From Oryzomonas sp. (lineage in GTDB: Bacteria; Desulfobacterota; Desulfuromonadia; Geobacterales; Pseudopelobacteraceae): a stretch of 64,000 nt of DNA. The stretch lies in contig JARLHN010000018.1 of NCBI GenBank assembly GCA_031292255.1, positions 62,001 through 126,000 on the forward strand, read 5' to 3'. Each line of letters starts with the position of its first letter. The first letter of the stretch is position 1. Shown here piece by piece: positions 1-64,000 of the stretch. The position numbers and the translations under genes are program-made. The notes under the pieces are model-generated. The model did not search any database, was not told the origin of the DNA, and saw only the letters and a list, made by a program, of their open reading frames with translations.

Positions 1-3000
1 CAAGCTGATATCCCGTGTTTCACCTATCGTTACCAGCGCTATAGGCAGATCGCCAGAAATGCCATAAGGCCACAAACCGGCCTGGCCTTTGCTGTTTCCA
101 GTCATACGCTCACTTTTCGCACGTAAGAGGGGGTTGGGAAACAGCAGGTGGCTTGCCAATTGCTGAAATCTGCGCGCTTCGTCAGCTTGAATATGCATCA
201 TCTGCAACTGCTGCTGGGCAGAGGCCCAGGCAAAATCCATCGCCCGGTTGATCTCATGAGTCTCGCAGTATTTATCCATCAGCAACAGGACTTCCTCGCG
301 GGTTGTCCCTGCGGCGAGCACTTGCGAAAACTGGATGCGTTGGCCAGCTTCCAAAGTAAATTCCCGCCGTAAGCTGAGTATCGGGTCCAGAACAAAACCC
401 TGGCTGCTTCCGAGTTCCTGAACAGCCCCCATGGGATTGGCCAAAGTTCGGCCGCGGCCGATAAAACGCCTCCTGTCGGTTTCAAATTGCCACCCCTCTT
501 CAGACTGGCTGTCATTGTCGTTGTGCTCAAATGTCAAACGGTGGCCAACATACAAAGGCGGATCGCTTTGGCTGCGTGGTCTCCGATAGGCGAGCAGAAC
601 TTGCTGTTCAGGAAGCGCTTCAGTCTGTATGAACAGCTTATTGAAGGCTGGGTGTTGGCGGTCCGCGTTATGAGGCGCCATGGAAAGCTCAACGTAGCTG
701 GTGATGTTGAGCCGGCGGGCACGGTCCGTCCGATTGATCAAGGTAATTCTCCGAATCTCGGCGTCATCTTCCGCCGAAACAATCACCTCTGTTTCGGTAT
801 GCAACCCGAAGTCGTCACGACGGAACACGGCCCGGTCAAGGGCAAAGGTGGCCGAAAACTCCTCTACCTTCCCACCAACCGGTTGCCAGGTGCTGGACCA
901 GACACGCCCCTCATCAAGCTCATGGATATAACAGAAAGTTCCCATTGCATCACAGGTTTGATCCGGCCGCCAGCGGGTAATTTCGCGGCCGGCCCACTGA
1001 CTGTAGCCGCCACCGCTGTTGGTGATCATCAAGCTATACCGGCCATTACTGAGCAGCAGGCTATGGGGAATGGCGGTGTGAGGCGTAGTAAAGGTGCTTT
1101 CTACAGGTGCAATCTGATCATCATCCGCCAATACAGGTTTACTCTGTCGTGTCGAAGTCAAATGAAGCGTAGGAAGATTCGGGATACGTTCCTGAAGCAG
1201 GGCTTCAAAGGCACGCACCCGTGGATCGCCATGAAAGCGGCGCGGAAATGGGTTATCGTCAAGAAAGTTGGTCAATGCCAAGAACGCCATGCCCTGGTGA
1301 TGTGCCATATATGCTTCAATAATCACACCGCGCTTGAGAGTCTGTCTCCCTGGATCACGTTGCGATTGTCGGCTGAAGTCCATTGACTCGTAATAACCGT
1401 AATCTCCAAGTAACCCCATCCCGGCCATTTTTTTCAGATTAGCAACCGTTTTCTTCGGTGCCACGTTCAATGCCAGCAGAGCGGCATAAGGAGCAATGAC
1501 CAGTTGTTCCTCCAACCCGCGTTTCAATCCGAGCGCCGGAACCCCGAAAGCCTTGTACTGATAGGTCTTGTTGAGGTCCAAATTGCCAAAGGCAGATTCG
1601 GAAATACCCCAGGGCACACGCCGAGAGTGACCGTAGGCGATTTGGACCTTAACCGCCTCACAGGCCGCCTTATCCAGTAGTGAGTTGACGAAAGAGTATT
1701 GAAACAAGAGCGGCATCAGGTATTCGAACATGGTTCCGGTCCAACTGAGCAGTATCCGTTGCCGGCCAACAGCGCCATAAGGTCTGCCCAGTGAGAACCA
1801 GTGTTCCAGGGGGACATCGCCCCTGGCAATAGCAACGAAACTTCCAAAACGCGCCTCGCTGGCCAGAAGATCGTAATAGGAACGGTCCAGAACATCCGTG
1901 GAAACATTAAAGCCGATGGCAAACAGTTTGCGTTCCTTGTCATAGAGGAAACGCATGTTCATCCCGGCTGAAAGCTCACGGATACAGGCTATCAGGCGTT
2001 CTGCCAGCCCCAGGGTTTCCCCGGCCAGCCATTGGGCAGTGGCAAAGGCTTCCAGAACTCGGTCGAACCACGGGTCGAGGAGTGCGCTGGCCTGGAAAGG
2101 CACCTCCCGGATTCCTTTAATAATTTGAATCGATTCAATCCTGCCTTGGGCAAGATCGAAGAGAGAAGGTGCCTGGGACTGGTCCTTGCGGATGGCGAGC
2201 AGAAGCGCCGACCCCATCGGTGTAAGCTCAAGCTCGGATTTTTCCGCAAGGATTTCGATCCATGAGAGGTAGCTGTCGCTGTTCCGGCTCCAGGCCAACA
2301 CTTGCTGTTCAAGCTCTGCCGCCCACGGCGAGCCTCCCGCGGCAACGATAACAGAGTTGACATTGACCTGCATCCGCCGTTGTAGACGGAGAAGTTCGAC
2401 GATGTCGGACGGCGGAGCATTCCATTCAGCCAGGAGTTGGTCGAGTGTATGATGAGAAAATCCGGTAATCCTTTCCCGAGATACGATCTGTTTCAGAATT
2501 TCTCCCGTATCAGCCAAACCGACAAAGGCAGTGCCATCCAGGAGTGGGGCGTGAATCAACTCGGCAATCCCTTGCTCCACGCTCCACAGGGCTCCGAGAA
2601 GATTGCCGCTGTCAACGGCGGAGACGTAGCGAGGTTCAAGAGGCGCTAGTGTCTGGATATCGTACCAATTCAAGAGGTGCCCTTCATAACGATCCAGGAG
2701 GCCGATGGTTGCCATGGTTTTGGACAGCTTTTCAATGACTTGGCTAACGGTCTGGTAGCCACGATCATGGGCTGCGAGGATGCTGGTGATCCAGAGGCCG
2801 ATATTAGTCGGGCTGGTTCGAAATGCCAGACGGTTTTGATGGGCGACCTGGTAATTATCGGGTGGCAACCAGGACGTTTCGGCGTTGACAAAGGTAGAGA
2901 AATAGCGCCAGGTTCTTCTGGCTACCTGTCTGAGGAAGTGGCGGTCCTTTGCGGGAAGTTGGCACTTCTTCAATTCAAAGGGACGCAGGTTCAGTAGCCA

Positions 3001-6000
3001 GCCGAGCAGCGGGGAAAAAAACCACAGAACGAGCCAGGGTGCGGCCTGTGGCAGACAGGCCGGCATAAAGCACCAAATTGCCCAGCACATGATTGTACTG
3101 ATTATACTCCCCAAGGTCAGGCTTGCCACGAAGAGTAGTTGCCGGCGGGAGGCGCTCCAATGAGTAGCCTGGGCTGTCCACTCCAGCAAGTTGCGATGTG
3201 AGATCAGGCGGCGGTAGAGGACCCGGACGATTGCATCCAGGGTCACTACTGCCTGGTGTGGCAATAATGCAGCATCGGAGGTCGCCCGCAACAAATCGTG
3301 CAGCATCTTCGACAAGGAGAAGTACTTTAGCCCCTTACGAGTGGTAGCCATGGTAAAGGGCTGCGCCAAGGGGTGAAACAGAAGTTGCATCCCGACTACC
3401 ACCGTAGCGATCCAGCTGAATCTTGGTGAAATGAACCAGGAGCCCATCAGCAGCCCCATACTTGTGGCAGGTAACAAGCTGCGCCGCAGGTTATCCAGGA
3501 TCTTCCAGCGATTGAGCGGGGAAAGCGGGTTGACTTCGCGACCACCTGAAGCGACTAGGACACTGGGGAATATCCACCCCGCTATTTGCCAATCGCCACG
3601 AATCCAGCGATGGGCTCGACTGCTGTAACTCTGGTAACCTTGGGGGAAGTCATCGTAGAGTTCAATATCACTGGCCAGCCCCACCCGGACATGGGCACCC
3701 TCGATCAGGTCATGGCTCAACACCCACTCTTCGGGGAATCGTCCCGACAGTACGCGACTGAAGGCACGAACGTCGTAGATCCCCTTGCCATGGTACGACC
3801 CCTCACGGCATAAATCCTGATAGACATCCGAGACCGCCTGGGTATAGGGATCTATGCCGACCGCATCGCTGAAAAGCCTGCTGAAGACCGAAGCGCTCGT
3901 GCTCGAAAGGGTTGGGCTCACTCGCGGCTGGATGATAGTGTAGCCGGCAGTGACAGCACCGGCCGCATCGAAGCGTGGTTGGTTGAGTGGGTGCGCCAGG
4001 GTTTCGACAAGTCGGCGGGCTGTGGCGTGAGGCAACTGGGTGTCGCTGTCCAGGGTAATGATGAAGCGAATGTCCGCCAACTGATCCTGGTTTCCCACGT
4101 AGACAATGTTCGGTGCGCTTTTGGACCGCGTGCCGTCAATCAGTTGGTTTAGTTCCTCCAGCTTTCCCCGTTTGCGCTCCCATCCGATAAATTTCTGTTC
4201 GGATTCGCTCCAGGTGCGGTCTCGATGGAAGAGGAAAAAACGATCACTGCCATGGCGTTGATTGAGCTCTGCCAGAGAATTGCACGCTGTCTGGAGCAGC
4301 AGGGCGTCTTCTTCACGTGAAAGCGTAACTGAATCGACGTAATCCGAGAAAAGACTGAAGAGCAGATTTGCTTCCTTGTTGGCCAGGTAGCGGATCTCCA
4401 GTTTCTCCACCTCATTACGGATTATCTCAACATTCACCAGCATCATCGGCACGACTACCAGGGTGCGGAAAGCATCGGGAATCCCCCCATCTTCGAAATC
4501 CATCTTGGGCAAAGGCCGGGGCGGTAGAAATCGCGTGAGCAAATAATTGAGCACCTCAATCGCCAGCTGACTGACCGGAATCAGCAGGAGCAGCACCAGT
4601 CCAAAGGCGATAGTGAGTGGTGGCCAAGTCTGGTTATAGTAATTGATAAGACAAAGAATAAGAGCGGAAAAACCGGCGATTGATAACACGTAGACAGCTG
4701 CATGATGATAATAGATCCATTCCAGGAAGCGGTAGCGTTTAGCTTCACGGCATGCGAACATCTGGGCCAGCTCAGCCCGCCCTTCATCAACCAGCCACGT
4801 GCCGACATGGCTGAGCCGATCATCGGTTGTTGCTTCACGTTGGGACTGAGTTGCCAATGTGATGACGCGCTCCGCAATCAGTTTTTCACTCTTGCCGGAT
4901 CTCTGGGCCAACTCTTCGATTGCCCGGCGGCAACGGTCGCGACTTGCAAAATCCATGTTGGGATAGATCCCGGATGGATCGGAGCGCAAAATATGCTCCA
5001 CCCGACTGAGCTTCTCGAAGATATCCCGCCAGTCCAGCAGGGCTAGCTGGCGCAAACTTGTAAACGCATTACCGCAGGAGAGCTGCTCTCTGGCCTGTCG
5101 GTTTTGCTCGCGCAGGATGAGGTCGTTCAGAAGGGTTTTAAGCGTGCGTTCAAGCCAGTTCTTAACTGGTGCCAATGCAGCAGCCTCGTCGTAAAGTAGA
5201 CCTACCAACTGCGTACCGAAATATGGACTGGGATTCGGCTCCGCTTTTGCAAGTTCTGCCAGGATTGCAAAAAGTTGGTTGGAATCGCGTCGATTGGCGA
5301 CGATCAATCGGTTCGCCCAGAAATCGGCCAACTGGCGCTCACGCAGATTCGTCAGGGCGGTGACGGCCAGACTTTGGATGCTTTCTATAAGCGCGATGCG
5401 CAGCATCTGGGGGATTGCCCAGAGTTCGCCGATCGTCAGGGTGCGCACCGATTGGTGGGCCTCGATGAATGCCAGGATATTTTCCCGGTCCAGACGCAGT
5501 TCCGTATGGGAGACGAGATTCTTGGCCAGTGCATAGATACAGGGTAACCCATGGTAGGGATCAGAAGCCAGAATGGGCAACTGCCGGTAAAAACGTTGGG
5601 GAAGATTCAACAACACATCGCGAACGTTCCCCTCAAGTATGTATTCGTTGTCGAGGATCCAATCGGCGGCTGGAGTCGCATTCTGTTCCAAACGGCTTGC
5701 CACAGTGAGATCCTCGCAAACCAGACGGCTCCATTGACGAGATTGTTTAAGGCGCTTGAGCAGTTTGGCGGTATGCGGCGGCCTTGGGTCAACCTGCTGC
5801 TCGCCAGCGTGGCGCCGGGCATGTTCCTGGATCTGTGCCGGGGAGAGCTTTACCGAGGGCCCCCGCGCCTCTACCCGCCTCTCGCGCCTGGGATGCATGA
5901 CGAACAGCGCCGGCGGGATATCAGTACCCTCCCGCAGCATGGCCACCGGACGCTGTAAGGATTCGACCGGCGCCTGGAGGATCAGGACGGATTCCCCGGA

Positions 6001-6369
6001 CACGAGCCAACGGGCATGATCGCGCATGACCTGGGGCTCAACGCCGCATCGGGAGCGCCGCAGCCAGAGGAGAGCGGCCAGGGCGCCAATTGCGGCGCCT
6101 GCCAGGGGAGCGAAAATACCCCAGGCCGGAAACGATTGCGGCCAGGGCAGGAGCAGGGCAACAACCCTACCGATCACACCGCACAGGCAGGCGGCCAGGA
6201 CAACCCCGAGGGCGCGGCGCCGGAGGAATGGGTCGGCGATATGCACCTTGCCGTCCAACCCCTTATGCACCAGGGCAATGCGGCTTAAGCCCTGCCGTGT
6301 CAGTTCCCGGAGAGATCTCCGGGCTTCATCGTACTTTGCGAAATAACCAATGAGGGTGCCGACGTTCAC
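1..6369 (-). CDS. Cyclic beta-1,2-glucan synthase-like protein (GT84/GH94), 3' end beyond window
   Basis: This reading frame is open from a GTG at 6369 to the left edge, giving about 2,120 residues of a family that usually reaches about 2,800. I checked that the frame is the same near 6369, 4050, 2040 and 30. The GTG follows AAAGGA at good spacing and an in-frame TAA lies two codons upstream. Two membrane segments sit near residues 55-105. The glycosyltransferase core has DSDTQLP at about residue 774, then a membrane block near 1060-1120, a glycoamylase-like domain (SWTGTMFEYL near 1540) and the start of a GH94 phosphorylase-type module from about 1745. Known family members (NdvB/ChvB) polymerise UDP-glucose into periplasmic cyclic beta-glucan at the inner membrane and trim the chain with the GH94 part. 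The exact linkage made here is inferred from family only. No partner gene is visible. Confidence 0.9.
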   Translation of the reverse strand, partial: MNVGTLIGYFAKYDEARRSLRELTRQGLSRIALVHKGLDGKVHIADPFLRRRALGVVLAACLCGVIGRVVALLLPWPQSFPAWGIFAPLAGAAIGALAALLWLRRSRCGVEPQVMRDHARWLVSGESVLILQAPVESLQRPVAMLREGTDIPPALFVMHPRRERRVEARGPSVKLSPAQIQEHARRHAGEQQVDPRPPHTAKLLKRLKQSRQWSRLVCEDLTVASRLEQNATPAADWILDNEYILEGNVRDVLLNLPQRFYRQLPILASDPYHGLPCIYALAKNLVSHTELRLDRENILAFIEAHQSVRTLTIGELWAIPQMLRIALIESIQSLAVTALTNLRERQLADFWANRLIVANRRDSNQLFAILAELAKAEPNPSPYFGTQLVGLLYDEAAALAPVKNWLERTLKTLLNDLILREQNRQAREQLSCGNAFTSLRQLALLDWRDIFEKLSRVEHILRSDPSGIYPNMDFASRDRCRRAIEELAQRSGKSEKLIAERVITLATQSQREATTDDRLSHVGTWLVDEGRAELAQMFACREAKRYRFLEWIYYHHAAVYVLSIAGFSALILCLINYYNQTWPPLTIAFGLVLLLLIPVSQLAIEVLNYLLTRFLPPRPLPKMDFEDGGIPDAFRTLVVVPMMLVNVEIIRNEVEKLEIRYLANKEANLLFSLFSDYVDSVTLSREEDALLLQTACNSLAELNQRHGSDRFFLFHRDRTWSESEQKFIGWERKRGKLEELNQLIDGTRSKSAPNIVYVGNQDQLADIRFIITLDSDTQLPHATARRLVETLAHPLNQPRFDAAGAVTAGYTIIQPRVSPTLSSTSASVFSRLFSDAVGIDPYTQAVSDVYQDLCREGSYHGKGIYDVRAFSRVLSGRFPEEWVLSHDLIEGAHVRVGLASDIELYDDFPQGYQSYSSRAHRWIRGDWQIAGWIFPSVLVASGGREVNPLSPLNRWKILDNLRRSLLPATSMGLLMGSWFISPRFSWIATVVVGMQLLFHPLAQPFTMATTRKGLKYFSLSKMLHDLLRATSDAALLPHQAVVTLDAIVRVLYRRLISHRNLLEWTAQATHWSASRRQLLFVASLTLGSIISTIMCWAIWCFMPACLPQAAPWLVLWFFSPLLGWLLNLRPFELKKCQLPAKDRHFLRQVARRTWRYFSTFVNAETSWLPPDNYQVAHQNRLAFRTSPTNIGLWITSILAAHDRGYQTVSQVIEKLSKTMATIGLLDRYEGHLLNWYDIQTLAPLEPRYVSAVDSGNLLGALWSVEQGIAELIHAPLLDGTAFVGLADTGEILKQIVSRERITGFSHHTLDQLLAEWNAPPSDIVELLRLQRRMQVNVNSVIVAAGGSPWAAELEQQVLAWSRNSDSYLSWIEILAEKSELELTPMGSALLLAIRKDQSQAPSLFDLAQGRIESIQIIKGIREVPFQASALLDPWFDRVLEAFATAQWLAGETLGLAERLIACIRELSAGMNMRFLYDKERKLFAIGFNVSTDVLDRSYYDLLASEARFGSFVAIARGDVPLEHWFSLGRPYGAVGRQRILLSWTGTMFEYLMPLLFQYSFVNSLLDKAACEAVKVQIAYGHSRRVPWGISESAFGNLDLNKTYQYKAFGVPALGLKRGLEEQLVIAPYAALLALNVAPKKTVANLKKMAGMGLLGDYGYYESMDFSRQSQRDPGRQTLKRGVIIEAYMAHHQGMAFLALTNFLDDNPFPRRFHGDPRVRAFEALLQERIPNLPTLHLTSTRQSKPVLADDDQIAPVESTFTTPHTAIPHSLLLSNGRYSLMITNSGGGYSQWAGREITRWRPDQTCDAMGTFCYIHELDEGRVWSSTWQPVGGKVEEFSATFALDRAVFRRDDFGLHTETEVIVSAEDDAEIRRITLINRTDRARRLNITSYVELSMAPHNADRQHPAFNKLFIQTEALPEQQVLLAYRRPRSQSDPPLYVGHRLTFEHNDNDSQSEEGWQFETDRRRFIGRGRTLANPMGAVQELGSSQGFVLDPILSLRREFTLEAGQRIQFSQVLAAGTTREEVLLLMDKYCETHEINRAMDFAWASAQQQLQMMHIQADEARRFQQLASHLLFPNPLLRAKSERMTGNSKGQAGLWPYGISGDLPIALVTIGETRDISL

Positions 6370-6406
6370 AATTTAATCCTTTGCTTGACTGCGTTTTCCG
6401 AGCGCC

Positions 6407-6523
6407 CGGCCATGGTGAAGGATTTCACGTGACAGTAGGTTCAGAAAGGAACCGTGCGGACCGTTCCAGGGAATTGGGCTGAGGGGTGGCTGGAGATGAC
6501 CGGAATAAAGAGGGGGACAAAAT
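6407..6523. repeat. Non-coding direct repeat, copy 1
   Basis: About 115 bases closely resemble 6832-6943 in the same orientation. The shared core runs from CGGCCATG through TTTCACGTGACAGTAGG and AGAAAGGAACCGTGCGGACC to the purine-rich tail. GGAAC and GTTCC inside the core can pair around a 10-base loop. It lies just upstream of the glucan synthase start and no reading frame is conserved between the copies. Confidence 0.7.
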
Positions 6524-6831
6524 GACTGAGAGAAAGATATCGCGTGAAAGGTTAGTAGGGTAAGTCTACTCTGTTGTTGGGTATATAGCCAGGTATATTA
6601 CTATCAAAGACCCGTTGTTGGACAGTGGCATCTAAGGTTCATGTGGACATGAGAACCTTGGAAGCTGAGGACGACGGGGAAAATGGACTCCCTGCTTTCA
6701 AATAGCCGGGTATGGCGCATGTTCCGATTCGATGATATAAGAATAACAGAAAAGGCAACATGTGCAATTGGCGCCCCTCGCGAAGGCCCGGAAACCGGAA
6801 CAGCCAAGCGCCGTTGTGGGCCTGACCGTTT

Positions 6832-6943
6832 CGGCCATGTTGGGGAATTTCACGTGACAGTAGGACCAGAAAGGAACCGTGCGGACCGTTCCAGGGGATG
6901 GGACTGGGAGGTGGAGGGAGATAACCGAAAACAAAAAGGGTGA
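6832..6943. repeat. Non-coding direct repeat, copy 2
   Basis: This is the second copy of the repeat at 6407-6523, with most differences in the first 15 and last 40 bases. The 308 bases between the copies (6524-6831) hold no convincing gene. The copy ends about 20 bases beyond the 3' end of the small gene at 6967-7233. Confidence 0.7.
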
Positions 6944-6966
6944 CCTGCTCGATTCAATGGTGATGA

Positions 6967-7233
6967 TTATTTGACTTTATCAGCCCAACAATGTTTCGTT
7001 TCATCCCATTCTCCAGATCTGACATTCCTGATATAATGCTCCATGAAATTGATGTCCTCGTCATCATCTTTAGGCAGCAAATCAGAATTTGTGTTGAAAT
7101 AATCTGCAACATAAGCACAGAAGTCGTAAAATCCAGTGTACTCCAAAGGGGCGCCTTTCCCCTCGACGACCATTTTTACCGTTGATTTCCTGTCGTACGA
7201 TTCTAACTGTTCATACCGCTTTAAATCAGGCAT
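6967..7233 (-). CDS. Small protein of unknown function, 88 aa
   Basis: The ORF begins with ATG after a good ribosome-binding site (AAGGAG, five bases before the start). It encodes an acidic soluble protein without signal peptide or membrane segment. A DDDEDIN stretch lies near residue 58 and WDETKHCW near 76. I do not recognise the family. It stands alone, divergent from the MFS gene and separated from the glucan synthase by the repeat pair. The clean start and even codon use make it a likely real gene. Confidence 0.6.
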   Translation of the reverse strand: MPDLKRYEQLESYDRKSTVKMVVEGKGAPLEYTGFYDFCAYVADYFNTNSDLLPKDDDEDINFMEHYIRNVRSGEWDETKHCWADKVK

Positions 7234-7372
7234 AAAGACTCCTTCGGGTTGGGGTTGGGTTCCCTCTTATTGACAAGTATATATGCAAAAAAACATGTTA
7301 CAATAACGCAACAGGATGTTGATGTCGGGCCTCGTCCACAATACCAAAGGAACACGGGATGTTGGGATTTTA

Positions 7373-8749
7373 ATGATAACACCAGCCGCCATTTCTTTCA
7401 CTATAAATACTTCCGGAATAAAGACCTTGCTGCGGGCGTTACGCTCCAGAAACTATCGGCTCTTTGTGACGGGTCAAAGCATCTCCCTGGTTGGCACATG
7501 GATGCAACAGGTCGCCATGAGTTGGTTGGTATACCGTATAACCGGCTCTGCCTTCCTGCTCGGAGTTGTCGGGTTTACCAGCCAGATTCCGACCTTTCTT
7601 CTCGCTCCTGTAGCCGGTGTACTGGCAGACCGGTGGAACCGACGACGATTGCTGATGATTACCCAGGCCCTCGCCATGTTTCAGGCCGCATTACTGGCTA
7701 TGGCCGTCTTCTCCGGCGTTGTCCAGGTCTGGCATATTGTCGTACTAAGCCTGCTTCTTGGCATCGTTAACGCATTTGATATCCCAATACGGCAGTCCTT
7801 TGTCGTTGAGATGGTCTCTCACCGTGAAGACCTTGGCAATGCGATTGCCCTGAATTCTTCCATGGTGAATGGCGCTCGACTTATCGGCCCTACCATTGCC
7901 GGGCTTCTGGTTGCTTCCGTGGGTGAGGGGGTTTGCTTTATTCTCAACAGCGCCAGTTACCTGGCGGTGTTGATTGCACTCGCCGCTATGCGTCTGGACC
8001 CGATCAGTCACCATTTACAGCAACGGCGGAACGTTTTTCATGAACTTCAAGAAGGCTTCGCCTATGTCATAAAATTCGGGCCTATCAGGAGCATTTTGTT
8101 GCTGATCGCCCTTGTCAGCCTGACGGGGATGCCATATACGGTTCTCGTGCCTGTTTTCGCAAAGGAAATTCTTCATGGCGGCGCCCATACTTTCGGCTTT
8201 CTCATGACGGCGGCCGGATGCGGGGCCTTGGCCGGTACAGTCTACCTCGCTTCTCGCAAAACCGTCGTCGGTCTTGGCAAGCTCATCGTTTATGCCACAG
8301 TACTGTTTGCCGCCGGTATAGCCGCATTTGCAGTATCGAGTAATCTCCTCTTCTCGCTGGCAGCCCTGGTCGTTGCCGGATGTGGGGCCATGATGCTGGT
8401 CGCGTCCTGCAATACGATTCTTCAAACAATTCTTGAGGAAAACAAAAGAGGCCGTGTCATGAGTTTTTTCACCGTAGCATTCATGGGGATGGCTCCTTTT
8501 GGCAGTTTTGGTGCCGGGACAATGGCCGGCATTATTGGCCCTCGCGATACCATTTTGATCGGTTCGGCTTGTTGTCTCGTCGGAGCGGCACTATTTGCAA
8601 GGCAGCTTCCGAATATCAGGGAACAAGTGCGGCCGATATATGTCAAAATGGGGATCATTAAGGAAGTTGCTCAAGGAATTGAGTCTGCAGTCGAACAGCC
8701 GGCACTACGGGAAGAGGAGGAAGAACGCCGGGATACGGATGCGAAATGA
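7373..8749 (+). CDS. MFS transporter, DHA3/MFS_3 type exporter
   Basis: This is a 458-residue membrane protein of the major facilitator superfamily, closest in pattern to the EntS-like MFS_3 group. The N-terminus (RALRSRNYRLFVTGQSISL) is the usual opening of that group. The loop 2/3 motif follows as GVLADRWNRRRLL, and about twelve hydrophobic segments run to residue 420, followed by a charged tail rich in Glu and Arg. Such proteins export small molecules such as siderophores or drugs using proton motive force; the substrate cannot be told here. I prefer ATG 7373 (GGGATTTTA upstream) to an in-frame ATG at 7316 because family members begin just before the first helix. It is monocistronic. Confidence 0.85.
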   Translation: MITPAAISFTINTSGIKTLLRALRSRNYRLFVTGQSISLVGTWMQQVAMSWLVYRITGSAFLLGVVGFTSQIPTFLLAPVAGVLADRWNRRRLLMITQALAMFQAALLAMAVFSGVVQVWHIVVLSLLLGIVNAFDIPIRQSFVVEMVSHREDLGNAIALNSSMVNGARLIGPTIAGLLVASVGEGVCFILNSASYLAVLIALAAMRLDPISHHLQQRRNVFHELQEGFAYVIKFGPIRSILLLIALVSLTGMPYTVLVPVFAKEILHGGAHTFGFLMTAAGCGALAGTVYLASRKTVVGLGKLIVYATVLFAAGIAAFAVSSNLLFSLAALVVAGCGAMMLVASCNTILQTILEENKRGRVMSFFTVAFMGMAPFGSFGAGTMAGIIGPRDTILIGSACCLVGAALFARQLPNIREQVRPIYVKMGIIKEVAQGIESAVEQPALREEEEERRDTDAK

Positions 8750-9324
8750 TTTTATCGAGATACTTCTTCCAGAACATCGGCGATTCAACATGAGATACTG
8801 ATGGGCCATATTTATCAATTACTTGAACCTTATTTCTCGGCTGATTTTCGTTTGAAGACGTTCCGCAGAATGCATTAAACACCAAGCTTTTGATCACGTT
8901 TAGTCAAGGCGTTGGTCGCTAATCAAGTTGTTCGAGTCCGTACCGAGTCCCCGAGTGTGACGCTCAGCAAAACTTTTTCACTCACAATTTCAGATTCCTG
9001 ATGAATCCGAGTAAGAAGAACTATCCAAGAACGGAGTATCTATTCCAGAGACTCTCTTGCTATATTTGAGACAGACTGAGAATCCGCCGCATCTGCAATA
9101 CAATCTTGGCACCATTTACCTGTTTTAACGTGTTGAATTTTCTCGCAGGCTGCGTTACAAAATGTGGTAGATAGTCTTTTCTGCCGAAATATTGAAACAA
9201 TTGACAGAATAGATATTGTCGTTTTATTCGCCGAACAAATATGAAAGCGCTGGGCGAAAGTAGCCGATACGCGGGCGGCCCTGAAGCAAGAATAGATGGC
9301 TGCACTGGAAAGGAAGAACTGACC
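8750..9324. other. Intergenic, no supported gene
   Basis: The 575 bases are fairly AT-rich. Short frames on both strands carry no recognisable motif or good ribosome-binding site. The long upstream extension of the next gene (from ATG 9241) lacks family similarity. Confidence 0.4.
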
Positions 9325-10299
9325 TTGGGAGATGTTATTATTTATCAGGCCGATAATGGCCAAACCAGCCTTCAGGTTCACCTCGACCTAGAGACCGTCT
9401 GGCTTTCGCTCAATCAGATGGCTGATCTTTTCAGTCGCGACAAATCGGTTATCTCCCGGCATCTGCACAATGTTTTCCGGGAAGGAGAACTTACCCACGA
9501 TTCAGTTGTTGCAAAATTTGCAACAACTGCCGCAGACGGTAAAACGTACCAAGTTGAATATTTCAACCTCGATGTCATCATCTCCGTTGGCTACCGGGTT
9601 AAATCCCAGCAAGGCACCCGCTTCCGCCAGTGGGCAACTCAGGTTCTGCGCTCACATATCGTCAACGGCTATACGGTCAACGAGCAGCGGTTGCGCGAAC
9701 AGACTGACAAGCTAACCGAAATGCACCAAGCCATGGAACTACTGGCTCGCACACTTGCCAATCAGGAATTGGTCAGCGAAACCGGCAAGGATGTGCTGGG
9801 GGTCATCACCGACTACGCCTATGCCCTGGCGCTTTTGGACCGATACGACCACGGCACCCTGGCAATTGAGGGAACCACTCTACAAGAGCCGCATGTCTTC
9901 GGTTACGACGAAGCAATTGGCATTGTGGCAACCATGAAAGGTGAGTTCGACGGCCTATTCGGCATTGAGAAAGACCAGGGATTCAAAAGCGCCATCGGGG
10001 CCATCTACCAAACCTTCGGGGGCGATGAACTTTACCCCAGTGTTGAGGAAAAGGGGGCAAACCTCCTCTACTTCGTCATCAAGAACCACGCATTCAGCGA
10101 TGGTAACAAAAGAATTGCCGCCGCCTTGTTCATCTACTTCCTTGGTATGAATGGCATCCTCTACCGCCTTGACGGCAGCAAGCGGCTGGCCGACAACGCA
10201 TTGGTGGCCTTGACGCTCCTCATCGCCGAGAGCCGACCCGACGAAAAAGACACCATTGTCAAAGTTGTTGTGAATCTTATTAATCGTAAAAACGACTGA
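9325..10299 (+). CDS. RhuM-type protein fused to a Doc/Fic domain
   Basis: The N-terminal half (about residues 5-150) is a RhuM/virulence-protein domain, recognisable by VWLSLNQMADLF, the KSVISRHLHNVF stretch and the GYRVKSQQGTRFRQWAT motif. The C-terminal half is a Doc-like Fic domain with HAFSDGNKRIAAALFIYFL, which keeps the HxFxDxNKR catalytic loop. Family knowledge: Fic proteins AMPylate targets, and Doc phosphorylates EF-Tu as a toxin. Such fusions are found in accessory regions and are thought to act in defence or toxin-antitoxin settings; the activity here is inferred. A TTG at 9325 preceded by AAGGAAG fits the usual family start better than ATG 9241, which would add 28 unrelated residues. 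No adjacent antitoxin gene is seen. Confidence 0.85.
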   Translation: MGDVIIYQADNGQTSLQVHLDLETVWLSLNQMADLFSRDKSVISRHLHNVFREGELTHDSVVAKFATTAADGKTYQVEYFNLDVIISVGYRVKSQQGTRFRQWATQVLRSHIVNGYTVNEQRLREQTDKLTEMHQAMELLARTLANQELVSETGKDVLGVITDYAYALALLDRYDHGTLAIEGTTLQEPHVFGYDEAIGIVATMKGEFDGLFGIEKDQGFKSAIGAIYQTFGGDELYPSVEEKGANLLYFVIKNHAFSDGNKRIAAALFIYFLGMNGILYRLDGSKRLADNALVALTLLIAESRPDEKDTIVKVVVNLINRKND

Positions 10300-10519
10300 G
10301 AGTAGAATTTTTCGTTAGGGATTGAATCAATATAACGAGAGAGGTCTTGACGCGAGCGTTAAGCAATCTATTTTTTTAACGAGCTGTTCGATAAATATCA
10401 GGAGTTAAGCGCTGACCAAAACGAGACAATCTAATACGCCACAAAAACTATGTAACCATATATTATTACAAGTTTTATTACATCTTGCACTTCTGCCGGA
10501 AATAAAAATACAAAAGTAA

Positions 10520-10549
10520 ATGGCCGATTTCATTTGAGAAATCGGCCAT
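10520..10549 (-). terminator. Intrinsic terminator hairpin between convergent genes
   Basis: A perfect 12-bp stem (ATGGCCGATTTC with its complement) closes a 6-base loop. Read on the minus strand the hairpin is followed by a T-rich run (TTTACTTTTGTATTTTTATT), so it most likely ends the exosortase operon. It may also stop readthrough from the RhuM-Doc gene. Confidence 0.75.
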
Positions 10550-10636
10550 GGTTTTGTTGGCTCCCCAATGGCGATAAAATCACTAACGGGGAAACATGCC
10601 TGTTATTGAACCGTTAACGATTCCGAAGCCAAGCTT

Positions 10637-11626
10637 TCAGCATTTTTTTCTCTGAAGCCCCGTAATTATCAAGTGCATCGCTATCGGCATCATCACGAAA
10701 ATACCACTGCCGATAAAAAGAAACTTCTTTGAGATTTCATAACCATAGTTCATCCCAATCACCCCCAAAAGTGCAACTTCCACCACATTCAGGAATATAA
10801 TCGCGAACAGTCCGACAAGCGCATGCGGTATGGATTTCCGGTTGCGCCACAGAAAAGGTGACATCACTCCCACATAGACTGCAATGGTGATTATTTCAAA
10901 GGATAATCCCACCTGAAGCGATCCTTCTCCTTGCCGGTAAAAGAGTGCATGGTCCCAGATCACAGATGCCATTGAATTTGCTGAAAAGAGTTTGAAAAAA
11001 AGTGAAGCCTGTACGGCCAGCAAGCGAGAATACGATTCCTTGAACCTGTAAAGCAGAAAAAATGTGACTGTGCAGATCGCAGCAGTCAGAGCGCTCTGCC
11101 GGATTGTCTTACCGGTCAACCTGAATTCCCTGTCGGCCCAGACTATCCAGATGGAAAATACCAACAGGGCAAAAATGACAGCCCAGACATATTCATGGAC
11201 AAAAAGCGTCAGGTCGAGAGAAATAGGCCCGATCAAGCCGAGGACAATCAAGCGGATCGCGTTGACGATCAGCAGAATACCCGTTGCTGCCGCAATTCCG
11301 CTTAACCGGTAAAGAAGAGAGTGTCGGGCATATAACAGGATGGCGAGCGCCAGGATGAGGATGTAATTCAGAGCGGTGCATTCTCCGGCGATCCGCAAGG
11401 GGAAACCGTTGGTATAGAGAATGTCGTCGCTGCTGGTCATGGTCATGCCGAGAATGCTGCCCACCACCTTGGTGAAGGCAATTGTGAAGTGTTGTACCGG
11501 TGGCAAAAGTGGTGTTATCAGCCTGGAAGATATGACCGCTGCAATGATCAGCAGCAGAACAAAACCAATCCCTTGGGGAAGGTGGGAATGTGCCCTCGGG
11601 CTATTTGCGGGATTTCCAGTAGCCAT
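10637..11626 (-). CDS. Exosortase-family transpeptidase with a duplicated, degenerate second half
   Basis: This is a 329-residue polytopic membrane protein. The first half has the exosortase/archaeosortase signature: Cys83 in GECTALNYI, Arg125 in NAIRLIVLGLIG and His144 in FVHEYVW. These are the proposed cysteine-protease/transpeptidase residues that cut C-terminal sorting tails in the inner membrane. Residues 200-325 look like a second copy of the same fold: NVVEVALLGVIG aligns with NAIRLIVLGLIG, but the three key positions read Ser242, Glu283 and Lys300. The ATG at 11626 lies inside the 3' end of the small sorted protein (26-base overlap), suggesting translational coupling. A longer frame to 11791 exists but runs over that gene. 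I cannot assign a named Xrt subtype. Confidence 0.85.
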   Translation of the reverse strand: MATGNPANSPRAHSHLPQGIGFVLLLIIAAVISSRLITPLLPPVQHFTIAFTKVVGSILGMTMTSSDDILYTNGFPLRIAGECTALNYILILALAILLYARHSLLYRLSGIAAATGILLIVNAIRLIVLGLIGPISLDLTLFVHEYVWAVIFALLVFSIWIVWADREFRLTGKTIRQSALTAAICTVTFFLLYRFKESYSRLLAVQASLFFKLFSANSMASVIWDHALFYRQGEGSLQVGLSFEIITIAVYVGVMSPFLWRNRKSIPHALVGLFAIIFLNVVEVALLGVIGMNYGYEISKKFLFIGSGIFVMMPIAMHLIITGLQRKKC

Positions 11627-11816
11627 AGCCCGCAATCGCAACTGTTGTAACGATGAGGATTCCGTCTCCCCCCAAGGGTGCCGTGATAATACCCGAGCCG
11701 GAGCCGGTTGTGCCCGGTGGGCCGGGAGGTCCTGCCCAGCAGGTCTGGGTAATGTCCAGAACCACAATTGATGCAAGTGCAAGCAGTTCAATGATCTGGC
11801 TGGTTCTTTTGCGCAT
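11601..11816 (-). CDS. 71-aa secreted protein with exosortase-like C-terminal sorting tail
   Basis: The ATG follows AGGAG at eight bases. Residues 1-28 form a signal peptide. A short Gly/Pro linker (GPPGPPGTTGSGSG) leads to P47-L-G-G-D-G52, then a hydrophobic segment (ILIVTTVAIAGYGYW) and a basic end KSRK. That is the three-part layout of PEP-CTERM-like sorting signals: motif, membrane helix, basic tail. After both ends are removed only about 20 residues remain. The gene lies 14 bases after the upstream gene and overlaps the exosortase start, so it is the obvious dedicated substrate. The Gly-Asp-Gly motif and the YGYWK ending resemble tails of Bacteroidetes-type exosortase substrates more than classical PEP-CTERM. 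This is inference; no cleavage has been shown. Confidence 0.7.
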   Translation of the reverse strand: MRKRTSQIIELLALASIVVLDITQTCWAGPPGPPGTTGSGSGIITAPLGGDGILIVTTVAIAGYGYWKSRK

Positions 11817-11830
11817 GGTGTCTCTCCTGA

Positions 11831-12352
11831 TTATGGCTCTTCGGCAATAATTAATAGTTTGGTTGCTGCTCCCGGCCCAGGTGCCTCGATCATATAGCTC
11901 CATCTCCCCAGGTCGTGTTCCTTGCTTGTTGCCTCTTCCTTCAGCAACAGCTTCATCCCTTGCGGCAGGGTGTTCCCCTTTTTCTGAAACGCAACATTCA
12001 GTGGCGTTCCCTTGGGGAGGCTGGAGGTTATGATGAGTTGCCATTCCTGTTTTTTTGCCATCGAACGGATATCGCCCCGCAGTTCCCGCATCGCCGGTTT
12101 CCAGTCCGGGTGGGAGATAATGACGCTGATAAAGGGTTGCCCCATCGAGGCGTTGAGATTGCCTGGAGAAATCGTGTCATAGGCGTTGTCGTAGCCATCG
12201 GTCGCCTTGGGGTGTTCGCCGATGATGACGTAGTCATACAGGCTGCCGTTCATGACCCTGATGGTGGCGGTCATGGGTTCGAGGCCCATGGCCGCCACAC
12301 ACGTCAGGATGAGCATTACCATGGTTGATGTTAAACTGAGTAATTTCTTCAT
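11831..12352 (-). CDS. Exported beta-sandwich protein, 173 aa
   Basis: The ATG overlaps the stop codon of the upstream adhesin gene (TAATG), so translation is coupled. A signal peptide covers about residues 1-22. The mature part contains ATDGYDNAYDT near residue 50, then ISHPDW and an LRGDIRS stretch. This order resembles a sandwich domain common in secreted Fn3-containing proteins, where DGYD is followed by an aromatic Trp strand and a basic Asp-Arg strand. No catalytic motif or sorting tail is visible. Its place between the adhesin and the exosortase substrate suggests a surface assembly or scaffold role, which is inferred. Confidence 0.7.
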   Translation of the reverse strand: MKKLLSLTSTMVMLILTCVAAMGLEPMTATIRVMNGSLYDYVIIGEHPKATDGYDNAYDTISPGNLNASMGQPFISVIISHPDWKPAMRELRGDIRSMAKKQEWQLIITSSLPKGTPLNVAFQKKGNTLPQGMKLLLKEEATSKEHDLGRWSYMIEAPGPGAATKLLIIAEEP

Positions 12353-14508
12353 TACTGGATGGTCAGGGTGTGGTTGACCAAGTCAAGATTCAGTATCCAG
12401 TATGCTTTCCAAGGTTCAATCTGGGGGTTACTCGCTACGGTCCAGAAGTCGTAGGTGGTGCCATTCCACCAGTAGAGACTGCTGCCAATAGTACCGGCGA
12501 AAATGGCCGATGAAAGCGCAGTGCCGTCAATCATCCAGTTTGTGCCGATGTTAGTCTTGTTGGTGGTGTTCGGGTTGGCAATCATGGTCCAGCCCGGCTT
12601 GAGGGTGACGGTGGCACTGGCAGGTCCGGCAGTACCGCTGTAGGTCAGCAGGGTGCTGCTGTTGGATGCCTCGACGAAGTAACCATAACCTGGGGTAAGG
12701 GAAGAGACCGTGGTATAGGAACCCAGCACTGAATTACTGCTTTCAGGTGTGGCGCCAGAGGGTATCCACTGATAGACGGCGCTGACCGGGCTGCCGAAGA
12801 AGGTGGCCGGGTTGACGCCGGTAGTCTGGTACGGTACTGCGACGATATTCCAGCCGTTGTACATTGGGGTATGGATAGTCATCACGGTGGTCTGGGTTGG
12901 ATCAGTGTCTGAACTGACCAGATAGGTGTAGATGGTATTGGGCAGTAACACTGAATTGTCGGTAATAGTTGTGGATGTGCCACTTGCTATCTGAACAGGG
13001 GTGCTGCCACCAGCGGAGCGTAAGATAGTAAAGGTGGTTCCTGGTATGGCGCCAGAGAAGTTGACCGTGGGCACGGTCGCAGTGGCTACAGGAGTGGTCG
13101 GAGCAGCAGCCATGGCGGCTGAGCAGGATGCCGTGGTGCCACCGCCAGTGCCGTTGCAACTCCAGTTCCACGGGCCACTGCCGCTGACTGAAGTCGGGGT
13201 GCCGGTACTGCAAAGGTTGGCGCCAGGTGCAACGAGGAATGTAACGCCGTTGGATGTGCCGCAGCCCCCGTTTGCCGTAACTGATGCAACTGCAACATTT
13301 ACTGAGCCGCTTACGGAATTGTAATCGGTGGTGTCGGATGGGGTGAAAGTTATGCCTGCGCTGTAGGTTCCGGCTGATGATGGAACGGTTGACGGCGTCA
13401 TGAAGGTAAAGGTGCCGGGAACCGAGCCGGTACCGCCGGTCAAAGAGGAGTTGGACAATGCCTGGCCAAGATTAATGCCGCTAGCGGCCGGCAGGGCTGT
13501 TATGCTCGGCGAACCCTTGGCAACAGTGATTGAAAATGCCGGCAGCGATGCCGAACCGCTGGCGTCAGTATCGGTGATGATGATGTTGCCGTAGGTGCCG
13601 ACGGTGGTCGGAGTGCCGCTCAGGGTACCGGTTGTTGTGTTGAAGCCGAGCCCCGGCGGGAGAGTGCCGCTGATGCTGAAGCTTGCGGCGTTAGTCGCCG
13701 TGGGGGTGAAGCTGTAAGGCACGCCTGCAGTGGCGCTCGTTGCCGGAGTGCCCATAATGGTTGGCAAGGGCATGGTAATGGTAACCGAGGTGCTTTTCGA
13801 ACCTATCAAGGTGCCATCCGTTACTTGGAGTGTAACAGTATGGGAACCAGCAGAGAATGAAGAAACAGCCGCAATATTCAGGGGAATGTTGACATATCCA
13901 GTGCCATTTACACTCTGTGAAGATTGAATAACCGTAGTTCCCTCAAGCCAGCTGTAAGTAAGTGGGTTGCTGCCTGTTGGAACGTATACGGTTGCCGGGA
14001 TAGTCGCAGTACCTTGCTGAGCAGTTGAAAAACTGAAATTTGATGCCAGCGTGATCAGGTAGGGGTCAACTGTGACTCCCCCCAATATTCCTCCTCCCCA
14101 GCTCATGCCACCCGGGCCATTCCCAAAATCAGTAAACGTGAATTGAAACGTATGATTAAGAGGTGTCCCAAAATAAGTTTGTTCGAAAGATGTCGACCAA
14201 TTGCCACTGTCATCTACCCATATTCCAAAAATGGAATCGTCGCTAGCCAGGACCACCCCGTTATCTTTGATCGCCCAGTTCCACCCGACCGTTGTGTCTG
14301 TCCAGGTGTTGTCGTGAACAGTAGCATTGATGGCGAAAGGAACACCAAGATACACCTTGCATGGAGCTATAAGCTTGTAAGTAGTCTGTCCATAAGAATC
14401 CGTCCACGAGGTAGACCAATTAGAGAATTCAGGACATGCGCAAAAAGCGGGGCGAATGAAAAGTGTCGAGAGAAATAAAAGCGCGAGAATGGGAATTGCA
14501 ATTTTCAT
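12352..14508 (-). CDS. Large secreted Ig-like repeat protein (adhesin-like)
   Basis: This 718-residue protein begins with a clear signal peptide (MKIAIPILALLFLSTLF) and is rich in Thr, Ser and Gly. A putative Ig domain of the He_PIG type spans about 255-335 (SGTLPPGLGFNTTTGTLSGT). It is followed by an MBG-like beta module to about 410 and a Cys-containing module (CGTSNG, NWSCNG) near 415-465. The last 170 residues repeat GWNIVAVPYQ / GWTMIANPN beta units ending in YWILNLDLVNHTLTI. It carries no sorting tail itself. It is the first gene of the exosortase operon; RBS GAGAGG lies nine bases upstream, with TATAAT about 25 bases before the ATG. A surface adhesin or matrix protein is the likely role; no ligand can be predicted. 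Confidence 0.8.
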   Translation of the reverse strand: MKIAIPILALLFLSTLFIRPAFCACPEFSNWSTSWTDSYGQTTYKLIAPCKVYLGVPFAINATVHDNTWTDTTVGWNWAIKDNGVVLASDDSIFGIWVDDSGNWSTSFEQTYFGTPLNHTFQFTFTDFGNGPGGMSWGGGILGGVTVDPYLITLASNFSFSTAQQGTATIPATVYVPTGSNPLTYSWLEGTTVIQSSQSVNGTGYVNIPLNIAAVSSFSAGSHTVTLQVTDGTLIGSKSTSVTITMPLPTIMGTPATSATAGVPYSFTPTATNAASFSISGTLPPGLGFNTTTGTLSGTPTTVGTYGNIIITDTDASGSASLPAFSITVAKGSPSITALPAASGINLGQALSNSSLTGGTGSVPGTFTFMTPSTVPSSAGTYSAGITFTPSDTTDYNSVSGSVNVAVASVTANGGCGTSNGVTFLVAPGANLCSTGTPTSVSGSGPWNWSCNGTGGGTTASCSAAMAAAPTTPVATATVPTVNFSGAIPGTTFTILRSAGGSTPVQIASGTSTTITDNSVLLPNTIYTYLVSSDTDPTQTTVMTIHTPMYNGWNIVAVPYQTTGVNPATFFGSPVSAVYQWIPSGATPESSNSVLGSYTTVSSLTPGYGYFVEASNSSTLLTYSGTAGPASATVTLKPGWTMIANPNTTNKTNIGTNWMIDGTALSSAIFAGTIGSSLYWWNGTTYDFWTVASNPQIEPWKAYWILNLDLVNHTLTIQ

Positions 14509-15238
14509 ATATTTAACCTCTCAGGCATTATATCAAGTGAAATATTAATTCTATTTACACGATCTTATTTTATTATGTAAAATATTAACAAAGTCCAACA
14601 AGGCTGCCTATTGATCAATTAACAGCTTATTTGTTGCTTGTACTGTACCGTCTCCAATTCAAATAAATTAATTTTTTGTCCCATCATGAATAATAAACTG
14701 GATCTTGATAGCAATGATGATGCCGGGATAGGGGTGGGGATGATTGCATCTTTATGGGGGCGATAGCGGTTTAGGTCTCTTTCAGATAACCCGTCCTTAT
14801 CGTAGCGGTCCATGTCGAGCTTTGAACAATAATCATTTTCACTCATGTGGATTGCAATAAAAGTAAGGCTCATCTTGTCGCCACCTTCCGAGGAAGAGAG
14901 GGTCAATATTTTCGACAACAAATTAAATTTATCAGATTCGATTTTATTCGTAAAGCCATTAGTACGATAGAAGTCCCTCCAGCTTTACCGGAGACTTCAG
15001 CAGCTTGACCGTTCCGGGATAAAGTGCAAGCCTCCCAGTTGTGAACCGCTCAAAGTTCCCAGCAAAGGAGGCTTCCGTTGACGAACATTGAAAGCTTATG
15101 CCATTGCAGCATGGGGGTTCAAGTACCACATTATTTGTATATTGGCACCTCAATGCCTTTTATTGAAGCAATATAACCAAAATCTTTGGGGTACGATTGA
15201 AATTTTGCATAAACTGCGTTAACTGTGATTCTTGTCAC
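14509..15238. other. AT-rich intergenic region
   Basis: This stretch separates two divergent surface-protein units. It is AT-rich next to the adhesin start. Minus-strand frames at 14619-14921 and 14959-15153 have no recognisable domain, and the second reads like a decayed C-terminal gene fragment (KLLKSPVKLEGLLSY). I see no convincing gene. Confidence 0.4.
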
Positions 15239-15269
15239 TTGAATTCTTGTCGTTTTTTAGTACTATAAA
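15239..15269 (+). promoter_or_regulatory. Possible sigma-70 promoter for the riboswitch leader
   Basis: TTGAAT at 15239 and TATAAA at 15264 are separated by 19 bases, slightly longer than ideal. Transcription would start near 15276, about 15 bases before the first aptamer. Confidence 0.35.
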
Positions 15270-15289
15270 CAATAAAATCAAAAAGCATC

Positions 15290-15376
15290 AAGATAGACGA
15301 TAATACTAAACCATCCGCAAGGGTGGGACGGAAAGCCTATTGGGTCTCATCGAGACAGCCGGGTCGCCGAAATATC
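15290..15376 (+). promoter_or_regulatory. GEMM-I riboswitch, predicted cyclic AMP-GMP type (GEMM-Ib)
   Basis: The GEMM-I core is complete: AATACTAAACC, a P1b stem CCATCC-GCAA-GGGTGG with a GNRA loop, the conserved GACGGAAAGCC joiner, a P2 hairpin (GGGTCTC/GAGAC) and the receptor side AGCCGGGTCGCCGAAATATC. The base equivalent to G20 of the Vibrio Vc2 aptamer is A (15305). This substitution marks the cAMP-GMP-sensing Geobacter subclass (established knowledge). GATA at 15292 can pair with TATC at 15373 to close the aptamer. That pairing competes with the terminator just downstream, so ligand binding should turn expression on. Confidence 0.92.
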
Positions 15377-15404
15377 ACAAGATATTCCGACCCGGCTTTT
15401 TTTT
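15357..15404 (+). terminator. Riboswitch-controlled intrinsic terminator
   Basis: AGCCGGGTCG pairs with CGACCCGGCT, with a second inner stem AATATC/GATATT around an ACAA loop, followed by eight T. The left arm is the 3' part of the upstream aptamer, so aptamer and terminator are mutually exclusive structures. Confidence 0.9.
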
Positions 15405-15448
15405 ATGACGCAACCTTCCGCAGAGAACAGAGAAAACAAAGGGAAACA

Positions 15449-15532
15449 CTTGAAAAAGGCAAACCGCCTGAAAAGACGGGACGCAAAGCCGCTGACCTAA
15501 ATCCCGACGGGATATGGTAGCAGGGATGCCAA
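15449..15532 (+). promoter_or_regulatory. Second GEMM-I riboswitch, predicted c-di-GMP type
   Basis: A second full aptamer starts 45 bases after the terminator. It contains AAGGCAAACC, the stem CCGCCT-GAAA-AGACGG, GGGACGCAAAGCC, and a P2 arm CTGACCTAAATCCCGACGGG (15492-15511) continuing with ATATGGTAGCAG. The G20-equivalent is G (15458), as in c-di-GMP-selective GEMM-Ia aptamers. No terminator follows; a hairpin of GAATTCAGT with ACTGAAATTC and an anti-SD element lie between it and the start codon, pointing to translational control. Confidence 0.9.
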
Positions 15533-15540
15533 GCGAATTC

Positions 15541-15597
15541 AGTACCTTCCAGACTGAAATTCAGCTTAGGCGAACAAACATCAGTCGTGGAGGTACT
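15541..15597 (+). promoter_or_regulatory. Possible anti-Shine-Dalgarno pairing
   Basis: AGTACCT at 15541-15547 is exactly complementary to AGGTACT at 15591-15597, which overlaps the ribosome-binding site GGAGG. The next CC can pair with the GG at 15589 across one bulged T. The same AGT also takes part in the GAATTCAGT hairpin, giving two alternative folds. Confidence 0.55.
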
Positions 15598-15598
15598 A

Positions 15599-16876
15599 GT
15601 GAACACTGCAAGACCAGCCAGGAACGTAAATCTTCCATTTATTCTAGTAATAATATTAGCCGGTTCAGTACTCGTCTCTTCATTTGCCGCGAATGTCTTC
15701 GCCGCCACGGCGAGCCTGTCGTGGGCCGCGCCGACTACCTATACGGACGGGACCCCCATAACCAACCTGGGCGGCTACCGGGTTTACACCGGGACCACAT
15801 CAGGAAGCTATTCACAGAATATCGATGTCGGCAATGTGACATCCTATACCGTAAGCGGTCTCAATAATGCTGCGACTTATTATTTTGCAGTTACGGCATA
15901 CGATGCCTCCGGAGACGTGAGCGGATTTTCCAGCCAGGCATCCTACACCACCCCGGCAGCGCCACCGTCGTCAAACACATACACATTGTCGGCTTCAGCG
16001 GGCAGCGACGGCTCCATATCTCCCTCCGGCTCCACTGTCGTTTCCCAAGGCACCAGCCAAACGTACGCCATTACCCCCAATACCAATTATTATATTGTCA
16101 GCGTATCGGTCGATGGAGCCGTGGTAGCCTCCAATGTAATGACGTACTCGTATACCTTCAGTGACGTGACCGCAAACCATGCCATTTCCGCCACCTTCGC
16201 CTATTGCACCAAACTGATTACGGCGTCCGCGGGCAATGGCGGGACGATCTCCCCGGCATCGGTTTATGTGGACATCGGCTCGTCGCAGACTTTCGCCATC
16301 ACTCCCAGCACCGGCTACAATATCGCGGGTGTCACGGTCGACGGCGCTTCGGTCGGTGCGGTATCCAGTTACACATTCAATAACGTAACGATCCCCCATA
16401 CGATAAGCACGACATTTTCGGCAAATTCTAGCTATAGCATATCGGCTTCAGCAGGGGCAAACGGGAACATTTCTCCGTCGGGCACGGTTTCGGTCGCCGG
16501 GGGGAAGAACCAGTCCTTCACGATAACCCCCACTACCAATTATTATATCGTCAGCGTATCGATCGACGGAGCCGTGGCCGCCTCAAATGTAATGACTTAC
16601 TCTTATACGTTCAGTAACGTGACCGCAAACCATACGATTTCCGCCACCTTCGCCCACTGCACCGAACTGATTACGGTCGGCGCTGCTGCCAACGGATCGA
16701 TTTCCCCCGGCTCAACCTATGTAAACATCGGCTCGTCGCAGACCTTCTCCATCACTCCCAACTCCGGTCACAAGATCTTGGCAGTGACGGTTGACGGCGC
16801 TTCGGTCGGCGCGATATCCAGATACACATTTAATAACGTAACGAAAACCCACAGCATCAATGCAACATTCAAGTAG
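15599..16876 (+). CDS. Secreted Fn3 plus divergent InlB B-repeat protein
   Basis: The best start is GTG 15599, six bases after GGAGG; a GTG at 15587 would overlap that site. A signal peptide covers about residues 1-36. A fibronectin type III domain follows (about 38-125, with YRVYTGTTSGSYS and YYFAVTAYDASGDVSGF). The rest is four bacterial-repeat (Flg_new_2/divergent InlB B-repeat) units of about 70 residues, alternating GSISPSG with ITPNTNYYIVSVSVDG and YTFSNVTANHTISATF patterns. Units 1 and 3, and 2 and 4, match best, so the array grew by doubling. No anchor is visible. The tandem riboswitch leader implies control by cyclic dinucleotides, in line with a surface or biofilm role. Confidence 0.85.
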   Translation: MNTARPARNVNLPFILVIILAGSVLVSSFAANVFAATASLSWAAPTTYTDGTPITNLGGYRVYTGTTSGSYSQNIDVGNVTSYTVSGLNNAATYYFAVTAYDASGDVSGFSSQASYTTPAAPPSSNTYTLSASAGSDGSISPSGSTVVSQGTSQTYAITPNTNYYIVSVSVDGAVVASNVMTYSYTFSDVTANHAISATFAYCTKLITASAGNGGTISPASVYVDIGSSQTFAITPSTGYNIAGVTVDGASVGAVSSYTFNNVTIPHTISTTFSANSSYSISASAGANGNISPSGTVSVAGGKNQSFTITPTTNYYIVSVSIDGAVAASNVMTYSYTFSNVTANHTISATFAHCTELITVGAAANGSISPGSTYVNIGSSQTFSITPNSGHKILAVTVDGASVGAISRYTFNNVTKTHSINATFK

Positions 16877-16881
16877 TTTCC

Positions 16882-16906
16882 GGGCGGAAAGGGTTCTTTT
16901 CCGCCC
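16882..16906 (+). terminator. Hairpin after the riboswitch-controlled gene
   Basis: GGGCGGAAA pairs with TTTCCGCCC seven bases after the stop codon region. The T-rich part lies in the loop rather than after the stem, so it may be only a partial terminator. Confidence 0.45.
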
Positions 16907-17211
16907 ATGCGGCGTCAATCTTCGGGCTTGCTTGTGACTTCGGCCGTTGGCCTCACCCTTCGGGCGCCTTCTCGGTCCAATTTAACAAGCTAAATTGTGC
17001 GGCGTACCGCCCCTCATCCTATCCTTTTCCCGGAGGGAGAAGGGATACCGTTAGGCCGGGTGAAGGCCTCCGCGCAATCTCTTGATTTCCTGGCCTGGAC
17101 AAAAAAACCTCCTTTTCGAATCGGAAACCAATATTTTCTCATCCGGAGTTTCCGGATGAGAAAATAAACAGCCTCGCGGCACCGTACGCTCGAATCTGAG
17201 TCTGAACCTGA
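16907..17211. other. Intergenic with dispersed-repeat-like sequence and a strong hairpin
   Basis: The segment around 17010-17050 (CCCCTCATCCTATCC, CCCGGAGGGAGAAGGG) looks like a common dispersed bacterial repeat. A perfect 15-bp inverted repeat follows at 17133-17165 (listed separately). No gene is supported. Confidence 0.5.
17133..17165. repeat. Perfect 15-bp inverted repeat, 3-base loop
   Basis: ATTTTCTCATCCGGA and its exact complement flank GTT. It lies about 45 bases upstream of the extended -10 of the next gene. It could be a terminator, an operator-like palindrome or a repeat; there is no clear T-run on the plus strand. Confidence 0.7.
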
Positions 17212-17217
17212 TATAAT
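17209..17217 (+). promoter_or_regulatory. Extended -10 promoter element
   Basis: TGATATAAT fits the TGnTATAAT extended -10 pattern. The -35 region is weak. The leader to the ATG at 17241 would be only about 17 bases, just enough for its GGAG site. Confidence 0.45.
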
Positions 17218-17240
17218 GACTAATGAAGGAGAATCGGACC

Positions 17241-18950
17241 ATGCATAAGAAAGGCACCATCATAACATTTTGCGTCATGGTGATCATGATCGGCATGGCT
17301 GCCACAAGCCATGCCGCCACGAGTTGGTACGTCAGCCCCACGGGGAACGACACCATCGGCAACGGCTCCAGCGGCAGTCCCTGGGCCACCCTGTCCAATG
17401 CCTGCTCCAAGGTGACAAACGCCGGCGACACCATTAACCTCGCTGCGGGCAATTACACGGATAATAATCCTTGCACACTCGGTGCCGGCGTGAACATCGC
17501 CGGAGCGGGATCGGGTTCCACCTACATTACCAGTAGTTACAGCGGAGGATACTACATCACTTTGGTGTATGCCCCCGCGATGAGCGGTGCTGGAACTGCA
17601 AATGGGAATCAGACGATCTCCGGATTTACCCTGGATGGGAACAACAAGGCGCTGTTAAGCGGGATTCAAATTATTGGTTATAACCATGTGACCTTAAACG
17701 ATCTAGATTTTAAACATATTAATGAAGGTGCTATAAAATTGGAGGGTTTAGATAATTGGACAAACATATTGGGAATAAATGGAGAAGATTATAATGTCCC
17801 TCCTCCTTATTATGGACAATACAATACACTGACTAACATAACTATCACCGGATGTTCTGCTGGTTCAACTGCATCTGATCCCTATGGCGCAGTTGGCACA
17901 TCTGTTTGGGTTCACAGTCAACAGTATATGACTTGGAATAATGTCAATATAGATGAAACGCCTTCTACTACAACTGGTGAAGGGTTTCCCGTTGTTAGTG
18001 TGCCTGGGTGGATAAATGCCTCAACAATTAATAATTGCAGTTTCAGAGTTGGTAACTCTGGTTGGGGTGTTACAAACAACGGATCTCCTAGCACTTTTCA
18101 AATGTGGAATATTGAAAACGGGACTATAATTTCCAATAGCAATTTTTATGAGGGATATATTTCTCTAGTGGCAGGGGATATGTGTGGTGGTCAGGGGAAC
18201 GGCAGTAGTTCATTAATAACAAGTTGTTCAGCTACTCGCGCGTTGATATTTCATGATAATAACTTGATAGACACGGCATATCAGGGGGGGACGGGGCATG
18301 AACTGTCACTTTCCAATGCGGAATATTATAACAATTATATAGAAATGGGAACGGCAGGGTTTTGGGTAGCAACCCATTCTTTTAATTTAACTGGTATGAA
18401 TAATATATCTTTTCATAACAATATCGTACATAACGCAAATGGTAATTCAGTTATAATACAAACAGCACCAGCTAATGTAGCTATTTCCGGATTAAGTATC
18501 TATAACAATACTTTTGACACGGCGGCATCTGCTTGGCCTTATAGTGGGATACTTGTCCAAATAGCTAACACATTAACAGGTCTTGCTGTAGAAAATAATA
18601 TTTTTATGAATTTCCCAAGTGGGTATGAAATTTATTTTTATACAGGTTCTACTACTTCTCCAAAAATTAGTTATAATGACTATTATAATACAACAGGTAT
18701 TGATTATATATATAGTGGGGCTAGTGCGCCAGGATTAACAGCAATAAACAATATAACTTCTAATCCTGAGATAGTTGGAACTGGTAGTAAGTACCCATAT
18801 TTCACGGGCACGTATTATCAGTTACAAGCCGGCTCCCCCATGAAAAACGCCGGCGTCAACGTGGGTCTTTCCTTCACGGGGTCCGCTCCCAACATCGGGG
18901 CCGGCAACAGTGTAACACTGTCAGCCCCCACCTCACTGACCGTCCAGTAA
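17241..18950 (+). CDS. Secreted right-handed beta-helix protein
   Basis: ATG 17241 follows GGAG and starts a signal peptide (about 1-26, ending SHAA). The mature protein opens with WYVSPTGNDTIGNGSSGSPW, the usual start of pectate-lyase-like beta-helix proteins, and continues with many N-rich coils such as SIYNNTFDTAA, VENNIFMNFP and SFHNNIVHNAN. It ends with SPMKNAGVNVG and a PNIGAG motif typical of this group. Members bind or cleave polysaccharides; no catalytic residues can be assigned by eye. The ends of the gene are GC-rich like its neighbours, while about 17660-18790 is strongly AT-rich. It lies between the riboswitch gene and the exopolysaccharide locus, so its substrate may be a local polymer (inference). 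Confidence 0.8.
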   Translation: MHKKGTIITFCVMVIMIGMAATSHAATSWYVSPTGNDTIGNGSSGSPWATLSNACSKVTNAGDTINLAAGNYTDNNPCTLGAGVNIAGAGSGSTYITSSYSGGYYITLVYAPAMSGAGTANGNQTISGFTLDGNNKALLSGIQIIGYNHVTLNDLDFKHINEGAIKLEGLDNWTNILGINGEDYNVPPPYYGQYNTLTNITITGCSAGSTASDPYGAVGTSVWVHSQQYMTWNNVNIDETPSTTTGEGFPVVSVPGWINASTINNCSFRVGNSGWGVTNNGSPSTFQMWNIENGTIISNSNFYEGYISLVAGDMCGGQGNGSSSLITSCSATRALIFHDNNLIDTAYQGGTGHELSLSNAEYYNNYIEMGTAGFWVATHSFNLTGMNNISFHNNIVHNANGNSVIIQTAPANVAISGLSIYNNTFDTAASAWPYSGILVQIANTLTGLAVENNIFMNFPSGYEIYFYTGSTTSPKISYNDYYNTTGIDYIYSGASAPGLTAINNITSNPEIVGTGSKYPYFTGTYYQLQAGSPMKNAGVNVGLSFTGSAPNIGAGNSVTLSAPTSLTVQ

Positions 18951-19030
18951 GACCCTCGGGTCCTGACAGGCACGAAAGCCCCTACAGGTAGGCTGCGGGG
19001 GGCTATCAATTTTCATGTGTACCCCAGGTG

Positions 19031-19645
19031 TCACTTGAACGCCTCGCAGAAAAGTGATTCATCTGGCCGGTTATCGAGCAGCGCGATATCAGGGCAAGCT
19101 CCCTGCAAAAACATTGTCTCCTCGGCCCTACTGAACCCGGCCTTACGGAAAAGTTCCAAAAGGAACGGGGCGCTAAACCCACAATGGTGGGCATTTTTGA
19201 CACTTCCCCTATGGGGTGCTTCAAATATTCGCATGAGAAACTCACTCGGATCGTCCCGACGATAAGTCGCAACAATCTTGTCCAAATCAGGGACAGACAC
19301 GCGCACCACGCCTCCAGGAACGAGGCACCTGTACATTTGGTGCAACAATGACTCAACCTCATTAAGAAACAGGTGTTCCAGCACATGCGAGCTGAAAAAG
19401 GCCTCCACCGAATTATCGGAAAATGGAAGCGGTTTTGTGAGATCCATATAACGCAACTTACTAAAGACCCCACTCCTATGCTGCTCGAGGCGCTCAGGTG
19501 GCATCAGGCCGGCCATATCCATGAGTTGGGCAAGCAGCGGGATACGGCCTATGAACAGGTGCGGCGTGATATCAGTATTGATCCAGCCGTCTACGCTCTT
19601 GTCAAAAGCGCCGAGATGGACTTTGAGGGGTTGAACATTACTCAT
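19031..19645 (-). CDS. SAM-dependent methyltransferase, class I
   Basis: This 204-residue soluble protein fits predicted SAM-dependent methyltransferases of the COG4627 type. INTDITP near residue 22 is the usual DUF-like opening. LPFSDNSVEAFFSSHVLEHL at about 73-92 holds the motif-II acidic residue and the HVLEH motif, followed by LVPGGVVRVSVPDLD (motif III). Many homologues sit in polysaccharide loci and methylate sugars or modify polymer ends. It is the last minus-strand gene of the exopolysaccharide region, 304 bases after the glycosyltransferase gene, so it may be transcribed separately. Confidence 0.8.
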   Translation of the reverse strand: MSNVQPLKVHLGAFDKSVDGWINTDITPHLFIGRIPLLAQLMDMAGLMPPERLEQHRSGVFSKLRYMDLTKPLPFSDNSVEAFFSSHVLEHLFLNEVESLLHQMYRCLVPGGVVRVSVPDLDKIVATYRRDDPSEFLMRIFEAPHRGSVKNAHHCGFSAPFLLELFRKAGFSRAEETMFLQGACPDIALLDNRPDESLFCEAFK

Positions 19646-19849
19646 GTTTATAATGCTCCCATTCGTGTTAGGACCAGTACAATGTAAGGCTTATTATTGG
19701 TTGTTTTGGCATGATCTGTCAAAATTCCTCCAAGATAGTTATTCCATTCCAATCCGCGTATGATCGTTTTCGACTCCTCGATGTACTGCCTGTAAACCTT
19801 TCTTTTCATCAGTTCAATACTGATCAGAAGTTACATGCAGTGTACAGAT

Positions 19850-19905
19850 AGTAAGTTGAGGAGCCGAAGACGAGCCACACGGATAGCGCCTTGATTTGGA
19901 TTTGG
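19850..19905. repeat. Partial copy of a dispersed repeat
   Basis: GTTGAGGAGCCGAAGACGAG and the later TTGATTTGGATTTGG match parts of the longer element at 48447-48630. Only the 3' half is present. It lies in the 303-base gap (19646-19948) before the methyltransferase, where I see no gene. Confidence 0.7.
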
Positions 19906-19948
19906 TATTAAATGTATCCAAAGCCAAGGCAATCCGAATCCCTCATAA

Positions 19949-21115
19949 TTACACCGATCTGCTTATCCCCTGCGCCGGCCCCGAAACCGCTCTGCCTACT
20001 GCTTCCATAAATCCCTGTACTGCCGCAGCCAGATTATGCTTTTCCATAATCGGTCGGGAGGCTTGCTTCATCATTGCTCTCATCCCGGCATCCAACACCA
20101 GCGTACGCATGGCTTGAACAAATTCCGCGCTATCTTCGGGATCGACTATGATGCCGTTGCCTCTTACGAAATCACGCGCAGCCCCTGCATGGCAGGAGCA
20201 GATCACCGGCAGTCCACAAGCCACCGCTTCCGCCACAACCAGGCCAAAGACATCAAGTCTCGTGGGAAAAACAAAAATATCATGGCTGATAAACTCTTCT
20301 GCCAGACGGTTGGGTTCCATGAATCCTTTAAATTTTATTTCATTGCTACAACCAAGATCATCTGTCATTTTTTTCAAAGAATCGGCGTCTCTCCCTACTC
20401 CAACTATATCCAAACAGATATTGGGAATATCCCGCTTCAGCGCTGCGAAGGCAGTTATCAATAGATCAACCCCCTTGCGAGGAATCAGTTGACCGACATA
20501 AATAAAACGGATTACCCCGTCGGAAGCGCGTTCGAAAGACGTTTCGTCTGCACAAGCAGCAAACGGATCGATATGGGCGCTCAAAATGCTAAGGAATGTC
20601 TTTGAAACAGGATATGCGTATGCTTTGTTAAAAAAATCCAGAGTATCCGATGACGACCCAATCAAAGCATTGGAAAGATAAAGAAGAGCGCGTCGAACTA
20701 TTTTTCGCAGGTTGCCCAAACGGTTTTCCAGCAAAACTATCGTATCAGACCAGGTTATGTAACGACACCCCGATATGAGGCTGTATAACGCAGCCAGCAT
20801 GCATTCCGTTCGGAATTCATAGGCAACTATCACTTGAGGGTCAACATCACGCAAGGCTTTGAAAAGTCCTGATGGAAAACGAATGGTATTTGTATCGCCG
20901 AATACGTTACGATATCTGTATTTCAATAACGTCCTTGATTTCAGGAACACAGCCTTGAAAGGCTGAACTTCCCCGATCGGCAACGTTCCGAATTCGGCAT
21001 CCGAACAGAAGATCACCGTCAGATCTACATCCCCGCGCTCGGCTAAGCCGCGAAAGAGCGGCAGGCGGTACGGCGCGTACCATGCCATAACAATGGCAAC
21101 TTTGATCTTAGTCAT
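19949..21115 (-). CDS. Glycosyltransferase, GT4 family
   Basis: This 388-residue GT-B protein has an N-terminal acceptor-binding half (VAIVMAWYAPYRLPLFRGLA) and a C-terminal donor-binding half. The donor half begins at IRFIYVGQLIPRKGVDLLI (about 223) and has the retaining GT4 signature DVFGLVVAEAVACGLPVICS near 312. It would add a sugar from a nucleotide donor to the lipid-linked repeat unit at the cytoplasmic face. I chose the ATG at 21115 with AGGTGATGG upstream; GTG 21124 and ATG 21121 are alternatives. It is the last transferase gene in the run of minus-strand genes from wza. Confidence 0.88.
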   Translation of the reverse strand: MTKIKVAIVMAWYAPYRLPLFRGLAERGDVDLTVIFCSDAEFGTLPIGEVQPFKAVFLKSRTLLKYRYRNVFGDTNTIRFPSGLFKALRDVDPQVIVAYEFRTECMLAALYSLISGCRYITWSDTIVLLENRLGNLRKIVRRALLYLSNALIGSSSDTLDFFNKAYAYPVSKTFLSILSAHIDPFAACADETSFERASDGVIRFIYVGQLIPRKGVDLLITAFAALKRDIPNICLDIVGVGRDADSLKKMTDDLGCSNEIKFKGFMEPNRLAEEFISHDIFVFPTRLDVFGLVVAEAVACGLPVICSCHAGAARDFVRGNGIIVDPEDSAEFVQAMRTLVLDAGMRAMMKQASRPIMEKHNLAAAVQGFMEAVGRAVSGPAQGISRSV

Positions 21116-21155
21116 AACCATCACCTCACGGATATTTTGGGAGCCATAGGGCCTT

Positions 21156-22211
21156 TCAGATTGCTGATTTTCCAGGCGAACCGTGGATTTTGACCTTTGA
21201 ATAAAGAAGGGCCAGGTTGATAATCATTCGATCCAGGTAAAAGAGTGGAATTATAAAGAAAAAGATGATCCCTGCATTGACGCCGATCCTGCGTCTTCGT
21301 TCCACCAGAAGCTTGAATTTTTTGCAGCCTGAGGGAAAGTGCCGATGCAGGGATCCCCGAAACAGTCCGATGGAGACGACCAGCATCAGCAAAAGGGCAA
21401 GCAGTGCGAGAGGGACCAGGTTGCGGCTCGGCGTCACCACGAAGGCAATGAGCACGATAAATAGCCATAAAACCGAGAACGGCTCCAACAGGATCTGTAT
21501 CAGCGTCGACTTGGTTGCATGAAATTGCGATTTGCCTCTGCGGAACGCCCAGGGGATGAACTGCCTGAATGTATTTCTCGTCTTGTGATAGACGAACACA
21601 TCTGGTTCATATTCGATGACATATCCGGCTTGAAGAAACCTTTCACACAGATTTACATCTTCTTTCCCATATTGCAACGATTCATCGAACCCGCCAACTT
21701 TCAAAGCCCAACTTTTACGGTAGAGAGAGCAGCAGCTTCCAATCCAGTTCACTCCGCGCGTAAGGAACTCCACTTCCGAATCGAAACCAATGGCACCGCC
21801 GGCTGGTTTGCCTAGACATGCAAAGCATTTCCCCAGAAATGGCGAATCAGGAGGGGGATAGGCATTACACCCAACAGCTGCAACATCGGGTAGAGTGATT
21901 TTCGGCACGAGCCGGTTCAGCCAGTCGGGAGTAGCTATGCAATCCGCATCGAGGAATGCAACAAGCTCATGGCTAGCGCTCCTAAGCCCCATATTCCTGA
22001 CGACGGGAAAGTCCCTGCAGTTCGACAGCAAAAGCCTCACCTTTTGGTAGCTGCGGACAATATCGGGAGTTTTATCGCTGGAACTGTCAACAACCAGGAT
22101 CTCCAGCTTTTCTTCGGGATAGTCGAGGGCCTGCAGTGAGTTGAGACAATCGGCCATGTTTTTCTCTTCGTTGTAAGATACTATAACCACCGAAATTCCT
22201 GGCAAGTGCAT
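21156..22211 (-). CDS. Glycosyltransferase, GT2 family, membrane-anchored
   Basis: The GT-A domain spans about residues 1-230. It carries ISVVIVSYNEEKNMADCLNS at the start, VVDSSSD at about 40, the metal-binding ELVAFLDADCIA near 85 and a YGKEDVNLCERFLQAGY acceptor motif near 192. The C-terminus has hydrophobic segments near 245-280 and 315-335. RBS AAGGAGAAAGCA is excellent. GT2 enzymes of this shape invert the donor linkage and act on lipid-linked oligosaccharides. The gene sits between two GT4 genes with short gaps (22 and 40 bases), so it belongs to the exopolysaccharide operon. Confidence 0.88.
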   Translation of the reverse strand: MHLPGISVVIVSYNEEKNMADCLNSLQALDYPEEKLEILVVDSSSDKTPDIVRSYQKVRLLLSNCRDFPVVRNMGLRSASHELVAFLDADCIATPDWLNRLVPKITLPDVAAVGCNAYPPPDSPFLGKCFACLGKPAGGAIGFDSEVEFLTRGVNWIGSCCSLYRKSWALKVGGFDESLQYGKEDVNLCERFLQAGYVIEYEPDVFVYHKTRNTFRQFIPWAFRRGKSQFHATKSTLIQILLEPFSVLWLFIVLIAFVVTPSRNLVPLALLALLLMLVVSIGLFRGSLHRHFPSGCKKFKLLVERRRRIGVNAGIIFFFIIPLFYLDRMIINLALLYSKVKIHGSPGKSAI

Positions 22212-22233
22212 TGCTTTCTCCTTCCGAAGATGA

Positions 22234-23457
22234 TCAAAGAAGCTGCAGATAAATCGACTCCAAACGGGCGGCCAGGATCCCCCAGGAATACCGGGTGCAC
22301 GCCAGCATGCGCGCCTTGTCGCCCATTTTTTCGGCCAGCCAGCTATTTTTCAGGAGAATGGCGATCTTCGCCGCGAAATCTTCAACACTCTGATCCGCAA
22401 CGAGCCCTATGCCGTTGGTTTTGACAACCTCGGCCACATCGCCGACATCGTTCATGACCGTGGGCCGACTGCTCGCCATGTACTCTCCCATCTTGTTCGG
22501 CCAACGGGTCTTGTTGGCCAGATTTTCCCTGAGCGGGAGCACATGAACGTCCGCCGCAGCCAAATAGAGCGGCAGCAGGTCATCAGGGCACCGCCCGGCT
22601 TCAATGCAGGCGTCCGCCACGCCGACCTCGGCAGCTAATTCCTTGGTCCAGCCGTACGACGTCCCCACTACCAGCAGATAGGCGTCGGGGATCTGCCTTT
22701 TGACCAGGGCAAAGCTTCTGATGACCATATCCAGGTCCATCTGAAAGGTCCCCAGGAAACCCACGATCTTTCCCGTGACCGGTAGCCCGAGCCTGCTCCT
22801 CGCCTCGGCCTTCGGCAATGGGACGATATTGTCGACATCCGCCCCACCCTCCACGACAAAAACCCGATCTTCCGCCACTGAGTTGTCAATGGCAAACTGG
22901 CGCAGCTTTGCCGAGATAGCCGTGACAGCCGCGGCCTTACGGCGCAGGTCGAACTCCAGGAAATGCGACAGACGCCTGAACGGGATGCCTATTTTCCGGT
23001 AGAGGGGATCGAGGCGGTAGCCGTAGGTGTCACGCAGTCCACCCTCGTAGTGGTAGACGTCGCACCAGTCGGAAACAAATGCCGCCTTCCCCCTTCCCGT
23101 ATTGAGATAAAAAGGGAGGGCTACATTCAGGGAGTGGTCGAAAGTCTGCACGATATCGTACGCGTCGGTCCTGATCTCCCTGATCCTGGCGGCCACATCG
23201 AGGAAGCCGGTGCCGGGTTCCAGGAACAGCCTGCCGGTAAAGGCCCCAAAGGCATGGTGCAGGAAGTTCGGGGTCTCGACAGTTCTGAACCCCGAGCCCC
23301 ACGAGGTGAGCGAAGAAAACCTGCTCTGTGGCGAAACCGCCATCAAGGTCACGGCATGCCCACGCAACGCGAGTTGCCCGGCCAGTTGCCGGGCACGGAC
23401 GTGGGTTGCCGTCCCTTTCATCTGGGAGAGGAGGAAAAGGATCTTCAACGGCTTCAT
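22234..23457 (-). CDS. Glycosyltransferase, GT4 family
   Basis: This 407-residue GT-B enzyme begins KILFLLSQMKGTATHVRARQ. Its donor domain contains KIVGFLGTFQMDLDMVIRSF (about 232) and a late motif WPNKMGEYMASSRPTVMNDV near 320, which takes the place of the usual EAxACG loop, so the second glutamate of the classical E(x7)E motif is less clear. The start overlaps the stop of the polymerase gene by four bases (ATGA), showing tight coupling. Its role is addition of one sugar of the repeat unit; the specificity is unknown. Confidence 0.85.
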   Translation of the reverse strand: MKPLKILFLLSQMKGTATHVRARQLAGQLALRGHAVTLMAVSPQSRFSSLTSWGSGFRTVETPNFLHHAFGAFTGRLFLEPGTGFLDVAARIREIRTDAYDIVQTFDHSLNVALPFYLNTGRGKAAFVSDWCDVYHYEGGLRDTYGYRLDPLYRKIGIPFRRLSHFLEFDLRRKAAAVTAISAKLRQFAIDNSVAEDRVFVVEGGADVDNIVPLPKAEARSRLGLPVTGKIVGFLGTFQMDLDMVIRSFALVKRQIPDAYLLVVGTSYGWTKELAAEVGVADACIEAGRCPDDLLPLYLAAADVHVLPLRENLANKTRWPNKMGEYMASSRPTVMNDVGDVAEVVKTNGIGLVADQSVEDFAAKIAILLKNSWLAEKMGDKARMLACTRYSWGILAARLESIYLQLL

Positions 23458-24935
23458 CTGACCTTCCTTTGTGCGGCGTCATACTGGGTACCCTTACGGC
23501 ATTTCTCAGGGGAAGCGGTTTGCGGCTGCCTGCCCAGAATCGCGAGCCGGCTCACGGCAGCCATGACAAACGCCATCAGACAAGTTTCCCGGTAATAGAA
23601 CCATGAGGGCCCGACATTCATGGCAATCATCCACAAGCCTACGGTGGCAAACAACCCTGTCAGCAGCGGATCGCGGCGGCGTAGCGCCTCGGTGACGCCC
23701 AGACGGCAATAACGGTACAGACACCAAAGAAAGAGCAGCAAGGCGAAGGCACCCATTTTCATCCACAACATGAGCAGGGCGTTGTGCACCGTTTGCTGGT
23801 TGATGACCTCGAAGTCGGGAACCGGTGAGTGCATCGATCCAAGTCCGAGGCCGAACAGCGGGCGCTGCATGGTATCCTCCAACGTCACCTTCCACTCGTT
23901 CATATGAGCGACATTGGAACTCTGGTCCCGGTCAACGACCGAGGTCAGGCGATTTATCAGGAAATCCGCGGTGGAAATCGAGCCGGTTGCCGGTGCCACG
24001 GAGAGGATGAGCAGCGCGCTTAGGCTGGCGGCGAGGAAGTTCTTCAGTAGTCTTACCTTTGTATCCCTTTGCGACAGGAACCAAAGCAGGCAAAAAGAGA
24101 ATAGCGTGCCCCACATGGCATTGCGCCGGTAGGAAAATATCAGCGCAAACAACATGGGCGCCAGCCCCCATAGCATGAACAGGTACGATTTCCACCACAG
24201 CTTGCGCTCTGCCAGCAGGGCGATGCCGGCAACAAGAATCGTCACGAGCAGAGTCTGGTCGCCACTCTCCATAAACACCACGTTGCTGTTTTCGTAAGGA
24301 AAACCCATGCCTCTCAGGTAATAAAAATCCGCAAGATACGTCTTTGCAAGCATTACCCAAAACATTATTTTGAGAAGCCTTATTATCTTTCCCCTGGTAT
24401 CAAGGATATTAACCGCGCAGACAAACATCAGCACCGGGAAGATGAATTTTTTGAAATCTTCCTTTCTGGCAATAAAGTCCGTGCCGTCGATGGTACCGTT
24501 AATCAGCGCGATGAACAGCAACCCGAAGAACAGCGCCAATGGGAGCTTCATATCCTGGAAGCTGTAGCGCTTGTCCGGTACCGTGAAGTGCCGTACGAGA
24601 AAAGCCACGGCTAACACGGCGAACAGCACTTCGAGAAGCGAAGGGATATTGGGGCGGTTGAGGCTTTCCAGAAAGCTGAAGACGGTTCCGTGGGTGGTAT
24701 CCCCCTCTTGGAGCACGACAAGGAAAAAACCGACGACATAGAGAGCCGCCTCGATCTTCCAGGCTGCGAGCGCGATACAGACCGATCCGAGCGCCACGGC
24801 CAGCACCTTGACCGGGGTGAAATTGAGGATGCCCCATCCTGCGGCGATTCCGGCCAGTATCCACATGACCGGCAACACAGCATTGACAGGTGTTGCACCA
24901 AAGCCCTGGCGCGAAGTAACGATTGTCTCTCTCAT
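23454..24935 (-). CDS. O-antigen ligase/Wzy-type polymerase
   Basis: This 493-residue inner-membrane protein has about a dozen hydrophobic segments. A large periplasmic loop (about 330-400) contains NEWKVTLEDTMQRPLFGLGL, the Wzy_C/WaaL signature, followed by an HNALLMLWMK segment with the conserved His. Proteins of this family polymerise lipid-linked repeat units at the periplasmic face or ligate glycans. In a locus with Wzx, Wzz and Wza the polymerase role is more likely than ligase. RBS GGGGAACGGCTC precedes the ATG. Confidence 0.85.
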   Translation of the reverse strand: MRETIVTSRQGFGATPVNAVLPVMWILAGIAAGWGILNFTPVKVLAVALGSVCIALAAWKIEAALYVVGFFLVVLQEGDTTHGTVFSFLESLNRPNIPSLLEVLFAVLAVAFLVRHFTVPDKRYSFQDMKLPLALFFGLLFIALINGTIDGTDFIARKEDFKKFIFPVLMFVCAVNILDTRGKIIRLLKIMFWVMLAKTYLADFYYLRGMGFPYENSNVVFMESGDQTLLVTILVAGIALLAERKLWWKSYLFMLWGLAPMLFALIFSYRRNAMWGTLFSFCLLWFLSQRDTKVRLLKNFLAASLSALLILSVAPATGSISTADFLINRLTSVVDRDQSSNVAHMNEWKVTLEDTMQRPLFGLGLGSMHSPVPDFEVINQQTVHNALLMLWMKMGAFALLLFLWCLYRYCRLGVTEALRRRDPLLTGLFATVGLWMIAMNVGPSWFYYRETCLMAFVMAAVSRLAILGRQPQTASPEKCRKGTQYDAAQRKVR

Positions 24936-24983
24936 GAGCCGTTCCCCTTTAGCCGGCGCAACCCCACGATTGAACGCCGCCTT

Positions 24984-26216
24984 TCACGGGCGTTCCGAGT
25001 ACAGATCAAAGTAGGAGGCCGCCATTTTTTCCAAGGTGAAGTATCTTCGTACCCGCTCTATCGACGCCCTGCCCATTGCCCTCGATAAGGACTCGCAGGA
25101 TATCAGCCGTTCGACAGCCTCGCTGAACGCGGCTACATCACCTTCTCCGGTTACATAGCCGGTTACGCCATGCTCCACGACTTCAGGTACACCTCCCACT
25201 CTGGTACTCACCACGGGCAGCCCACAGCTCATGGCTTCCATCGGGACCAGCGGGCAATTATCCGCCTTGGTCGGATAAACCAGCAGATCAGCCGCTTGGT
25301 AGAAGGTTTCCAACCCTTCGCGGGTATCCTCGATTTGCGACACGCAGTCATCGAAGACGCTGGGAAGCGTTTTTTTCCCGCCGACCACGACCACATGGAA
25401 TTTCCCGGCAATGGGGCGGGCGGCCAAGTGCTCGACGGCCGAGAGAAGCAGTGCCGGATCCTTGTAGGCCGACGAATTGAGCCCGCCATTGACGACGTAC
25501 AGGATAAGGTATTTATCGACCGGCAGGCCGAGCCGGCTCCGGGCCGCAAGCTTGCCGCCCGGGCAGAATCTCCTGGTATCGATCCCGTTGTAAATTACCC
25601 GGCAGTCGAAGTCGATGTCACTGAAAACCCGGCTTTTCTTGACGAGGTCGCACAGCCACCGCGAGGGGGTGACCACTACCGGTGCCGTCTTCGTCAAAAG
25701 GCGCCTTTTCCTGTCGAGGTTGTAATGGGCGGCATCCCTTTCCATTTCCGGATATCGCTTGATGTCGCAGCAGGGATGGCAGTCGGCCATCCATCGGTTG
25801 CAGTCGAACACATAGGCGCAATGACCGGTGAAAAGCCAACAGTCGTGCAGGGTCAACACGACCTTCGCCCGCCCACCCATGATCGGGAGCAACCCAAGAT
25901 TGAAGTATTTGCCATGCAGGTTATGCAGATGGAAGACGTCCCACACTTCCGGGTTTTGACGCTGCCAAGCACCCGCCATCCAATAGTGGCGGGCCTGCTG
26001 TCCGGAGCACCGTTCCAGCCAACGGATGCACCTGTAGAAAAATCTCCCCGCGCCCTTCTCCGGGACCAGACCGGTAACTGCCGGATCATCGCCGCGCTTG
26101 TAGCCGACCAGCATCCGGGAGTCATGGCCTGCCGCGACGAATGAACGATGCAGGTCGTATGCGATCCGTTCAGCGCCACCGCTGTGATCAGCCTCAGAAA
26201 TATGTAGCAATTTCAT
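24984..26216 (-). CDS. Glycosyltransferase, GT4 family
   Basis: ATG 26216 (GGGAAGAACAGT upstream) starts the usual N-terminus MKLLHISEADHSGGAERIAY, with a Gly-rich donor-site loop; an upstream ATG at 26252 adds 12 unlikely residues. The N-terminal half has a Cys-rich insert (about 130-155: LTLHDCWLFTGHCAYVFDCN, then CHPCC) seen in WcaC-like transferases. The C-terminal donor half has VIYNGIDTRRF and CPLVPMEAMSCGLPVVSTRV near 330. It adds a sugar to the lipid-linked unit. The Cys cluster could bind metal, but no function is known to me. Confidence 0.87.
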   Translation of the reverse strand: MKLLHISEADHSGGAERIAYDLHRSFVAAGHDSRMLVGYKRGDDPAVTGLVPEKGAGRFFYRCIRWLERCSGQQARHYWMAGAWQRQNPEVWDVFHLHNLHGKYFNLGLLPIMGGRAKVVLTLHDCWLFTGHCAYVFDCNRWMADCHPCCDIKRYPEMERDAAHYNLDRKRRLLTKTAPVVVTPSRWLCDLVKKSRVFSDIDFDCRVIYNGIDTRRFCPGGKLAARSRLGLPVDKYLILYVVNGGLNSSAYKDPALLLSAVEHLAARPIAGKFHVVVVGGKKTLPSVFDDCVSQIEDTREGLETFYQAADLLVYPTKADNCPLVPMEAMSCGLPVVSTRVGGVPEVVEHGVTGYVTGEGDVAAFSEAVERLISCESLSRAMGRASIERVRRYFTLEKMAASYFDLYSERP

Positions 26217-26273
26217 ACTGTTCTTCCCTTGCCCCGGCACCCGCAGAGGCATATTCCGTTACTGTCGGCACCT

Positions 26274-27635
26274 TCAGGCATACCAGACCTTCGCCGTGCT
26301 CTTGTTTACAAATATCTTGTAGTACTGGATCGGCGCAATGACCACCCCGAAGCAGTTGCTGACTATGGAGGCGATCAGGATCCCTTCCATGCCGGTTCCC
26401 AACTTGAGGACAAAGAACAACGACATCACAATAAACAGCGTCGGCGTGATCAGGGACGACACAAACTGAATTTTCAATGCTCCGATTCCGTTGATAACCG
26501 AAACGAAAATATTGGCAAACATGCTGGTGATGACGAAAAGGCAGCAAAGCAGCGAAATATCAAAGCCGATGTGCACCTGTTTTTTCCCGATCCACAGATC
26601 GTATACCTTGTCGGAAAAAAGGAGCATCAACAAAGCCATTGCAACGAAAGCCGACAGCACATACAGGTACTTGTTGACCACGCGCTTGATCCAGTCCTCG
26701 TCCCCCTTGTTGTACGAATCCGTCACACTCGACCAAAGTGGGGCAGTCACGATGGTGAACGTCATCTGCAGGACGTTGAAATACTTGTAGGCAATGTTGT
26801 AGACGGTAACTTCTGTGACGCCGAAGTAATGGGCGATCATGAACGATGTGGTTTGGTACTGGATGATGAACGCCAGGTACGGAATGAAGAACTTCACGCC
26901 CAGTCCCATGATGTCCTTTGCCTGGTCTTTCCTGGCCAGCCGAAAAGAAGGGGCATAGGCCGAGTACTCGGAACGGTAGAGATAGAGATGGGCGAGCAAC
27001 AGCACCACGAGGGTGGGCAGGCACAACGCTATTGTCAGATTCATGAGAGAGCCGCGGACGGTCCTGGTAAGCACGAATATTGCGGCCAGGGATGCCAGCT
27101 GACCCAGCATGTCAAGCAGCGACGAAAGAGCCGGCTTTTGGTCGGCCGTCAGCAAGGTGTTCACGATCCTCAAAACGAACAGGCAACAAAAGTATGTGAT
27201 GACAATGGCGGCGACCGTGCCCACCCGCTCTTGGACAACGTTGTCGATGTTCAACAACGCTCCCCAATCGATAAACAGATTAGCCACCAGAAGGACCACC
27301 AGCAGTGATCCGAAAATGGCGCTCATGAACACATAGGCAGTGCTCAGGTAGGCCCGCGCGAGCTGTTCATCACCTTTGGCCCTTGCTTCGGCGAATTTGT
27401 TGCGCAGGCCACAGGTGAACCCTATGTCGAAAAAACTGACCCAACCGACCACCGAACTGAGAGCCAGCCAGATGCCGTAGCGGGACGGATTGACGTAGCT
27501 GATGGTCAAGGGGACCATCACCAGGCTGATGGAAATACTGACGCCCCTGACAAACAGCGACCCGATGATGTTCTTCTTGACCAGGATGCTTCTCGGATTT
27601 CCCTGCAGAAGGTATTTATGGATTATTCCCGTCAT
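26274..27635 (-). CDS. Wzx-type polysaccharide flippase
   Basis: This 453-residue protein has about 12-14 hydrophobic helices and fits the oligosaccharide/lipid flippase (MOP) superfamily. The N-terminal NIIGSLFVRGVSISISLVMV helix and the YGIWLALSSVVGWVSFFDIG segment are typical. It would move undecaprenyl-diphosphate-linked repeat units across the inner membrane before polymerisation. The gene stands 57 bases before the following GT4 gene and 67 bases after the GT26 gene in transcription order. Confidence 0.87.
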   Translation of the reverse strand: MTGIIHKYLLQGNPRSILVKKNIIGSLFVRGVSISISLVMVPLTISYVNPSRYGIWLALSSVVGWVSFFDIGFTCGLRNKFAEARAKGDEQLARAYLSTAYVFMSAIFGSLLVVLLVANLFIDWGALLNIDNVVQERVGTVAAIVITYFCCLFVLRIVNTLLTADQKPALSSLLDMLGQLASLAAIFVLTRTVRGSLMNLTIALCLPTLVVLLLAHLYLYRSEYSAYAPSFRLARKDQAKDIMGLGVKFFIPYLAFIIQYQTTSFMIAHYFGVTEVTVYNIAYKYFNVLQMTFTIVTAPLWSSVTDSYNKGDEDWIKRVVNKYLYVLSAFVAMALLMLLFSDKVYDLWIGKKQVHIGFDISLLCCLFVITSMFANIFVSVINGIGALKIQFVSSLITPTLFIVMSLFFVLKLGTGMEGILIASIVSNCFGVVIAPIQYYKIFVNKSTAKVWYA

Positions 27636-27702
27636 GCTGGAATTAAACTCCTCTAAGAAACCATTCCGTTATCCGGGCACCGATATATCCCAGATTCAGA
27701 CG

Positions 27703-28503
27703 CTACTTCAGTGCATTAAGTTGTTTTCGAGCCTTTAGAACTTTTTGAGGCAAATTGGCCATGAAAACCATTCTGCTCTTCAGGAGTTCCCTTTCGCGGT
27801 TGTAAGCCAGCCAAGCACGAGGGCTTTTCAACAGATCCTGAGTCAGCCTGAAAAAGAATTGCATACCGATTTTTTGGAATATCGGGGGAGGAGCGACCAG
27901 CTCGCCTATAAGCCATTTGAACGCGGCGCCCACACCGATCATGACACCGCGGTCAAGCTTGGAAACATTCAGACTCATCCATTTTTCCTGCTTTCTGCCG
28001 CCGAAACTGACCCATACGATGTCCGGCCCGGCCCTCCGGACACGCTCCATTATGAGCCGGTTGTCTTCCTCCGTGAACTCCTTGAAAGGGGGACTATACC
28101 CTGTTATGTCGATGCCTCTGTTCAATTCCCCGGCTTTGGAGATGACTTTCGCGATGGTCTCTTCCGTATCGCCCAACAGGTAATGCCGGTAGCCGGTCAG
28201 ATCGGTCAGCAGGCGCTCCATCAGGGCCGCCCCCGATATTCGCTCGATTTCCTTACAGCCGACCATCCAGCCATACCACGCCAAAGGCACGCCGTCCGCC
28301 AAAGACAACAGGGAACCGTTGATCGCCGACCGCATCCCTTCATCCTTGGTGGCGGCGTATATGTTCCCGACATCGTTGACGCAAACGTAGCCCCGCTCGT
28401 TGTCTTGTATGGTTTTGACCAGAACGTTACGGACGTTTTGGTAGCCTATGTTGCTTATTTTCACGTTGCCGTATTCGATATATGCAGCATCTTCATATCT
28501 CAT
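27703..28503 (-). CDS. WecG/TagA/CpsF glycosyltransferase (GT26)
   Basis: The best start is the ATG at 28503 after AAGGAG, giving 266 residues; a frame to 28533 lacks a good site. Family motifs are present in order: YVCVNDVGNIYAA, SLADGVPLAWYG near 70, the DITGYSPPFKEFTEED region near 130 and VWVSFGGRKQEKWM near 163. GT26 enzymes transfer N-acetyl-mannosamine(uronic acid) or a related sugar as the second step on lipid-linked primers. This fits its place directly after the priming transferase gene. The 187-base gap between them is the widest within the cluster core. Confidence 0.88.
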   Translation of the reverse strand: MRYEDAAYIEYGNVKISNIGYQNVRNVLVKTIQDNERGYVCVNDVGNIYAATKDEGMRSAINGSLLSLADGVPLAWYGWMVGCKEIERISGAALMERLLTDLTGYRHYLLGDTEETIAKVISKAGELNRGIDITGYSPPFKEFTEEDNRLIMERVRRAGPDIVWVSFGGRKQEKWMSLNVSKLDRGVMIGVGAAFKWLIGELVAPPPIFQKIGMQFFFRLTQDLLKSPRAWLAYNRERELLKSRMVFMANLPQKVLKARKQLNALK

Positions 28504-28690
28504 TACTTCTCCTTGTTCCCCAATCAGTGCCATTCCTTGGCCGGTTGAGACAGGTCAAGCCTTTTGACGTGCGTTTCTCCGGGCAGCCCTTTTTGACAAT
28601 CCGACCATGTTGCAAAACGCCGCCAGACCGATGACATAATCCTTCGCCGATTCCTCGCCAATGCCTGAAGCATTGGTTACTGAAGTTGGG

Positions 28691-29839
28691 TTAATAGGCG
28701 CCTTTCCCCCGGATAACCACACCGGGAGTCGCCAGAAGGAGCTTGATATCGAGCCAGAGCGACCACGTCCGGCTGTACTGAAGGTCAAGCCGAACCATGT
28801 CATCGAACGTAGTCATGCTTCTCCCCTTGACCTGCCACAACCCTGTAATTCCCGGCTTCCGGACGAAAATCCGGTAGCGGTGCCAGGGGGCATAATTTTC
28901 GACTTCATAGGGTATCGGTGGTCTCGGCCCCACCATAGACATTTCACCTTTGAGTACATTGAAGAACTGGGGGAGCTCATCGAGGCTTGATTTGCGCAGA
29001 AAATTGCCGATCGGGGTTATTCGCGGGTCGTCCCGCATTTTATAAACAACCCCCTCACCGCCCGATGACGGACCCCCTTTCATGTCGTTCACGATAAACT
29101 TTCTTATGTATTCCCGGTGTATCGAATCATTATTATTGACCTGCATGGAGCGAAATTTCAGGATCGTGAAAAGCCTGCCGTACTGGCCGACCCTCACCTG
29201 CCTGAAGAAAACCTGTCCAGGAGAGGTTAGCTTGACAAGTACCGCAATGACAAGAAACAGTGGCGATAAGAGGAGGAGAGCCATGAAACTGCCAACCAGG
29301 TCCATGAACCGTTTACAACCCTCTGCGACCCTGGTGGCCGTGTCATGCGGATAGATTTCCGGGTAGAACAGCGGATTGAACCAGTCCCCCTCTTCCTGCC
29401 CACCGTATGCATCGGGAAAGACCAGAACCGATAGCCGGATTTTTTGATACACGGACGGGAGGAACTTCGCCTTTATGCATCCCCGGACCTTCGATTCGAC
29501 CGTCTGGATGGCCTGCTTGACGTCGTTGCGCGCTATGTCGGTAAAGAGAATACCTAGCAGTTCCGAAGCATTCAGCCACCCGCAGACGTCCGTCTGCCGT
29601 ATGACGCCCGGTATCGGCTCGGTGACAACCGCAAACGCGTGAGCCCGTACATCCCTATCCACAATGTCGGCAAGATCGAACAGCATGAGCAGGAGGGGTT
29701 CTCCCGAGCGTTCCGCCCGTTTTCTTTCCCGGCTGAGTACTCGTTTGAATTTTTCTTCGTCGAGGATTTCCTGTTCCAGTCCGGCATTTATGCCCGTAAA
29801 AGCGGAAATGGCCGCATGCGTCTCACCGTTTACAGTCAT
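28691..29839 (-). CDS. Priming undecaprenyl-phosphate sugar transferase with GGDEF-like N-terminus
   Basis: ATG 29839 follows GGAGG at five bases. Residues 175-382 are a bacterial sugar transferase (PGT) domain: a membrane hairpin (MALLLLSPLFLVIAVLVKL), the cytosolic core VGQYGRLFTILKFRSM, the RKSSLDELPQFFNVLKGEMS catalytic stretch with the DE pair, and GPRPPIPYEVE. It transfers a sugar-1-phosphate to undecaprenyl phosphate, the first step of the polymer. The first 165 residues look like a degraded GGDEF fold (FKRVLSRERKRAERSGEPLL, then RQTDVCGWLNASELLGILF where the active-site loop should be), so cyclase activity is not expected. Neighbours are the CpsD-like gene (26 bases) and GT26. Confidence 0.88.
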   Translation of the reverse strand: MTVNGETHAAISAFTGINAGLEQEILDEEKFKRVLSRERKRAERSGEPLLLMLFDLADIVDRDVRAHAFAVVTEPIPGVIRQTDVCGWLNASELLGILFTDIARNDVKQAIQTVESKVRGCIKAKFLPSVYQKIRLSVLVFPDAYGGQEEGDWFNPLFYPEIYPHDTATRVAEGCKRFMDLVGSFMALLLLSPLFLVIAVLVKLTSPGQVFFRQVRVGQYGRLFTILKFRSMQVNNNDSIHREYIRKFIVNDMKGGPSSGGEGVVYKMRDDPRITPIGNFLRKSSLDELPQFFNVLKGEMSMVGPRPPIPYEVENYAPWHRYRIFVRKPGITGLWQVKGRSMTTFDDMVRLDLQYSRTWSLWLDIKLLLATPGVVIRGKGAY

Positions 29840-29865
29840 GACAACCTCCTCCCAAACGGTTTTTA

Positions 29866-30660
29866 TCACCAACTCTTAAAGAGCCGTTGGTACATAAATT
29901 CCGGAATGTAATATTTCCTCTTATTGAGAACGACTCCGAGGATGTTTCCGCCATTTCTGACGATCTTGTTCTTAACGTTCTCGACTACCTGCTTCCGTGT
30001 GCGCTCGGCTTCCACAATTAAGACAACACCGTCCGTAAAACGGGATATGGCAATGCTGTCGGGCGAAGTTATTGCCGGCGACGAATCGATAAGTATGAAA
30101 TCGTACTTGTTCTTCAATCCTTCCAGGAAACCGGTTGCCGCGGGATGATCATTGACATGCTGGGTCAGGACGTGCTGCGGCGAAATGGGGACAAGAAAAA
30201 GCTTCGTGTTGCCGGCCTGGTGACTGGCCTTGTCCGCAGGCTCCACCTTCCCCATGATATCCTTCCAGCCGCTCCCCCCCTTGATGTCAAAGAAAAGATG
30301 CTCGGATGGGTTATGGTGTGCCGCATCCATGATGAGCACCGACTTGTCGAGCTTGGAGGTAGCCATTCTCGCAAAATCGCGAACAATGGTGGATACCCCT
30401 TCTCCACCCTGGAGCCCAATGAACAGAATGGTCTTTGCAGGAGTTGGCAGCAGATACTCGATATTCTGGTACAAGCAAAACATCTCCCTATCCATGGCAA
30501 GGTCGGTATTGTTTCCGGACCGTCCCACCTTTAATGGAATTTTCTTTACAGAAATTCCCTCCCTAGCGGCCACCTCTTCCGGCAAAGATATTTGGGGACC
30601 GAGTTTCGATCCGCTCATTTCACGCTGCGCCAGTTCGAGTGCTTCGTAAATATTGCTCAT
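29866..30660 (-). CDS. CpsD/CapB-like ATPase of the exopolysaccharide system, altered Walker A
   Basis: The 264-residue cytoplasmic protein has the layout of bacterial tyrosine autokinases tied to Wzz proteins, including the usual N-terminal MSNIYEALELAQRE. The Walker A region reads GLQGGEGVSTIVRDFA, with Val where the nucleotide-binding Lys normally sits. Walker A' reads VLIMDAAHHNP and Walker B reads FILIDSSPAI. The C-terminus (YYIPEFMYQRLFKSW) has few tyrosines rather than a Tyr cluster. It may therefore be a non-catalytic regulator of Wzz or a divergent ATPase. Its place between the AAA gene and the priming transferase matches XrtA/EpsG-type exopolysaccharide loci. Confidence 0.82.
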   Translation of the reverse strand: MSNIYEALELAQREMSGSKLGPQISLPEEVAAREGISVKKIPLKVGRSGNNTDLAMDREMFCLYQNIEYLLPTPAKTILFIGLQGGEGVSTIVRDFARMATSKLDKSVLIMDAAHHNPSEHLFFDIKGGSGWKDIMGKVEPADKASHQAGNTKLFLVPISPQHVLTQHVNDHPAATGFLEGLKNKYDFILIDSSPAITSPDSIAISRFTDGVVLIVEAERTRKQVVENVKNKIVRNGGNILGVVLNKRKYYIPEFMYQRLFKSW

Positions 30661-30705
30661 GGCGGTTCTCCGATTGTTTGTGGGGTGATTTCATCTCCCT
30701 GACAA

Positions 30706-31935
30706 TTATCTGTCCCTTGCCGGGAAATAGATTATCGCGCCTTCCTGGATCACATCGATATTGGATATCCAGGGGTTGCGTTGTTTGACCAGTTCAAGCA
30801 GCTTCGGGTCAAACGAGCCATACGTTTCCGTAACAAGCTTTGCAAGCGTATCTCCTCTCCTGGCAACCTTCTTCACTTGGCTGTCTCCATTCAACGAGCT
30901 GCCCTCCAGGTCAGCTTTTCCAATGCGTTTTGCGGCCGCTTCGGCCGGCTCGGGCCGAACTGTTTTAACGCTGCTTGCAACTGAAACCGGCACATCCGGC
31001 TTATTGTCATTTATGGACGACACCTGTACAGGGAAGCTAAGTCCGTTTTTCAGATAAAACAGCCCGGCGGCGGCCACAACGACAAGAGCGGTGACAAAGG
31101 CTATCGCCCAGCCCTGCCCGACCTGCCGTCCCCCTTCCTGCTCTGCAATGATCTCTCGCGCAACTTTGGATGTCACGTTTTTCTGCTGATTGCCGAAAGA
31201 GGTGACAAGGCAGTTATCGCAATAAATATTTATGATTCTTGGAATTCCATACGACTTTCTGGCAATTATGTTCATGGCGCCACTGGTAAAGGGATGCGTA
31301 TCTTTTATCAAAGACTTTTTTAATCTGTGTTTGATGTATTCCAGACTTTCCTTTCTGGAGAGGGGTAATATCTTAACCCTGATGGCGATGCGCTGTTTGA
31401 GCTGCCGTAATGTATATACATTGAGTTTTTCTGAAAATTCCGGTTGGCCGCTCAACACGATCTGGATAAGTTTGTCCGTGGAAGTTTCCAGATTGGAGAG
31501 CATTCGGAGGTTTTCCAGGGTCTCCACCGGCATGTTATGGGCTTCATCAATGATGAGCACCACATTGCGGCCCGCCTTGTACTCGTCAATCAGGATCATA
31601 TGGAGCTGGTTGACCATTTCGGAAGCATCATCCGATTGTGGAATGTGCCCGATGTTCTGACAAATAGTTCTCAGCAGGGCTTTGAAAGAAATGTTCGAGT
31701 TGAATATATAGATTGCCCTGACGTTCTGCTTGTCGATCCTGCTCAGGAAAGACCGAATGATCGTGGTTTTGCCCACTCCGACTTCACCGGTAATTTCAAC
31801 GAAACCTTTCCGTCTGATGACGCCGGAGATGATCGCAGCCAACGCCTCTTTGTGGCCGGGCCCGAGATAGAGTAGGTCCGGGTCGGGTGTGATGTTGAAC
31901 GGTTCTCTTTTCAGGTTGAAAAAATCAAGGTACAT
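30706..31935 (-). CDS. XrtA-type exopolysaccharide AAA ATPase (ExeA/GspA-like) with LysM-like tail
   Basis: The protein has about 409 residues. The N-terminal motif YLDFFNLKREPFNITPDPD and the AAA core with Walker A (GEVGVGKTT) and Walker B (VVLIIDEAHNM) match the ATPases found next to exosortase-linked exopolysaccharide genes. A membrane helix lies near 275-292. After a periplasmic Pro/Ala linker, a LysM-like unit (VARRGDTLAKLVTETYG to IIYFPARDR) ends the protein, suggesting peptidoglycan or polymer binding. The ATG at 31935 is preferred; TTG 31941 abuts the wzz stop codon. The pairing of ATPase and periplasmic domain suggests a role in placing the export apparatus in the wall. Confidence 0.85.
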   Translation of the reverse strand: MYLDFFNLKREPFNITPDPDLLYLGPGHKEALAAIISGVIRRKGFVEITGEVGVGKTTIIRSFLSRIDKQNVRAIYIFNSNISFKALLRTICQNIGHIPQSDDASEMVNQLHMILIDEYKAGRNVVLIIDEAHNMPVETLENLRMLSNLETSTDKLIQIVLSGQPEFSEKLNVYTLRQLKQRIAIRVKILPLSRKESLEYIKHRLKKSLIKDTHPFTSGAMNIIARKSYGIPRIINIYCDNCLVTSFGNQQKNVTSKVAREIIAEQEGGRQVGQGWAIAFVTALVVVAAAGLFYLKNGLSFPVQVSSINDNKPDVPVSVASSVKTVRPEPAEAAAKRIGKADLEGSSLNGDSQVKKVARRGDTLAKLVTETYGSFDPKLLELVKQRNPWISNIDVIQEGAIIYFPARDR

Positions 31936-31941
31936 GCGCAA

Positions 31942-33405
31942 TTATTCCTCTTTATAGGCGATGGCTGCCAGCACCGGCAAACAAAGACGATTTTCCACTT
32001 GCTCGGGTGTAGAAAAGCTTTGCGACGTTGACTCGGTCAAAAAGGCCAGTCCTATACCTGACACCATACCAACAACTATTGCCAGCGCGATATTCACCCG
32101 CTTCTTCGGTTTTACCGGTTCGGGAGGAATGATGGCTTTCTGTATGACACTGATATTGGCCATCTTGAGACGATTCATGTCGTCGGTTATGCGTGCATCC
32201 TCTGCCTTCTCCGCATAGGACTGAAAGTTTTTCTCATTAATTACCTGTTCTCTCTTTAATTGTCGCATTTCTTTTTCGGAATAATCCAGGGAACGAATCT
32301 TCCCATCCACTTCGGCCAGCTGCTGATGCAAGGCCATTGCCTTCCCATTCTGAGCGTTTAATTCCGTCTCCGACCTGATCAGCTCGATTTCCGTGCTTTG
32401 ATATACCTGATTGCCCGTTTTCACCTTGCTGTTTATGTCCGCCTCCTGTTCTTTCAGGAAATCCTTGACCATTGCGATATCCTTGCGCGCGTTCACTACC
32501 AACCGATTATTCTCGGTATATTTCTTCAACAGATCCTGTTCATTGAGCTGCAGGGCAAGCAGCCTGGATCTGGCATCCACTAATATCTTCTCTCTTTCGG
32601 AATTGGTATAATGAGTCGTGTTATTCGAGATGTTCTTCATGTGTTCTTTCAGGGTTGTTATTCTTTTCTGCATCTCAAACATTACGTTTTGCGTGTTTTT
32701 CATGGCCGTATCCAATTCGCTGCGCTGCCTGAGGAGCAGGGATCTCTGCTCGTCGAGGGAGAACACCCCTTTTTTCTGTTTGAAGGACTGCAGACTGTTC
32801 TCTGATTCCTTCAATTTCCGGTCATAATTCACAAGCTGCGTCTCCAGGAATGAAGATTTTGGATCACTGAATACCTGAAGATGTTTTTCCCTGTAGAAAT
32901 CAATTAGCCGGTTGACGGCATCGGCTGCTATAAACGGGTCCTTATGCCGGAATGAAATCTGTAACACACTGGATTTTTTCATTCCTTCCACTTTAAGTGC
33001 TTTTTGGAATTTCTCTATTGCAGCATCCATCGGTTTTACCTTCGCAGGAGGATTTTTCAGGAGTTCCGGATACATCTTTTCCAACGTCAGAGTTGCAATA
33101 ACTTTCTCGATTAAATCCCTATTATTCAAAATCTGTATCTCGGAGTTGATTACTTCTTCCTGGTTCAATGACATGATTGGCGCGTTGTTGCCAATTTCGG
33201 ATCTGTTCATGTACTCCCTGCCTATTTTGACGAGAATACTCGCTTCCGACTCATAGACAGGAGTGGTCAGGAATGATGCGAAGGTCACGGTCACGACTAC
33301 GGCAAAGAAAACAACCAGAATCATGGCTTTATTCTTAAACAAAACGGTAATGAACTCCCTCAGGCCTGTTGCCTGTCTTTCCTGATTGTTATCCATGAGT
33401 TCCAT
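31942..33405 (-). CDS. Wzz/GumC-like chain-length determinant protein
   Basis: This 487-residue inner-membrane protein has one helix near 30-50 (MILVVFFAVVVTVTFASFL) and another near 445-465 (IALAIVVGMVSGIGLAFL). Between them lies a long periplasmic region with the Wzz start TTPVYESEASILVKIGREY and extended coiled coil (about 180-400). It sets chain length and links the polymerase to the outer-membrane exporter, usually with a CpsD-like kinase encoded separately, as here. The cytoplasmic end is short and has no kinase domain. It lies 13 bases after the wza gene. Confidence 0.88.
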   Translation of the reverse strand: MELMDNNQERQATGLREFITVLFKNKAMILVVFFAVVVTVTFASFLTTPVYESEASILVKIGREYMNRSEIGNNAPIMSLNQEEVINSEIQILNNRDLIEKVIATLTLEKMYPELLKNPPAKVKPMDAAIEKFQKALKVEGMKKSSVLQISFRHKDPFIAADAVNRLIDFYREKHLQVFSDPKSSFLETQLVNYDRKLKESENSLQSFKQKKGVFSLDEQRSLLLRQRSELDTAMKNTQNVMFEMQKRITTLKEHMKNISNNTTHYTNSEREKILVDARSRLLALQLNEQDLLKKYTENNRLVVNARKDIAMVKDFLKEQEADINSKVKTGNQVYQSTEIELIRSETELNAQNGKAMALHQQLAEVDGKIRSLDYSEKEMRQLKREQVINEKNFQSYAEKAEDARITDDMNRLKMANISVIQKAIIPPEPVKPKKRVNIALAIVVGMVSGIGLAFLTESTSQSFSTPEQVENRLCLPVLAAIAYKEE

Positions 33406-33418
33406 AATAGAGACCTCG

Positions 33419-34129
33419 TCAATAAATTATAGAAGTGTTTATGCCGTAGGTAATGCCCAGAATGGCCGGGATGAGCCTGCGAATGTATTGGTCCACCCAT
33501 ACATCCATGTTGGCAATGGTAGTTTTGGGCACATACACGATATCATTGGGCTTGAGAGTGACATCCTGGCTCATGTCGCTGTTGTCCAATGCCTTTTCCA
33601 GATTGAGTTGCATGGCGACCAGTTTATTATCGAGAGTCCGACGGATGACGATTACTCCGTTGAGCAAAGCAGTGTCTTTTATTCCACCGGCCTGCGATAT
33701 TGATTGCAAAACGGTCATTGGATCGGTTAACGGAACGAGCCCCGCTTTATTGACCTCTCCGTCAACAAAAACCCGTTGGGCACTGAAAGTGCGGACAATG
33801 ACGGCAATCTCGGGCTTGCTGATCTCGGCAGAGTATTTCTTTTTGAGCAAGTCGATAAGTTGCTGGGGGGTCAGGCCGGCGGCCATTATATCGTTGACCA
33901 ACTGGAGGGAGATACGGCCGTCGGGACGAACTATGACCTGTTCATTCAGTTCGGGGTTGTAAAAGAATTTAACATCCATCTGGTCGCCACCCTGAATCCG
34001 GTACTCCGTGGAAAGGGCTGGAGGCGATGGCGATGCGGCCGGAGGGGGGACCGAATTTATTACCGTCGTAGCGCATGCTGATAATGCCAGCATGAAGATG
34101 CCCAGCATCAATACACAAAACGCTTTCAT
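33419..34129 (-). CDS. Wza-like polysaccharide export lipoprotein
   Basis: A lipoprotein signal (MLALSAC) is followed by a Pro-rich linker. A Poly_export domain then starts at YRIQGGDQMDVKFFYNPELN (about 45) with VRPDGRISLQLV, and one SLBB-type beta-grasp unit follows (VFVDGEVNKAGLVPL, about 128). The end of the protein (RRLIPAILGITYGINTSI) may be the outer-membrane helix. At 236 residues it is shorter than classical Wza (about 380) but typical of exosortase-type exopolysaccharide loci. It is the first structural gene of the operon; a 498-base non-coding region with no clear sigma-54 site precedes it. Confidence 0.88.
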   Translation of the reverse strand: MKAFCVLMLGIFMLALSACATTVINSVPPPAASPSPPALSTEYRIQGGDQMDVKFFYNPELNEQVIVRPDGRISLQLVNDIMAAGLTPQQLIDLLKKKYSAEISKPEIAVIVRTFSAQRVFVDGEVNKAGLVPLTDPMTVLQSISQAGGIKDTALLNGVIVIRRTLDNKLVAMQLNLEKALDNSDMSQDVTLKPNDIVYVPKTTIANMDVWVDQYIRRLIPAILGITYGINTSIIY

Positions 34130-34627
34130 AACGGCCCTCCAGTTTATGTTTTTCTGATTAACGCAAAAGCACCCGTGGGGATTGCTTCAATTGGATCAAT
34201 ACGGTTCTTGGCATTCGGTGTATGTATAAATGACTTCCGAGAGTTGCTGCTACGACAGATAACGTCTCAAACAGAAATTATGGTTAGCGGAAGATTGACG
34301 CTAATCAGATTTTTAATGTTTATTAAGCTTACACATTAATCCAATAGCCTCAACGACCTGTTTGGGTATATTCCAATGGCAGGAAATGTATTTTTTCGAA
34401 CACTAACGTGTTAATACAAACAGGTAGGGTAAATGAGGTAGGAAGTCCTAAAATCAGGGTTATGCCTTAACACCGCATAGAACACGTGAGTAGACGGAGC
34501 GCCAGCCGCTACATCAGCCGATAAGCGCATCAGCTCAAATGTAATGTTCGCTTGGGCTGTTTATCATGGGAATGATTACGACGCTCATCCCATTCACACG
34601 GAATTAATCAGAAATAAGAGGATTTTT
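34130..34627. other. Long leader/intergenic region upstream of the exopolysaccharide operon
   Basis: The region is AT-rich and likely holds the promoter of the wza operon and the end of the regulator transcript. A small palindrome (AACACTAACGTGTT near 34398-34411) is the only clear symmetrical element. I found no convincing gene, riboswitch core or sigma-54 site. Confidence 0.4.
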
Positions 34628-35218
34628 TCAGTGGGCTCGATTAATAAGGGAAAGGAGTTGGGTGCGGCTGGAGACATTGAATTTTTTGAAAATCCTGCTG
34701 AGGTGGGCCTTAACGGTTTGTTCACTCAGGAACAGCTGCGCGGCAATTTCCTTGTTTTTCCTGCCCAACGCGATCTGGTCCAGAATTTGTTGTTCTCGAT
34801 TGCTGGCTTTATTGATCCTGCCGTTCTTGGTGATTGTTCCGGCCTCACAAAGAAGTGCCTTCAGGCAGTCGTTGTCAATCCATATCTGCCCTCCGTGCAC
34901 AGCCTTCAGCGCTCTCCTCATTAAAGAGACATCCATGTCCGGCGAAAGGACGCCATGAAGCATGTACAACAAAAGCAAGGTTACCACCTCTTCCTGCGGC
35001 AGGCCGGTATCCAGCAGAATGAGCTTCGCCTCGGGCCATTGGGAGACGAAGTCATGGGTTAGACTTTCATTATCCACAATTATCACATCCGGCCTGTAGT
35101 CAAATGCGGCGTTCCCGTGCTCAATCAGGAAACAATTGTCGCAATCGTCTTCTCTCTTGAGCAAATCACGGAGCGCCTCACTGATTATCCGACTTTTCAG
35201 GCTGATTAGCGTATTCAT
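34628..35218 (-). CDS. LuxR-type transcriptional regulator with degenerate receiver
   Basis: The 196-residue protein has an N-terminal receiver-like fold (about 1-120: RPDVIIVDNESLTHDF, then KLILLDTGLPQEEV) and a LuxR/GerE helix-turn-helix (about 138-190: REQQILDQIALGRKNKEIAA, LSEQTVKAHLSRIFKKFNVS). An Asp is present near residue 50, but the acidic pair and the switch Thr/Lys of true receivers are not clear. It is encoded in the same direction just before wza and is the probable activator of the exopolysaccharide operon. Start ATG 35218 is preceded by GGGGAAAAGAGTT. Confidence 0.8.
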   Translation of the reverse strand: MNTLISLKSRIISEALRDLLKREDDCDNCFLIEHGNAAFDYRPDVIIVDNESLTHDFVSQWPEAKLILLDTGLPQEEVVTLLLLYMLHGVLSPDMDVSLMRRALKAVHGGQIWIDNDCLKALLCEAGTITKNGRINKASNREQQILDQIALGRKNKEIAAQLFLSEQTVKAHLSRIFKKFNVSSRTQLLSLINRAH

Positions 35219-35595
35219 AACTCTTTTCCCCTTCGCCTCTAAGGATGATCTTCCAAGGAGCGGTACAATAGGGAGCTACAGCCACCATGGCGCATAATTG
35301 AAACGCAATGAGCTGTACAAGACGGCCATTCCGCGGCGGATGCTACTGATCCCGGGATACTGATTACCATCAGTTAATTCAAGTTATGTCGCTGCGAAAG
35401 TTGAATTATGATGTAGTTTATCAATAAGGAATCAAACGTCAAGTCGGGCAGACTACTATCCGGTCACGTATTGCCATAAGTTCATCTTCATCCACACCTT
35501 ATGGGCCTCTTCGGGCCGGTGACTTTCGAATCGCCCGTTTTTTATGCGTTGATAACCCATATTCAGTCGAAGGCGGTATTCCGCCAGACCCGGCG
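35219..35595. other. Intergenic region
   Basis: No gene is supported. A GGCC-rich inverted repeat near 35509-35520 (GGGCCTCTTCGGGCC) could act as a weak terminator for the exported-protein gene on the minus strand. The rest is unremarkable. Confidence 0.4.
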
Positions 35596-36219
35596 TCAGG
35601 GTACGGTGACCGCCAGGTCATCAAAGAACGTCTGGGCATCCGCTTTCGTCCAGAGGCCGATCCGGCCTGCTTCCGTATAGGTTGAATCCCGGATGTCCAG
35701 GTACTTGTTCCCGTCACAGTAACACTCGATGTGGTTTCCCACCATGACAATCCTGAGTATGTGCCAGCCGGAGATCGGCATGATACCGGTCCTTGCCAGT
35801 TCGATGCGACCGTTATTCAGCACCTTGTAAAGCCGATATTTGCTCTCAAGCGGGTTGTAGCAGGCCACATAGTAGTTCCTGGCATCTTTCGCCCGCCAGA
35901 CGAGCCCTCCCCCCTGTTCTTTCGTCCCCCCGATTGCACGCATCTTCACGGTAAGGTCTACATCCCGGTAACTTGTCCCGGCAACAAGGGCAAGATTGAA
36001 GGTGTCATCCGAGCTTTTCGCCATCTGGGCCAGCACATTCGGCTTCGACGGTGCCGTAGCATCAGGCTTCACCTTCCATTGTCCCGCAGCCGCGTAAAAG
36101 CCCTCGGCAAGCACGCCTGGCCGGGCATTGTCGAACTTCCACGTCTTTACCGCCTCCGAAGCCAAGCAGGCCGCGGCTACGCCCAGCATCATCATGGCGG
36201 TGATGACCGTTGTCTTCAT
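35596..36219 (-). CDS. Exported LamG/concanavalin-like domain protein
   Basis: ATG 36219 (GGGGGAAACGG upstream) opens a signal peptide ending near residue 20 (AACLASEA). The mature 185 residues form a jelly-roll domain resembling the family-16/DUF1080 type: WKFDNARPGVL, GGGLVWRAKDARNYYVACYN (about 108-127), YRLYKVLNNGRIELAR and GRIGLWTKADAQTFFDDLAV. Such domains bind carbohydrate; catalytic residues are not evident. Its upstream region is duplicated at 37906-38443, where the start codon region matches but the gene does not continue. Confidence 0.75.
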   Translation of the reverse strand: MKTTVITAMMMLGVAAACLASEAVKTWKFDNARPGVLAEGFYAAAGQWKVKPDATAPSKPNVLAQMAKSSDDTFNLALVAGTSYRDVDLTVKMRAIGGTKEQGGGLVWRAKDARNYYVACYNPLESKYRLYKVLNNGRIELARTGIMPISGWHILRIVMVGNHIECYCDGNKYLDIRDSTYTEAGRIGLWTKADAQTFFDDLAVTVP

Positions 36220-36634
36220 AACCGTTTCCCCCGCGATCGGATGTGCTCCGCTTGATAACACTATAGCAGGTAATGATAATTAGGCCACTTCCGGCGCATT
36301 TTAATTGTATCGTGAAACAGACCAGTCTCGATAAAGGTCGAAGGGGAGAATTACCTGCATCCGGGGCGTTTCTATCGTTTAACCCTGGCGTTCTGAGTGT
36401 CGATGCAGAAACTGTCATCCAACAACGCCCCTGCCCGTCCCCGGCTGCGGAATTGTCGCATGAATGGAGATCATTTGAAATTTCGTGCTTGAATGGCCGT
36501 ATATTCCGGATTATAAATAGCGAAAGCCCCTGTCATGGCCGCAACTTTTGGTTAAAGTTTTGGTCAAAGTCAGGGGCTGTATGCTGATAACTATTTATAG
36601 TTGTTGGTAATTAAATGGGGTGGCTGGTGGAAGT
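36207..36634. repeat. Long direct repeat, copy A (ends in a tRNA-His 3' fragment)
   Basis: About 425 bases match 37906-38443 at roughly 93-95 percent by eye. The copy starts around the start codon of the exported-protein gene and ends with TGGGGTGGCTGGTGG, a slightly changed 3' end of the tRNA-His gene. It lacks a 114-base block present in copy B. Confidence 0.85.
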
Positions 36635-36726
36635 AACCGGTAATTCCGGGGACGGTATAGAGAACTTAGGTCAATTAAATATATGTCCCCAGAATTCCAT
36701 TCTTACCTTCAACAATTCTCTTTTCA

Positions 36727-37530
36727 TTATTCCACATGTATCTTCAGAGCTTCTTCCAAATAAGGCTTTAGTTTTGCATCATTTATAGTGCATACATCTG
36801 TGTTTTTCTCTAAAACTGTTAAAAATGATTGTAACGATATGTTTAAAGCATTGCATGCAGTTGTCAAAATATTTAATGTGCCATTGTCGTTTGGAATCAA
36901 TTTAATAGATTTAACGTTATAACATTCATCTAAATCAAGGTGTTGTTCCATATCCTTGATGGTTGCATGCACTGATCTACTAATAAACGCATAAACAGTA
37001 GTATACCAGTTATGTAGACCTGCTATTCTAGCAAAGTCTTCAGTTCTATATCTTAAATATTTAATCTCTTTAAGTGTATCTTGTATCTCAGATTTAATTT
37101 GCTTGGCTGATTTTTTATCAGCTTCAGAATATACTTCGTCCTTATCCTCTATGATCTTGTTTGCTAGTTTAAGCCTTTCCAATTCATCGTTTAATACATA
37201 TGCCTTAAGGGCATCATCATCTTTTGAAATAGACACAAGAACAAACATGGCCTCTATTAATGCTCTAAGCATCACATTTGCTGATGATACCATCCCACGA
37301 GTGACAAGTACATAAGTTCCCTGGAAATGCTCCATTATTCTAAGAAATAGACATGATATAATATGTTTTTTATTATCCTTATTGCTTAAGCTTACTTCAC
37401 GTAATGATTCATAACAGATAGAATTAAATTGCTCTGCTAGCATAAAAAGCTCTAGGTAATGTTGGCGATTGTCATCAATCCAAACCTTAACATCTTCTCC
37501 AAGAAACCCATTCTTTGAGTAAGGAGCCAT
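36727..37530 (-). CDS. AT-rich protein of unknown function, 267 aa
   Basis: The gene is much more AT-rich than its surroundings and lies between the two long direct repeats, pointing to transfer. The protein is soluble and mostly helical, with Lys/Glu-rich stretches. The central part (GMVSSANVMLRALIEAMFVL, about 84) and the later RTEDFARIAGLHNWYTTVYA with SRSVHATIKD (about 180) resemble DUF5677-type proteins, which have HEPN-like helical patterns. That link is from memory of the pattern and is weak. No partner gene is present. It could be a defence-type or cargo gene. Confidence 0.65.
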   Translation of the reverse strand: MAPYSKNGFLGEDVKVWIDDNRQHYLELFMLAEQFNSICYESLREVSLSNKDNKKHIISCLFLRIMEHFQGTYVLVTRGMVSSANVMLRALIEAMFVLVSISKDDDALKAYVLNDELERLKLANKIIEDKDEVYSEADKKSAKQIKSEIQDTLKEIKYLRYRTEDFARIAGLHNWYTTVYAFISRSVHATIKDMEQHLDLDECYNVKSIKLIPNDNGTLNILTTACNALNISLQSFLTVLEKNTDVCTINDAKLKPYLEEALKIHVE

Positions 37531-37577
37531 TATCCCCCCCTAATTTATGAATATTTCAGCTTGATCGTTAATAAAAA

Positions 37578-37868
37578 CTACTGAAGGTAGAGTAGAGAAC
37601 AGGTTTTACCCTGCCCTCCCTCATCAAACCGTGTGTGCGGTTTTCCCGCACACGGCTTTCCGATGTTCTTCACCGTGAGGCATGCGCTTTCGTCCAACCC
37701 GCTGTCGTCGGCACTTTGTACAGGGCGCACTTTTGGTACAGTACGACCCCTTGTTGCCAAGACGCCGCTCCCTTGAGCTACCGGGGTAAACGGACAACTC
37801 CCCGGACGGGACTTAAACCCGTTAGATAGCCAACTGTTACTGCGTACGGTCGTGTCTCCATTTTTCAT
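37578..37868 (-). mobile_element. Group II intron relic (3' end, domains V-VI)
   Basis: On the minus strand, GAAAGCCGTGTGCGG-GAAA-ACCGCACACACGGTTTGA forms the domain V hairpin (about 37625-37665). A domain VI-like arm (GGGAGGGCAGGG, ACCTGTTCTCTACTCTACC) follows at about 37578-37620. No reverse transcriptase gene is present. The 96-aa frame across it reads like non-coding intron sequence (CAGKPHTRFDEGGQG), so I do not call it a protein. It is a decayed 3' remnant. Confidence 0.75.
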
Positions 37869-37905
37869 TTTATGAAGAATGGAGACGCATCCCTATCTGA
37901 TTTCC

Positions 37906-38443
37906 CCGTTGTCTTCATCACCGTTCCCCCCGCGATCGTATGTGTTCCACTTGATACCACTATAGCAGGTAATGATAATTAGGCCACTTCCGGCGCATTT
38001 TAATTGTTTCGTGAAACAGACCGGTCTCGATAAAGGTCGAAGGGCAGAATTACCTGCATCCGGGGCGTTTCTACCGTTTAACCCTGGCGTTCTGGGTGTC
38101 GATGCAGTAACTGTCATCCAACAACGCCCCTGCCCGTCCCCGGTTGCGGAGTTGTCGCATGAATAGAGATCATTTGAAATTTCGTGCTTGAATGGCCGTA
38201 TATTCCGGATTATCCTTGAACCGTAAACGGAAATCAGCCGAGAGGGGGTAACGGAAATGAGAGGAACAACGGACAGCCTTCACGGACCGGCCCCCTCGGA
38301 AGACGGCTCTGCCGGTCATTGCATCCTAAATAGCGAAAGCCCCTGCCATGGCCGCAACTTTTGGTTAAAGTCTTGGTCAATGTCAGGGGCTGTATGCCGT
38401 TAACTACTTAAAGTAGTTGGTAAGTAAATGGGGTGGCTAGTGG
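37906..38443. repeat. Long direct repeat, copy B (next to intact tRNA-His)
   Basis: This is the homologue of 36207-36634, running from CCGTTGTCTTCAT to the 3' end of the tRNA-His gene. A block at 38214-38327 (114 bases) is absent from copy A. AGCCCCTG...CAGGGGCT in both copies can form a terminator-like hairpin downstream of the tRNA. Confidence 0.85.
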
Positions 38444-38505
38444 GATTTGAACCCACGTATGTACGAGTCACAGTCGTAAGTGTTAACCGCTTCACCATAG
38501 CCACC
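38429..38505 (-). tRNA. tRNA-His (GTG anticodon)
   Basis: The cloverleaf is complete on the minus strand. The acceptor stem is GGTGGCTA with the extra G-1 pairing C73, and CCA is encoded. The anticodon arm TACGA-CTGTGAC-TCGTA gives GTG. The T arm contains GGTTCAAATCC. Length is 77 bases. G-1 and C73 are the identity elements for histidine. Confidence 0.97.
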
Positions 38506-38519
38506 ACAAAGAGTCTTTT

Positions 38520-38548
38520 TATATATCCCGAAACAGGGGAATCGTCAA
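38520..38548 (-). promoter_or_regulatory. Promoter of tRNA-His
   Basis: TTGACG (38548-38543) and TATATA (38525-38520) are 17 bases apart on the minus strand and lie just before the tRNA. Confidence 0.7.
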
Positions 38549-38688
38549 GCCTAAAATCTGTTTTTCTTGGCCGGTACCATCCTGCTGCTGTTCCTCGATG
38601 ATTTTCTGATCTTGCAGAGGGATTTTTGTGGTAGGCTTGCCTGCGTCACATATCATAGCAGCAGAGCATCTTTTGTTACGAGGCAGAC

Positions 38689-41382
<2,694 letters not shown>

Positions 41383-41405
41383 ACATCCAAAAAACGGCAG
41401 TCAAT

Positions 41406-41535
41406 AACCACAAAGACACAAAGGGCACAAAGAAATTCAACTGCTTATGAAAATAAAGACTCGAACCAAACTGGTGAAAGATTTTGGTAAGACGGCTGAT
41501 TGATCTTCCTTCGTGTACTTTGTGTCTTTGTGGTT
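41406..41535. repeat. Dispersed element with 18-bp terminal inverted repeats
   Basis: AACCACAAAGACACAAAG at 41406-41423 is exactly inverted at 41518-41535. The spacing and sequence are those of a widely scattered bacterial palindromic element. It fills most of the gap between sucA and the next gene. Confidence 0.8.
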
Positions 41536-41590
41536 CAAATGCTTTTTTAGGATCATAACAATACCACCAGATCAACTATCCGGGGATTCT

Positions 41591-42802
41591 ATGCCAGATT
41601 TGTTATTCATATCCGACAAACCCAAGGTGGAGCAGATCAGGGATCTGCTCCAGCCGATGCTCAAGCTCGAAATCGGCGTGACGGCAGACGTCGAACGCGC
41701 CATGAAGGACGTCCTCAACCATCCTCCGTCCGTCATCTGCATCCAGGAGCAGGTGGCTGGTACAACGGCCGAGGAGATTGTCAGGCAGATTCTGACCATA
41801 CCGGAAAACGGGACACCCCTGTTTGTCCTTTTGCGCGAGGGAGACGACACCGCCGTGCCGCCTGAACAGCTCTTCACACATGTCATTGACCTGAACCTGC
41901 CCGTGGAACAGCTTGTCAAGAGCATCCTCCGCGCAGTTCTTCAGCCTGCCTTGAAACTCCGCTGGAGTGAGATCTACACCTCTCGTGAACAGGATTGGCC
42001 GGCTGTTTCCCTCCATGAAGAGACGGAGCCTGACGGGGCACCCGCTGCGCCGACCAAAAGCCAGATCCCGGCTGAACTGTTGAAGGCGTTTGAACATAAC
42101 TACCGCTCCCGTCACCGAGACAGATGGCTGAAATATGCCACCGTCTCCCTGACGGCATGCCTGGCGGTGTTCGCTTGGCACCTGACATCCCGCAGACACG
42201 ACCAGATCGGCACCATCTCCCATACACTCTCCGCACGTCCGGCGACGCAACAGCCTGCGGTTACACCGGTTTCGCCGACCAAAAAGAATACCCCTACCAC
42301 GCCCCCTTCTTCCGCTGCAATCGTCCAGATGGTTCCGGCGGCGGCCCCGGTTCCGCCGGCCAAAAAGAGTACCCCTACCCCGGCCCCCTCTTCCGCTGCA
42401 ATCGTCCAGAAGGCTCCGGCGACCCCGCGCAAGCCTGTCGCCGGCACGGCCAAGACGTTCAAGCTGCCGTCGTTTATCCCGAAAAAGGGCCGGGACAGCG
42501 CCTACTCCCGACAGAAACCGGGCTGGGAGCGTTATACCGATTCAACTCGCGAATTCCGCATCCTCAGGTCGGGCAACCGCATCAAAGCCGTCCAGGTGCT
42601 GGCGACAACGCCAGACACCATCAGCCAGCCTTTTCTTAAATCGGTCCTGGGGGAAATTTCAGGAACAAACACCTATCGGGAAACTTCTCAAAAGGAAGAA
42701 CACGGATTTCTGGTCAAGCGTGGCAGCGCAGGGCCGGGTGTCAAAATCCTGATCTATACCCAGAAATCCAGGATTCGAGCCTTTGTGATCTCCATTAGTT
42801 GA
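41591..42802 (+). CDS. Receiver-like, Pro/Ala-linker membrane protein of unknown function
   Basis: ATG 41591 begins MPDLLFISDKPKVEQIRDLL, a receiver-like fold to about residue 115. The phosphorylation Asp of a true receiver is not evident (PSVICIQEQVAG sits at that strand). A single membrane helix follows near 183-200 (ATVSLTACLAVFAWHL). The periplasmic linker carries an imperfect 27-residue duplication (VSPTKKNTPTTPPSSAAIVQ, then VPPAKKSTPTPAPSSAAIVQ). A basic C-terminal domain of about 110 residues (RFNS-like start GWERYTDSTREFRILRSGNR) ends the 403-residue protein. I do not recognise the whole protein. It may link a cytoplasmic signal to a periplasmic target (inference). Confidence 0.65.
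   Translation: MPDLLFISDKPKVEQIRDLLQPMLKLEIGVTADVERAMKDVLNHPPSVICIQEQVAGTTAEEIVRQILTIPENGTPLFVLLREGDDTAVPPEQLFTHVIDLNLPVEQLVKSILRAVLQPALKLRWSEIYTSREQDWPAVSLHEETEPDGAPAAPTKSQIPAELLKAFEHNYRSRHRDRWLKYATVSLTACLAVFAWHLTSRRHDQIGTISHTLSARPATQQPAVTPVSPTKKNTPTTPPSSAAIVQMVPAAAPVPPAKKSTPTPAPSSAAIVQKAPATPRKPVAGTAKTFKLPSFIPKKGRDSAYSRQKPGWERYTDSTREFRILRSGNRIKAVQVLATTPDTISQPFLKSVLGEISGTNTYRETSQKEEHGFLVKRGSAGPGVKILIYTQKSRIRAFVISIS
42266..42427 (+). repeat. Two 81-bp tandem repeats in the linker-coding region
   Basis: Bases 42266-42346 and 42347-42427 are near-identical and in frame (27 codons each). They encode the Pro/Ala/Ser periplasmic linker, so copy number could vary without frameshift. Confidence 0.8.
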
Positions 42803-42874
42803 AGACACGGCCCGATATTCAAAGAATTGCAGTGAATGCACTTTAATTTATCACACCACGGGAGACTGAAAACT

Positions 42875-43348
42875 ATGAACAAGATTGCAGCAATTACCGT
42901 TTTGTGCCTCATCTCGCTACCAACCGCCCTGTGGGCCGATTCCTCCCGTTCCCTTCCCAGGTCCTACCATTCCTGGCAAAAAAGCGGCCGCAAAGTCGTG
43001 ACAGACAAAAGCTCGCTGTTTTACGGAATTCATTTTATTTACGCCGACAAGAAGGCCATGAATGGCTATAGGGCCGGCAACAGGTTTGCCGAGGGAAGTT
43101 CGATCATCATCGAGCATTTCAACATCAAGGAAGGTTCCGGCTCTCCTGTCGAGGGTTCCAAGAACATGATCGTAATGATGCGCAAGGATAAACGCATGAA
43201 AACGACCGGTGGCTGGCTGTTCGCCGGATACGGCGCCGACGGAGCCCCAAGCGGGCTTGACCCCGTGAGCACCTGCTTCGGCTGCCACCAGAAGGACGCC
43301 GCCCAAAAGGATTACGTCATCTCCACCATCAACGATTTCAAGAAGTAA
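42875..43348 (+). CDS. Cytochrome P460-like monohaem c-type protein
   Basis: ATG 42875 starts a signal peptide (MNKIAAITVLCLISLPTALWA). The mature part matches cytochrome P460-domain proteins: SYHSWQKSGRKVVTDKSSLF, GIHFIYADKKAMNGYRAG, then KRMKTTGGWLFAGYG. A single haem-binding motif CFGCHQK lies near residue 135. P460 relatives bind a crosslinked or plain c-type haem in the periplasm and act in hydroxylamine or NO chemistry or detoxification; which applies here is not known. An ATG 39 bases upstream lacks a signal. It stands between the receiver-like gene and the EAL/HDOD gene. Confidence 0.85.
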   Translation: MNKIAAITVLCLISLPTALWADSSRSLPRSYHSWQKSGRKVVTDKSSLFYGIHFIYADKKAMNGYRAGNRFAEGSSIIIEHFNIKEGSGSPVEGSKNMIVMMRKDKRMKTTGGWLFAGYGADGAPSGLDPVSTCFGCHQKDAAQKDYVISTINDFKK

Positions 43349-43419
43349 CAATACGGCGCATCCGGGAACTGGAGCCTCTCGTGGGCAACATCCTACTGCT
43401 CGGCAGGGGCGGCAACTAA

Positions 43420-44658
43420 ATGGGGCAAAACAATGAAAACTTCTTCCTGGGCCGGCAACCGATCCTCAATCGCAGACAGGAGATCGTCGGCTACGAGCTG
43501 CTCTTCCGCGCCACCACCGTAAATCGCGCGGAGTTCGACAACCAATCTCAGGCCTGCACCAGCGTCATCACCAATGCCCTGACGACCTTCGGCCTTCAGG
43601 AGGTTCTGGGAGGAAAATTCGGTTTCATCAACGTCTATCTCGGCCTGTTTCTCTCGGAATTGCTCGAATTGCTCCCGATCGGACAATCGGTTCTCGAACT
43701 GCTGGAAACCATCAAACTGGACGACAACATTGCCGAACGGTGCCGTGAGCTGAAAAAACTGGGATTCAAGCTGGCCCTGGACGACCACGTGTACCGTCCC
43801 GAATATCACGAGTTTTACTCTTTTGTCGATTACGTCAAGATCGATATCCTCGATACCGGCATGGAAGAGCTTCCGGAGATCGTCCGAAAGTTGCGCCAAT
43901 GGCCGGTTAAGTTATTGGCCGAAAAGGTCGAGACTCTCGATCAGTTCGAAATCTGCGCCGGTCTGGGCTTCGATTACTTTCAGGGATATTTTTTCGCACG
44001 TCCGGTCGTTCTCAACAAAAAACGGCTCGATGTTTCAGGCAGGGCCATGCTGATGTTGCTCCAGCAGCTTACCATGGACGCCCCCCTCGAAGAGATCGAA
44101 CAGACCTTCAAGGAAAACCCGAGTCTCTCCTACAACCTCCTGCGGCTGGTCAACTCGGTGGCCCTCGGCATGCGCGAAAAGATCAAAACCCTCCGGCATG
44201 CCATCCTTATGTTGGGGACCGCCCACCTGCGGCGCTGGATCCAATTGTCCCTGTTTTCCAGCAACGACGCACGGGGTCTCGATAACCCTCTCCTGGAGAT
44301 GGCAGCGGTTCGGGGTCGCCTGATGGAAACGCTGGTACTCCAGAAACTGCGACAATCCACTTCCTCCGAACAATCGGAAGAAGCTTTTATGACCGGTATC
44401 CTGTCGCTTCTTGATGTACTTTTTGAAACTCCCATGGACGAAATCATCCCGCACCTCAATCTCAACGAGGAGATATGCGCTGCCCTGCTCAACCGGTCAG
44501 GACGACTGGGCGAACTACTCTCTCTTGCCGAGAAGCTGGAAGTGACCGATTTTGATGCCGTCATGCCGCTGCTCGACCGGTGCAACATAACTCTTGACGA
44601 GTTGTTGGCGGCGCAACTTGAGGCGTTCAACTGGCGATCCGGCATCCTCACCCATTAA
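43420..44658 (+). CDS. EAL-like plus HDOD domain signalling protein
   Basis: The 412-residue cytoplasmic protein has an EAL-like domain (about 8-200), opening with FLGRQPILNRRQEIVGYELL where catalytic EAL proteins have EALxR. It retains LGFKLALDDHV and FSFVDYVKIDILD-like strands, followed by ETLDQFEICAGLGFDYFQGY. An HDOD domain follows (about 205-400: ENPSLSYNLLRLVNSVALGM, then HAILMLGTAHLRRWI). This YuxH-type arrangement is common in Geobacter and is usually non-catalytic for c-di-GMP, acting as a sensor or adaptor. Its relevance to the c-di-GMP-type riboswitch at 15449 is only suggestive. Confidence 0.87.
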   Translation: MGQNNENFFLGRQPILNRRQEIVGYELLFRATTVNRAEFDNQSQACTSVITNALTTFGLQEVLGGKFGFINVYLGLFLSELLELLPIGQSVLELLETIKLDDNIAERCRELKKLGFKLALDDHVYRPEYHEFYSFVDYVKIDILDTGMEELPEIVRKLRQWPVKLLAEKVETLDQFEICAGLGFDYFQGYFFARPVVLNKKRLDVSGRAMLMLLQQLTMDAPLEEIEQTFKENPSLSYNLLRLVNSVALGMREKIKTLRHAILMLGTAHLRRWIQLSLFSSNDARGLDNPLLEMAAVRGRLMETLVLQKLRQSTSSEQSEEAFMTGILSLLDVLFETPMDEIIPHLNLNEEICAALLNRSGRLGELLSLAEKLEVTDFDAVMPLLDRCNITLDELLAAQLEAFNWRSGILTH

Positions 44659-44659
44659 C

Positions 44660-44807
44660 AGGCCGATGAAAATCTACTGCGGGGCCGTTCTGCGACGTTG
44701 CAGCTCGCTCGGAAGCCCAACATACGAGGAGTATGCCTCGCTTCCTCACTCGCTTGCGCCTTGCATAACGGCCTCCTCATGACGATTTTCAAAAACCAGT
44801 GTGATAC
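44660..44807 (-). repeat. Dispersed repeat related to 45842-45984, inverted copy
   Basis: Read on the minus strand it runs GTTTTTGAAAATCGTCATGA, through GGCCGTTATGCAAGGCGCAA, to GTCGCAGAACGGCCCCGCAG and TTTTCA. The same blocks occur in the same order in the element at 45842. The ends have decayed more. The following 270 bases to kdsB hold no gene. Confidence 0.75.
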
Positions 44808-45076
44808 ACCGATAACGCAGTACCATGGTGCGGCCGAGGGAAAACCCGCTCCTTTCCATCCTTGACACCCCTCGTCTTTTGCGGTAGCCTAGCATGTCCT
44901 GCCATAGGGACATGCCTGATTCCGGGGCGCATTCAAACACCGAGCATGCAGGCTTCCTTACGGTTTTTTCGACGTGCCGGTTCGTACGCCGTTGCCGCGC
45001 CCCCTGTTTGCCTGTTTTCCTTTGAATCCGCCCTTTGTGGTATACCACTCGAATTTCCTTGCAAGGTCACGTCAGT

Positions 45077-45841
45077 ATGAAAATCACAGCAATCATCCCA
45101 GCCCGTTACGCATCCACCCGCTTTCCGGGGAAGGCCCTGGCCGATATCGGGGGCAGACCGATGATCCAGCATGTCTATGAACGGACGTGCAAGGCATCCC
45201 TGGTTTCTCGGGTTATCGTGGCAACAGACGATAGGCGCATCGCCGACGTAATACACCAGATCGGCGGTGAGACGGTCATGACCTCCGCCGACCATGAAAC
45301 GGGAACCGACCGCCTGGCCGAGGTGGCGGGCGGCCTGGATACGGATATCATCGTCAACGTGCAGGGTGACGAGCCGCTCATATCTCCGGAAATGATCGAC
45401 CAGGCGATCGAGCCGTTCCTCAACGACCCAACCCTGAAAATGGGGACCTTAAAGACCCGCATCAAATCACTGCACGATTTTTTGAGTCCGAACGTGGTCA
45501 AGGTGGTGACCGGCGCGGATGGCTGCGCATTGTATTTTTCGCGTTCTCCGCTGCCGTTTTTTCGCGACAAGTGGCAGGATCTCAAAGACGAATCCTTTAT
45601 AAACGGCAAGCTGCTCTGCTACAAGCATGTCGGCCTCTATGTCTACCGCCGGGACTTTCTTCTCCAATATGCCGCAATGCCGCAGACCTTTTTGGAGATC
45701 GCGGAGAAACTGGAGCAGTTGCGTGCCATAGAGAATGGCACACGCATCCGTGTAATCGAAACCGAATTTGAATCCATCGGCGTTGACACCCCCGATGACC
45801 TGGCAAAGGCGCAGGAGCGCTACCGAAGATTGACGCACTAG
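45077..45841 (+). CDS. kdsB: 3-deoxy-manno-octulosonate cytidylyltransferase (CMP-Kdo synthetase)
   Basis: This enzyme activates Kdo with CTP to CMP-Kdo for lipopolysaccharide core synthesis in the cytoplasm. The 254-residue protein has [19 protein letters not shown] (nucleotide-binding loop), [13 protein letters not shown] (about 97), [13 protein letters not shown] and [15 protein letters not shown] near the end. ATG 45077 is the natural start; an in-frame ATG 42 bases upstream lacks the motif. The next genes are pyrG (which makes CTP) and kdsA (which makes the Kdo precursor), a functional set for CMP-Kdo supply. Confidence 0.97.
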
Positions 45842-45984
45842 CAGGTTGTTGAAAAACGTCATGAGGAAGGCCGGATGCCGGGCGCACGGGACGGAGCAGC
45901 CGGGGCATAACTGGTAGTTAGCAGAGGTTGCGAGTATCGCGCAACGCCGCAGACGGCTCTCCGCAATAGTTTTTCAACAACCTG
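45842..45984. repeat. Dispersed element with perfect 16-bp terminal inverted repeats
   Basis: CAGGTTGTTGAAAAAC at 45842-45857 is exactly inverted at 45969-45984. The element starts on the base after the kdsB stop codon and shares internal blocks with 44660-44807. It has no transposase, so it is MITE-like. Confidence 0.85.
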
Positions 45985-46019
45985 ATAATTTTCAAGCCGT
46001 CCCCACAGGAGCTGATTTC

Positions 46020-47624
46020 ATGAAAACCAAGTTCATCTTCATCACCGGCGGGGTTGTCTCGTCCATCGGCAAAGGGCTGGCAGCTGCCTCGCTGGGAGCA
46101 TTGCTGGAGGCGCGCGGCCTGCGTGTCACCATGCAGAAACTGGACCCCTATATCAATGTCGATCCCGGCACCATGTCGCCCTTTCAGCACGGCGAGGTCT
46201 TTGTCACCGACGACGGTGCCGAAACCGACCTGGACCTGGGGCATTACGAGCGCTACACCAACGCCCGCCTCTCCAAGAAAAGCAACTTCACCACCGGCCA
46301 AGTCTATTTCTCCGTTATCGAAAAGGAACGGCGCGGTGACTACCTGGGGGGGACGGTGCAGGTCATTCCCCACATTACCGACGAGATCAAGAGCAAGGTC
46401 ATTGAGAACGCCAAGGGGGCCGACGTCGCGATCATAGAGGTCGGCGGCACCGTAGGCGACATCGAATCCCTCCCCTTCCTGGAGGCGATCCGCCAGTTCC
46501 GTTACGACCGCGGACACGGCAATACACTCTACATCCATGTCACCTTGGTTCCCTATATCCACACCGCTGGCGAAATGAAGACCAAACCGACCCAGCACTC
46601 GGTCATGGAACTGCGCAAGATCGGCATCCAGCCCGATATCCTGCTCTGCCGCTGCGACCGGGAACTTCCCCAGGAGATGAAGAAGAAGATCGCCCTGTTC
46701 TGTAACGTGGAAGAGAAGGACGTCATACAGGTGGTGGACTCGGAACACATCTATGCCGTCCCCCAGGCGCTCAGCAAGGAACGGCTGGATGAACAGGTGG
46801 TAGACAAACTCAACATCTGGACCAAGGCCCCTGACCTGACCCCATGGCAGAATGTGGTCGAGACCCTGCGGCATCCCGGTCATGGCGAAGTACGCATAGC
46901 GGTGGCCGGAAAGTACGTCAACCTGACCGAGTCCTACAAGTCTCTGGCCGAGGCACTGACACACGGCGGCATCGCCAACGACTGCCGGGTGTACCTGAAA
47001 TACGTTGATTCAGAGAAGATCGAACGGGACGGCATTGGCGGCCATCTCGACGATGTGGACGGAATCCTGGTGCCGGGTGGGTTCGGCGAGCGCGGGACCG
47101 AAGGGAAGATCACCGCCATCCAGTTCGCCCGCACCGCAAAAATCCCCTTTTTCGGGATATGCCTGGGAATGCAGATGGCAGCCATCGAATTTTCCCGCAA
47201 TGTCTGCGGCATCGAGGACGCTTGTTCAAGCGAGTTCACAGAGTGCGGCTCCCCACTCATCCATCTCATGGAGGAGCAGAAATCCGTCAACAAAAAGGGT
47301 GGGACCATGAGGCTTGGGGCATACCCCTGTTCCGTTGCCAAGGGAACCCTTGCCTATGCGGCCTACAACGCGACCGAGATCTCCGAACGGCATCGCCACC
47401 GCTACGAATTCAATAACAAATTCCGCTCCACCCTCACCGAAAAGGGGATGATCCTGTCCGGCGTTTACAAGGATAAGGATCTGGTGGAGATCATCGAACT
47501 GCCCGAACATCCCTGGTTCCTGGGGTGCCAGTTTCACCCCGAATTCAAGTCCAAGCCGCTCCAGCCCCACCCGCTCTTCCGGGCTTTTATCGGCGCAGCG
47601 CTTTTGCACCGTAATGGGAGGTAG
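46020..47624 (+). CDS. pyrG: CTP synthase
   Basis: The enzyme aminates UTP to CTP using glutamine and ATP. The 534-residue protein has the synthetase half ([20 protein letters not shown], then [13 protein letters not shown]) and a glutaminase half with catalytic Cys in [15 protein letters not shown] (about 377) and the His/Glu pair in [13 protein letters not shown] (about 505). RBS GGAGCTG precedes the ATG. kdsA begins three bases after its stop, so they are co-transcribed. Confidence 0.98.
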
Positions 47625-47627
47625 ACC

Positions 47628-48446
47628 GTGACACGCGAGATAGCTATCAACGACATAAAGATCGGTGCGGGCAGGCCGTTGGTGCTGATTGCCGGCCCCT
47701 GTGTCATAGAGTCGGAGACAGCGACATTGCACCACGCCGAGCGGCTGTTGACCATCTGCAACGGCCTGTCCATGCCGCTCATCTTCAAGGCATCCTATGA
47801 CAAGGCCAACCGCACCTCTATGGGTGGCTTCCGGGGGCCGGGGATGAGGGACGGTTTGAAGATCCTCGCCAAGGTCAAGGATTCCCTCGGATTAGCGGTG
47901 CTCTCCGACATCCACTCCATCGAGCAGGTGGCGCCGGCGGCAGAAGTGCTGGACGTGCTGCAGATACCGGCCTTTCTCTGCCGGCAGACCGACCTCATCG
48001 TGGCGGCTGCCCAGAGCGGCCGGGTAATCAACGTCAAAAAAGGGCAGTTTCTGGCTCCCTGGGACATGAAAAACGTCGCCGCCAAGGCGGTGGCGGCCGG
48101 CAACGAGAATATCATCCTGACCGAACGGGGAGCCTCCTTCGGCTACAACAATCTCGTGGTGGACATGCGTTCGTTCCCGATCATGTGCTCCACGGGCTTT
48201 CCGGTCATATTCGACGCAACCCACAGCGTGCAACTCCCCGGAGGCCAGGGTGAGAGTTCCGGCGGCCAGCGGGAGTATGTCGAGTATCTCTCACGGGCTG
48301 CCGTGGCGGCGGGCATCGACGGTATCTTCATGGAGGTGCACGAAGACCCGGACAAGGCGCTCTGCGATGGGCCCAACTCCATCCCCCTCAACGAATTGCC
48401 GGCGCTCCTGAAGATGCTCAAGTCGATCGACGCATTGGTCAAATAA
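47628..48446 (+). CDS. kdsA: 3-deoxy-8-phosphooctulonate synthase
   Basis: This enzyme condenses arabinose-5-phosphate and phosphoenolpyruvate to Kdo-8-phosphate. The start is GTG after GGAGG. The 272-residue TIM barrel shows [12 protein letters not shown] (about 24), [12 protein letters not shown] near 55, [20 protein letters not shown] near 109 and [12 protein letters not shown] near 196. It sits directly after pyrG. Confidence 0.98.
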
Positions 48447-48630
48447 TTCCGGTTTCAAATCAGAGATGACATCAAGGCGGCGAGGATCGAGGCGACGAAG
48501 GCGTACAAGGCAGTACGTTGAGGAGCCGAAGACGAGCCAACGACAATTTGCAAAGTAAATTGGACCGCGAAGGCGCCCCGTAGGGGGAGGCTGGAGACCT
48601 CGTCAAGATGCCGCTTTGATTTGGAATTGG
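48447..48630. repeat. Dispersed repeat with imperfect inverted ends
   Basis: The element starts right after kdsA (TTTCAAATCAGAGATGACAT) and ends CCGCTTTGATTTGGAATTGG, whose complement resembles the start. The centre, GTTGAGGAGCCGAAGACGAG, recurs at 19853-19872. It is non-coding. Confidence 0.75.
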
Positions 48631-48679
48631 AATAGGCCGGTTTTCCCTCCCTCTATAACCGTTATTTTGAAGGATTGGC

Positions 48680-50086
48680 ATGCAAAAGATGTTTCCCTAC
48701 ATTATTACCATCTCCTCGGAAAAAGGCGGAGTCGGCAAGACCACGCTCGCTACCAACCTGGCCATATACCTGAAGACCATGCGCGACGACCTGCCGGTCA
48801 CGATCTTTTCCTTTGACAATCATTACACGATTGACCGGATGTTCGAACTGGCTGGACAGAAACTGAGGGGCACCGTCCATGAGTTGCTGAAGGGCGTTCC
48901 GGCGCACGAGTTGGTGCACACCGGCCAGTATGGTGTCGGTTACATCCCGTCGTCAACCGAACTGGGAGAGCTGGGCGAAACGTTCCGGGGGCCCATGAGC
49001 CTGACGCGTATGTTCGCCGAATCCGGGTTTGGCGGCATCATCATCATCGACACCCGCCCGGACCTGAATATCCTGACCCAGAACGCCCTTTATGCCGCTG
49101 ACCGGGTCCTGATCCCGGTCAAGGACATGCCCAGCCTGGAGAATTGCAAAAATATCTTCGCCTTGTTCGATCAGCGCGGCATCGACAAAAAATCCCTCTC
49201 CCTGATCCCCTGCCTGATCGATTCGCGCATCAAATTCGATGGAATCTTCAAGGATCAGAAGACCTTGTTGCGAGCCTTTGCCATCAATCGCGGCTACCGC
49301 TGCATGGATACCTATATTTCCAAGAGCCCCAAGGTGGAGAGCCTCAACACCAATCCGGAGGGCAAAATCTATCCGATCCTGACCCATGCCCGCGGAACCG
49401 AAGTCTTCGGGCAATTCACCGAGATTGCGCGTGATATCCTGCGGCATTACGATGCCACCCCGGAACCGCGTTCCTGCTTGTACGCCGCCTGGCTGAAAGA
49501 AAAGGAGGGCAAAAGAAAAGAGTCGTACCGCGCCCGCCTGGAGGGTCTTGCCGAGCGCTGTCTGATCTGCGGCACGCTCCTGACGGAGCAGCCGGAGCAG
49601 CGGGGGTTTTACTATGAAGCGTCCGACCGGGCCAGCCGCGGCTTCCTGCATAGCGACTGTTTCACCGACCTGCTCTGTACGACGCTCTACGGCATGACCA
49701 AACAATCCCAGGCCTACGGCGCGGCGCGAATGGTGATTGCCGACCGGGCGCTGAGAACCGTCTCGCTGTTCTATCCCCAATCAGGAGAGAATGCGGCTAT
49801 ACTCGATTATCGGCAGTTCAGCATGGAGGGAGAACAACTCTTCAGCAAGGATCTGCCGATGCAGGGTTTCAGCGAGGGAGAATTCGATGGTACGAATGAC
49901 CGGCTCTTCCTGCTCTTGAATGAATCACTGGCCGGTTATGAGGGGTCGTTGCGTGAAGGAACCTGGCTGGCGGTGCACCCTGTTGACGCCGAGGCTCCGG
50001 AAACGGTCCTTAAGGATGAGCGCTATCGCTCCCTGCAACAGACCCAGGCAAGGATCGCCCAGCAGCTCGAAGAATCAGAGAATTGA
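48680..50086 (+). CDS. ParA/MinD-family ATPase with a Cys-containing C-terminal domain
   Basis: Residues 1-260 are a deviant Walker A ATPase (ISSEKGGVGKTTLATNLAIY, then GGIIIIDTRPDLNILTQ). Residues 270-468 form an extra domain with CLICGTLLTEQ near 294 and FLHSDCF near 325, a possible CxxC/HxxxC metal site, and a region of beta strands afterwards. The combination is not a standard ParA, and no parB or flagellar genes are nearby. It may control positioning of a cell-surface machine, as related Geobacter proteins are often near such genes, but that is inference. ATG 48680 follows AAGGATTGGC. Confidence 0.75.
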   Translation: MQKMFPYIITISSEKGGVGKTTLATNLAIYLKTMRDDLPVTIFSFDNHYTIDRMFELAGQKLRGTVHELLKGVPAHELVHTGQYGVGYIPSSTELGELGETFRGPMSLTRMFAESGFGGIIIIDTRPDLNILTQNALYAADRVLIPVKDMPSLENCKNIFALFDQRGIDKKSLSLIPCLIDSRIKFDGIFKDQKTLLRAFAINRGYRCMDTYISKSPKVESLNTNPEGKIYPILTHARGTEVFGQFTEIARDILRHYDATPEPRSCLYAAWLKEKEGKRKESYRARLEGLAERCLICGTLLTEQPEQRGFYYEASDRASRGFLHSDCFTDLLCTTLYGMTKQSQAYGAARMVIADRALRTVSLFYPQSGENAAILDYRQFSMEGEQLFSKDLPMQGFSEGEFDGTNDRLFLLLNESLAGYEGSLREGTWLAVHPVDAEAPETVLKDERYRSLQQTQARIAQQLEESEN

Positions 50087-50094
50087 GGATGGCT

Positions 50095-50200
50095 ACCACC
50101 CCCGGCCCCTCCTAAACTAGGAGGGGAGGAAAATCGATCAGATCTTCCCCATCCTTGATAAGGAGGGGGGGGTGGTTGATTCCTCTGCCGGGGGGACCTT
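50095..50200. repeat. Palindromic intergenic repeat
   Basis: CCCCTCCTAAACTAGGAGGGG is a hairpin of eight base pairs (described in two halves around AAACT), followed by a looser inverted match further right (TTCCCCATCC, AAGGAGGGG). It lies between convergent genes and may act as a terminator or be a scattered repeat. Confidence 0.6.
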
Positions 50201-50225
50201 CCGAAAGTGTGGTTGTTACAAGGCA

Positions 50226-51881
50226 CTAGTGTGCCGCCAGCATCTCCGCGGCATGCGCCAAGGCGGAATCCGTGATCTTGGCCCCGGCCAACATGCGGGC
50301 GACCTCGCGGGTACGCTCTCCATCCGTCAGCACGACGACCTGCGTTGTCGTCCTGTTGTTTGCCACCCGTTTTTCCACCCGGAGATGCTGGCCGGCAAAG
50401 ACCGCCACCTGCGCCAAGTGGGTGATACAGAGCACCTGCTGTAGAGCGGCGACATTCCTGAGCTTTTGCCCCACCATCTCGGAGGTGGCGCCGCCAATGC
50501 CGGTGTCCACCTCGTCAAAGATCAACGTCGGCACATCCCTCTCGGGCAGGACCTGTTTGAAAGCAAGCATAAGTCTCGATAGCTCGCCGCCGGAGGCGAT
50601 CCTTGCCAAGGGACGGGGAGGCTCACCCGGATTGGGGGAGAAGAGGAGTTCAACCCGCTCGTATCCCGTGGCACGCGGCTCCGACAGGGGCTCCAGGACC
50701 GTTTCGACGATGGCGTTCTTCATGGCAAGCTGATGCACCTCCACGGCCAGCGCCCTGGAGAAGGCAACAGCGGCCGCCGTGCGTTGCGCGGTGAGGTCTC
50801 CTCCCCGCCGGCGCAGCTCATCCGCAAGCTTCTCCAACTCGTCTTCCAGGTCGTGCCGGAACCGTTCCCGCCCCCGCAGCGTCTCGATTTCGTCATCGAG
50901 CCCCTGTTTGAGCGCTAAAATAGCCTCGACGGTCGGGGCATACTTCCTCTTGAGGCCGTTTATCAGGTCGAGGCGGTCGTCGGCCTGCTGCAAGGCGGCC
51001 GGATCGGCCTCGACGCGGGAGGAATAATCGCGCAGCATGATCGCGGCATCCTCAACCAACAGATAGGCATTTTCGAGGGAGGCGGCCAAGCCGTCCAGGG
51101 TGTGGTCTATGGCGGAGATCTCGGCGATGGCGTTCTTGATGCGCAGCAATTGCCCGAGAATCGCCCCATCCCCCCCGTACAGCTGTTCAAAGGCAGAGGC
51201 CGTGACACTCCCCAGCCTTTCGGCGCCGGCAAGAACCCGGCGGCGCTCTCCCAACGCCTCTTCCTCGCCGGCTTGCAGCGCTGCCCGGGCAATCTCGTCG
51301 GACTGATACGACAAAAGGTCCAGTCTCCGTTCAGCCTCCCGCTCCACTTCGTCCAGACCCGCGATGCGCTCCCGAAGGGCGCGAAAGCGTTCGAAGAGCC
51401 TGCTGAACTCCTCCCGCTGCCCGCTCAGGCCGGCATAGGCGTCAAGGAGCCGCAGATGGTTTTCCGGCCGAAGCAGGGTCTGGGACTCATGCTGGCCGTA
51501 GATATTGATCAGGCGGGGGGCGGTATCGGCAAGGAGCGCCAGGGTGGCCATGCTCCCGTTGATGAAGAGCCGATTTTTCCCGGCCCGTGAGATGGAGCGC
51601 TTCACGAGCAACTCGTTGTCGCAATCAAAACCGGAATCTCGGAGTTGCCGGGCCACATCGGGTTGGTTGGATACGTCGAACATCGCCTCCACGACCGCCT
51701 CGTCCTCCCCTGAGCGGATCAGGTCGGTCGAGGCGCGGCCTCCCATGATGAGGCCGACGGCGTCGATGATGATGGACTTGCCGGCGCCGGTTTCGCCGGT
51801 CAACACGGTAAGCCCTTCTTTGAAGGAGATATGAAGGGTATCGATGATGGCAATGTTCCTGATGGTCAGGTCGGTCAGCAC
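50226..51881 (-). CDS. recN: DNA repair protein RecN
   Basis: This SMC-like protein binds DNA ends during double-strand break repair. The Walker A motif is VLTGETGAGKSIIIDAVG near residue 28, the coiled coil spans about 150-370, and the signature and Walker B motifs are RIASGGELSRLMLAFK and TLIFDEVDTGIGG near 455-490. GTG 51881 is preferred (GGAG nine bases upstream), giving 551 residues that begin with LTDLTIRNIAII as in relatives; ATG 51896 would add five residues. It follows nadK with a 34-base gap. Confidence 0.96.
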   Translation of the reverse strand: MLTDLTIRNIAIIDTLHISFKEGLTVLTGETGAGKSIIIDAVGLIMGGRASTDLIRSGEDEAVVEAMFDVSNQPDVARQLRDSGFDCDNELLVKRSISRAGKNRLFINGSMATLALLADTAPRLINIYGQHESQTLLRPENHLRLLDAYAGLSGQREEFSRLFERFRALRERIAGLDEVEREAERRLDLLSYQSDEIARAALQAGEEEALGERRRVLAGAERLGSVTASAFEQLYGGDGAILGQLLRIKNAIAEISAIDHTLDGLAASLENAYLLVEDAAIMLRDYSSRVEADPAALQQADDRLDLINGLKRKYAPTVEAILALKQGLDDEIETLRGRERFRHDLEDELEKLADELRRRGGDLTAQRTAAAVAFSRALAVEVHQLAMKNAIVETVLEPLSEPRATGYERVELLFSPNPGEPPRPLARIASGGELSRLMLAFKQVLPERDVPTLIFDEVDTGIGGATSEMVGQKLRNVAALQQVLCITHLAQVAVFAGQHLRVEKRVANNRTTTQVVVLTDGERTREVARMLAGAKITDSALAHAAEMLAAH

Positions 51882-51915
51882 GGGATCACACTCCACATGG
51901 TACGCTGGGGCCGCA

Positions 51916-52779
51916 TTACTGTCCTCCCCATTTGAGTTTCGTCCTCAGGACCTCGAAATAATCCCGGCTGCGTGACATGACCAGGCCGGTGGTTTCGAGG
52001 GCCGAGCGGACATCGACCGAATCCCCCTCCATCAGTTCGAAGCCGACCTGGCCATCCAGGGTCAGATAGACCTTTTCGTCAAAGGAGGACGCCACGGTAA
52101 TGGTGATGTTCGACTCGTCGGAAACCACGATGGGGCGGTTCGTCAGCGTGTGGGGACAGATGGGGGTAATCACGATGCAACTCATCCGGGGGTGGATGAT
52201 GGGGCCGCCGGCGGACATGGAGTAGCCGGTGGAACCGGTGGGCGTGGAGATGATCAGACCGTCGGCCCGGTAGGTGGTCAGGAAATGGCCGTTGACCTTG
52301 GTTTCGAGGTCGATGATACGGGCCAGGGCTCCCTTGTTGATGACAATATCGTTCAGCACGTTATTCTTTTCTATCTCCCTCCCCTCCCGGCAGACGCTCA
52401 CCTCCAGCATCATCCGCTCCGAGATGCACGAGGCGCCCTTCAGGCACTGCTCCAGGACCGGGTAGAGTTCCTCCACCGTTACCTCGGTGAGAAAGCCGAG
52501 ACTCCCCAGGTTGACCCCCACGATGGGTACTTCCTTGCCGCTGAAGAGCCTCGCCACGGAGATCAGCGTGCCGTCGCCCCCCAGCACCACCACCAGATCG
52601 GCCTGTTCCCGGATGTCCTCGGCCGTGGTCCCCCTGGGATAGCCGATGTGGCTGGCCAGATGCACCTCCACCAACGGCAGGCACCCCTTTTCCTCCAGCC
52701 AGTTGATGAGGTCGTCGGCAACCCCCTGGCAGCGCGGGTCATGCTTCTTGGCGAATATGGCAACGTTTCGAATCAACAT
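51916..52779 (-). CDS. nadK: NAD kinase
   Basis: The enzyme phosphorylates NAD to NADP. The 287-residue protein has VVVLGGDGTLISVARLF near 64 (the GGDGT motif), LGSLGFLTEV, and the conserved GLIISTPTGSTGYSMSAGGP near 175. It starts four bases after the valS stop codon region and is followed by recN, an order common in Geobacter-like genomes. Confidence 0.97.
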   Translation of the reverse strand: MLIRNVAIFAKKHDPRCQGVADDLINWLEEKGCLPLVEVHLASHIGYPRGTTAEDIREQADLVVVLGGDGTLISVARLFSGKEVPIVGVNLGSLGFLTEVTVEELYPVLEQCLKGASCISERMMLEVSVCREGREIEKNNVLNDIVINKGALARIIDLETKVNGHFLTTYRADGLIISTPTGSTGYSMSAGGPIIHPRMSCIVITPICPHTLTNRPIVVSDESNITITVASSFDEKVYLTLDGQVGFELMEGDSVDVRSALETTGLVMSRSRDYFEVLRTKLKWGGQ

Positions 52780-52782
52780 ATG

Positions 52783-55446
52783 TCACCCTTTCAGGCGTCT
52801 GATCTTTTCCAGGCTCGCTTCCAGCACCAGTTTCTTGTCGGCCACCTCGATCAGCTTCTCCCGTTCCCTGGCTACCACATCCGCCGGGGCTCGTTCGACA
52901 AAGCTGGGATTCTCCAGTTTTTTCGAAAACTGGTCGATCTCCTTTTCGATCTTTGCAATCTCCTTGAGCAGGCGCTTCTCCTCCTCTTCCGTATCCACAA
53001 GCCCTTTGAGCGGTACGTAGATCTGCACGTCCCCCGCCACCTGGATGGAGGCATCCTCCGGCTTCTCGATCCCAAGGCCTACAGCCAGGTCAGCGACCCG
53101 GGCCAAGCTGATGATGGCTCCCTCGCTATGCTTCATCAGCCTGAGGCTCTCTGCACCGCCGCAGGAGAGGATCACGCTGATCTCCCGGGAAGGGGGCACT
53201 TCCATCTCGCCGCGGATGTTGCGGATGCCGCCGATGACCGCCATGACCCGTTCCATGTTGGCAGCCGCCTCGGGGTAGAAGCGTTCCGTGTCCGGTTCGG
53301 GGTACGGAGCCAGCATGATGGTCGCCTTCTCCTTCGTGCCCGGCAGGGCCTGCCAGATCTCCTCGGTGATAAAGGGCATGAAGGGATGCAGCAGACGCAG
53401 CAGATGCTCCAGCGTGTACCAGAGCACATACCGGACCGTCGTCTTGCGCTGTGGGTCGCCACCGTACAGGTCCTTCTTGGAGAGTTCAAGATACCAGTCG
53501 CAGAATTCACTCCAGGTAAACTGGTACAGCCCCATGGCCGCCTCGTTGAAGCGGTACTCTGCCAGGGCCTTGTTCGTCTCCCGGGCAGTCTCGTTCAGAC
53601 GGTGCAGGATCCACTTGTCCCCTTCGGAGAGCGCCAATTCTCCCAATTTCAGGGGATCGGGGTCGAAGCCTTCCAGGTTCATCAGGGTAAATCGAGCCGC
53701 ATTCCATACCTTGTTGCAAAAATTGCGGTAACCGGCGATGCGCTCCTCGGCCAGCTTGATGTCCCTCCCCTGGGCTGCAAAGGCGGCCAGGGTGAAACGG
53801 AAGGCATCGGTGCCGTACTGGTCGATGATCGTCAGCGGATCGATCACGTTCCCCTTGGACTTGCTCATCTTCTGCCCCTGGGCATCCCGCACCAGGGCAT
53901 GGATGTAGACGTCTCCGAAGGGAACCTCGTCCATGAAGTGCAGCCCCATCATCATCATGCGGGCCACCCAGAAAAACAGGATGTCAAAGCCGGTCACCAG
54001 GCAGGAGGTGGGGTAGAAGGCGGCCAGCTCGGCCGTTTGTTCGGGCCACCCCATGGTGGAGAAGGGCCACAGTGCCGAGGAGAACCAGGTGTCCAGGACG
54101 TCGGTCTCCTGACGGATCTCGTCGCTTCCGCATGTGCCGCAGACGGCCGGATCCTGCATGGCCACGGTCACCTCGCCGCAGTGGTCGCAGAACCAGGCCG
54201 GGATGCGATGCCCCCACCAGATCTGGCGCGAGATGCACCAGTCGCGGATGTTTTCCATCCAATCGTAGTAAGTGTTCTCCCATTGCTTGGGGATGATACG
54301 CGTTTTGCCCTCTTTAACCGCTGCCAGGGCCCGCTCTGCCAGTGGGGCAACCTTGACGTACCATTGCAGCGAGAGGTAGGGCTCCACCACGGTCTTGCAG
54401 CGGTAACAGCCGCCAATCGACATGGCATGGTCCTCGATCCGCTCCAGTAGCCCGGCGGCTTCCAGCTCCGCCACGATCCGCTTACGGGCCTCGAAACGGT
54501 CCATCCCCTCGTACTGATGCCCCGCGGCATTGACGACGCCTGACTCGTCAAAGACATTGATCATATCCAGGCCATGACGCTGGCCGACCTCGAAGTCGTT
54601 GAAATCGTGGGCCGGCGTGATCTTGACCACGCCGGTGCCGAACTCCCGGTCCACGTACTCGTCGGCCACCACAGGGATCTCGCGGTTGACCAGCGGCAGG
54701 ATCACCTTTTTGCCGATCAGGGCCTGGTAGCGTTCATCCTCGGGGTGCACGGCCACCGCCGTATCGCCCAGCATGGTCTCGGGGCGGGTCGTCGCCACCA
54801 CCACGTGCTGTCCCGGTTCACCGGCCACCGGGTAGCGGATGTGCCACAGATGCCCTTTTTTATCTTCGTGTTCCACCTCGATATCCGACAGGGCGGTATG
54901 GCAGCGGGGACACCAGTTGATCAGTCGGTTGTCGCGGTAGATCAGTCCATCCTGGTACAACTTGACGAACACGGTGCGCACTGCCTTGGACAGCCCCTCG
55001 TCCATGGTAAAGCGCTCCCGCTCCCAGTCACAGGAGGCGCCCAGACGTTTCAACTGGCCGATGATCTGGCCGCCCGACTCGGCCTTCCACTTCCAGACCC
55101 GCTCGATAAAGGCCTCGCGCCCCAGTTCGTGACGATCCTTTTTCTCGGCTGCAAGCTGGCGCTCCACGACGTTTTGCGTCGCAATGCCGGCATGGTCGGT
55201 ACCCGGCATCCAGAGCACGTTATACCCCTGCTGCCGCTTCCAGCGGCAGAGGATATCCTGCAGGGTGTTGTTGAGCGCGTGCCCCATGTGCAGGGCGCCG
55301 GTCACATTGGGAGGCGGGATGACGATGCTGTATGGTTTCCGGTCCGAAGCAGCGGCGGCATGGAAGTATCCCTTGGCCTCCCATTCCGCGTACCATCTTT
55401 TTTCCACATCATGCGGTTCGTAGCCTTTTGCCAGTTCTTTTGTCAT
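52783..55446 (-). CDS. valS: Valyl-tRNA synthetase
   Basis: This class I synthetase charges tRNA-Val. The HIGH-type motif is PPPNVTGALHMGHAL near residue 46 and the KMSKS loop is GQKMSKSKGNVID near 530. The editing domain (about 190-330) includes TTRPETMLGDTAVAVHPED. A C-terminal coiled coil (about 820-887) is present as expected. The length of 887 residues is typical. It is the first gene of the valS-nadK-recN operon. Confidence 0.98.
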   Translation of the reverse strand: MTKELAKGYEPHDVEKRWYAEWEAKGYFHAAAASDRKPYSIVIPPPNVTGALHMGHALNNTLQDILCRWKRQQGYNVLWMPGTDHAGIATQNVVERQLAAEKKDRHELGREAFIERVWKWKAESGGQIIGQLKRLGASCDWERERFTMDEGLSKAVRTVFVKLYQDGLIYRDNRLINWCPRCHTALSDIEVEHEDKKGHLWHIRYPVAGEPGQHVVVATTRPETMLGDTAVAVHPEDERYQALIGKKVILPLVNREIPVVADEYVDREFGTGVVKITPAHDFNDFEVGQRHGLDMINVFDESGVVNAAGHQYEGMDRFEARKRIVAELEAAGLLERIEDHAMSIGGCYRCKTVVEPYLSLQWYVKVAPLAERALAAVKEGKTRIIPKQWENTYYDWMENIRDWCISRQIWWGHRIPAWFCDHCGEVTVAMQDPAVCGTCGSDEIRQETDVLDTWFSSALWPFSTMGWPEQTAELAAFYPTSCLVTGFDILFFWVARMMMMGLHFMDEVPFGDVYIHALVRDAQGQKMSKSKGNVIDPLTIIDQYGTDAFRFTLAAFAAQGRDIKLAEERIAGYRNFCNKVWNAARFTLMNLEGFDPDPLKLGELALSEGDKWILHRLNETARETNKALAEYRFNEAAMGLYQFTWSEFCDWYLELSKKDLYGGDPQRKTTVRYVLWYTLEHLLRLLHPFMPFITEEIWQALPGTKEKATIMLAPYPEPDTERFYPEAAANMERVMAVIGGIRNIRGEMEVPPSREISVILSCGGAESLRLMKHSEGAIISLARVADLAVGLGIEKPEDASIQVAGDVQIYVPLKGLVDTEEEEKRLLKEIAKIEKEIDQFSKKLENPSFVERAPADVVAREREKLIEVADKKLVLEASLEKIRRLKG

Positions 55447-55558
55447 GGTTGCATAACACCTTTATCCGAGTGATTTCAAGTTATTCACGGGTGTGAGCCG
55501 GCAACACCCCGCGGCACTGACATACAATGCCGTACCCGAACAACCAATATAAAAAAAA

Positions 55559-55584
55559 CAGGGGGATTATGCAACATCCCCCTG
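55559..55584 (-). terminator. Terminator of the pil operon
   Basis: On the minus strand CAGGGGGAT pairs with ATCCCCCTG across an 8-base loop and is followed by eight T. It lies 126 bases downstream of the lipoprotein gene. The 125 bases beyond the terminator to 55709 hold nothing clear. Confidence 0.85.
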
Positions 55585-55709
55585 CAAACAACGCTTATTA
55601 TTTATCATTCTTCTGATAAAATCGCCACCAATGAACGAGGGCTTTGCCGGCAGTCCCCATACCCCAGCGGATCGCTATCAATATCTTCGAACGATATGAT
55701 CGGCTCAGA

Positions 55710-56552
55710 TCACTGACATGATATGGTTGCCATAGTCTGCCCGGCTACAAGATACGACAGTGGTGTATTGTTCTCCCCAGTTGCAGAGGCGGTAGCCATC
55801 CATTGTACCGTGATAACGTGTGAGTCGCCTGAAGCTGCTGGGACCCCAACATCTATGGCAACAGGTATATAAGCAAGACCGTTAACATCCGTTGTCAACA
55901 CTACCGGTGTTCCTGCTGGCGGCGGCGGGTCTACAGTAATCTGGCCTACGGCTCCCGGGAAAAAAACGACATCATCGAAACCGGTTACGCCATTTGTCAT
56001 GCTATCTACAAATACCTGCACAGTCTGACCCTTAACCGGGTTTCCTGTGGGGTCAACAAACTTAACCGTCGCTCCGGAATTCACGATACGAACAGACCCA
56101 GCAGCACAAGTTTTCGTAACAGAGTCGGATGTGACTGTAAAAGTTCCCGTTCCAGGCGGAACCAATGTTAGCATTGCAGGCGTTACTACAATTTTGATCT
56201 CAGTACTTACCAGATCGCCGACCATGGCATAAACAGTTACAGTTTTTGTCGTACTTGAAACATTATGCGTTTGCAGTGGCGCTTGAGCAACACCTACACC
56301 ATTGGTATATGCTTCAGTATTTGAAATTATAGTCGGATCGCTGGATATAAAAGAAATCTTTAAATTGTTTGGCGTGGTTGTTACAGTCGTAGCATATGTT
56401 GCAGTTGCGACTGTCTGCTGACCGGCAGCAACATTGGCCGAGGTAACCGCCAAAGAAAGCGAGCCGATAGTATTACCACCTCCACCGCCACAACCGTCCA
56501 ATAATGTTGCCGTAACCAGCATTAATGCCGGAATTAATCGCGATACCCTCAT
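55710..56552 (-). CDS. Exported lipoprotein with Ig-like domains
   Basis: The signal ends with a lipobox (TLLDGC), followed by a Gly run (GGGGGN). The 260-residue mature part is beta-rich: repeats of the invasin/Big type (VTSANVAAGQQTVATATYAT, then TSDSVTKTCAAGSVRIVNSG). Only two further Cys are seen (about 150 and at the C-terminus), which could form a disulfide. It is the last gene of the pilMNOPQ operon, 25 bases after pilQ, so it may support the pilus or secretin at the outer membrane (inference). Confidence 0.75.
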   Translation of the reverse strand: MRVSRLIPALMLVTATLLDGCGGGGGNTIGSLSLAVTSANVAAGQQTVATATYATTVTTTPNNLKISFISSDPTIISNTEAYTNGVGVAQAPLQTHNVSSTTKTVTVYAMVGDLVSTEIKIVVTPAMLTLVPPGTGTFTVTSDSVTKTCAAGSVRIVNSGATVKFVDPTGNPVKGQTVQVFVDSMTNGVTGFDDVVFFPGAVGQITVDPPPPAGTPVVLTTDVNGLAYIPVAIDVGVPAASGDSHVITVQWMATASATGENNTPLSYLVAGQTMATISCQ

Positions 56553-56577
56553 GCGCCCCCCAAAAGTGTGTTAATGC

Positions 56578-59451
56578 CTATATCGAATTTAATATTCTCG
56601 GCGTGATAAAGATCAGAAGCTCTGTTTTAGTCTTGGTCTTCGTATTATCTTTAAAGAACTTGCCGATAAAGGGGATATCCATCAGGAAGGGGACGCCGTC
56701 ATCTTCGTCGCTATCATTATCGACAAAGATTCCGCCAATCACCGTGGTCTCGCCATCCTGTAACAACATCTCGGTAACAGCTTCTTTCTTGTTGATCGCA
56801 GGTGCCGTGGCTCCAGTAGGAACCGCACCGGGAGAATCGTTTTTGGCATCGACTTTCAAGCTTATTGTACCATTGGCATTGATATGTGGAGTTACTTCAA
56901 GTGCAAGAGCGGCTTCAATGAACTGCGTAACCGGTCCGGTATTGGCCGATGAATTTTGATACGGTATTTGTTGCCCCTGCGATATTTTGGCTGTTTTGTT
57001 GTTGAGGGTCGCGACTTTCGGAGCAGAAATGATTTTTACCAGTCCGACACTTGCGGCAGCGTTCAGGCGCAAGTCAAGCTGGATATTGCTCGTAAGCGAG
57101 CCAAAGGAAATACCCGTTGCCATACCGGAAGCAGTGCCGACACCGGAAGTGGTTGGGACTGTCGTGACTGCACCGCCAAAATTGGTATCGAGTGAATTGA
57201 TCCCCATAAAGGATGCCGATCCGTCTTGGTAATGGATGCCCCAGTTAACGCCGATGGACTGGCTGAAGGTCGAGGTCGCCTCGATAATCCGGGCCTCGAT
57301 CATGACCTGTTTCTCAGGCACGTCGAGCTGTTGCACCAGTTTTCGCATGTCATCCAGAGCCTGTGGAATATCCTTGACGATCACCTTGTTGGTGCGCGAA
57401 TCCTGCGTTATAACGCCGCGCTCGGTTTTCAGCGCTTTGAACTGGTTGGAGATGGTCACAATATCAGCATAATTGAGACTGAACATTTCCGTTTTGAGCT
57501 CGGTGGAATTGGTCAGTGCCTTTTTGATTTCCTGCTCTTCTTCGGCCTGTGATTTGAATTTGCCTTTACCCTTGATGATGATGACGTTGCCTTGTTCCCG
57601 CTTGTCCAGTCCCTTGGTGTCAAGAATGATATCCAACGCCTGATCCCACGGTACGTTGACGAGCTTGATGCTAATGGTCCCGGTGACGTCGTCTCCAAGG
57701 ACAAAGTTTTTATTGCTCACCTCGGAAAGAAGTTGGAATATCTTGCGCACATCGGCATCCGCAAATTCAAGGGTGACCTTGCGCCCTTTATACATCTTCG
57801 ACGTTTCATACGATGTTGCTCTCGATTCCGATGCGGGCACCAGCTCGGAAGTGATATCCACCTCTTTTGCTACAGCTGATTTGGGTACCTGCGCGGCGCG
57901 AAGACGAGGCTCCGGACATTCCATCGCCGGTTTTTCGGCGCCAAGCCTTTCAGTAGCTTTAAAATCCACGAAGTACATGTCGCCCTCGTGGCGGAATTCA
58001 TACGATGCAGCAGCACGCAACGCGATTCGCAGCTTGGTGTCGGTTCCTTTGCGGGTTTTCACCATAAAGGGCGTAACGCGTAGAACCGGTGAAACGAAGG
58101 CTTCGGCATCCAGAGAGCGCTGAAGACGCTTCGGCAGATTGGCGTTCCTTATCGTCAGGGTTACAAAACCAGCTGCTTTGACCGGTTGTCCTACAATAGC
58201 ATCCCCGCTAACCTTGACAGCCACTCGGGAGATACCATCAACCACCTGGAAGTCAATCGATTCAACAATGGCGGGCCCTGTTGCCGCGCGCATCTCCACT
58301 TTGGGTGCTGCCGGGGAGACGGACGCCGGCGGCTGCGGCTCCGCCACCTTTTGCTCCGGCGCTGCCGCCTTTTGCTCCGGCGCTGCCGCCTTTTGCTCCG
58401 ACGCTGCCGCCTTTTGCTCCGACGCTGCCGCCTTTTGCTCCGACGCTGCCGCCTTTTGCTCCGGCGCTGCCGCCTCTTGCGCAGGCAGCTTTATCTCTGT
58501 GCCGATTGCGGCGGGCTTTGCAGCAGTTTCCCCACCAGACTTGCCTTCAAGAACAATCCGCACCCCTTCTGCCGTTTTTGATGCCGTGGCCTCCGGGAAG
58601 GAACCATTGATTCCATCGAGCACAACACGCGTTCTGTCGGGATAGAGGCCGATGCGGGCCGATGCGACGCCAGCCGTATTCAGAGGGATGAGACGGCTGG
58701 GAAGAACGCTCACGACACCAGGCAGGTCGATCACATAACGTTCAGGCTTATTAAGCCTGAATGTCTTGAAATCATCGATGCCCCCATCGATGGCTAAGAT
58801 TATGGCGCCGTCTTTTGTGGTAACCGCGCTCAAGGTACGCTTGGCGCCAACCTCCGACGCCGCGCGAGGCTCCGGTTCGGCTTTGACTGGTACCGTTGCT
58901 GCAACCGGATTGGGAGCGGGAGCCGAGACAGGGGTGCTTGCCGGAACTTCAGCAGTCTTGACGGCAGTTTCCGTTGCCGTATTTGCTCCCGGCAAGGCAG
59001 CATGTTGCACCGGGAAAGCGATATGCAACTCAGCTGGATTATCCGGGGAAGCGGAGATGATTGCATCGATATCATTTATCAGTCCAACATTGATCCGGGC
59101 CAACGTGCCTGCATCGGTATCAAAACGGCTGACGCTGACGTTTTTGAAATTGCCCCTATTTATTGCTAGTGGAGACGTAATGGCGCCCTGTGTTGTTTGT
59201 GACAAATCAATGACCAGGCGCAGGGGCGTGGTGGTTTTGTAGTTGGTGTAGGCGACAGGAGATGAAAGCCTGATTACGAGCTCCGTCGCGTCGCCTTCAC
59301 CGGACACGCTTATCGATTCGATGGCGGCAATCTTGGCTTTTTCAGACTCTGGAGCGGATTCCGCGCGGCTTGCCATACCCACTGTAAAAAATACCGTCGC
59401 TACAGTCATGACAAGGGCTAGAACAATAGATTGTCTCGTAAACCACTTCAT
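56578..59451 (-). CDS. pilQ: Type IV pilus secretin PilQ
   Basis: PilQ forms the outer-membrane channel for the pilus fibre. ATG 59451 follows AAGGAG; frames to 59541 lack a signal. After a signal peptide come AMIN domains (about 35-130, 200-300 and 395-480), a low-complexity Ala/Glu/Gln/Lys linker, an STN/secretin-N region (LEFADADVRKIFQLLSEVSN, about 572) and the secretin core ending VPFLMDIPFIGKFFKDN. At 957 residues it is long, mainly from the linker and extra AMIN unit. It is the fifth pil gene of the operon. Confidence 0.95.
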   Translation of the reverse strand: MKWFTRQSIVLALVMTVATVFFTVGMASRAESAPESEKAKIAAIESISVSGEGDATELVIRLSSPVAYTNYKTTTPLRLVIDLSQTTQGAITSPLAINRGNFKNVSVSRFDTDAGTLARINVGLINDIDAIISASPDNPAELHIAFPVQHAALPGANTATETAVKTAEVPASTPVSAPAPNPVAATVPVKAEPEPRAASEVGAKRTLSAVTTKDGAIILAIDGGIDDFKTFRLNKPERYVIDLPGVVSVLPSRLIPLNTAGVASARIGLYPDRTRVVLDGINGSFPEATASKTAEGVRIVLEGKSGGETAAKPAAIGTEIKLPAQEAAAPEQKAAASEQKAAASEQKAAASEQKAAAPEQKAAAPEQKVAEPQPPASVSPAAPKVEMRAATGPAIVESIDFQVVDGISRVAVKVSGDAIVGQPVKAAGFVTLTIRNANLPKRLQRSLDAEAFVSPVLRVTPFMVKTRKGTDTKLRIALRAAASYEFRHEGDMYFVDFKATERLGAEKPAMECPEPRLRAAQVPKSAVAKEVDITSELVPASESRATSYETSKMYKGRKVTLEFADADVRKIFQLLSEVSNKNFVLGDDVTGTISIKLVNVPWDQALDIILDTKGLDKREQGNVIIIKGKGKFKSQAEEEQEIKKALTNSTELKTEMFSLNYADIVTISNQFKALKTERGVITQDSRTNKVIVKDIPQALDDMRKLVQQLDVPEKQVMIEARIIEATSTFSQSIGVNWGIHYQDGSASFMGINSLDTNFGGAVTTVPTTSGVGTASGMATGISFGSLTSNIQLDLRLNAAASVGLVKIISAPKVATLNNKTAKISQGQQIPYQNSSANTGPVTQFIEAALALEVTPHINANGTISLKVDAKNDSPGAVPTGATAPAINKKEAVTEMLLQDGETTVIGGIFVDNDSDEDDGVPFLMDIPFIGKFFKDNTKTKTKTELLIFITPRILNSI
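58347..58472. repeat. Six 21-bp tandem repeats within pilQ
   Basis: Six copies of a 21-base unit (CCTTTTGCTCCGGCGCTGCCG on the plus strand, given as one unit of 20 plus final G) start at 58347, 58368, 58389, 58410, 58431 and 58452. They encode the heptad AASEQKA or AAPEQKA in frame, so copy number can vary without frameshift. A decayed seventh unit follows at 58473. Confidence 0.9.
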
Positions 59452-59461
59452 GCGGAACTCC

Positions 59462-60034
59462 TTATTGTTTCCTGGGCAGGGTGATTTTAATGGTTTCTTT
59501 GCGCACCCGTCCATTGTCGTCTCTGAATTGCTCCACCACACTCACGCCACTGCTTGTGATCGAGGTTATCAGACCTTCGTTTTTGCCGATCGTCATGCCG
59601 ACCTTTAAGACATACCCCTTGCCATTGGGATCAACAACCATTGCCTTGTTTTGATTGTCACCCGTTACAAAGCCGATCATTTTGAACTGGTTGACGTCAA
59701 AGCTATGTATAGGGAGCGCATTCCGGCCTCTCTTCAGCAGATTGTCCGCCGGTGCCTGGGATGCCTTGACAATGACAAAGGGCCTGAAAGGGTCCTTTTT
59801 ATTACTGAAGTCGAATTGATTAACCGGTGCCTTCGGCAGTGCAAGCGCAGAGCTGACCTGTTTCTGAACCGGTTTTGACTGTTGCGGTATCGCAGCCTTC
59901 GGCGGCTGCGCCGGGGCAGGATGAGCCGGTGCGGGCTCCTCATGTTTTTTGCAACAAAGCAGTGTCGCCACAACGACGCCAGCAACGACAAGTTGCAATA
60001 ACCACCTATTTGGAAACTGGTTTCTTCTTATCAT
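59462..60034 (-). CDS. pilP: Pilus assembly lipoprotein PilP
   Basis: PilP is an inner-membrane lipoprotein linking the PilMNO platform to PilQ. The 190-residue form starts at ATG 60034, inside the pilO stop region (29-base overlap). A hydrophobic segment ends in LLCCKK (lipobox-like), a Pro/Ala linker follows, and the C-terminal beta domain begins FSNKKDPFRPFV with GYVLKVGMTIGKNEGLI near 145. The product is typical in length. Confidence 0.92.
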   Translation of the reverse strand: MIRRNQFPNRWLLQLVVAGVVVATLLCCKKHEEPAPAHPAPAQPPKAAIPQQSKPVQKQVSSALALPKAPVNQFDFSNKKDPFRPFVIVKASQAPADNLLKRGRNALPIHSFDVNQFKMIGFVTGDNQNKAMVVDPNGKGYVLKVGMTIGKNEGLITSITSSGVSVVEQFRDDNGRVRKETIKITLPRKQ

Positions 60035-60614
60035 CCTTAATCTCTTTCTTATCAAGGAAGCGGAATGTGGTGGCAAGACAGGTAACCTTTGTCATCATCC
60101 TGTTGTTGACATTCTTGATATCGGCAAAAGAAACGTTGGTTATATTAACGATACGGGGGAGATTCGCAACGGCGGCAAAAAAGTTGGCAACGCTGTAATA
60201 GGACCCGGAGACGGTTATATCAACCGGCACATCTGCGTAAAAGTCCTTTGGGGATTCAGGCTTGGGCCTGAAAACAAGAAAATCAAGGCCCGCATTTTTG
60301 CCCAATGCGGTGATATTTGTCAGCAATGAGGGAATTTCCTTGGAATTGGGAAGTTCGGTCAGTGCCTGGGCAAGTTCCATGTTAAGTTGATCGTATTCAC
60401 GTTTGAGGCGGGGGAGATTGTTGGCGACCCTGGTTTTTTCATCGATCTCGTTCTGGAGTGTCGATAATTGGTTTTTCAATCCGTCCAGTTCCTGATACTT
60501 GGGCCTGTAGACGAACCAGAGCAGCGCAGCAGCCTCAACGGCAAGCGAAATCACAAGTACGAGGATCTTTTGTTTTGTCGGCAACTTCAGAATTTTTTCG
60601 ACTTGCGGATCCAT
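60006..60614 (-). CDS. pilO: Pilus assembly protein PilO
   Basis: PilO is a bitopic inner-membrane protein forming the pilus alignment complex with PilN. It has a cytoplasmic start, a helix near 17-35 (ILVLVISLAVEAAALLWFVY), a coiled coil to about 100 and a ferredoxin-like periplasmic domain containing FVFRPKPESPKDFYADVPVD-like strands. It is 202 residues long and lies 28 bases after pilN. Confidence 0.93.
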   Translation of the reverse strand: MDPQVEKILKLPTKQKILVLVISLAVEAAALLWFVYRPKYQELDGLKNQLSTLQNEIDEKTRVANNLPRLKREYDQLNMELAQALTELPNSKEIPSLLTNITALGKNAGLDFLVFRPKPESPKDFYADVPVDITVSGSYYSVANFFAAVANLPRIVNITNVSFADIKNVNNRMMTKVTCLATTFRFLDKKEIKDDKKKPVSK

Positions 60615-60642
60615 AGTCAGTCCGTCCTAGTTCGAGTAAATG

Positions 60643-61218
60643 CTATTTTTTGGGAGCGGCATCGGGCTGCGGTGCAGCAGGAGCCTTCAACCTGCATGTC
60701 AGTTCGAACTTTTTCAGCTTGATTCCGCCCGAATCCAGCTGCTCGGATACGACCAGTTCAACACCCGTGTAGGCTGCGGACGCCTCAAGCCTGCGCATGA
60801 AAGTTGCGATCAGTTCTTCCGTGTAAGCGATACCCGACAACTTGATATCATTGCCGTTTTCCGTATAACCGGTTAGCCAGAGCTGTTCAGGAGTAATATC
60901 ACTCAGTATGGCCAACCGTTCGGCCGGGCCGGTTTTATTCTTGCGCAACTGCACCAGTACATCCAGCTTTTTCTTTACCTGCTCTTTCAAGGTTTTGATT
61001 TCTTCCAGCTTGCCGATCTTTTTCTTCAACTCCATGATTCGCGTGTTGGCAGTTGCAATATCATCCTGTGCAGAGGCGACTTGAACCCGCTTTACAAGAT
61101 AGAGGCACATCACGACAACGGCCACCAACAACAGGCTTACGCAGAATATCGTGATCTGCTGGACGGCAGTTTCCTTTTTTTTCGAAGCCCGAACCGGCAA
61201 TAAGTTGATCTTGATCAT
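60643..61218 (-). CDS. pilN: Pilus assembly protein PilN
   Basis: PilN begins MIKINLLPVRASKKK, the conserved INLLP motif that binds PilM. A membrane helix (about 22-42) and a coiled coil (50-95) follow, then a periplasmic domain. The gene overlaps pilM by four bases (ATGA-type), so they are coupled. Confidence 0.95.
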   Translation of the reverse strand: MIKINLLPVRASKKKETAVQQITIFCVSLLLVAVVVMCLYLVKRVQVASAQDDIATANTRIMELKKKIGKLEEIKTLKEQVKKKLDVLVQLRKNKTGPAERLAILSDITPEQLWLTGYTENGNDIKLSGIAYTEELIATFMRRLEASAAYTGVELVVSEQLDSGGIKLKKFELTCRLKAPAAPQPDAAPKK

Positions 61219-62270
61219 TTGTCCCCGACCCTCCTTATGGCAAGCCCAACGCTTACAGCCATGAGCGGACCAATTTCCTGAAGGTATTCAGGGTCAAAAT
61301 CCTTTTCATTATACCTGAGCTTTGCAAACGGGTTGATCGTCTCGACCGGCAAGCCGAGCTTCTCGCCTACGGTCTCATTCAAATTGTAGACCTTGGAGCC
61401 CCCCCCACTCACAAAGATCCTGGTAATGCGGTCTTCATTTGCCGTGGAGTTATAAAAATCCAGTGAACGGCGAATCTCCTGGGTAATGGTGTCATTTACC
61501 TTGCCCAGAACATCCAACAAGGCGCTGTTGTGTGTTTCGCGGGCCAAAATCTTGGCCGATTCCGCCTCAGCGCTGCCCAGGCCCATCTGTTTTTGAATCT
61601 CTTCCGTGTAGAGATTCCCTCCCATTTGGACATCCCTGGTCAAAAGCGTGATGCCGCCTTTGGCGATGTTGATATTCATGATATTGGCGCCTATGTTGAT
61701 GAGCGCCACGACTTCATCCGGGCCGATGTCATGATTGATTTCAAAGGCATTCTGTACCGCAAACGAATCAACATCGACCACGGACAACTGCATGGCGGCT
61801 TCGTTGAAAACTGCCACGTAATCATTGATGATGTCTTTTTTGCTGGCGACCAGCAGTACATTCATCTTGGCAGGATCGATGCTGTCGGGCGAAAGTATCT
61901 GAAAATCCATATTGACATCGTTGATATCAAAAGGAATATATTGTTCAGCCTCCCACGTAATCTGGTCTTCCAATTCCTCCGACGGCATCGCGGGAAGGGT
62001 AATCTTGCGAATGATGACAGAGTTCCCTGAGATAGAGCAGGCAACATCCTTGACCTTGACTCTCAGGCTCGACACCAGGTTCTTCAACGCGATCACGATA
62101 GACGAGCTATCGATAAGCGTGTTATCCACGATGGCTTCAGGCGGAAGCGGAACAATACCCACATTGAGAAGCTGAAAAGCATCCTTTAGACACTTGATCT
62201 GCACCAGCTTCACGGAACTGGAGCCAATGTCTATCCCGATGACCTCTTTTGGTTCTTTAAAAAGAAACAT
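61215..62270 (-). CDS. pilM: Pilus assembly protein PilM (actin-like ATPase)
   Basis: PilM is a cytoplasmic actin-fold protein that binds the N-terminus of PilN. The 351-residue sequence has VIGIDIGSSSVKLVQIK (phosphate 1, about 9), VALINIGANIMNINIAKGG (phosphate 2, near 189) and RIFVSGGGSKVYNLNE (adenosine motif, near 284). It is the second gene of the operon after the XRE regulator (18-base gap). Confidence 0.96.
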   Translation of the reverse strand: MFLFKEPKEVIGIDIGSSSVKLVQIKCLKDAFQLLNVGIVPLPPEAIVDNTLIDSSSIVIALKNLVSSLRVKVKDVACSISGNSVIIRKITLPAMPSEELEDQITWEAEQYIPFDINDVNMDFQILSPDSIDPAKMNVLLVASKKDIINDYVAVFNEAAMQLSVVDVDSFAVQNAFEINHDIGPDEVVALINIGANIMNINIAKGGITLLTRDVQMGGNLYTEEIQKQMGLGSAEAESAKILARETHNSALLDVLGKVNDTITQEIRRSLDFYNSTANEDRITRIFVSGGGSKVYNLNETVGEKLGLPVETINPFAKLRYNEKDFDPEYLQEIGPLMAVSVGLAIRRVGDK

Positions 62271-62288
62271 ATCAGGTTCCCGTCGTAG

Positions 62289-62501
62289 TCAATCCTGAAA
62301 GACCTTGTTTTTGTCGTCAAGCGAGTAACCCAACGCAAGAATGATTTTTCGTTTGGTCTCAAGCCGGCAGCTCTCCCCACGCTCAATCCTGTCTATGGTA
62401 AGCGCAGACACTCCGGCTTTGCGGGCAAGTTCCGACTTACTCATGAGCTTTGACTCGCGAATATCCTTTACTTTGTTTGGACATTTCATAAAAAATTCCA
62501 T
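62289..62501 (-). CDS. XRE-family helix-turn-helix regulator
   Basis: The 70-residue protein is almost entirely an XRE/Cro HTH domain: KVKDIRESKLMSKSELARKA, VSALTIDRIERGESC and RKIILALGYSLDD. Start ATG 62501 or ATG 62489 (GGAA upstream) are both possible. It is encoded 18 bases before pilM in the same direction and shares its promoter, so it probably regulates the operon in which it lies. The DNA target is unknown. Confidence 0.88.
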   Translation of the reverse strand: MEFFMKCPNKVKDIRESKLMSKSELARKAGVSALTIDRIERGESCRLETKRKIILALGYSLDDKNKVFQD

Positions 62502-62528
62502 ATCGCTTCAGATTTTCACTCGATCATC

Positions 62529-62556
62529 TATTTACAATAATTTCAAGAACTGTCAA
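62529..62556 (-). promoter_or_regulatory. Promoter of the XRE-pil operon
   Basis: TTGACA (62556-62551) and TAAATA (62534-62529) are 16 bases apart on the minus strand, followed by a short leader to the XRE start. The sequence upstream is extremely AT-rich with small palindromes (ATTAATATATAA), a possible operator area. Confidence 0.65.
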
Positions 62557-62672
62557 CCATTTTTTATATAATTAATATATAACATGCAAATTAATTGCAT
62601 AATATGCCATAACATGAGAGAAGCTACAGGGGTGCCAAGACCGGCAAATATGGAATCCAAGCGAAATCCCTA

Positions 62673-62702
62673 TTGCAAACCTCGCCTTATTTTGCCTATA
62701 AT
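62673..62702 (+). promoter_or_regulatory. Promoter of the 12-haem cytochrome gene
   Basis: TTGCAA (62673) and a perfect TATAAT (62697) are 18 bases apart. The leader carries GAGGAGGAAAA before the ATG at 62741. Confidence 0.75.
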
Positions 62703-62740
62703 TAGCGCAAATTTTGTTTGAATATCAATGAGGAGGAAAA

Positions 62741-63574
62741 ATGAAAACCGTAGCTCGACTTTCCGCAGCACTCTCCCTGGTCGTCAGCCTCGCCGTCGGC
62801 GCCTGGGCAGACGAATCACCCTCTAAGGCGCTTATCAATCTCGACTGCGTCAAATGCCACGCAAAACCTCCCGCAGACATTGCAGCGGCAGGCGGAGCAC
62901 ACAGAACAAGCGTATCCTGCCTGGATTGCCACATCGGACACCCTCCCGCGGTCCAACATCCGATCCCTAAATGCAACATGTGCCATTCCGACAAGCCGCA
63001 CTATAAACTTGCGGGATGCCTCTCGTGCCACAAAAACCCGCACAGACCCAAGGACATCTCCTTCGGCCGCAACGTAACCGAGCCCTGTCTCTCCTGCCAC
63101 AGCAGCCAGATCAAGCAGCTCAGGGAAAACAAGAGCAAGCACAGCGCGCTGAACTGTTCATTCTGCCATGACGTGCATGGCAAGATTCCCCAGTGTACCC
63201 AGTGTCACAAACCCCACTCCAGTGACATGACCGCTGCCGACTGCAAAAACTGTCATAAGGCCCATATGCCCAAGGTAGTCACCTATGGCGCAACCCTGCC
63301 CAACAAGAACTGTGCTGCCTGCCACAAGAACGCGATGTCCTTGCTGTCGGCCAGCAAAGCCAAACACGGCAAGCTTCTTTGCGTAACGTGCCACCAGAAC
63401 AAACACAAGATGCTGCCCAAATGCCAGGATTGCCACGGCATTCCGCATCCAGCCGGTATACTGGCCAAATTCTCCAGATGCCAGGATTGCCACAATATCG
63501 CACACAACCTGAATAACTGGACCAACTCAGCCGCCCCGGTGAAGGCAAAGAAAGCCACCGTTAAAAAGCACTGA
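62741..63574 (+). CDS. Periplasmic/secreted 12-haem c-type cytochrome
   Basis: After a signal peptide (about 1-24) the 277-residue protein contains twelve CXXCH motifs: CVKCH, CLDCH, CNMCH, CLSCH twice, CSFCH, CTQCH, CKNCH, CAACH, CVTCH and CQDCH twice. This gives about one haem per 21 residues. The tail is Lys/Ala-rich (PVKAKKATVKKH). Such proteins carry electrons in the periplasm of metal reducers. No outer-membrane partner genes are adjacent. It has its own promoter and terminator. Confidence 0.95.
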   Translation: MKTVARLSAALSLVVSLAVGAWADESPSKALINLDCVKCHAKPPADIAAAGGAHRTSVSCLDCHIGHPPAVQHPIPKCNMCHSDKPHYKLAGCLSCHKNPHRPKDISFGRNVTEPCLSCHSSQIKQLRENKSKHSALNCSFCHDVHGKIPQCTQCHKPHSSDMTAADCKNCHKAHMPKVVTYGATLPNKNCAACHKNAMSLLSASKAKHGKLLCVTCHQNKHKMLPKCQDCHGIPHPAGILAKFSRCQDCHNIAHNLNNWTNSAAPVKAKKATVKKH

Positions 63575-63598
63575 TTGATTCCGACAGCTTAGAGCACC

Positions 63599-63638
63599 AC
63601 AACAAAAGGGAGTGTCGCACGGCACTCCCTTTTGTTGT
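63599..63638 (+). terminator. Strong intrinsic terminator of the cytochrome gene
   Basis: A 16-bp perfect stem (ACAACAAAAGGGAGTG with its complement) closes an 8-base loop; the right arm contains the T-rich CCCTTTTGTTGT. It works in both directions by symmetry. Confidence 0.85.
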
Positions 63639-63697
63639 TCAGGCAACACCAATGCCGCTATTTAACCAACAGGTTCCACCCCGCAACGGGTGGGGAA

Positions 63698-63835
63698 TCA
63701 GACTCGATAAATTGGTGTGAATGATTTTTTGTAACTCCTCAATCCCGGCAATTGCATCGCGTATTTTTCATGCTCTTCGGGAGGCAGCCCATAAGGATTG
63801 AGATGGTGGAAATCTCCCTGGATTCCCTTGATCAT
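63698..63835 (-). CDS. Possible small protein, 45 aa
   Basis: An ATG-started frame of 45 codons reads MIKGIQGDFHHLNPYGLPPE and continues to SYKKSFTPIYRV. Codon use looks gene-like, but the upstream site (GGAAC) is weak and I know no family. It could also be a tail of a decayed gene. Confidence 0.3.
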   Translation of the reverse strand: MIKGIQGDFHHLNPYGLPPEEHEKYAMQLPGLRSYKKSFTPIYRV

Positions 63836-63940
63836 CTTGTTCCGGGGCGGGCCGGCCTTGATTTTTATTGAAGTGCCATGACGACTTATGCTAGTTTTAA
63901 AAGCTATTTCAACGTTACTAACTATTGTGGGAGATTTGTA

Positions 63941-64000
63941 ATGTTTGGTTCCCTTGTCAAAAAAATCGTCGGCAGCAAGAACGAGCGTGAACTGAAAAAA
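63941..64000 (+). CDS. secA: Preprotein translocase subunit SecA, 5' end
   Basis: The frame MFGSLVKKIVGSKNERELKK is the conserved N-terminus of SecA in Geobacter-like bacteria. The ATG follows GGGAG at nine bases. The rest lies beyond the window. Confidence 0.85.
   Translation, partial: MFGSLVKKIVGSKNERELKK

Follow-up and report, generated by a model that had tools for sequence, protein, structure and literature searches.

A leader in the genome of Oryzomonas sp. appears to carry two GEMM-I riboswitch aptamers one after the other, which raises the question of whether the two read different second messengers, cAMP-GMP and c-di-GMP, and, if they do, what the RNA computes from them. The original prediction, of two complete GEMM-I cores in one leader, had named an Rfam covariance-model search as its check, and failure of the second core as the outcome that would speak against it. 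When the entire window (the whole stretch of DNA that was analysed, 64 kb) was compared with 4227 Rfam families by cmscan, RF01051 was found twice in this leader, each time at full length (1-87/87) and on the plus strand: at 15295-15371 with 47.1 bits (E = 4.5e-6) and at 15448-15533 with 79.3 bits (E = 6.1e-14). Both cores lie above the gathering score of 35, and the second is the stronger match. These E-values, together with the recurrence of the pair in other genera (see below), exclude chance as its source. Between the two, hereafter aptamers 1 and 2, lies a spacer (15372-15447) that overlaps the 3' part of a terminator belonging to aptamer 1, and the regulated gene follows on the same strand (15599-16876, GTG start at 15599). 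A simple scan found no sigma-70-like plus-strand promoter between the aptamers, and since the region 5' of aptamer 1 was equally blank, the scan does not by itself establish a single transcript; we infer that both aptamers lie on one.

The ligand of each aptamer has to be judged mainly from one base, that at position 20 in Vc2 numbering. According to the model alignment, this base is A15305 in aptamer 1 and G15458 in aptamer 2, just as predicted. Both aptamers also have an A at position 47 (Vc2 numbering), which is sandwiched by the two bases of the ligand, and an equivalent of C92 (C15367 and C15529, respectively). Aptamer 1 has the features of GEMM-Ib, i.e. an A at the Vc2 G20 position with A47 and C92 retained; in addition, the two pairs beside position 20 are C-G/U-G, where the consensus has G-C/C-G, and its P3 is short and lacks the 11-nt tetraloop receptor. 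Aptamer 2, whose P1 pairs 15449-15452 with 15530-15533, has those of a canonical c-di-GMP-I aptamer: G20, A47, C92, and a tetraloop/receptor pair consisting of a GAAA loop and a CCUAA...UAUGG 11-nt receptor. It is also the top-scoring RF01051 match of the source genome. A covariance model built in the course of this work (R1) scored aptamers 1 and 2 at 60.3 and 82.6 bits, each sequence being itself part of the training set. Judging from position 20 and subfamily, aptamer 1 would be expected to prefer cAMP-GMP and aptamer 2 to be a c-di-GMP sensor.

In published work, the G or A that contacts the ligand is indeed said to set preference (PMC9481103), and changes in lower P2 are said to alter the selectivity of cGAMP riboswitches (PMC9262584). 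The claim that A20 "marks" cAMP-GMP selectivity was correct as to the base and overstated as to its meaning, since A20 aptamers can bind c-di-GMP: an A20 aptamer of Desulfobacca gained affinity for cAMP-GMP with perhaps only a slight loss for c-di-GMP (PMC9481103, excerpt), and cGAMP riboswitches are able to accommodate c-di-GMP as well, by way of an adenine that is protonated (PMC9262584, excerpt). By analogy, the A20 aptamers studied here may also take c-di-GMP, in which case the two inputs would cross-talk. The best model within the Rfam clan for the A20 aptamers of relatives is c-di-GMP-I-GGC (RF03167), with 43-52 bits at a relaxed threshold and under the gathering score of 59, and the consensus of that family has a G at their A20 site; for aptamer 1, RF01051 alone passed in the window scan. 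Aptamer 1 is putatively of the cAMP-GMP type of Geobacter, and the GAYAATACTAAACC aptamer type is abundant in the source genus. The core of a crystal construct, used as a query, was found with one to three mismatches in five of the six genomes of the genus, the source genome being without a match at that tolerance.

The expression platform of aptamer 1 is the simpler of the two to read. A strong hairpin is built on the aptamer's own 3' strand (GCCGGGUCG, which includes C15367) and is followed by eight U (15397-15404), giving an intrinsic terminator at 15358-15404 on the plus strand. A simple consensus scan reported no plus-strand terminator in 14800-16500, so this one is not listed there. A hairpin starting within the aptamer 3' strand was present in all 18 A20 aptamers examined (16 from the leaders described below and two from a leader neighbouring that of L015), and in 17 of them the U-run exceeded the threshold of the script, with hairpin energies of -18.3 to -27.8 kcal/mol; the U-run of the exception, L015:270, is too weak. 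The predicted ON-type terminator coupled to the first aptamer is borne out in that the 3' strand doubles as the terminator 5' arm, and because of this double use, binding of cAMP-GMP would occupy that arm, block termination and switch transcription on. According to excerpts of PMC9262584, the pilM switch of Geobacter metallireducens is likewise a terminator ON switch in which the terminator sequesters the ligand-pairing C, although it has a single aptamer. The same architecture is consistent with the behaviour of Geobacter sulfurreducens, where loss of the cyclase GacA increases termination and GEMM-Ib-controlled transcripts drop (PMC6456294, excerpt).

Is the pairing of an A20 with a G20 aptamer peculiar to this locus? 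RF01051 was searched in 24 and then in 141 genomes of the order Geobacterales, and the counts that follow are among the matches listed. Several of the strongest matches (71-86 bits) carry a weaker match 76-181 nt upstream, while another strong one (L024, 84.8 bits) stands alone. In at least ten leaders, a G20 aptamer is preceded by an A20 aptamer or by two of them, and these leaders come from seven genera and two families of this one order: the leader in the window, L015 (Geobacter sp. H2geo), L016 (Geobacter sp. AOG1), L025 (Geomobilimonas luticola), L017, L023 (Geomesophilobacter sediminis), L044, and L029, L032 and L033, the last three with two A20 aptamers each. In L140, from a Geobacteraceae MAG, three A20 aptamers precede a decayed second aptamer that has C at position 20. 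A pattern for the second aptamer, derived from leaders already seen and with G20 fixed, gave 13 matches in 12 of the 141 genomes and in eight of 29 genera, and none in the reversed control over the 141 genomes. Ten of the 13 matches have GEMM-I aptamers a short distance upstream, 13 aptamers in total, and every one of them is A20 (16 of 16 if the three of L140 are included); no A20 aptamer was detected upstream of the second aptamer in L018, L052 and L063. G20 is not built into the RF01051 surveys, nor into a second pattern, drawn from known leaders with position 20 left free, that matched at least 117 contig loci, several of them at contig ends where the upstream side cannot be seen. Of the 118 matches at these loci, 99 have G at position 20, 18 have A and one has C. 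Eleven of the loci belong to Geobacterales, and eight of the 11 have an A20 aptamer upstream, with a G20 second aptamer in seven and the C of L140 in the eighth; among the other 106 listed loci, some at contig ends, the A20/G20 pair was not seen, and L075 is A/A. A heterotypic tandem riboswitch is thus real and recurrent, and the prediction of two aptamers with different predicted ligands in one leader extends to the relatives.

Within the source genus, however, the second-aptamer pattern occurs in the source genome only (one of six genomes). Three congeners (G001, G002 and G005) have A20 aptamers in front of genes weakly similar to that of the window protein (E of 2e-5 to 6e-4) and no second canonical aptamer, so that the second sensor looks like a module that has been added or lost. 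Could the pair simply be a recent duplication followed by a point mutation? This is excluded by the identity between the two aptamers within one locus, which is 0.56-0.66. Across the set, 20 A20 aptamers (of the class and its neighbours) are 0.92 identical and nine G20 aptamers 0.81, as compared with 0.62 between A and G. An identity of about 0.6 indicates different subfamilies rather than fresh duplication. The source genome has 14 RF01051 matches, of which we read six as A20 and eight as G20 by eye.

The platform of aptamer 2 is of another kind. No U-run or terminator follows the aptamer before the start codon; instead, four plus-strand segments succeed one another 3' of the aptamer: strand 1, the switching strand (15528-15542), consisting of C92, the P1 3' strand and CGAAUUCAG; strand 2, the anti-Shine-Dalgarno (SD) arm (15541-15557); strand 3, the anti-P1 strand (15552-15571); and strand 4, the SD arm (15581-15597). 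Strand 2 pairs with strand 4 and masks the GGAGG at 15589-15593, in agreement with the prediction of a second aptamer that has an anti-SD element and no terminator. Strand 3 can pair with strand 1 in an alternative hairpin (15528-15571, -16.2 kcal/mol). We analysed this platform in 13 leaders: the ten mixed ones, L018 and L052 (there as L186 and L172; no A20 upstream) and L140; L063 was left out, as its sequence ends too early. The SD/anti-SD duplex is stronger than in dinucleotide shuffles in 12 of the 13 (p <= 0.037; p = 0.216 in L186). For the duplex of strands 1 and 3, five leaders reach p < 0.05 (window, L139, L103, L186 and L044) and eight are not significant singly (p = 0.069-0.537); combined by Fisher's method over the 13 the value is 1.9e-5, which is optimistic because the loci are related.

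Conservation of these helices is uneven. The SD and P1 helices are 87.5% paired, versus 31-49% after sliding, and their covariation score of 0.251 (shuffles 0.196 +/- 0.019) was reached by none of 500 shuffles; their paired cells were reached by four of 500, and two weaker measures, pairs changed on both sides and pair types, by 34 and 131 of 500. The anti-P1 helix scored 0.113 versus 0.095 in shuffles, a value reached by 78 of 500 and so not above background in column-wise covariation, which failed as proof of this helix. Its bulges shift position among species, and its pairing survives some individual substitutions (e.g. A98:U140 in AOG1 versus U98:G140 in A14_2059). The case for the anti-P1 helix rests on complementarity within each leader and on energetics.

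Constrained folding gives that energetic part, with energies that omit tertiary contacts and pseudoknots; the 1:3 and 2:4 pairings could coexist as a pseudoknot. In the window, the cost of opening the SD rises from 6.5 to 12.5 kcal/mol once strand 1 is removed. Occupying strand 1 makes opening costlier, by 1.9-8.7 kcal/mol, in all 12 leaders whose second aptamer is intact (the ten mixed ones and the two with the second aptamer only), and 1.0 kcal/mol cheaper in L140, where that aptamer has decayed. Shuffling the interior weakens the coupling between strand 1 and the SD at p <= 0.05 in eight of 13 leaders (Fisher 5.5e-6, again optimistic for related loci); the effect is not significant in L172, L085, L092, L140 and L044, the last having only 3 nt that can be shuffled. 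In growing transcripts, at the point where the SD is about to appear, the minimum free energy (MFE) structure contains the 1:3 hairpin in 11 of 13 leaders, L140 among them despite its decay, the exceptions being L085 and L092. At full length and without ligand, the MFE structure hides the SD in all 13, so any open state must be kinetic or held by the ribosome. The most consistent reading of these models is that the platform of aptamer 2 would act as a kinetic translational OFF switch. A P1-hinged translational OFF switch is also what excerpts of PMC9262584 describe for Vc2 of Vibrio cholerae, although there with a single aptamer.

Taken in series, transcription level first and translation level second, the two platforms suggest the following scheme. 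When cAMP-GMP is high, aptamer 1 would let transcription proceed. If c-di-GMP is low, the free strand 1, with its P1 3' strand and ligand-pairing C, would pair with strand 3 as soon as the latter is transcribed, i.e. ahead of the emergence of the SD, and since the 1:3 hairpin crosses and partly overlaps 2:4, the SD would stay open for a while and be translated. Bound c-di-GMP would lock strand 1 in P1, block 1:3 and leave 2:4 to hide the SD. The downstream protein would then be made at high levels of cAMP-GMP, provided that c-di-GMP is not high as well. The aptamers, terminator, alternative helices and their conservation are computed elements of the scheme, each aptamer having one predicted platform and the difference in ligand being predicted; to these we add, as the probable course of events, the direction of control and the kinetic trapping. 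That the leader senses two messengers is likely, and that it is a two-input pair computing cAMP-GMP AND NOT c-di-GMP, with a transcriptional ON switch followed by a translational OFF switch, is in our view probable, if with a good deal of room for doubt.

The original prediction had instead joined the two aptamers in an AND-type gate, with cAMP-GMP switching on transcription, c-di-GMP switching on translation, and both required. Its translational platform stands, in that an SD-sequestering hairpin was found, and so do the differing predicted ligands; ON action is moreover common among c-di-GMP-I switches, many known ones being ON switches. Yet the computed coupling has the opposite sign: binding of aptamer 2 is predicted to bury the SD, rather than free it, in each of the 12 leaders where the second aptamer is intact, P1 formation leaves strands 2 and 4 unobstructed, and no helix was found by which the bound aptamer would release the SD. 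We therefore hold AND-NOT logic to be more likely than AND logic, since occupation of strand 1 couples aptamer 2 binding to SD burial, and consider the AND gate quite unlikely.

Both aptamers might also answer to the same messenger in a pseudo-cooperative manner, either the A20 one tolerating c-di-GMP or the G20 one tolerating cAMP-GMP. The c-di-GMP binding by A20 aptamers described above would allow this, as would the fact that the other GEMM-I clusters that we inspected, chosen by their visibility in the match lists and with members up to about 500 nt apart, are mostly homotypic: 15 are all-G (L019-L022, L042, L102, L115 and L192-L199; G by model alignment in L102 and L115, and by eye also in L112) and four all-A (L015:12+270, L016:4417+4676, L103:6193+6441 and L075). 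Only L051 is mixed, a separate A20-then-G20 pair with terminator-like hairpins, by eye, after both aptamers; heterotypy is thus wider than the class described here, with a different architecture. Against a single input, the upstream A20 is maintained in ten of ten mixed leaders from seven genera, the two aptamers belong to distinct subfamilies (0.56-0.66 within a locus versus 0.92 among A20s), and the two platforms act at different levels with predicted signs that are opposite, which makes this explanation unlikely. Very unlikely, we believe, is an uncoupled second aptamer, either served by an internal promoter that yields a separate c-di-GMP-only transcript or simply decaying. The 76-181 nt between matches in mixed leaders vary as such an explanation would allow, three leaders lack a detected A20 aptamer upstream, and in L140 decay has indeed occurred; but the spacer in the window is short, aptamer 2 is the best RF01051 match of its genome, and no promoter was seen between the aptamers, a weak argument given that the scan was equally blank upstream of aptamer 1.

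What the AND-NOT pair would control is a 425-aa protein with an FN3 domain and divergent InlB B-repeats (Flg_new_2), whose N-terminal hydrophobic segment, read by eye, looks like a signal peptide, so that the protein looks secreted. The translations read from the 13 second-aptamer leaders (the ten mixed ones, L140 and the two without A20 upstream) all show an FN3-type, secreted-looking gene downstream, and in Pfam searches of five of these proteins fn3 was above the cut-off in three and below it in two. As to the supply of messengers, the source genome has 34 GGDEF matches, and the motif was seen in 26 of the 30 that have loci. A Hypr-type serine occurs in NDxxGHLVGS in two of them (L218, with GGDEF, and L219, with GGDEY), and L223 has a threonine. 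With many GGDEF proteins, two of them with the Hypr serine, it is plausible that the host contains both cAMP-GMP and c-di-GMP.

Bacillus thuringiensis reportedly has a triple tandem c-di-GMP-I riboswitch. In excerpts of PMC9481103, 347 doublets and 12 triplets of c-di-GMP-I are counted, which are tandem aptamers of one family too, but are treated as identical-ligand and pseudo-cooperative. The tandem GEMM-I leaders of G. sulfurreducens (e.g. GSU2885 omcAHG) resemble ours in their cAMP-GMP ON control, yet are labelled GEMM-1b (PMC6456294, excerpt), whereas here the second aptamer is G20 and has a translational platform. Desulfobacca acetoxidans comes close in logic, with AdoCbl/c-di-GMP-I and AdoCbl/c-AMP-GMP clusters that are likewise two-input and use GEMM-I variants, in which one change of the position-20 type shifts preference; there, however, the dinucleotide types sit in separate AdoCbl clusters with putative terminators (PMC9481103, excerpt), and here in one leader. 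A single leader that joins a cAMP-GMP with a c-di-GMP aptamer appears neither in the excerpts of two tandem-riboswitch surveys nor in those of the gate table in PMC9481103, and none of the titles listed in the literature searches names one, although the two founding papers in PNAS in 2015 may mention mixed tandems. If the pair does read both messengers, surveys that pool c-di-GMP-I subtypes as one ligand family, as excerpts of PMC12452182 do, can miss heterotypic gates.

We give slightly better than even chances to the broader reading that these leaders are naturally occurring RNA comparators, conserved as a class, in which two divergent versions of one fold read two antagonistic messengers and combine them as AND NOT, with a transcriptional ON switch ahead of a kinetic translational OFF switch. 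In G. sulfurreducens, according to excerpts of PMC6456294, cAMP-GMP is used when cells grow on particulate metal oxides, c-di-GMP is associated with growth as a biofilm on electrodes, and synthesis of cAMP-GMP by GacA appears to be inhibited by c-di-GMP. An RNA that responds to the two would give a direct view of how a cell keeps such closely similar messengers apart, and several genera supply ready-made test RNAs. If true, the scheme would be a mirror, at the level of RNA, of the reported inhibition of GacA by c-di-GMP.

Downstream of the gene controlled by the tandem leader lies an ORF of 575 aa that looks secreted (17223-18950, plus strand), for whose 569-aa form a Pfam search returned zero matches. 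Elsewhere the window carries a fused RhuM-family and Fic/DOC domain protein, identified by domain matches (9241-10296, plus strand), a match to the group II intron family RF00029 at 53.5 bits (37587-37660, minus strand) and, by family match, an exosortase (EpsH; 10640-11791, minus strand), the latter near a run of ORFs judged by eye to be glycosyltransferase-like (19949-23457).

When position 20 was left free in the second-aptamer pattern, A20, the base predicted to specify cAMP-GMP, was found in 18 of the 118 matches, among the matches listed. A further mixed tandem is present at L051 (1501-1846, minus strand), where an A20 aptamer precedes a G20 aptamer (predicted c-di-GMP); by eye, a terminator-like hairpin with a U-run lies 3' of each, and the downstream gene encodes a small, secreted-looking protein likened by eye to spore-coat-U proteins. 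In a Desulfobulbaceae contig (L075:2436-2632), two canonical-type aptamers, both A20, stand 3 nt apart, and this pair is possibly a cAMP-GMP tandem outside Geobacterales.

In the leader of a Geobacteraceae MAG (L140:6090-6804), three A20 aptamers that are almost identical precede a second aptamer that has decayed, with C at position 20 and UUUCC in place of UGCC; alongside this decay, the computed coupling between strand 1 (C92 and the P1 3' strand) and the SD is lost as well.

Within the window's own genome, seven loci (L005, L006, L008, L009, L011, L012 and L013) form one GEMM-I subfamily in which the pair beside position 20 is flipped to C-G. G20 is found in at least five of these loci and A20 in two, namely L013 and the first aptamer of the window (L012). 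Since both bases occur among these relatives, the ligand switch may have arisen inside this subfamily.
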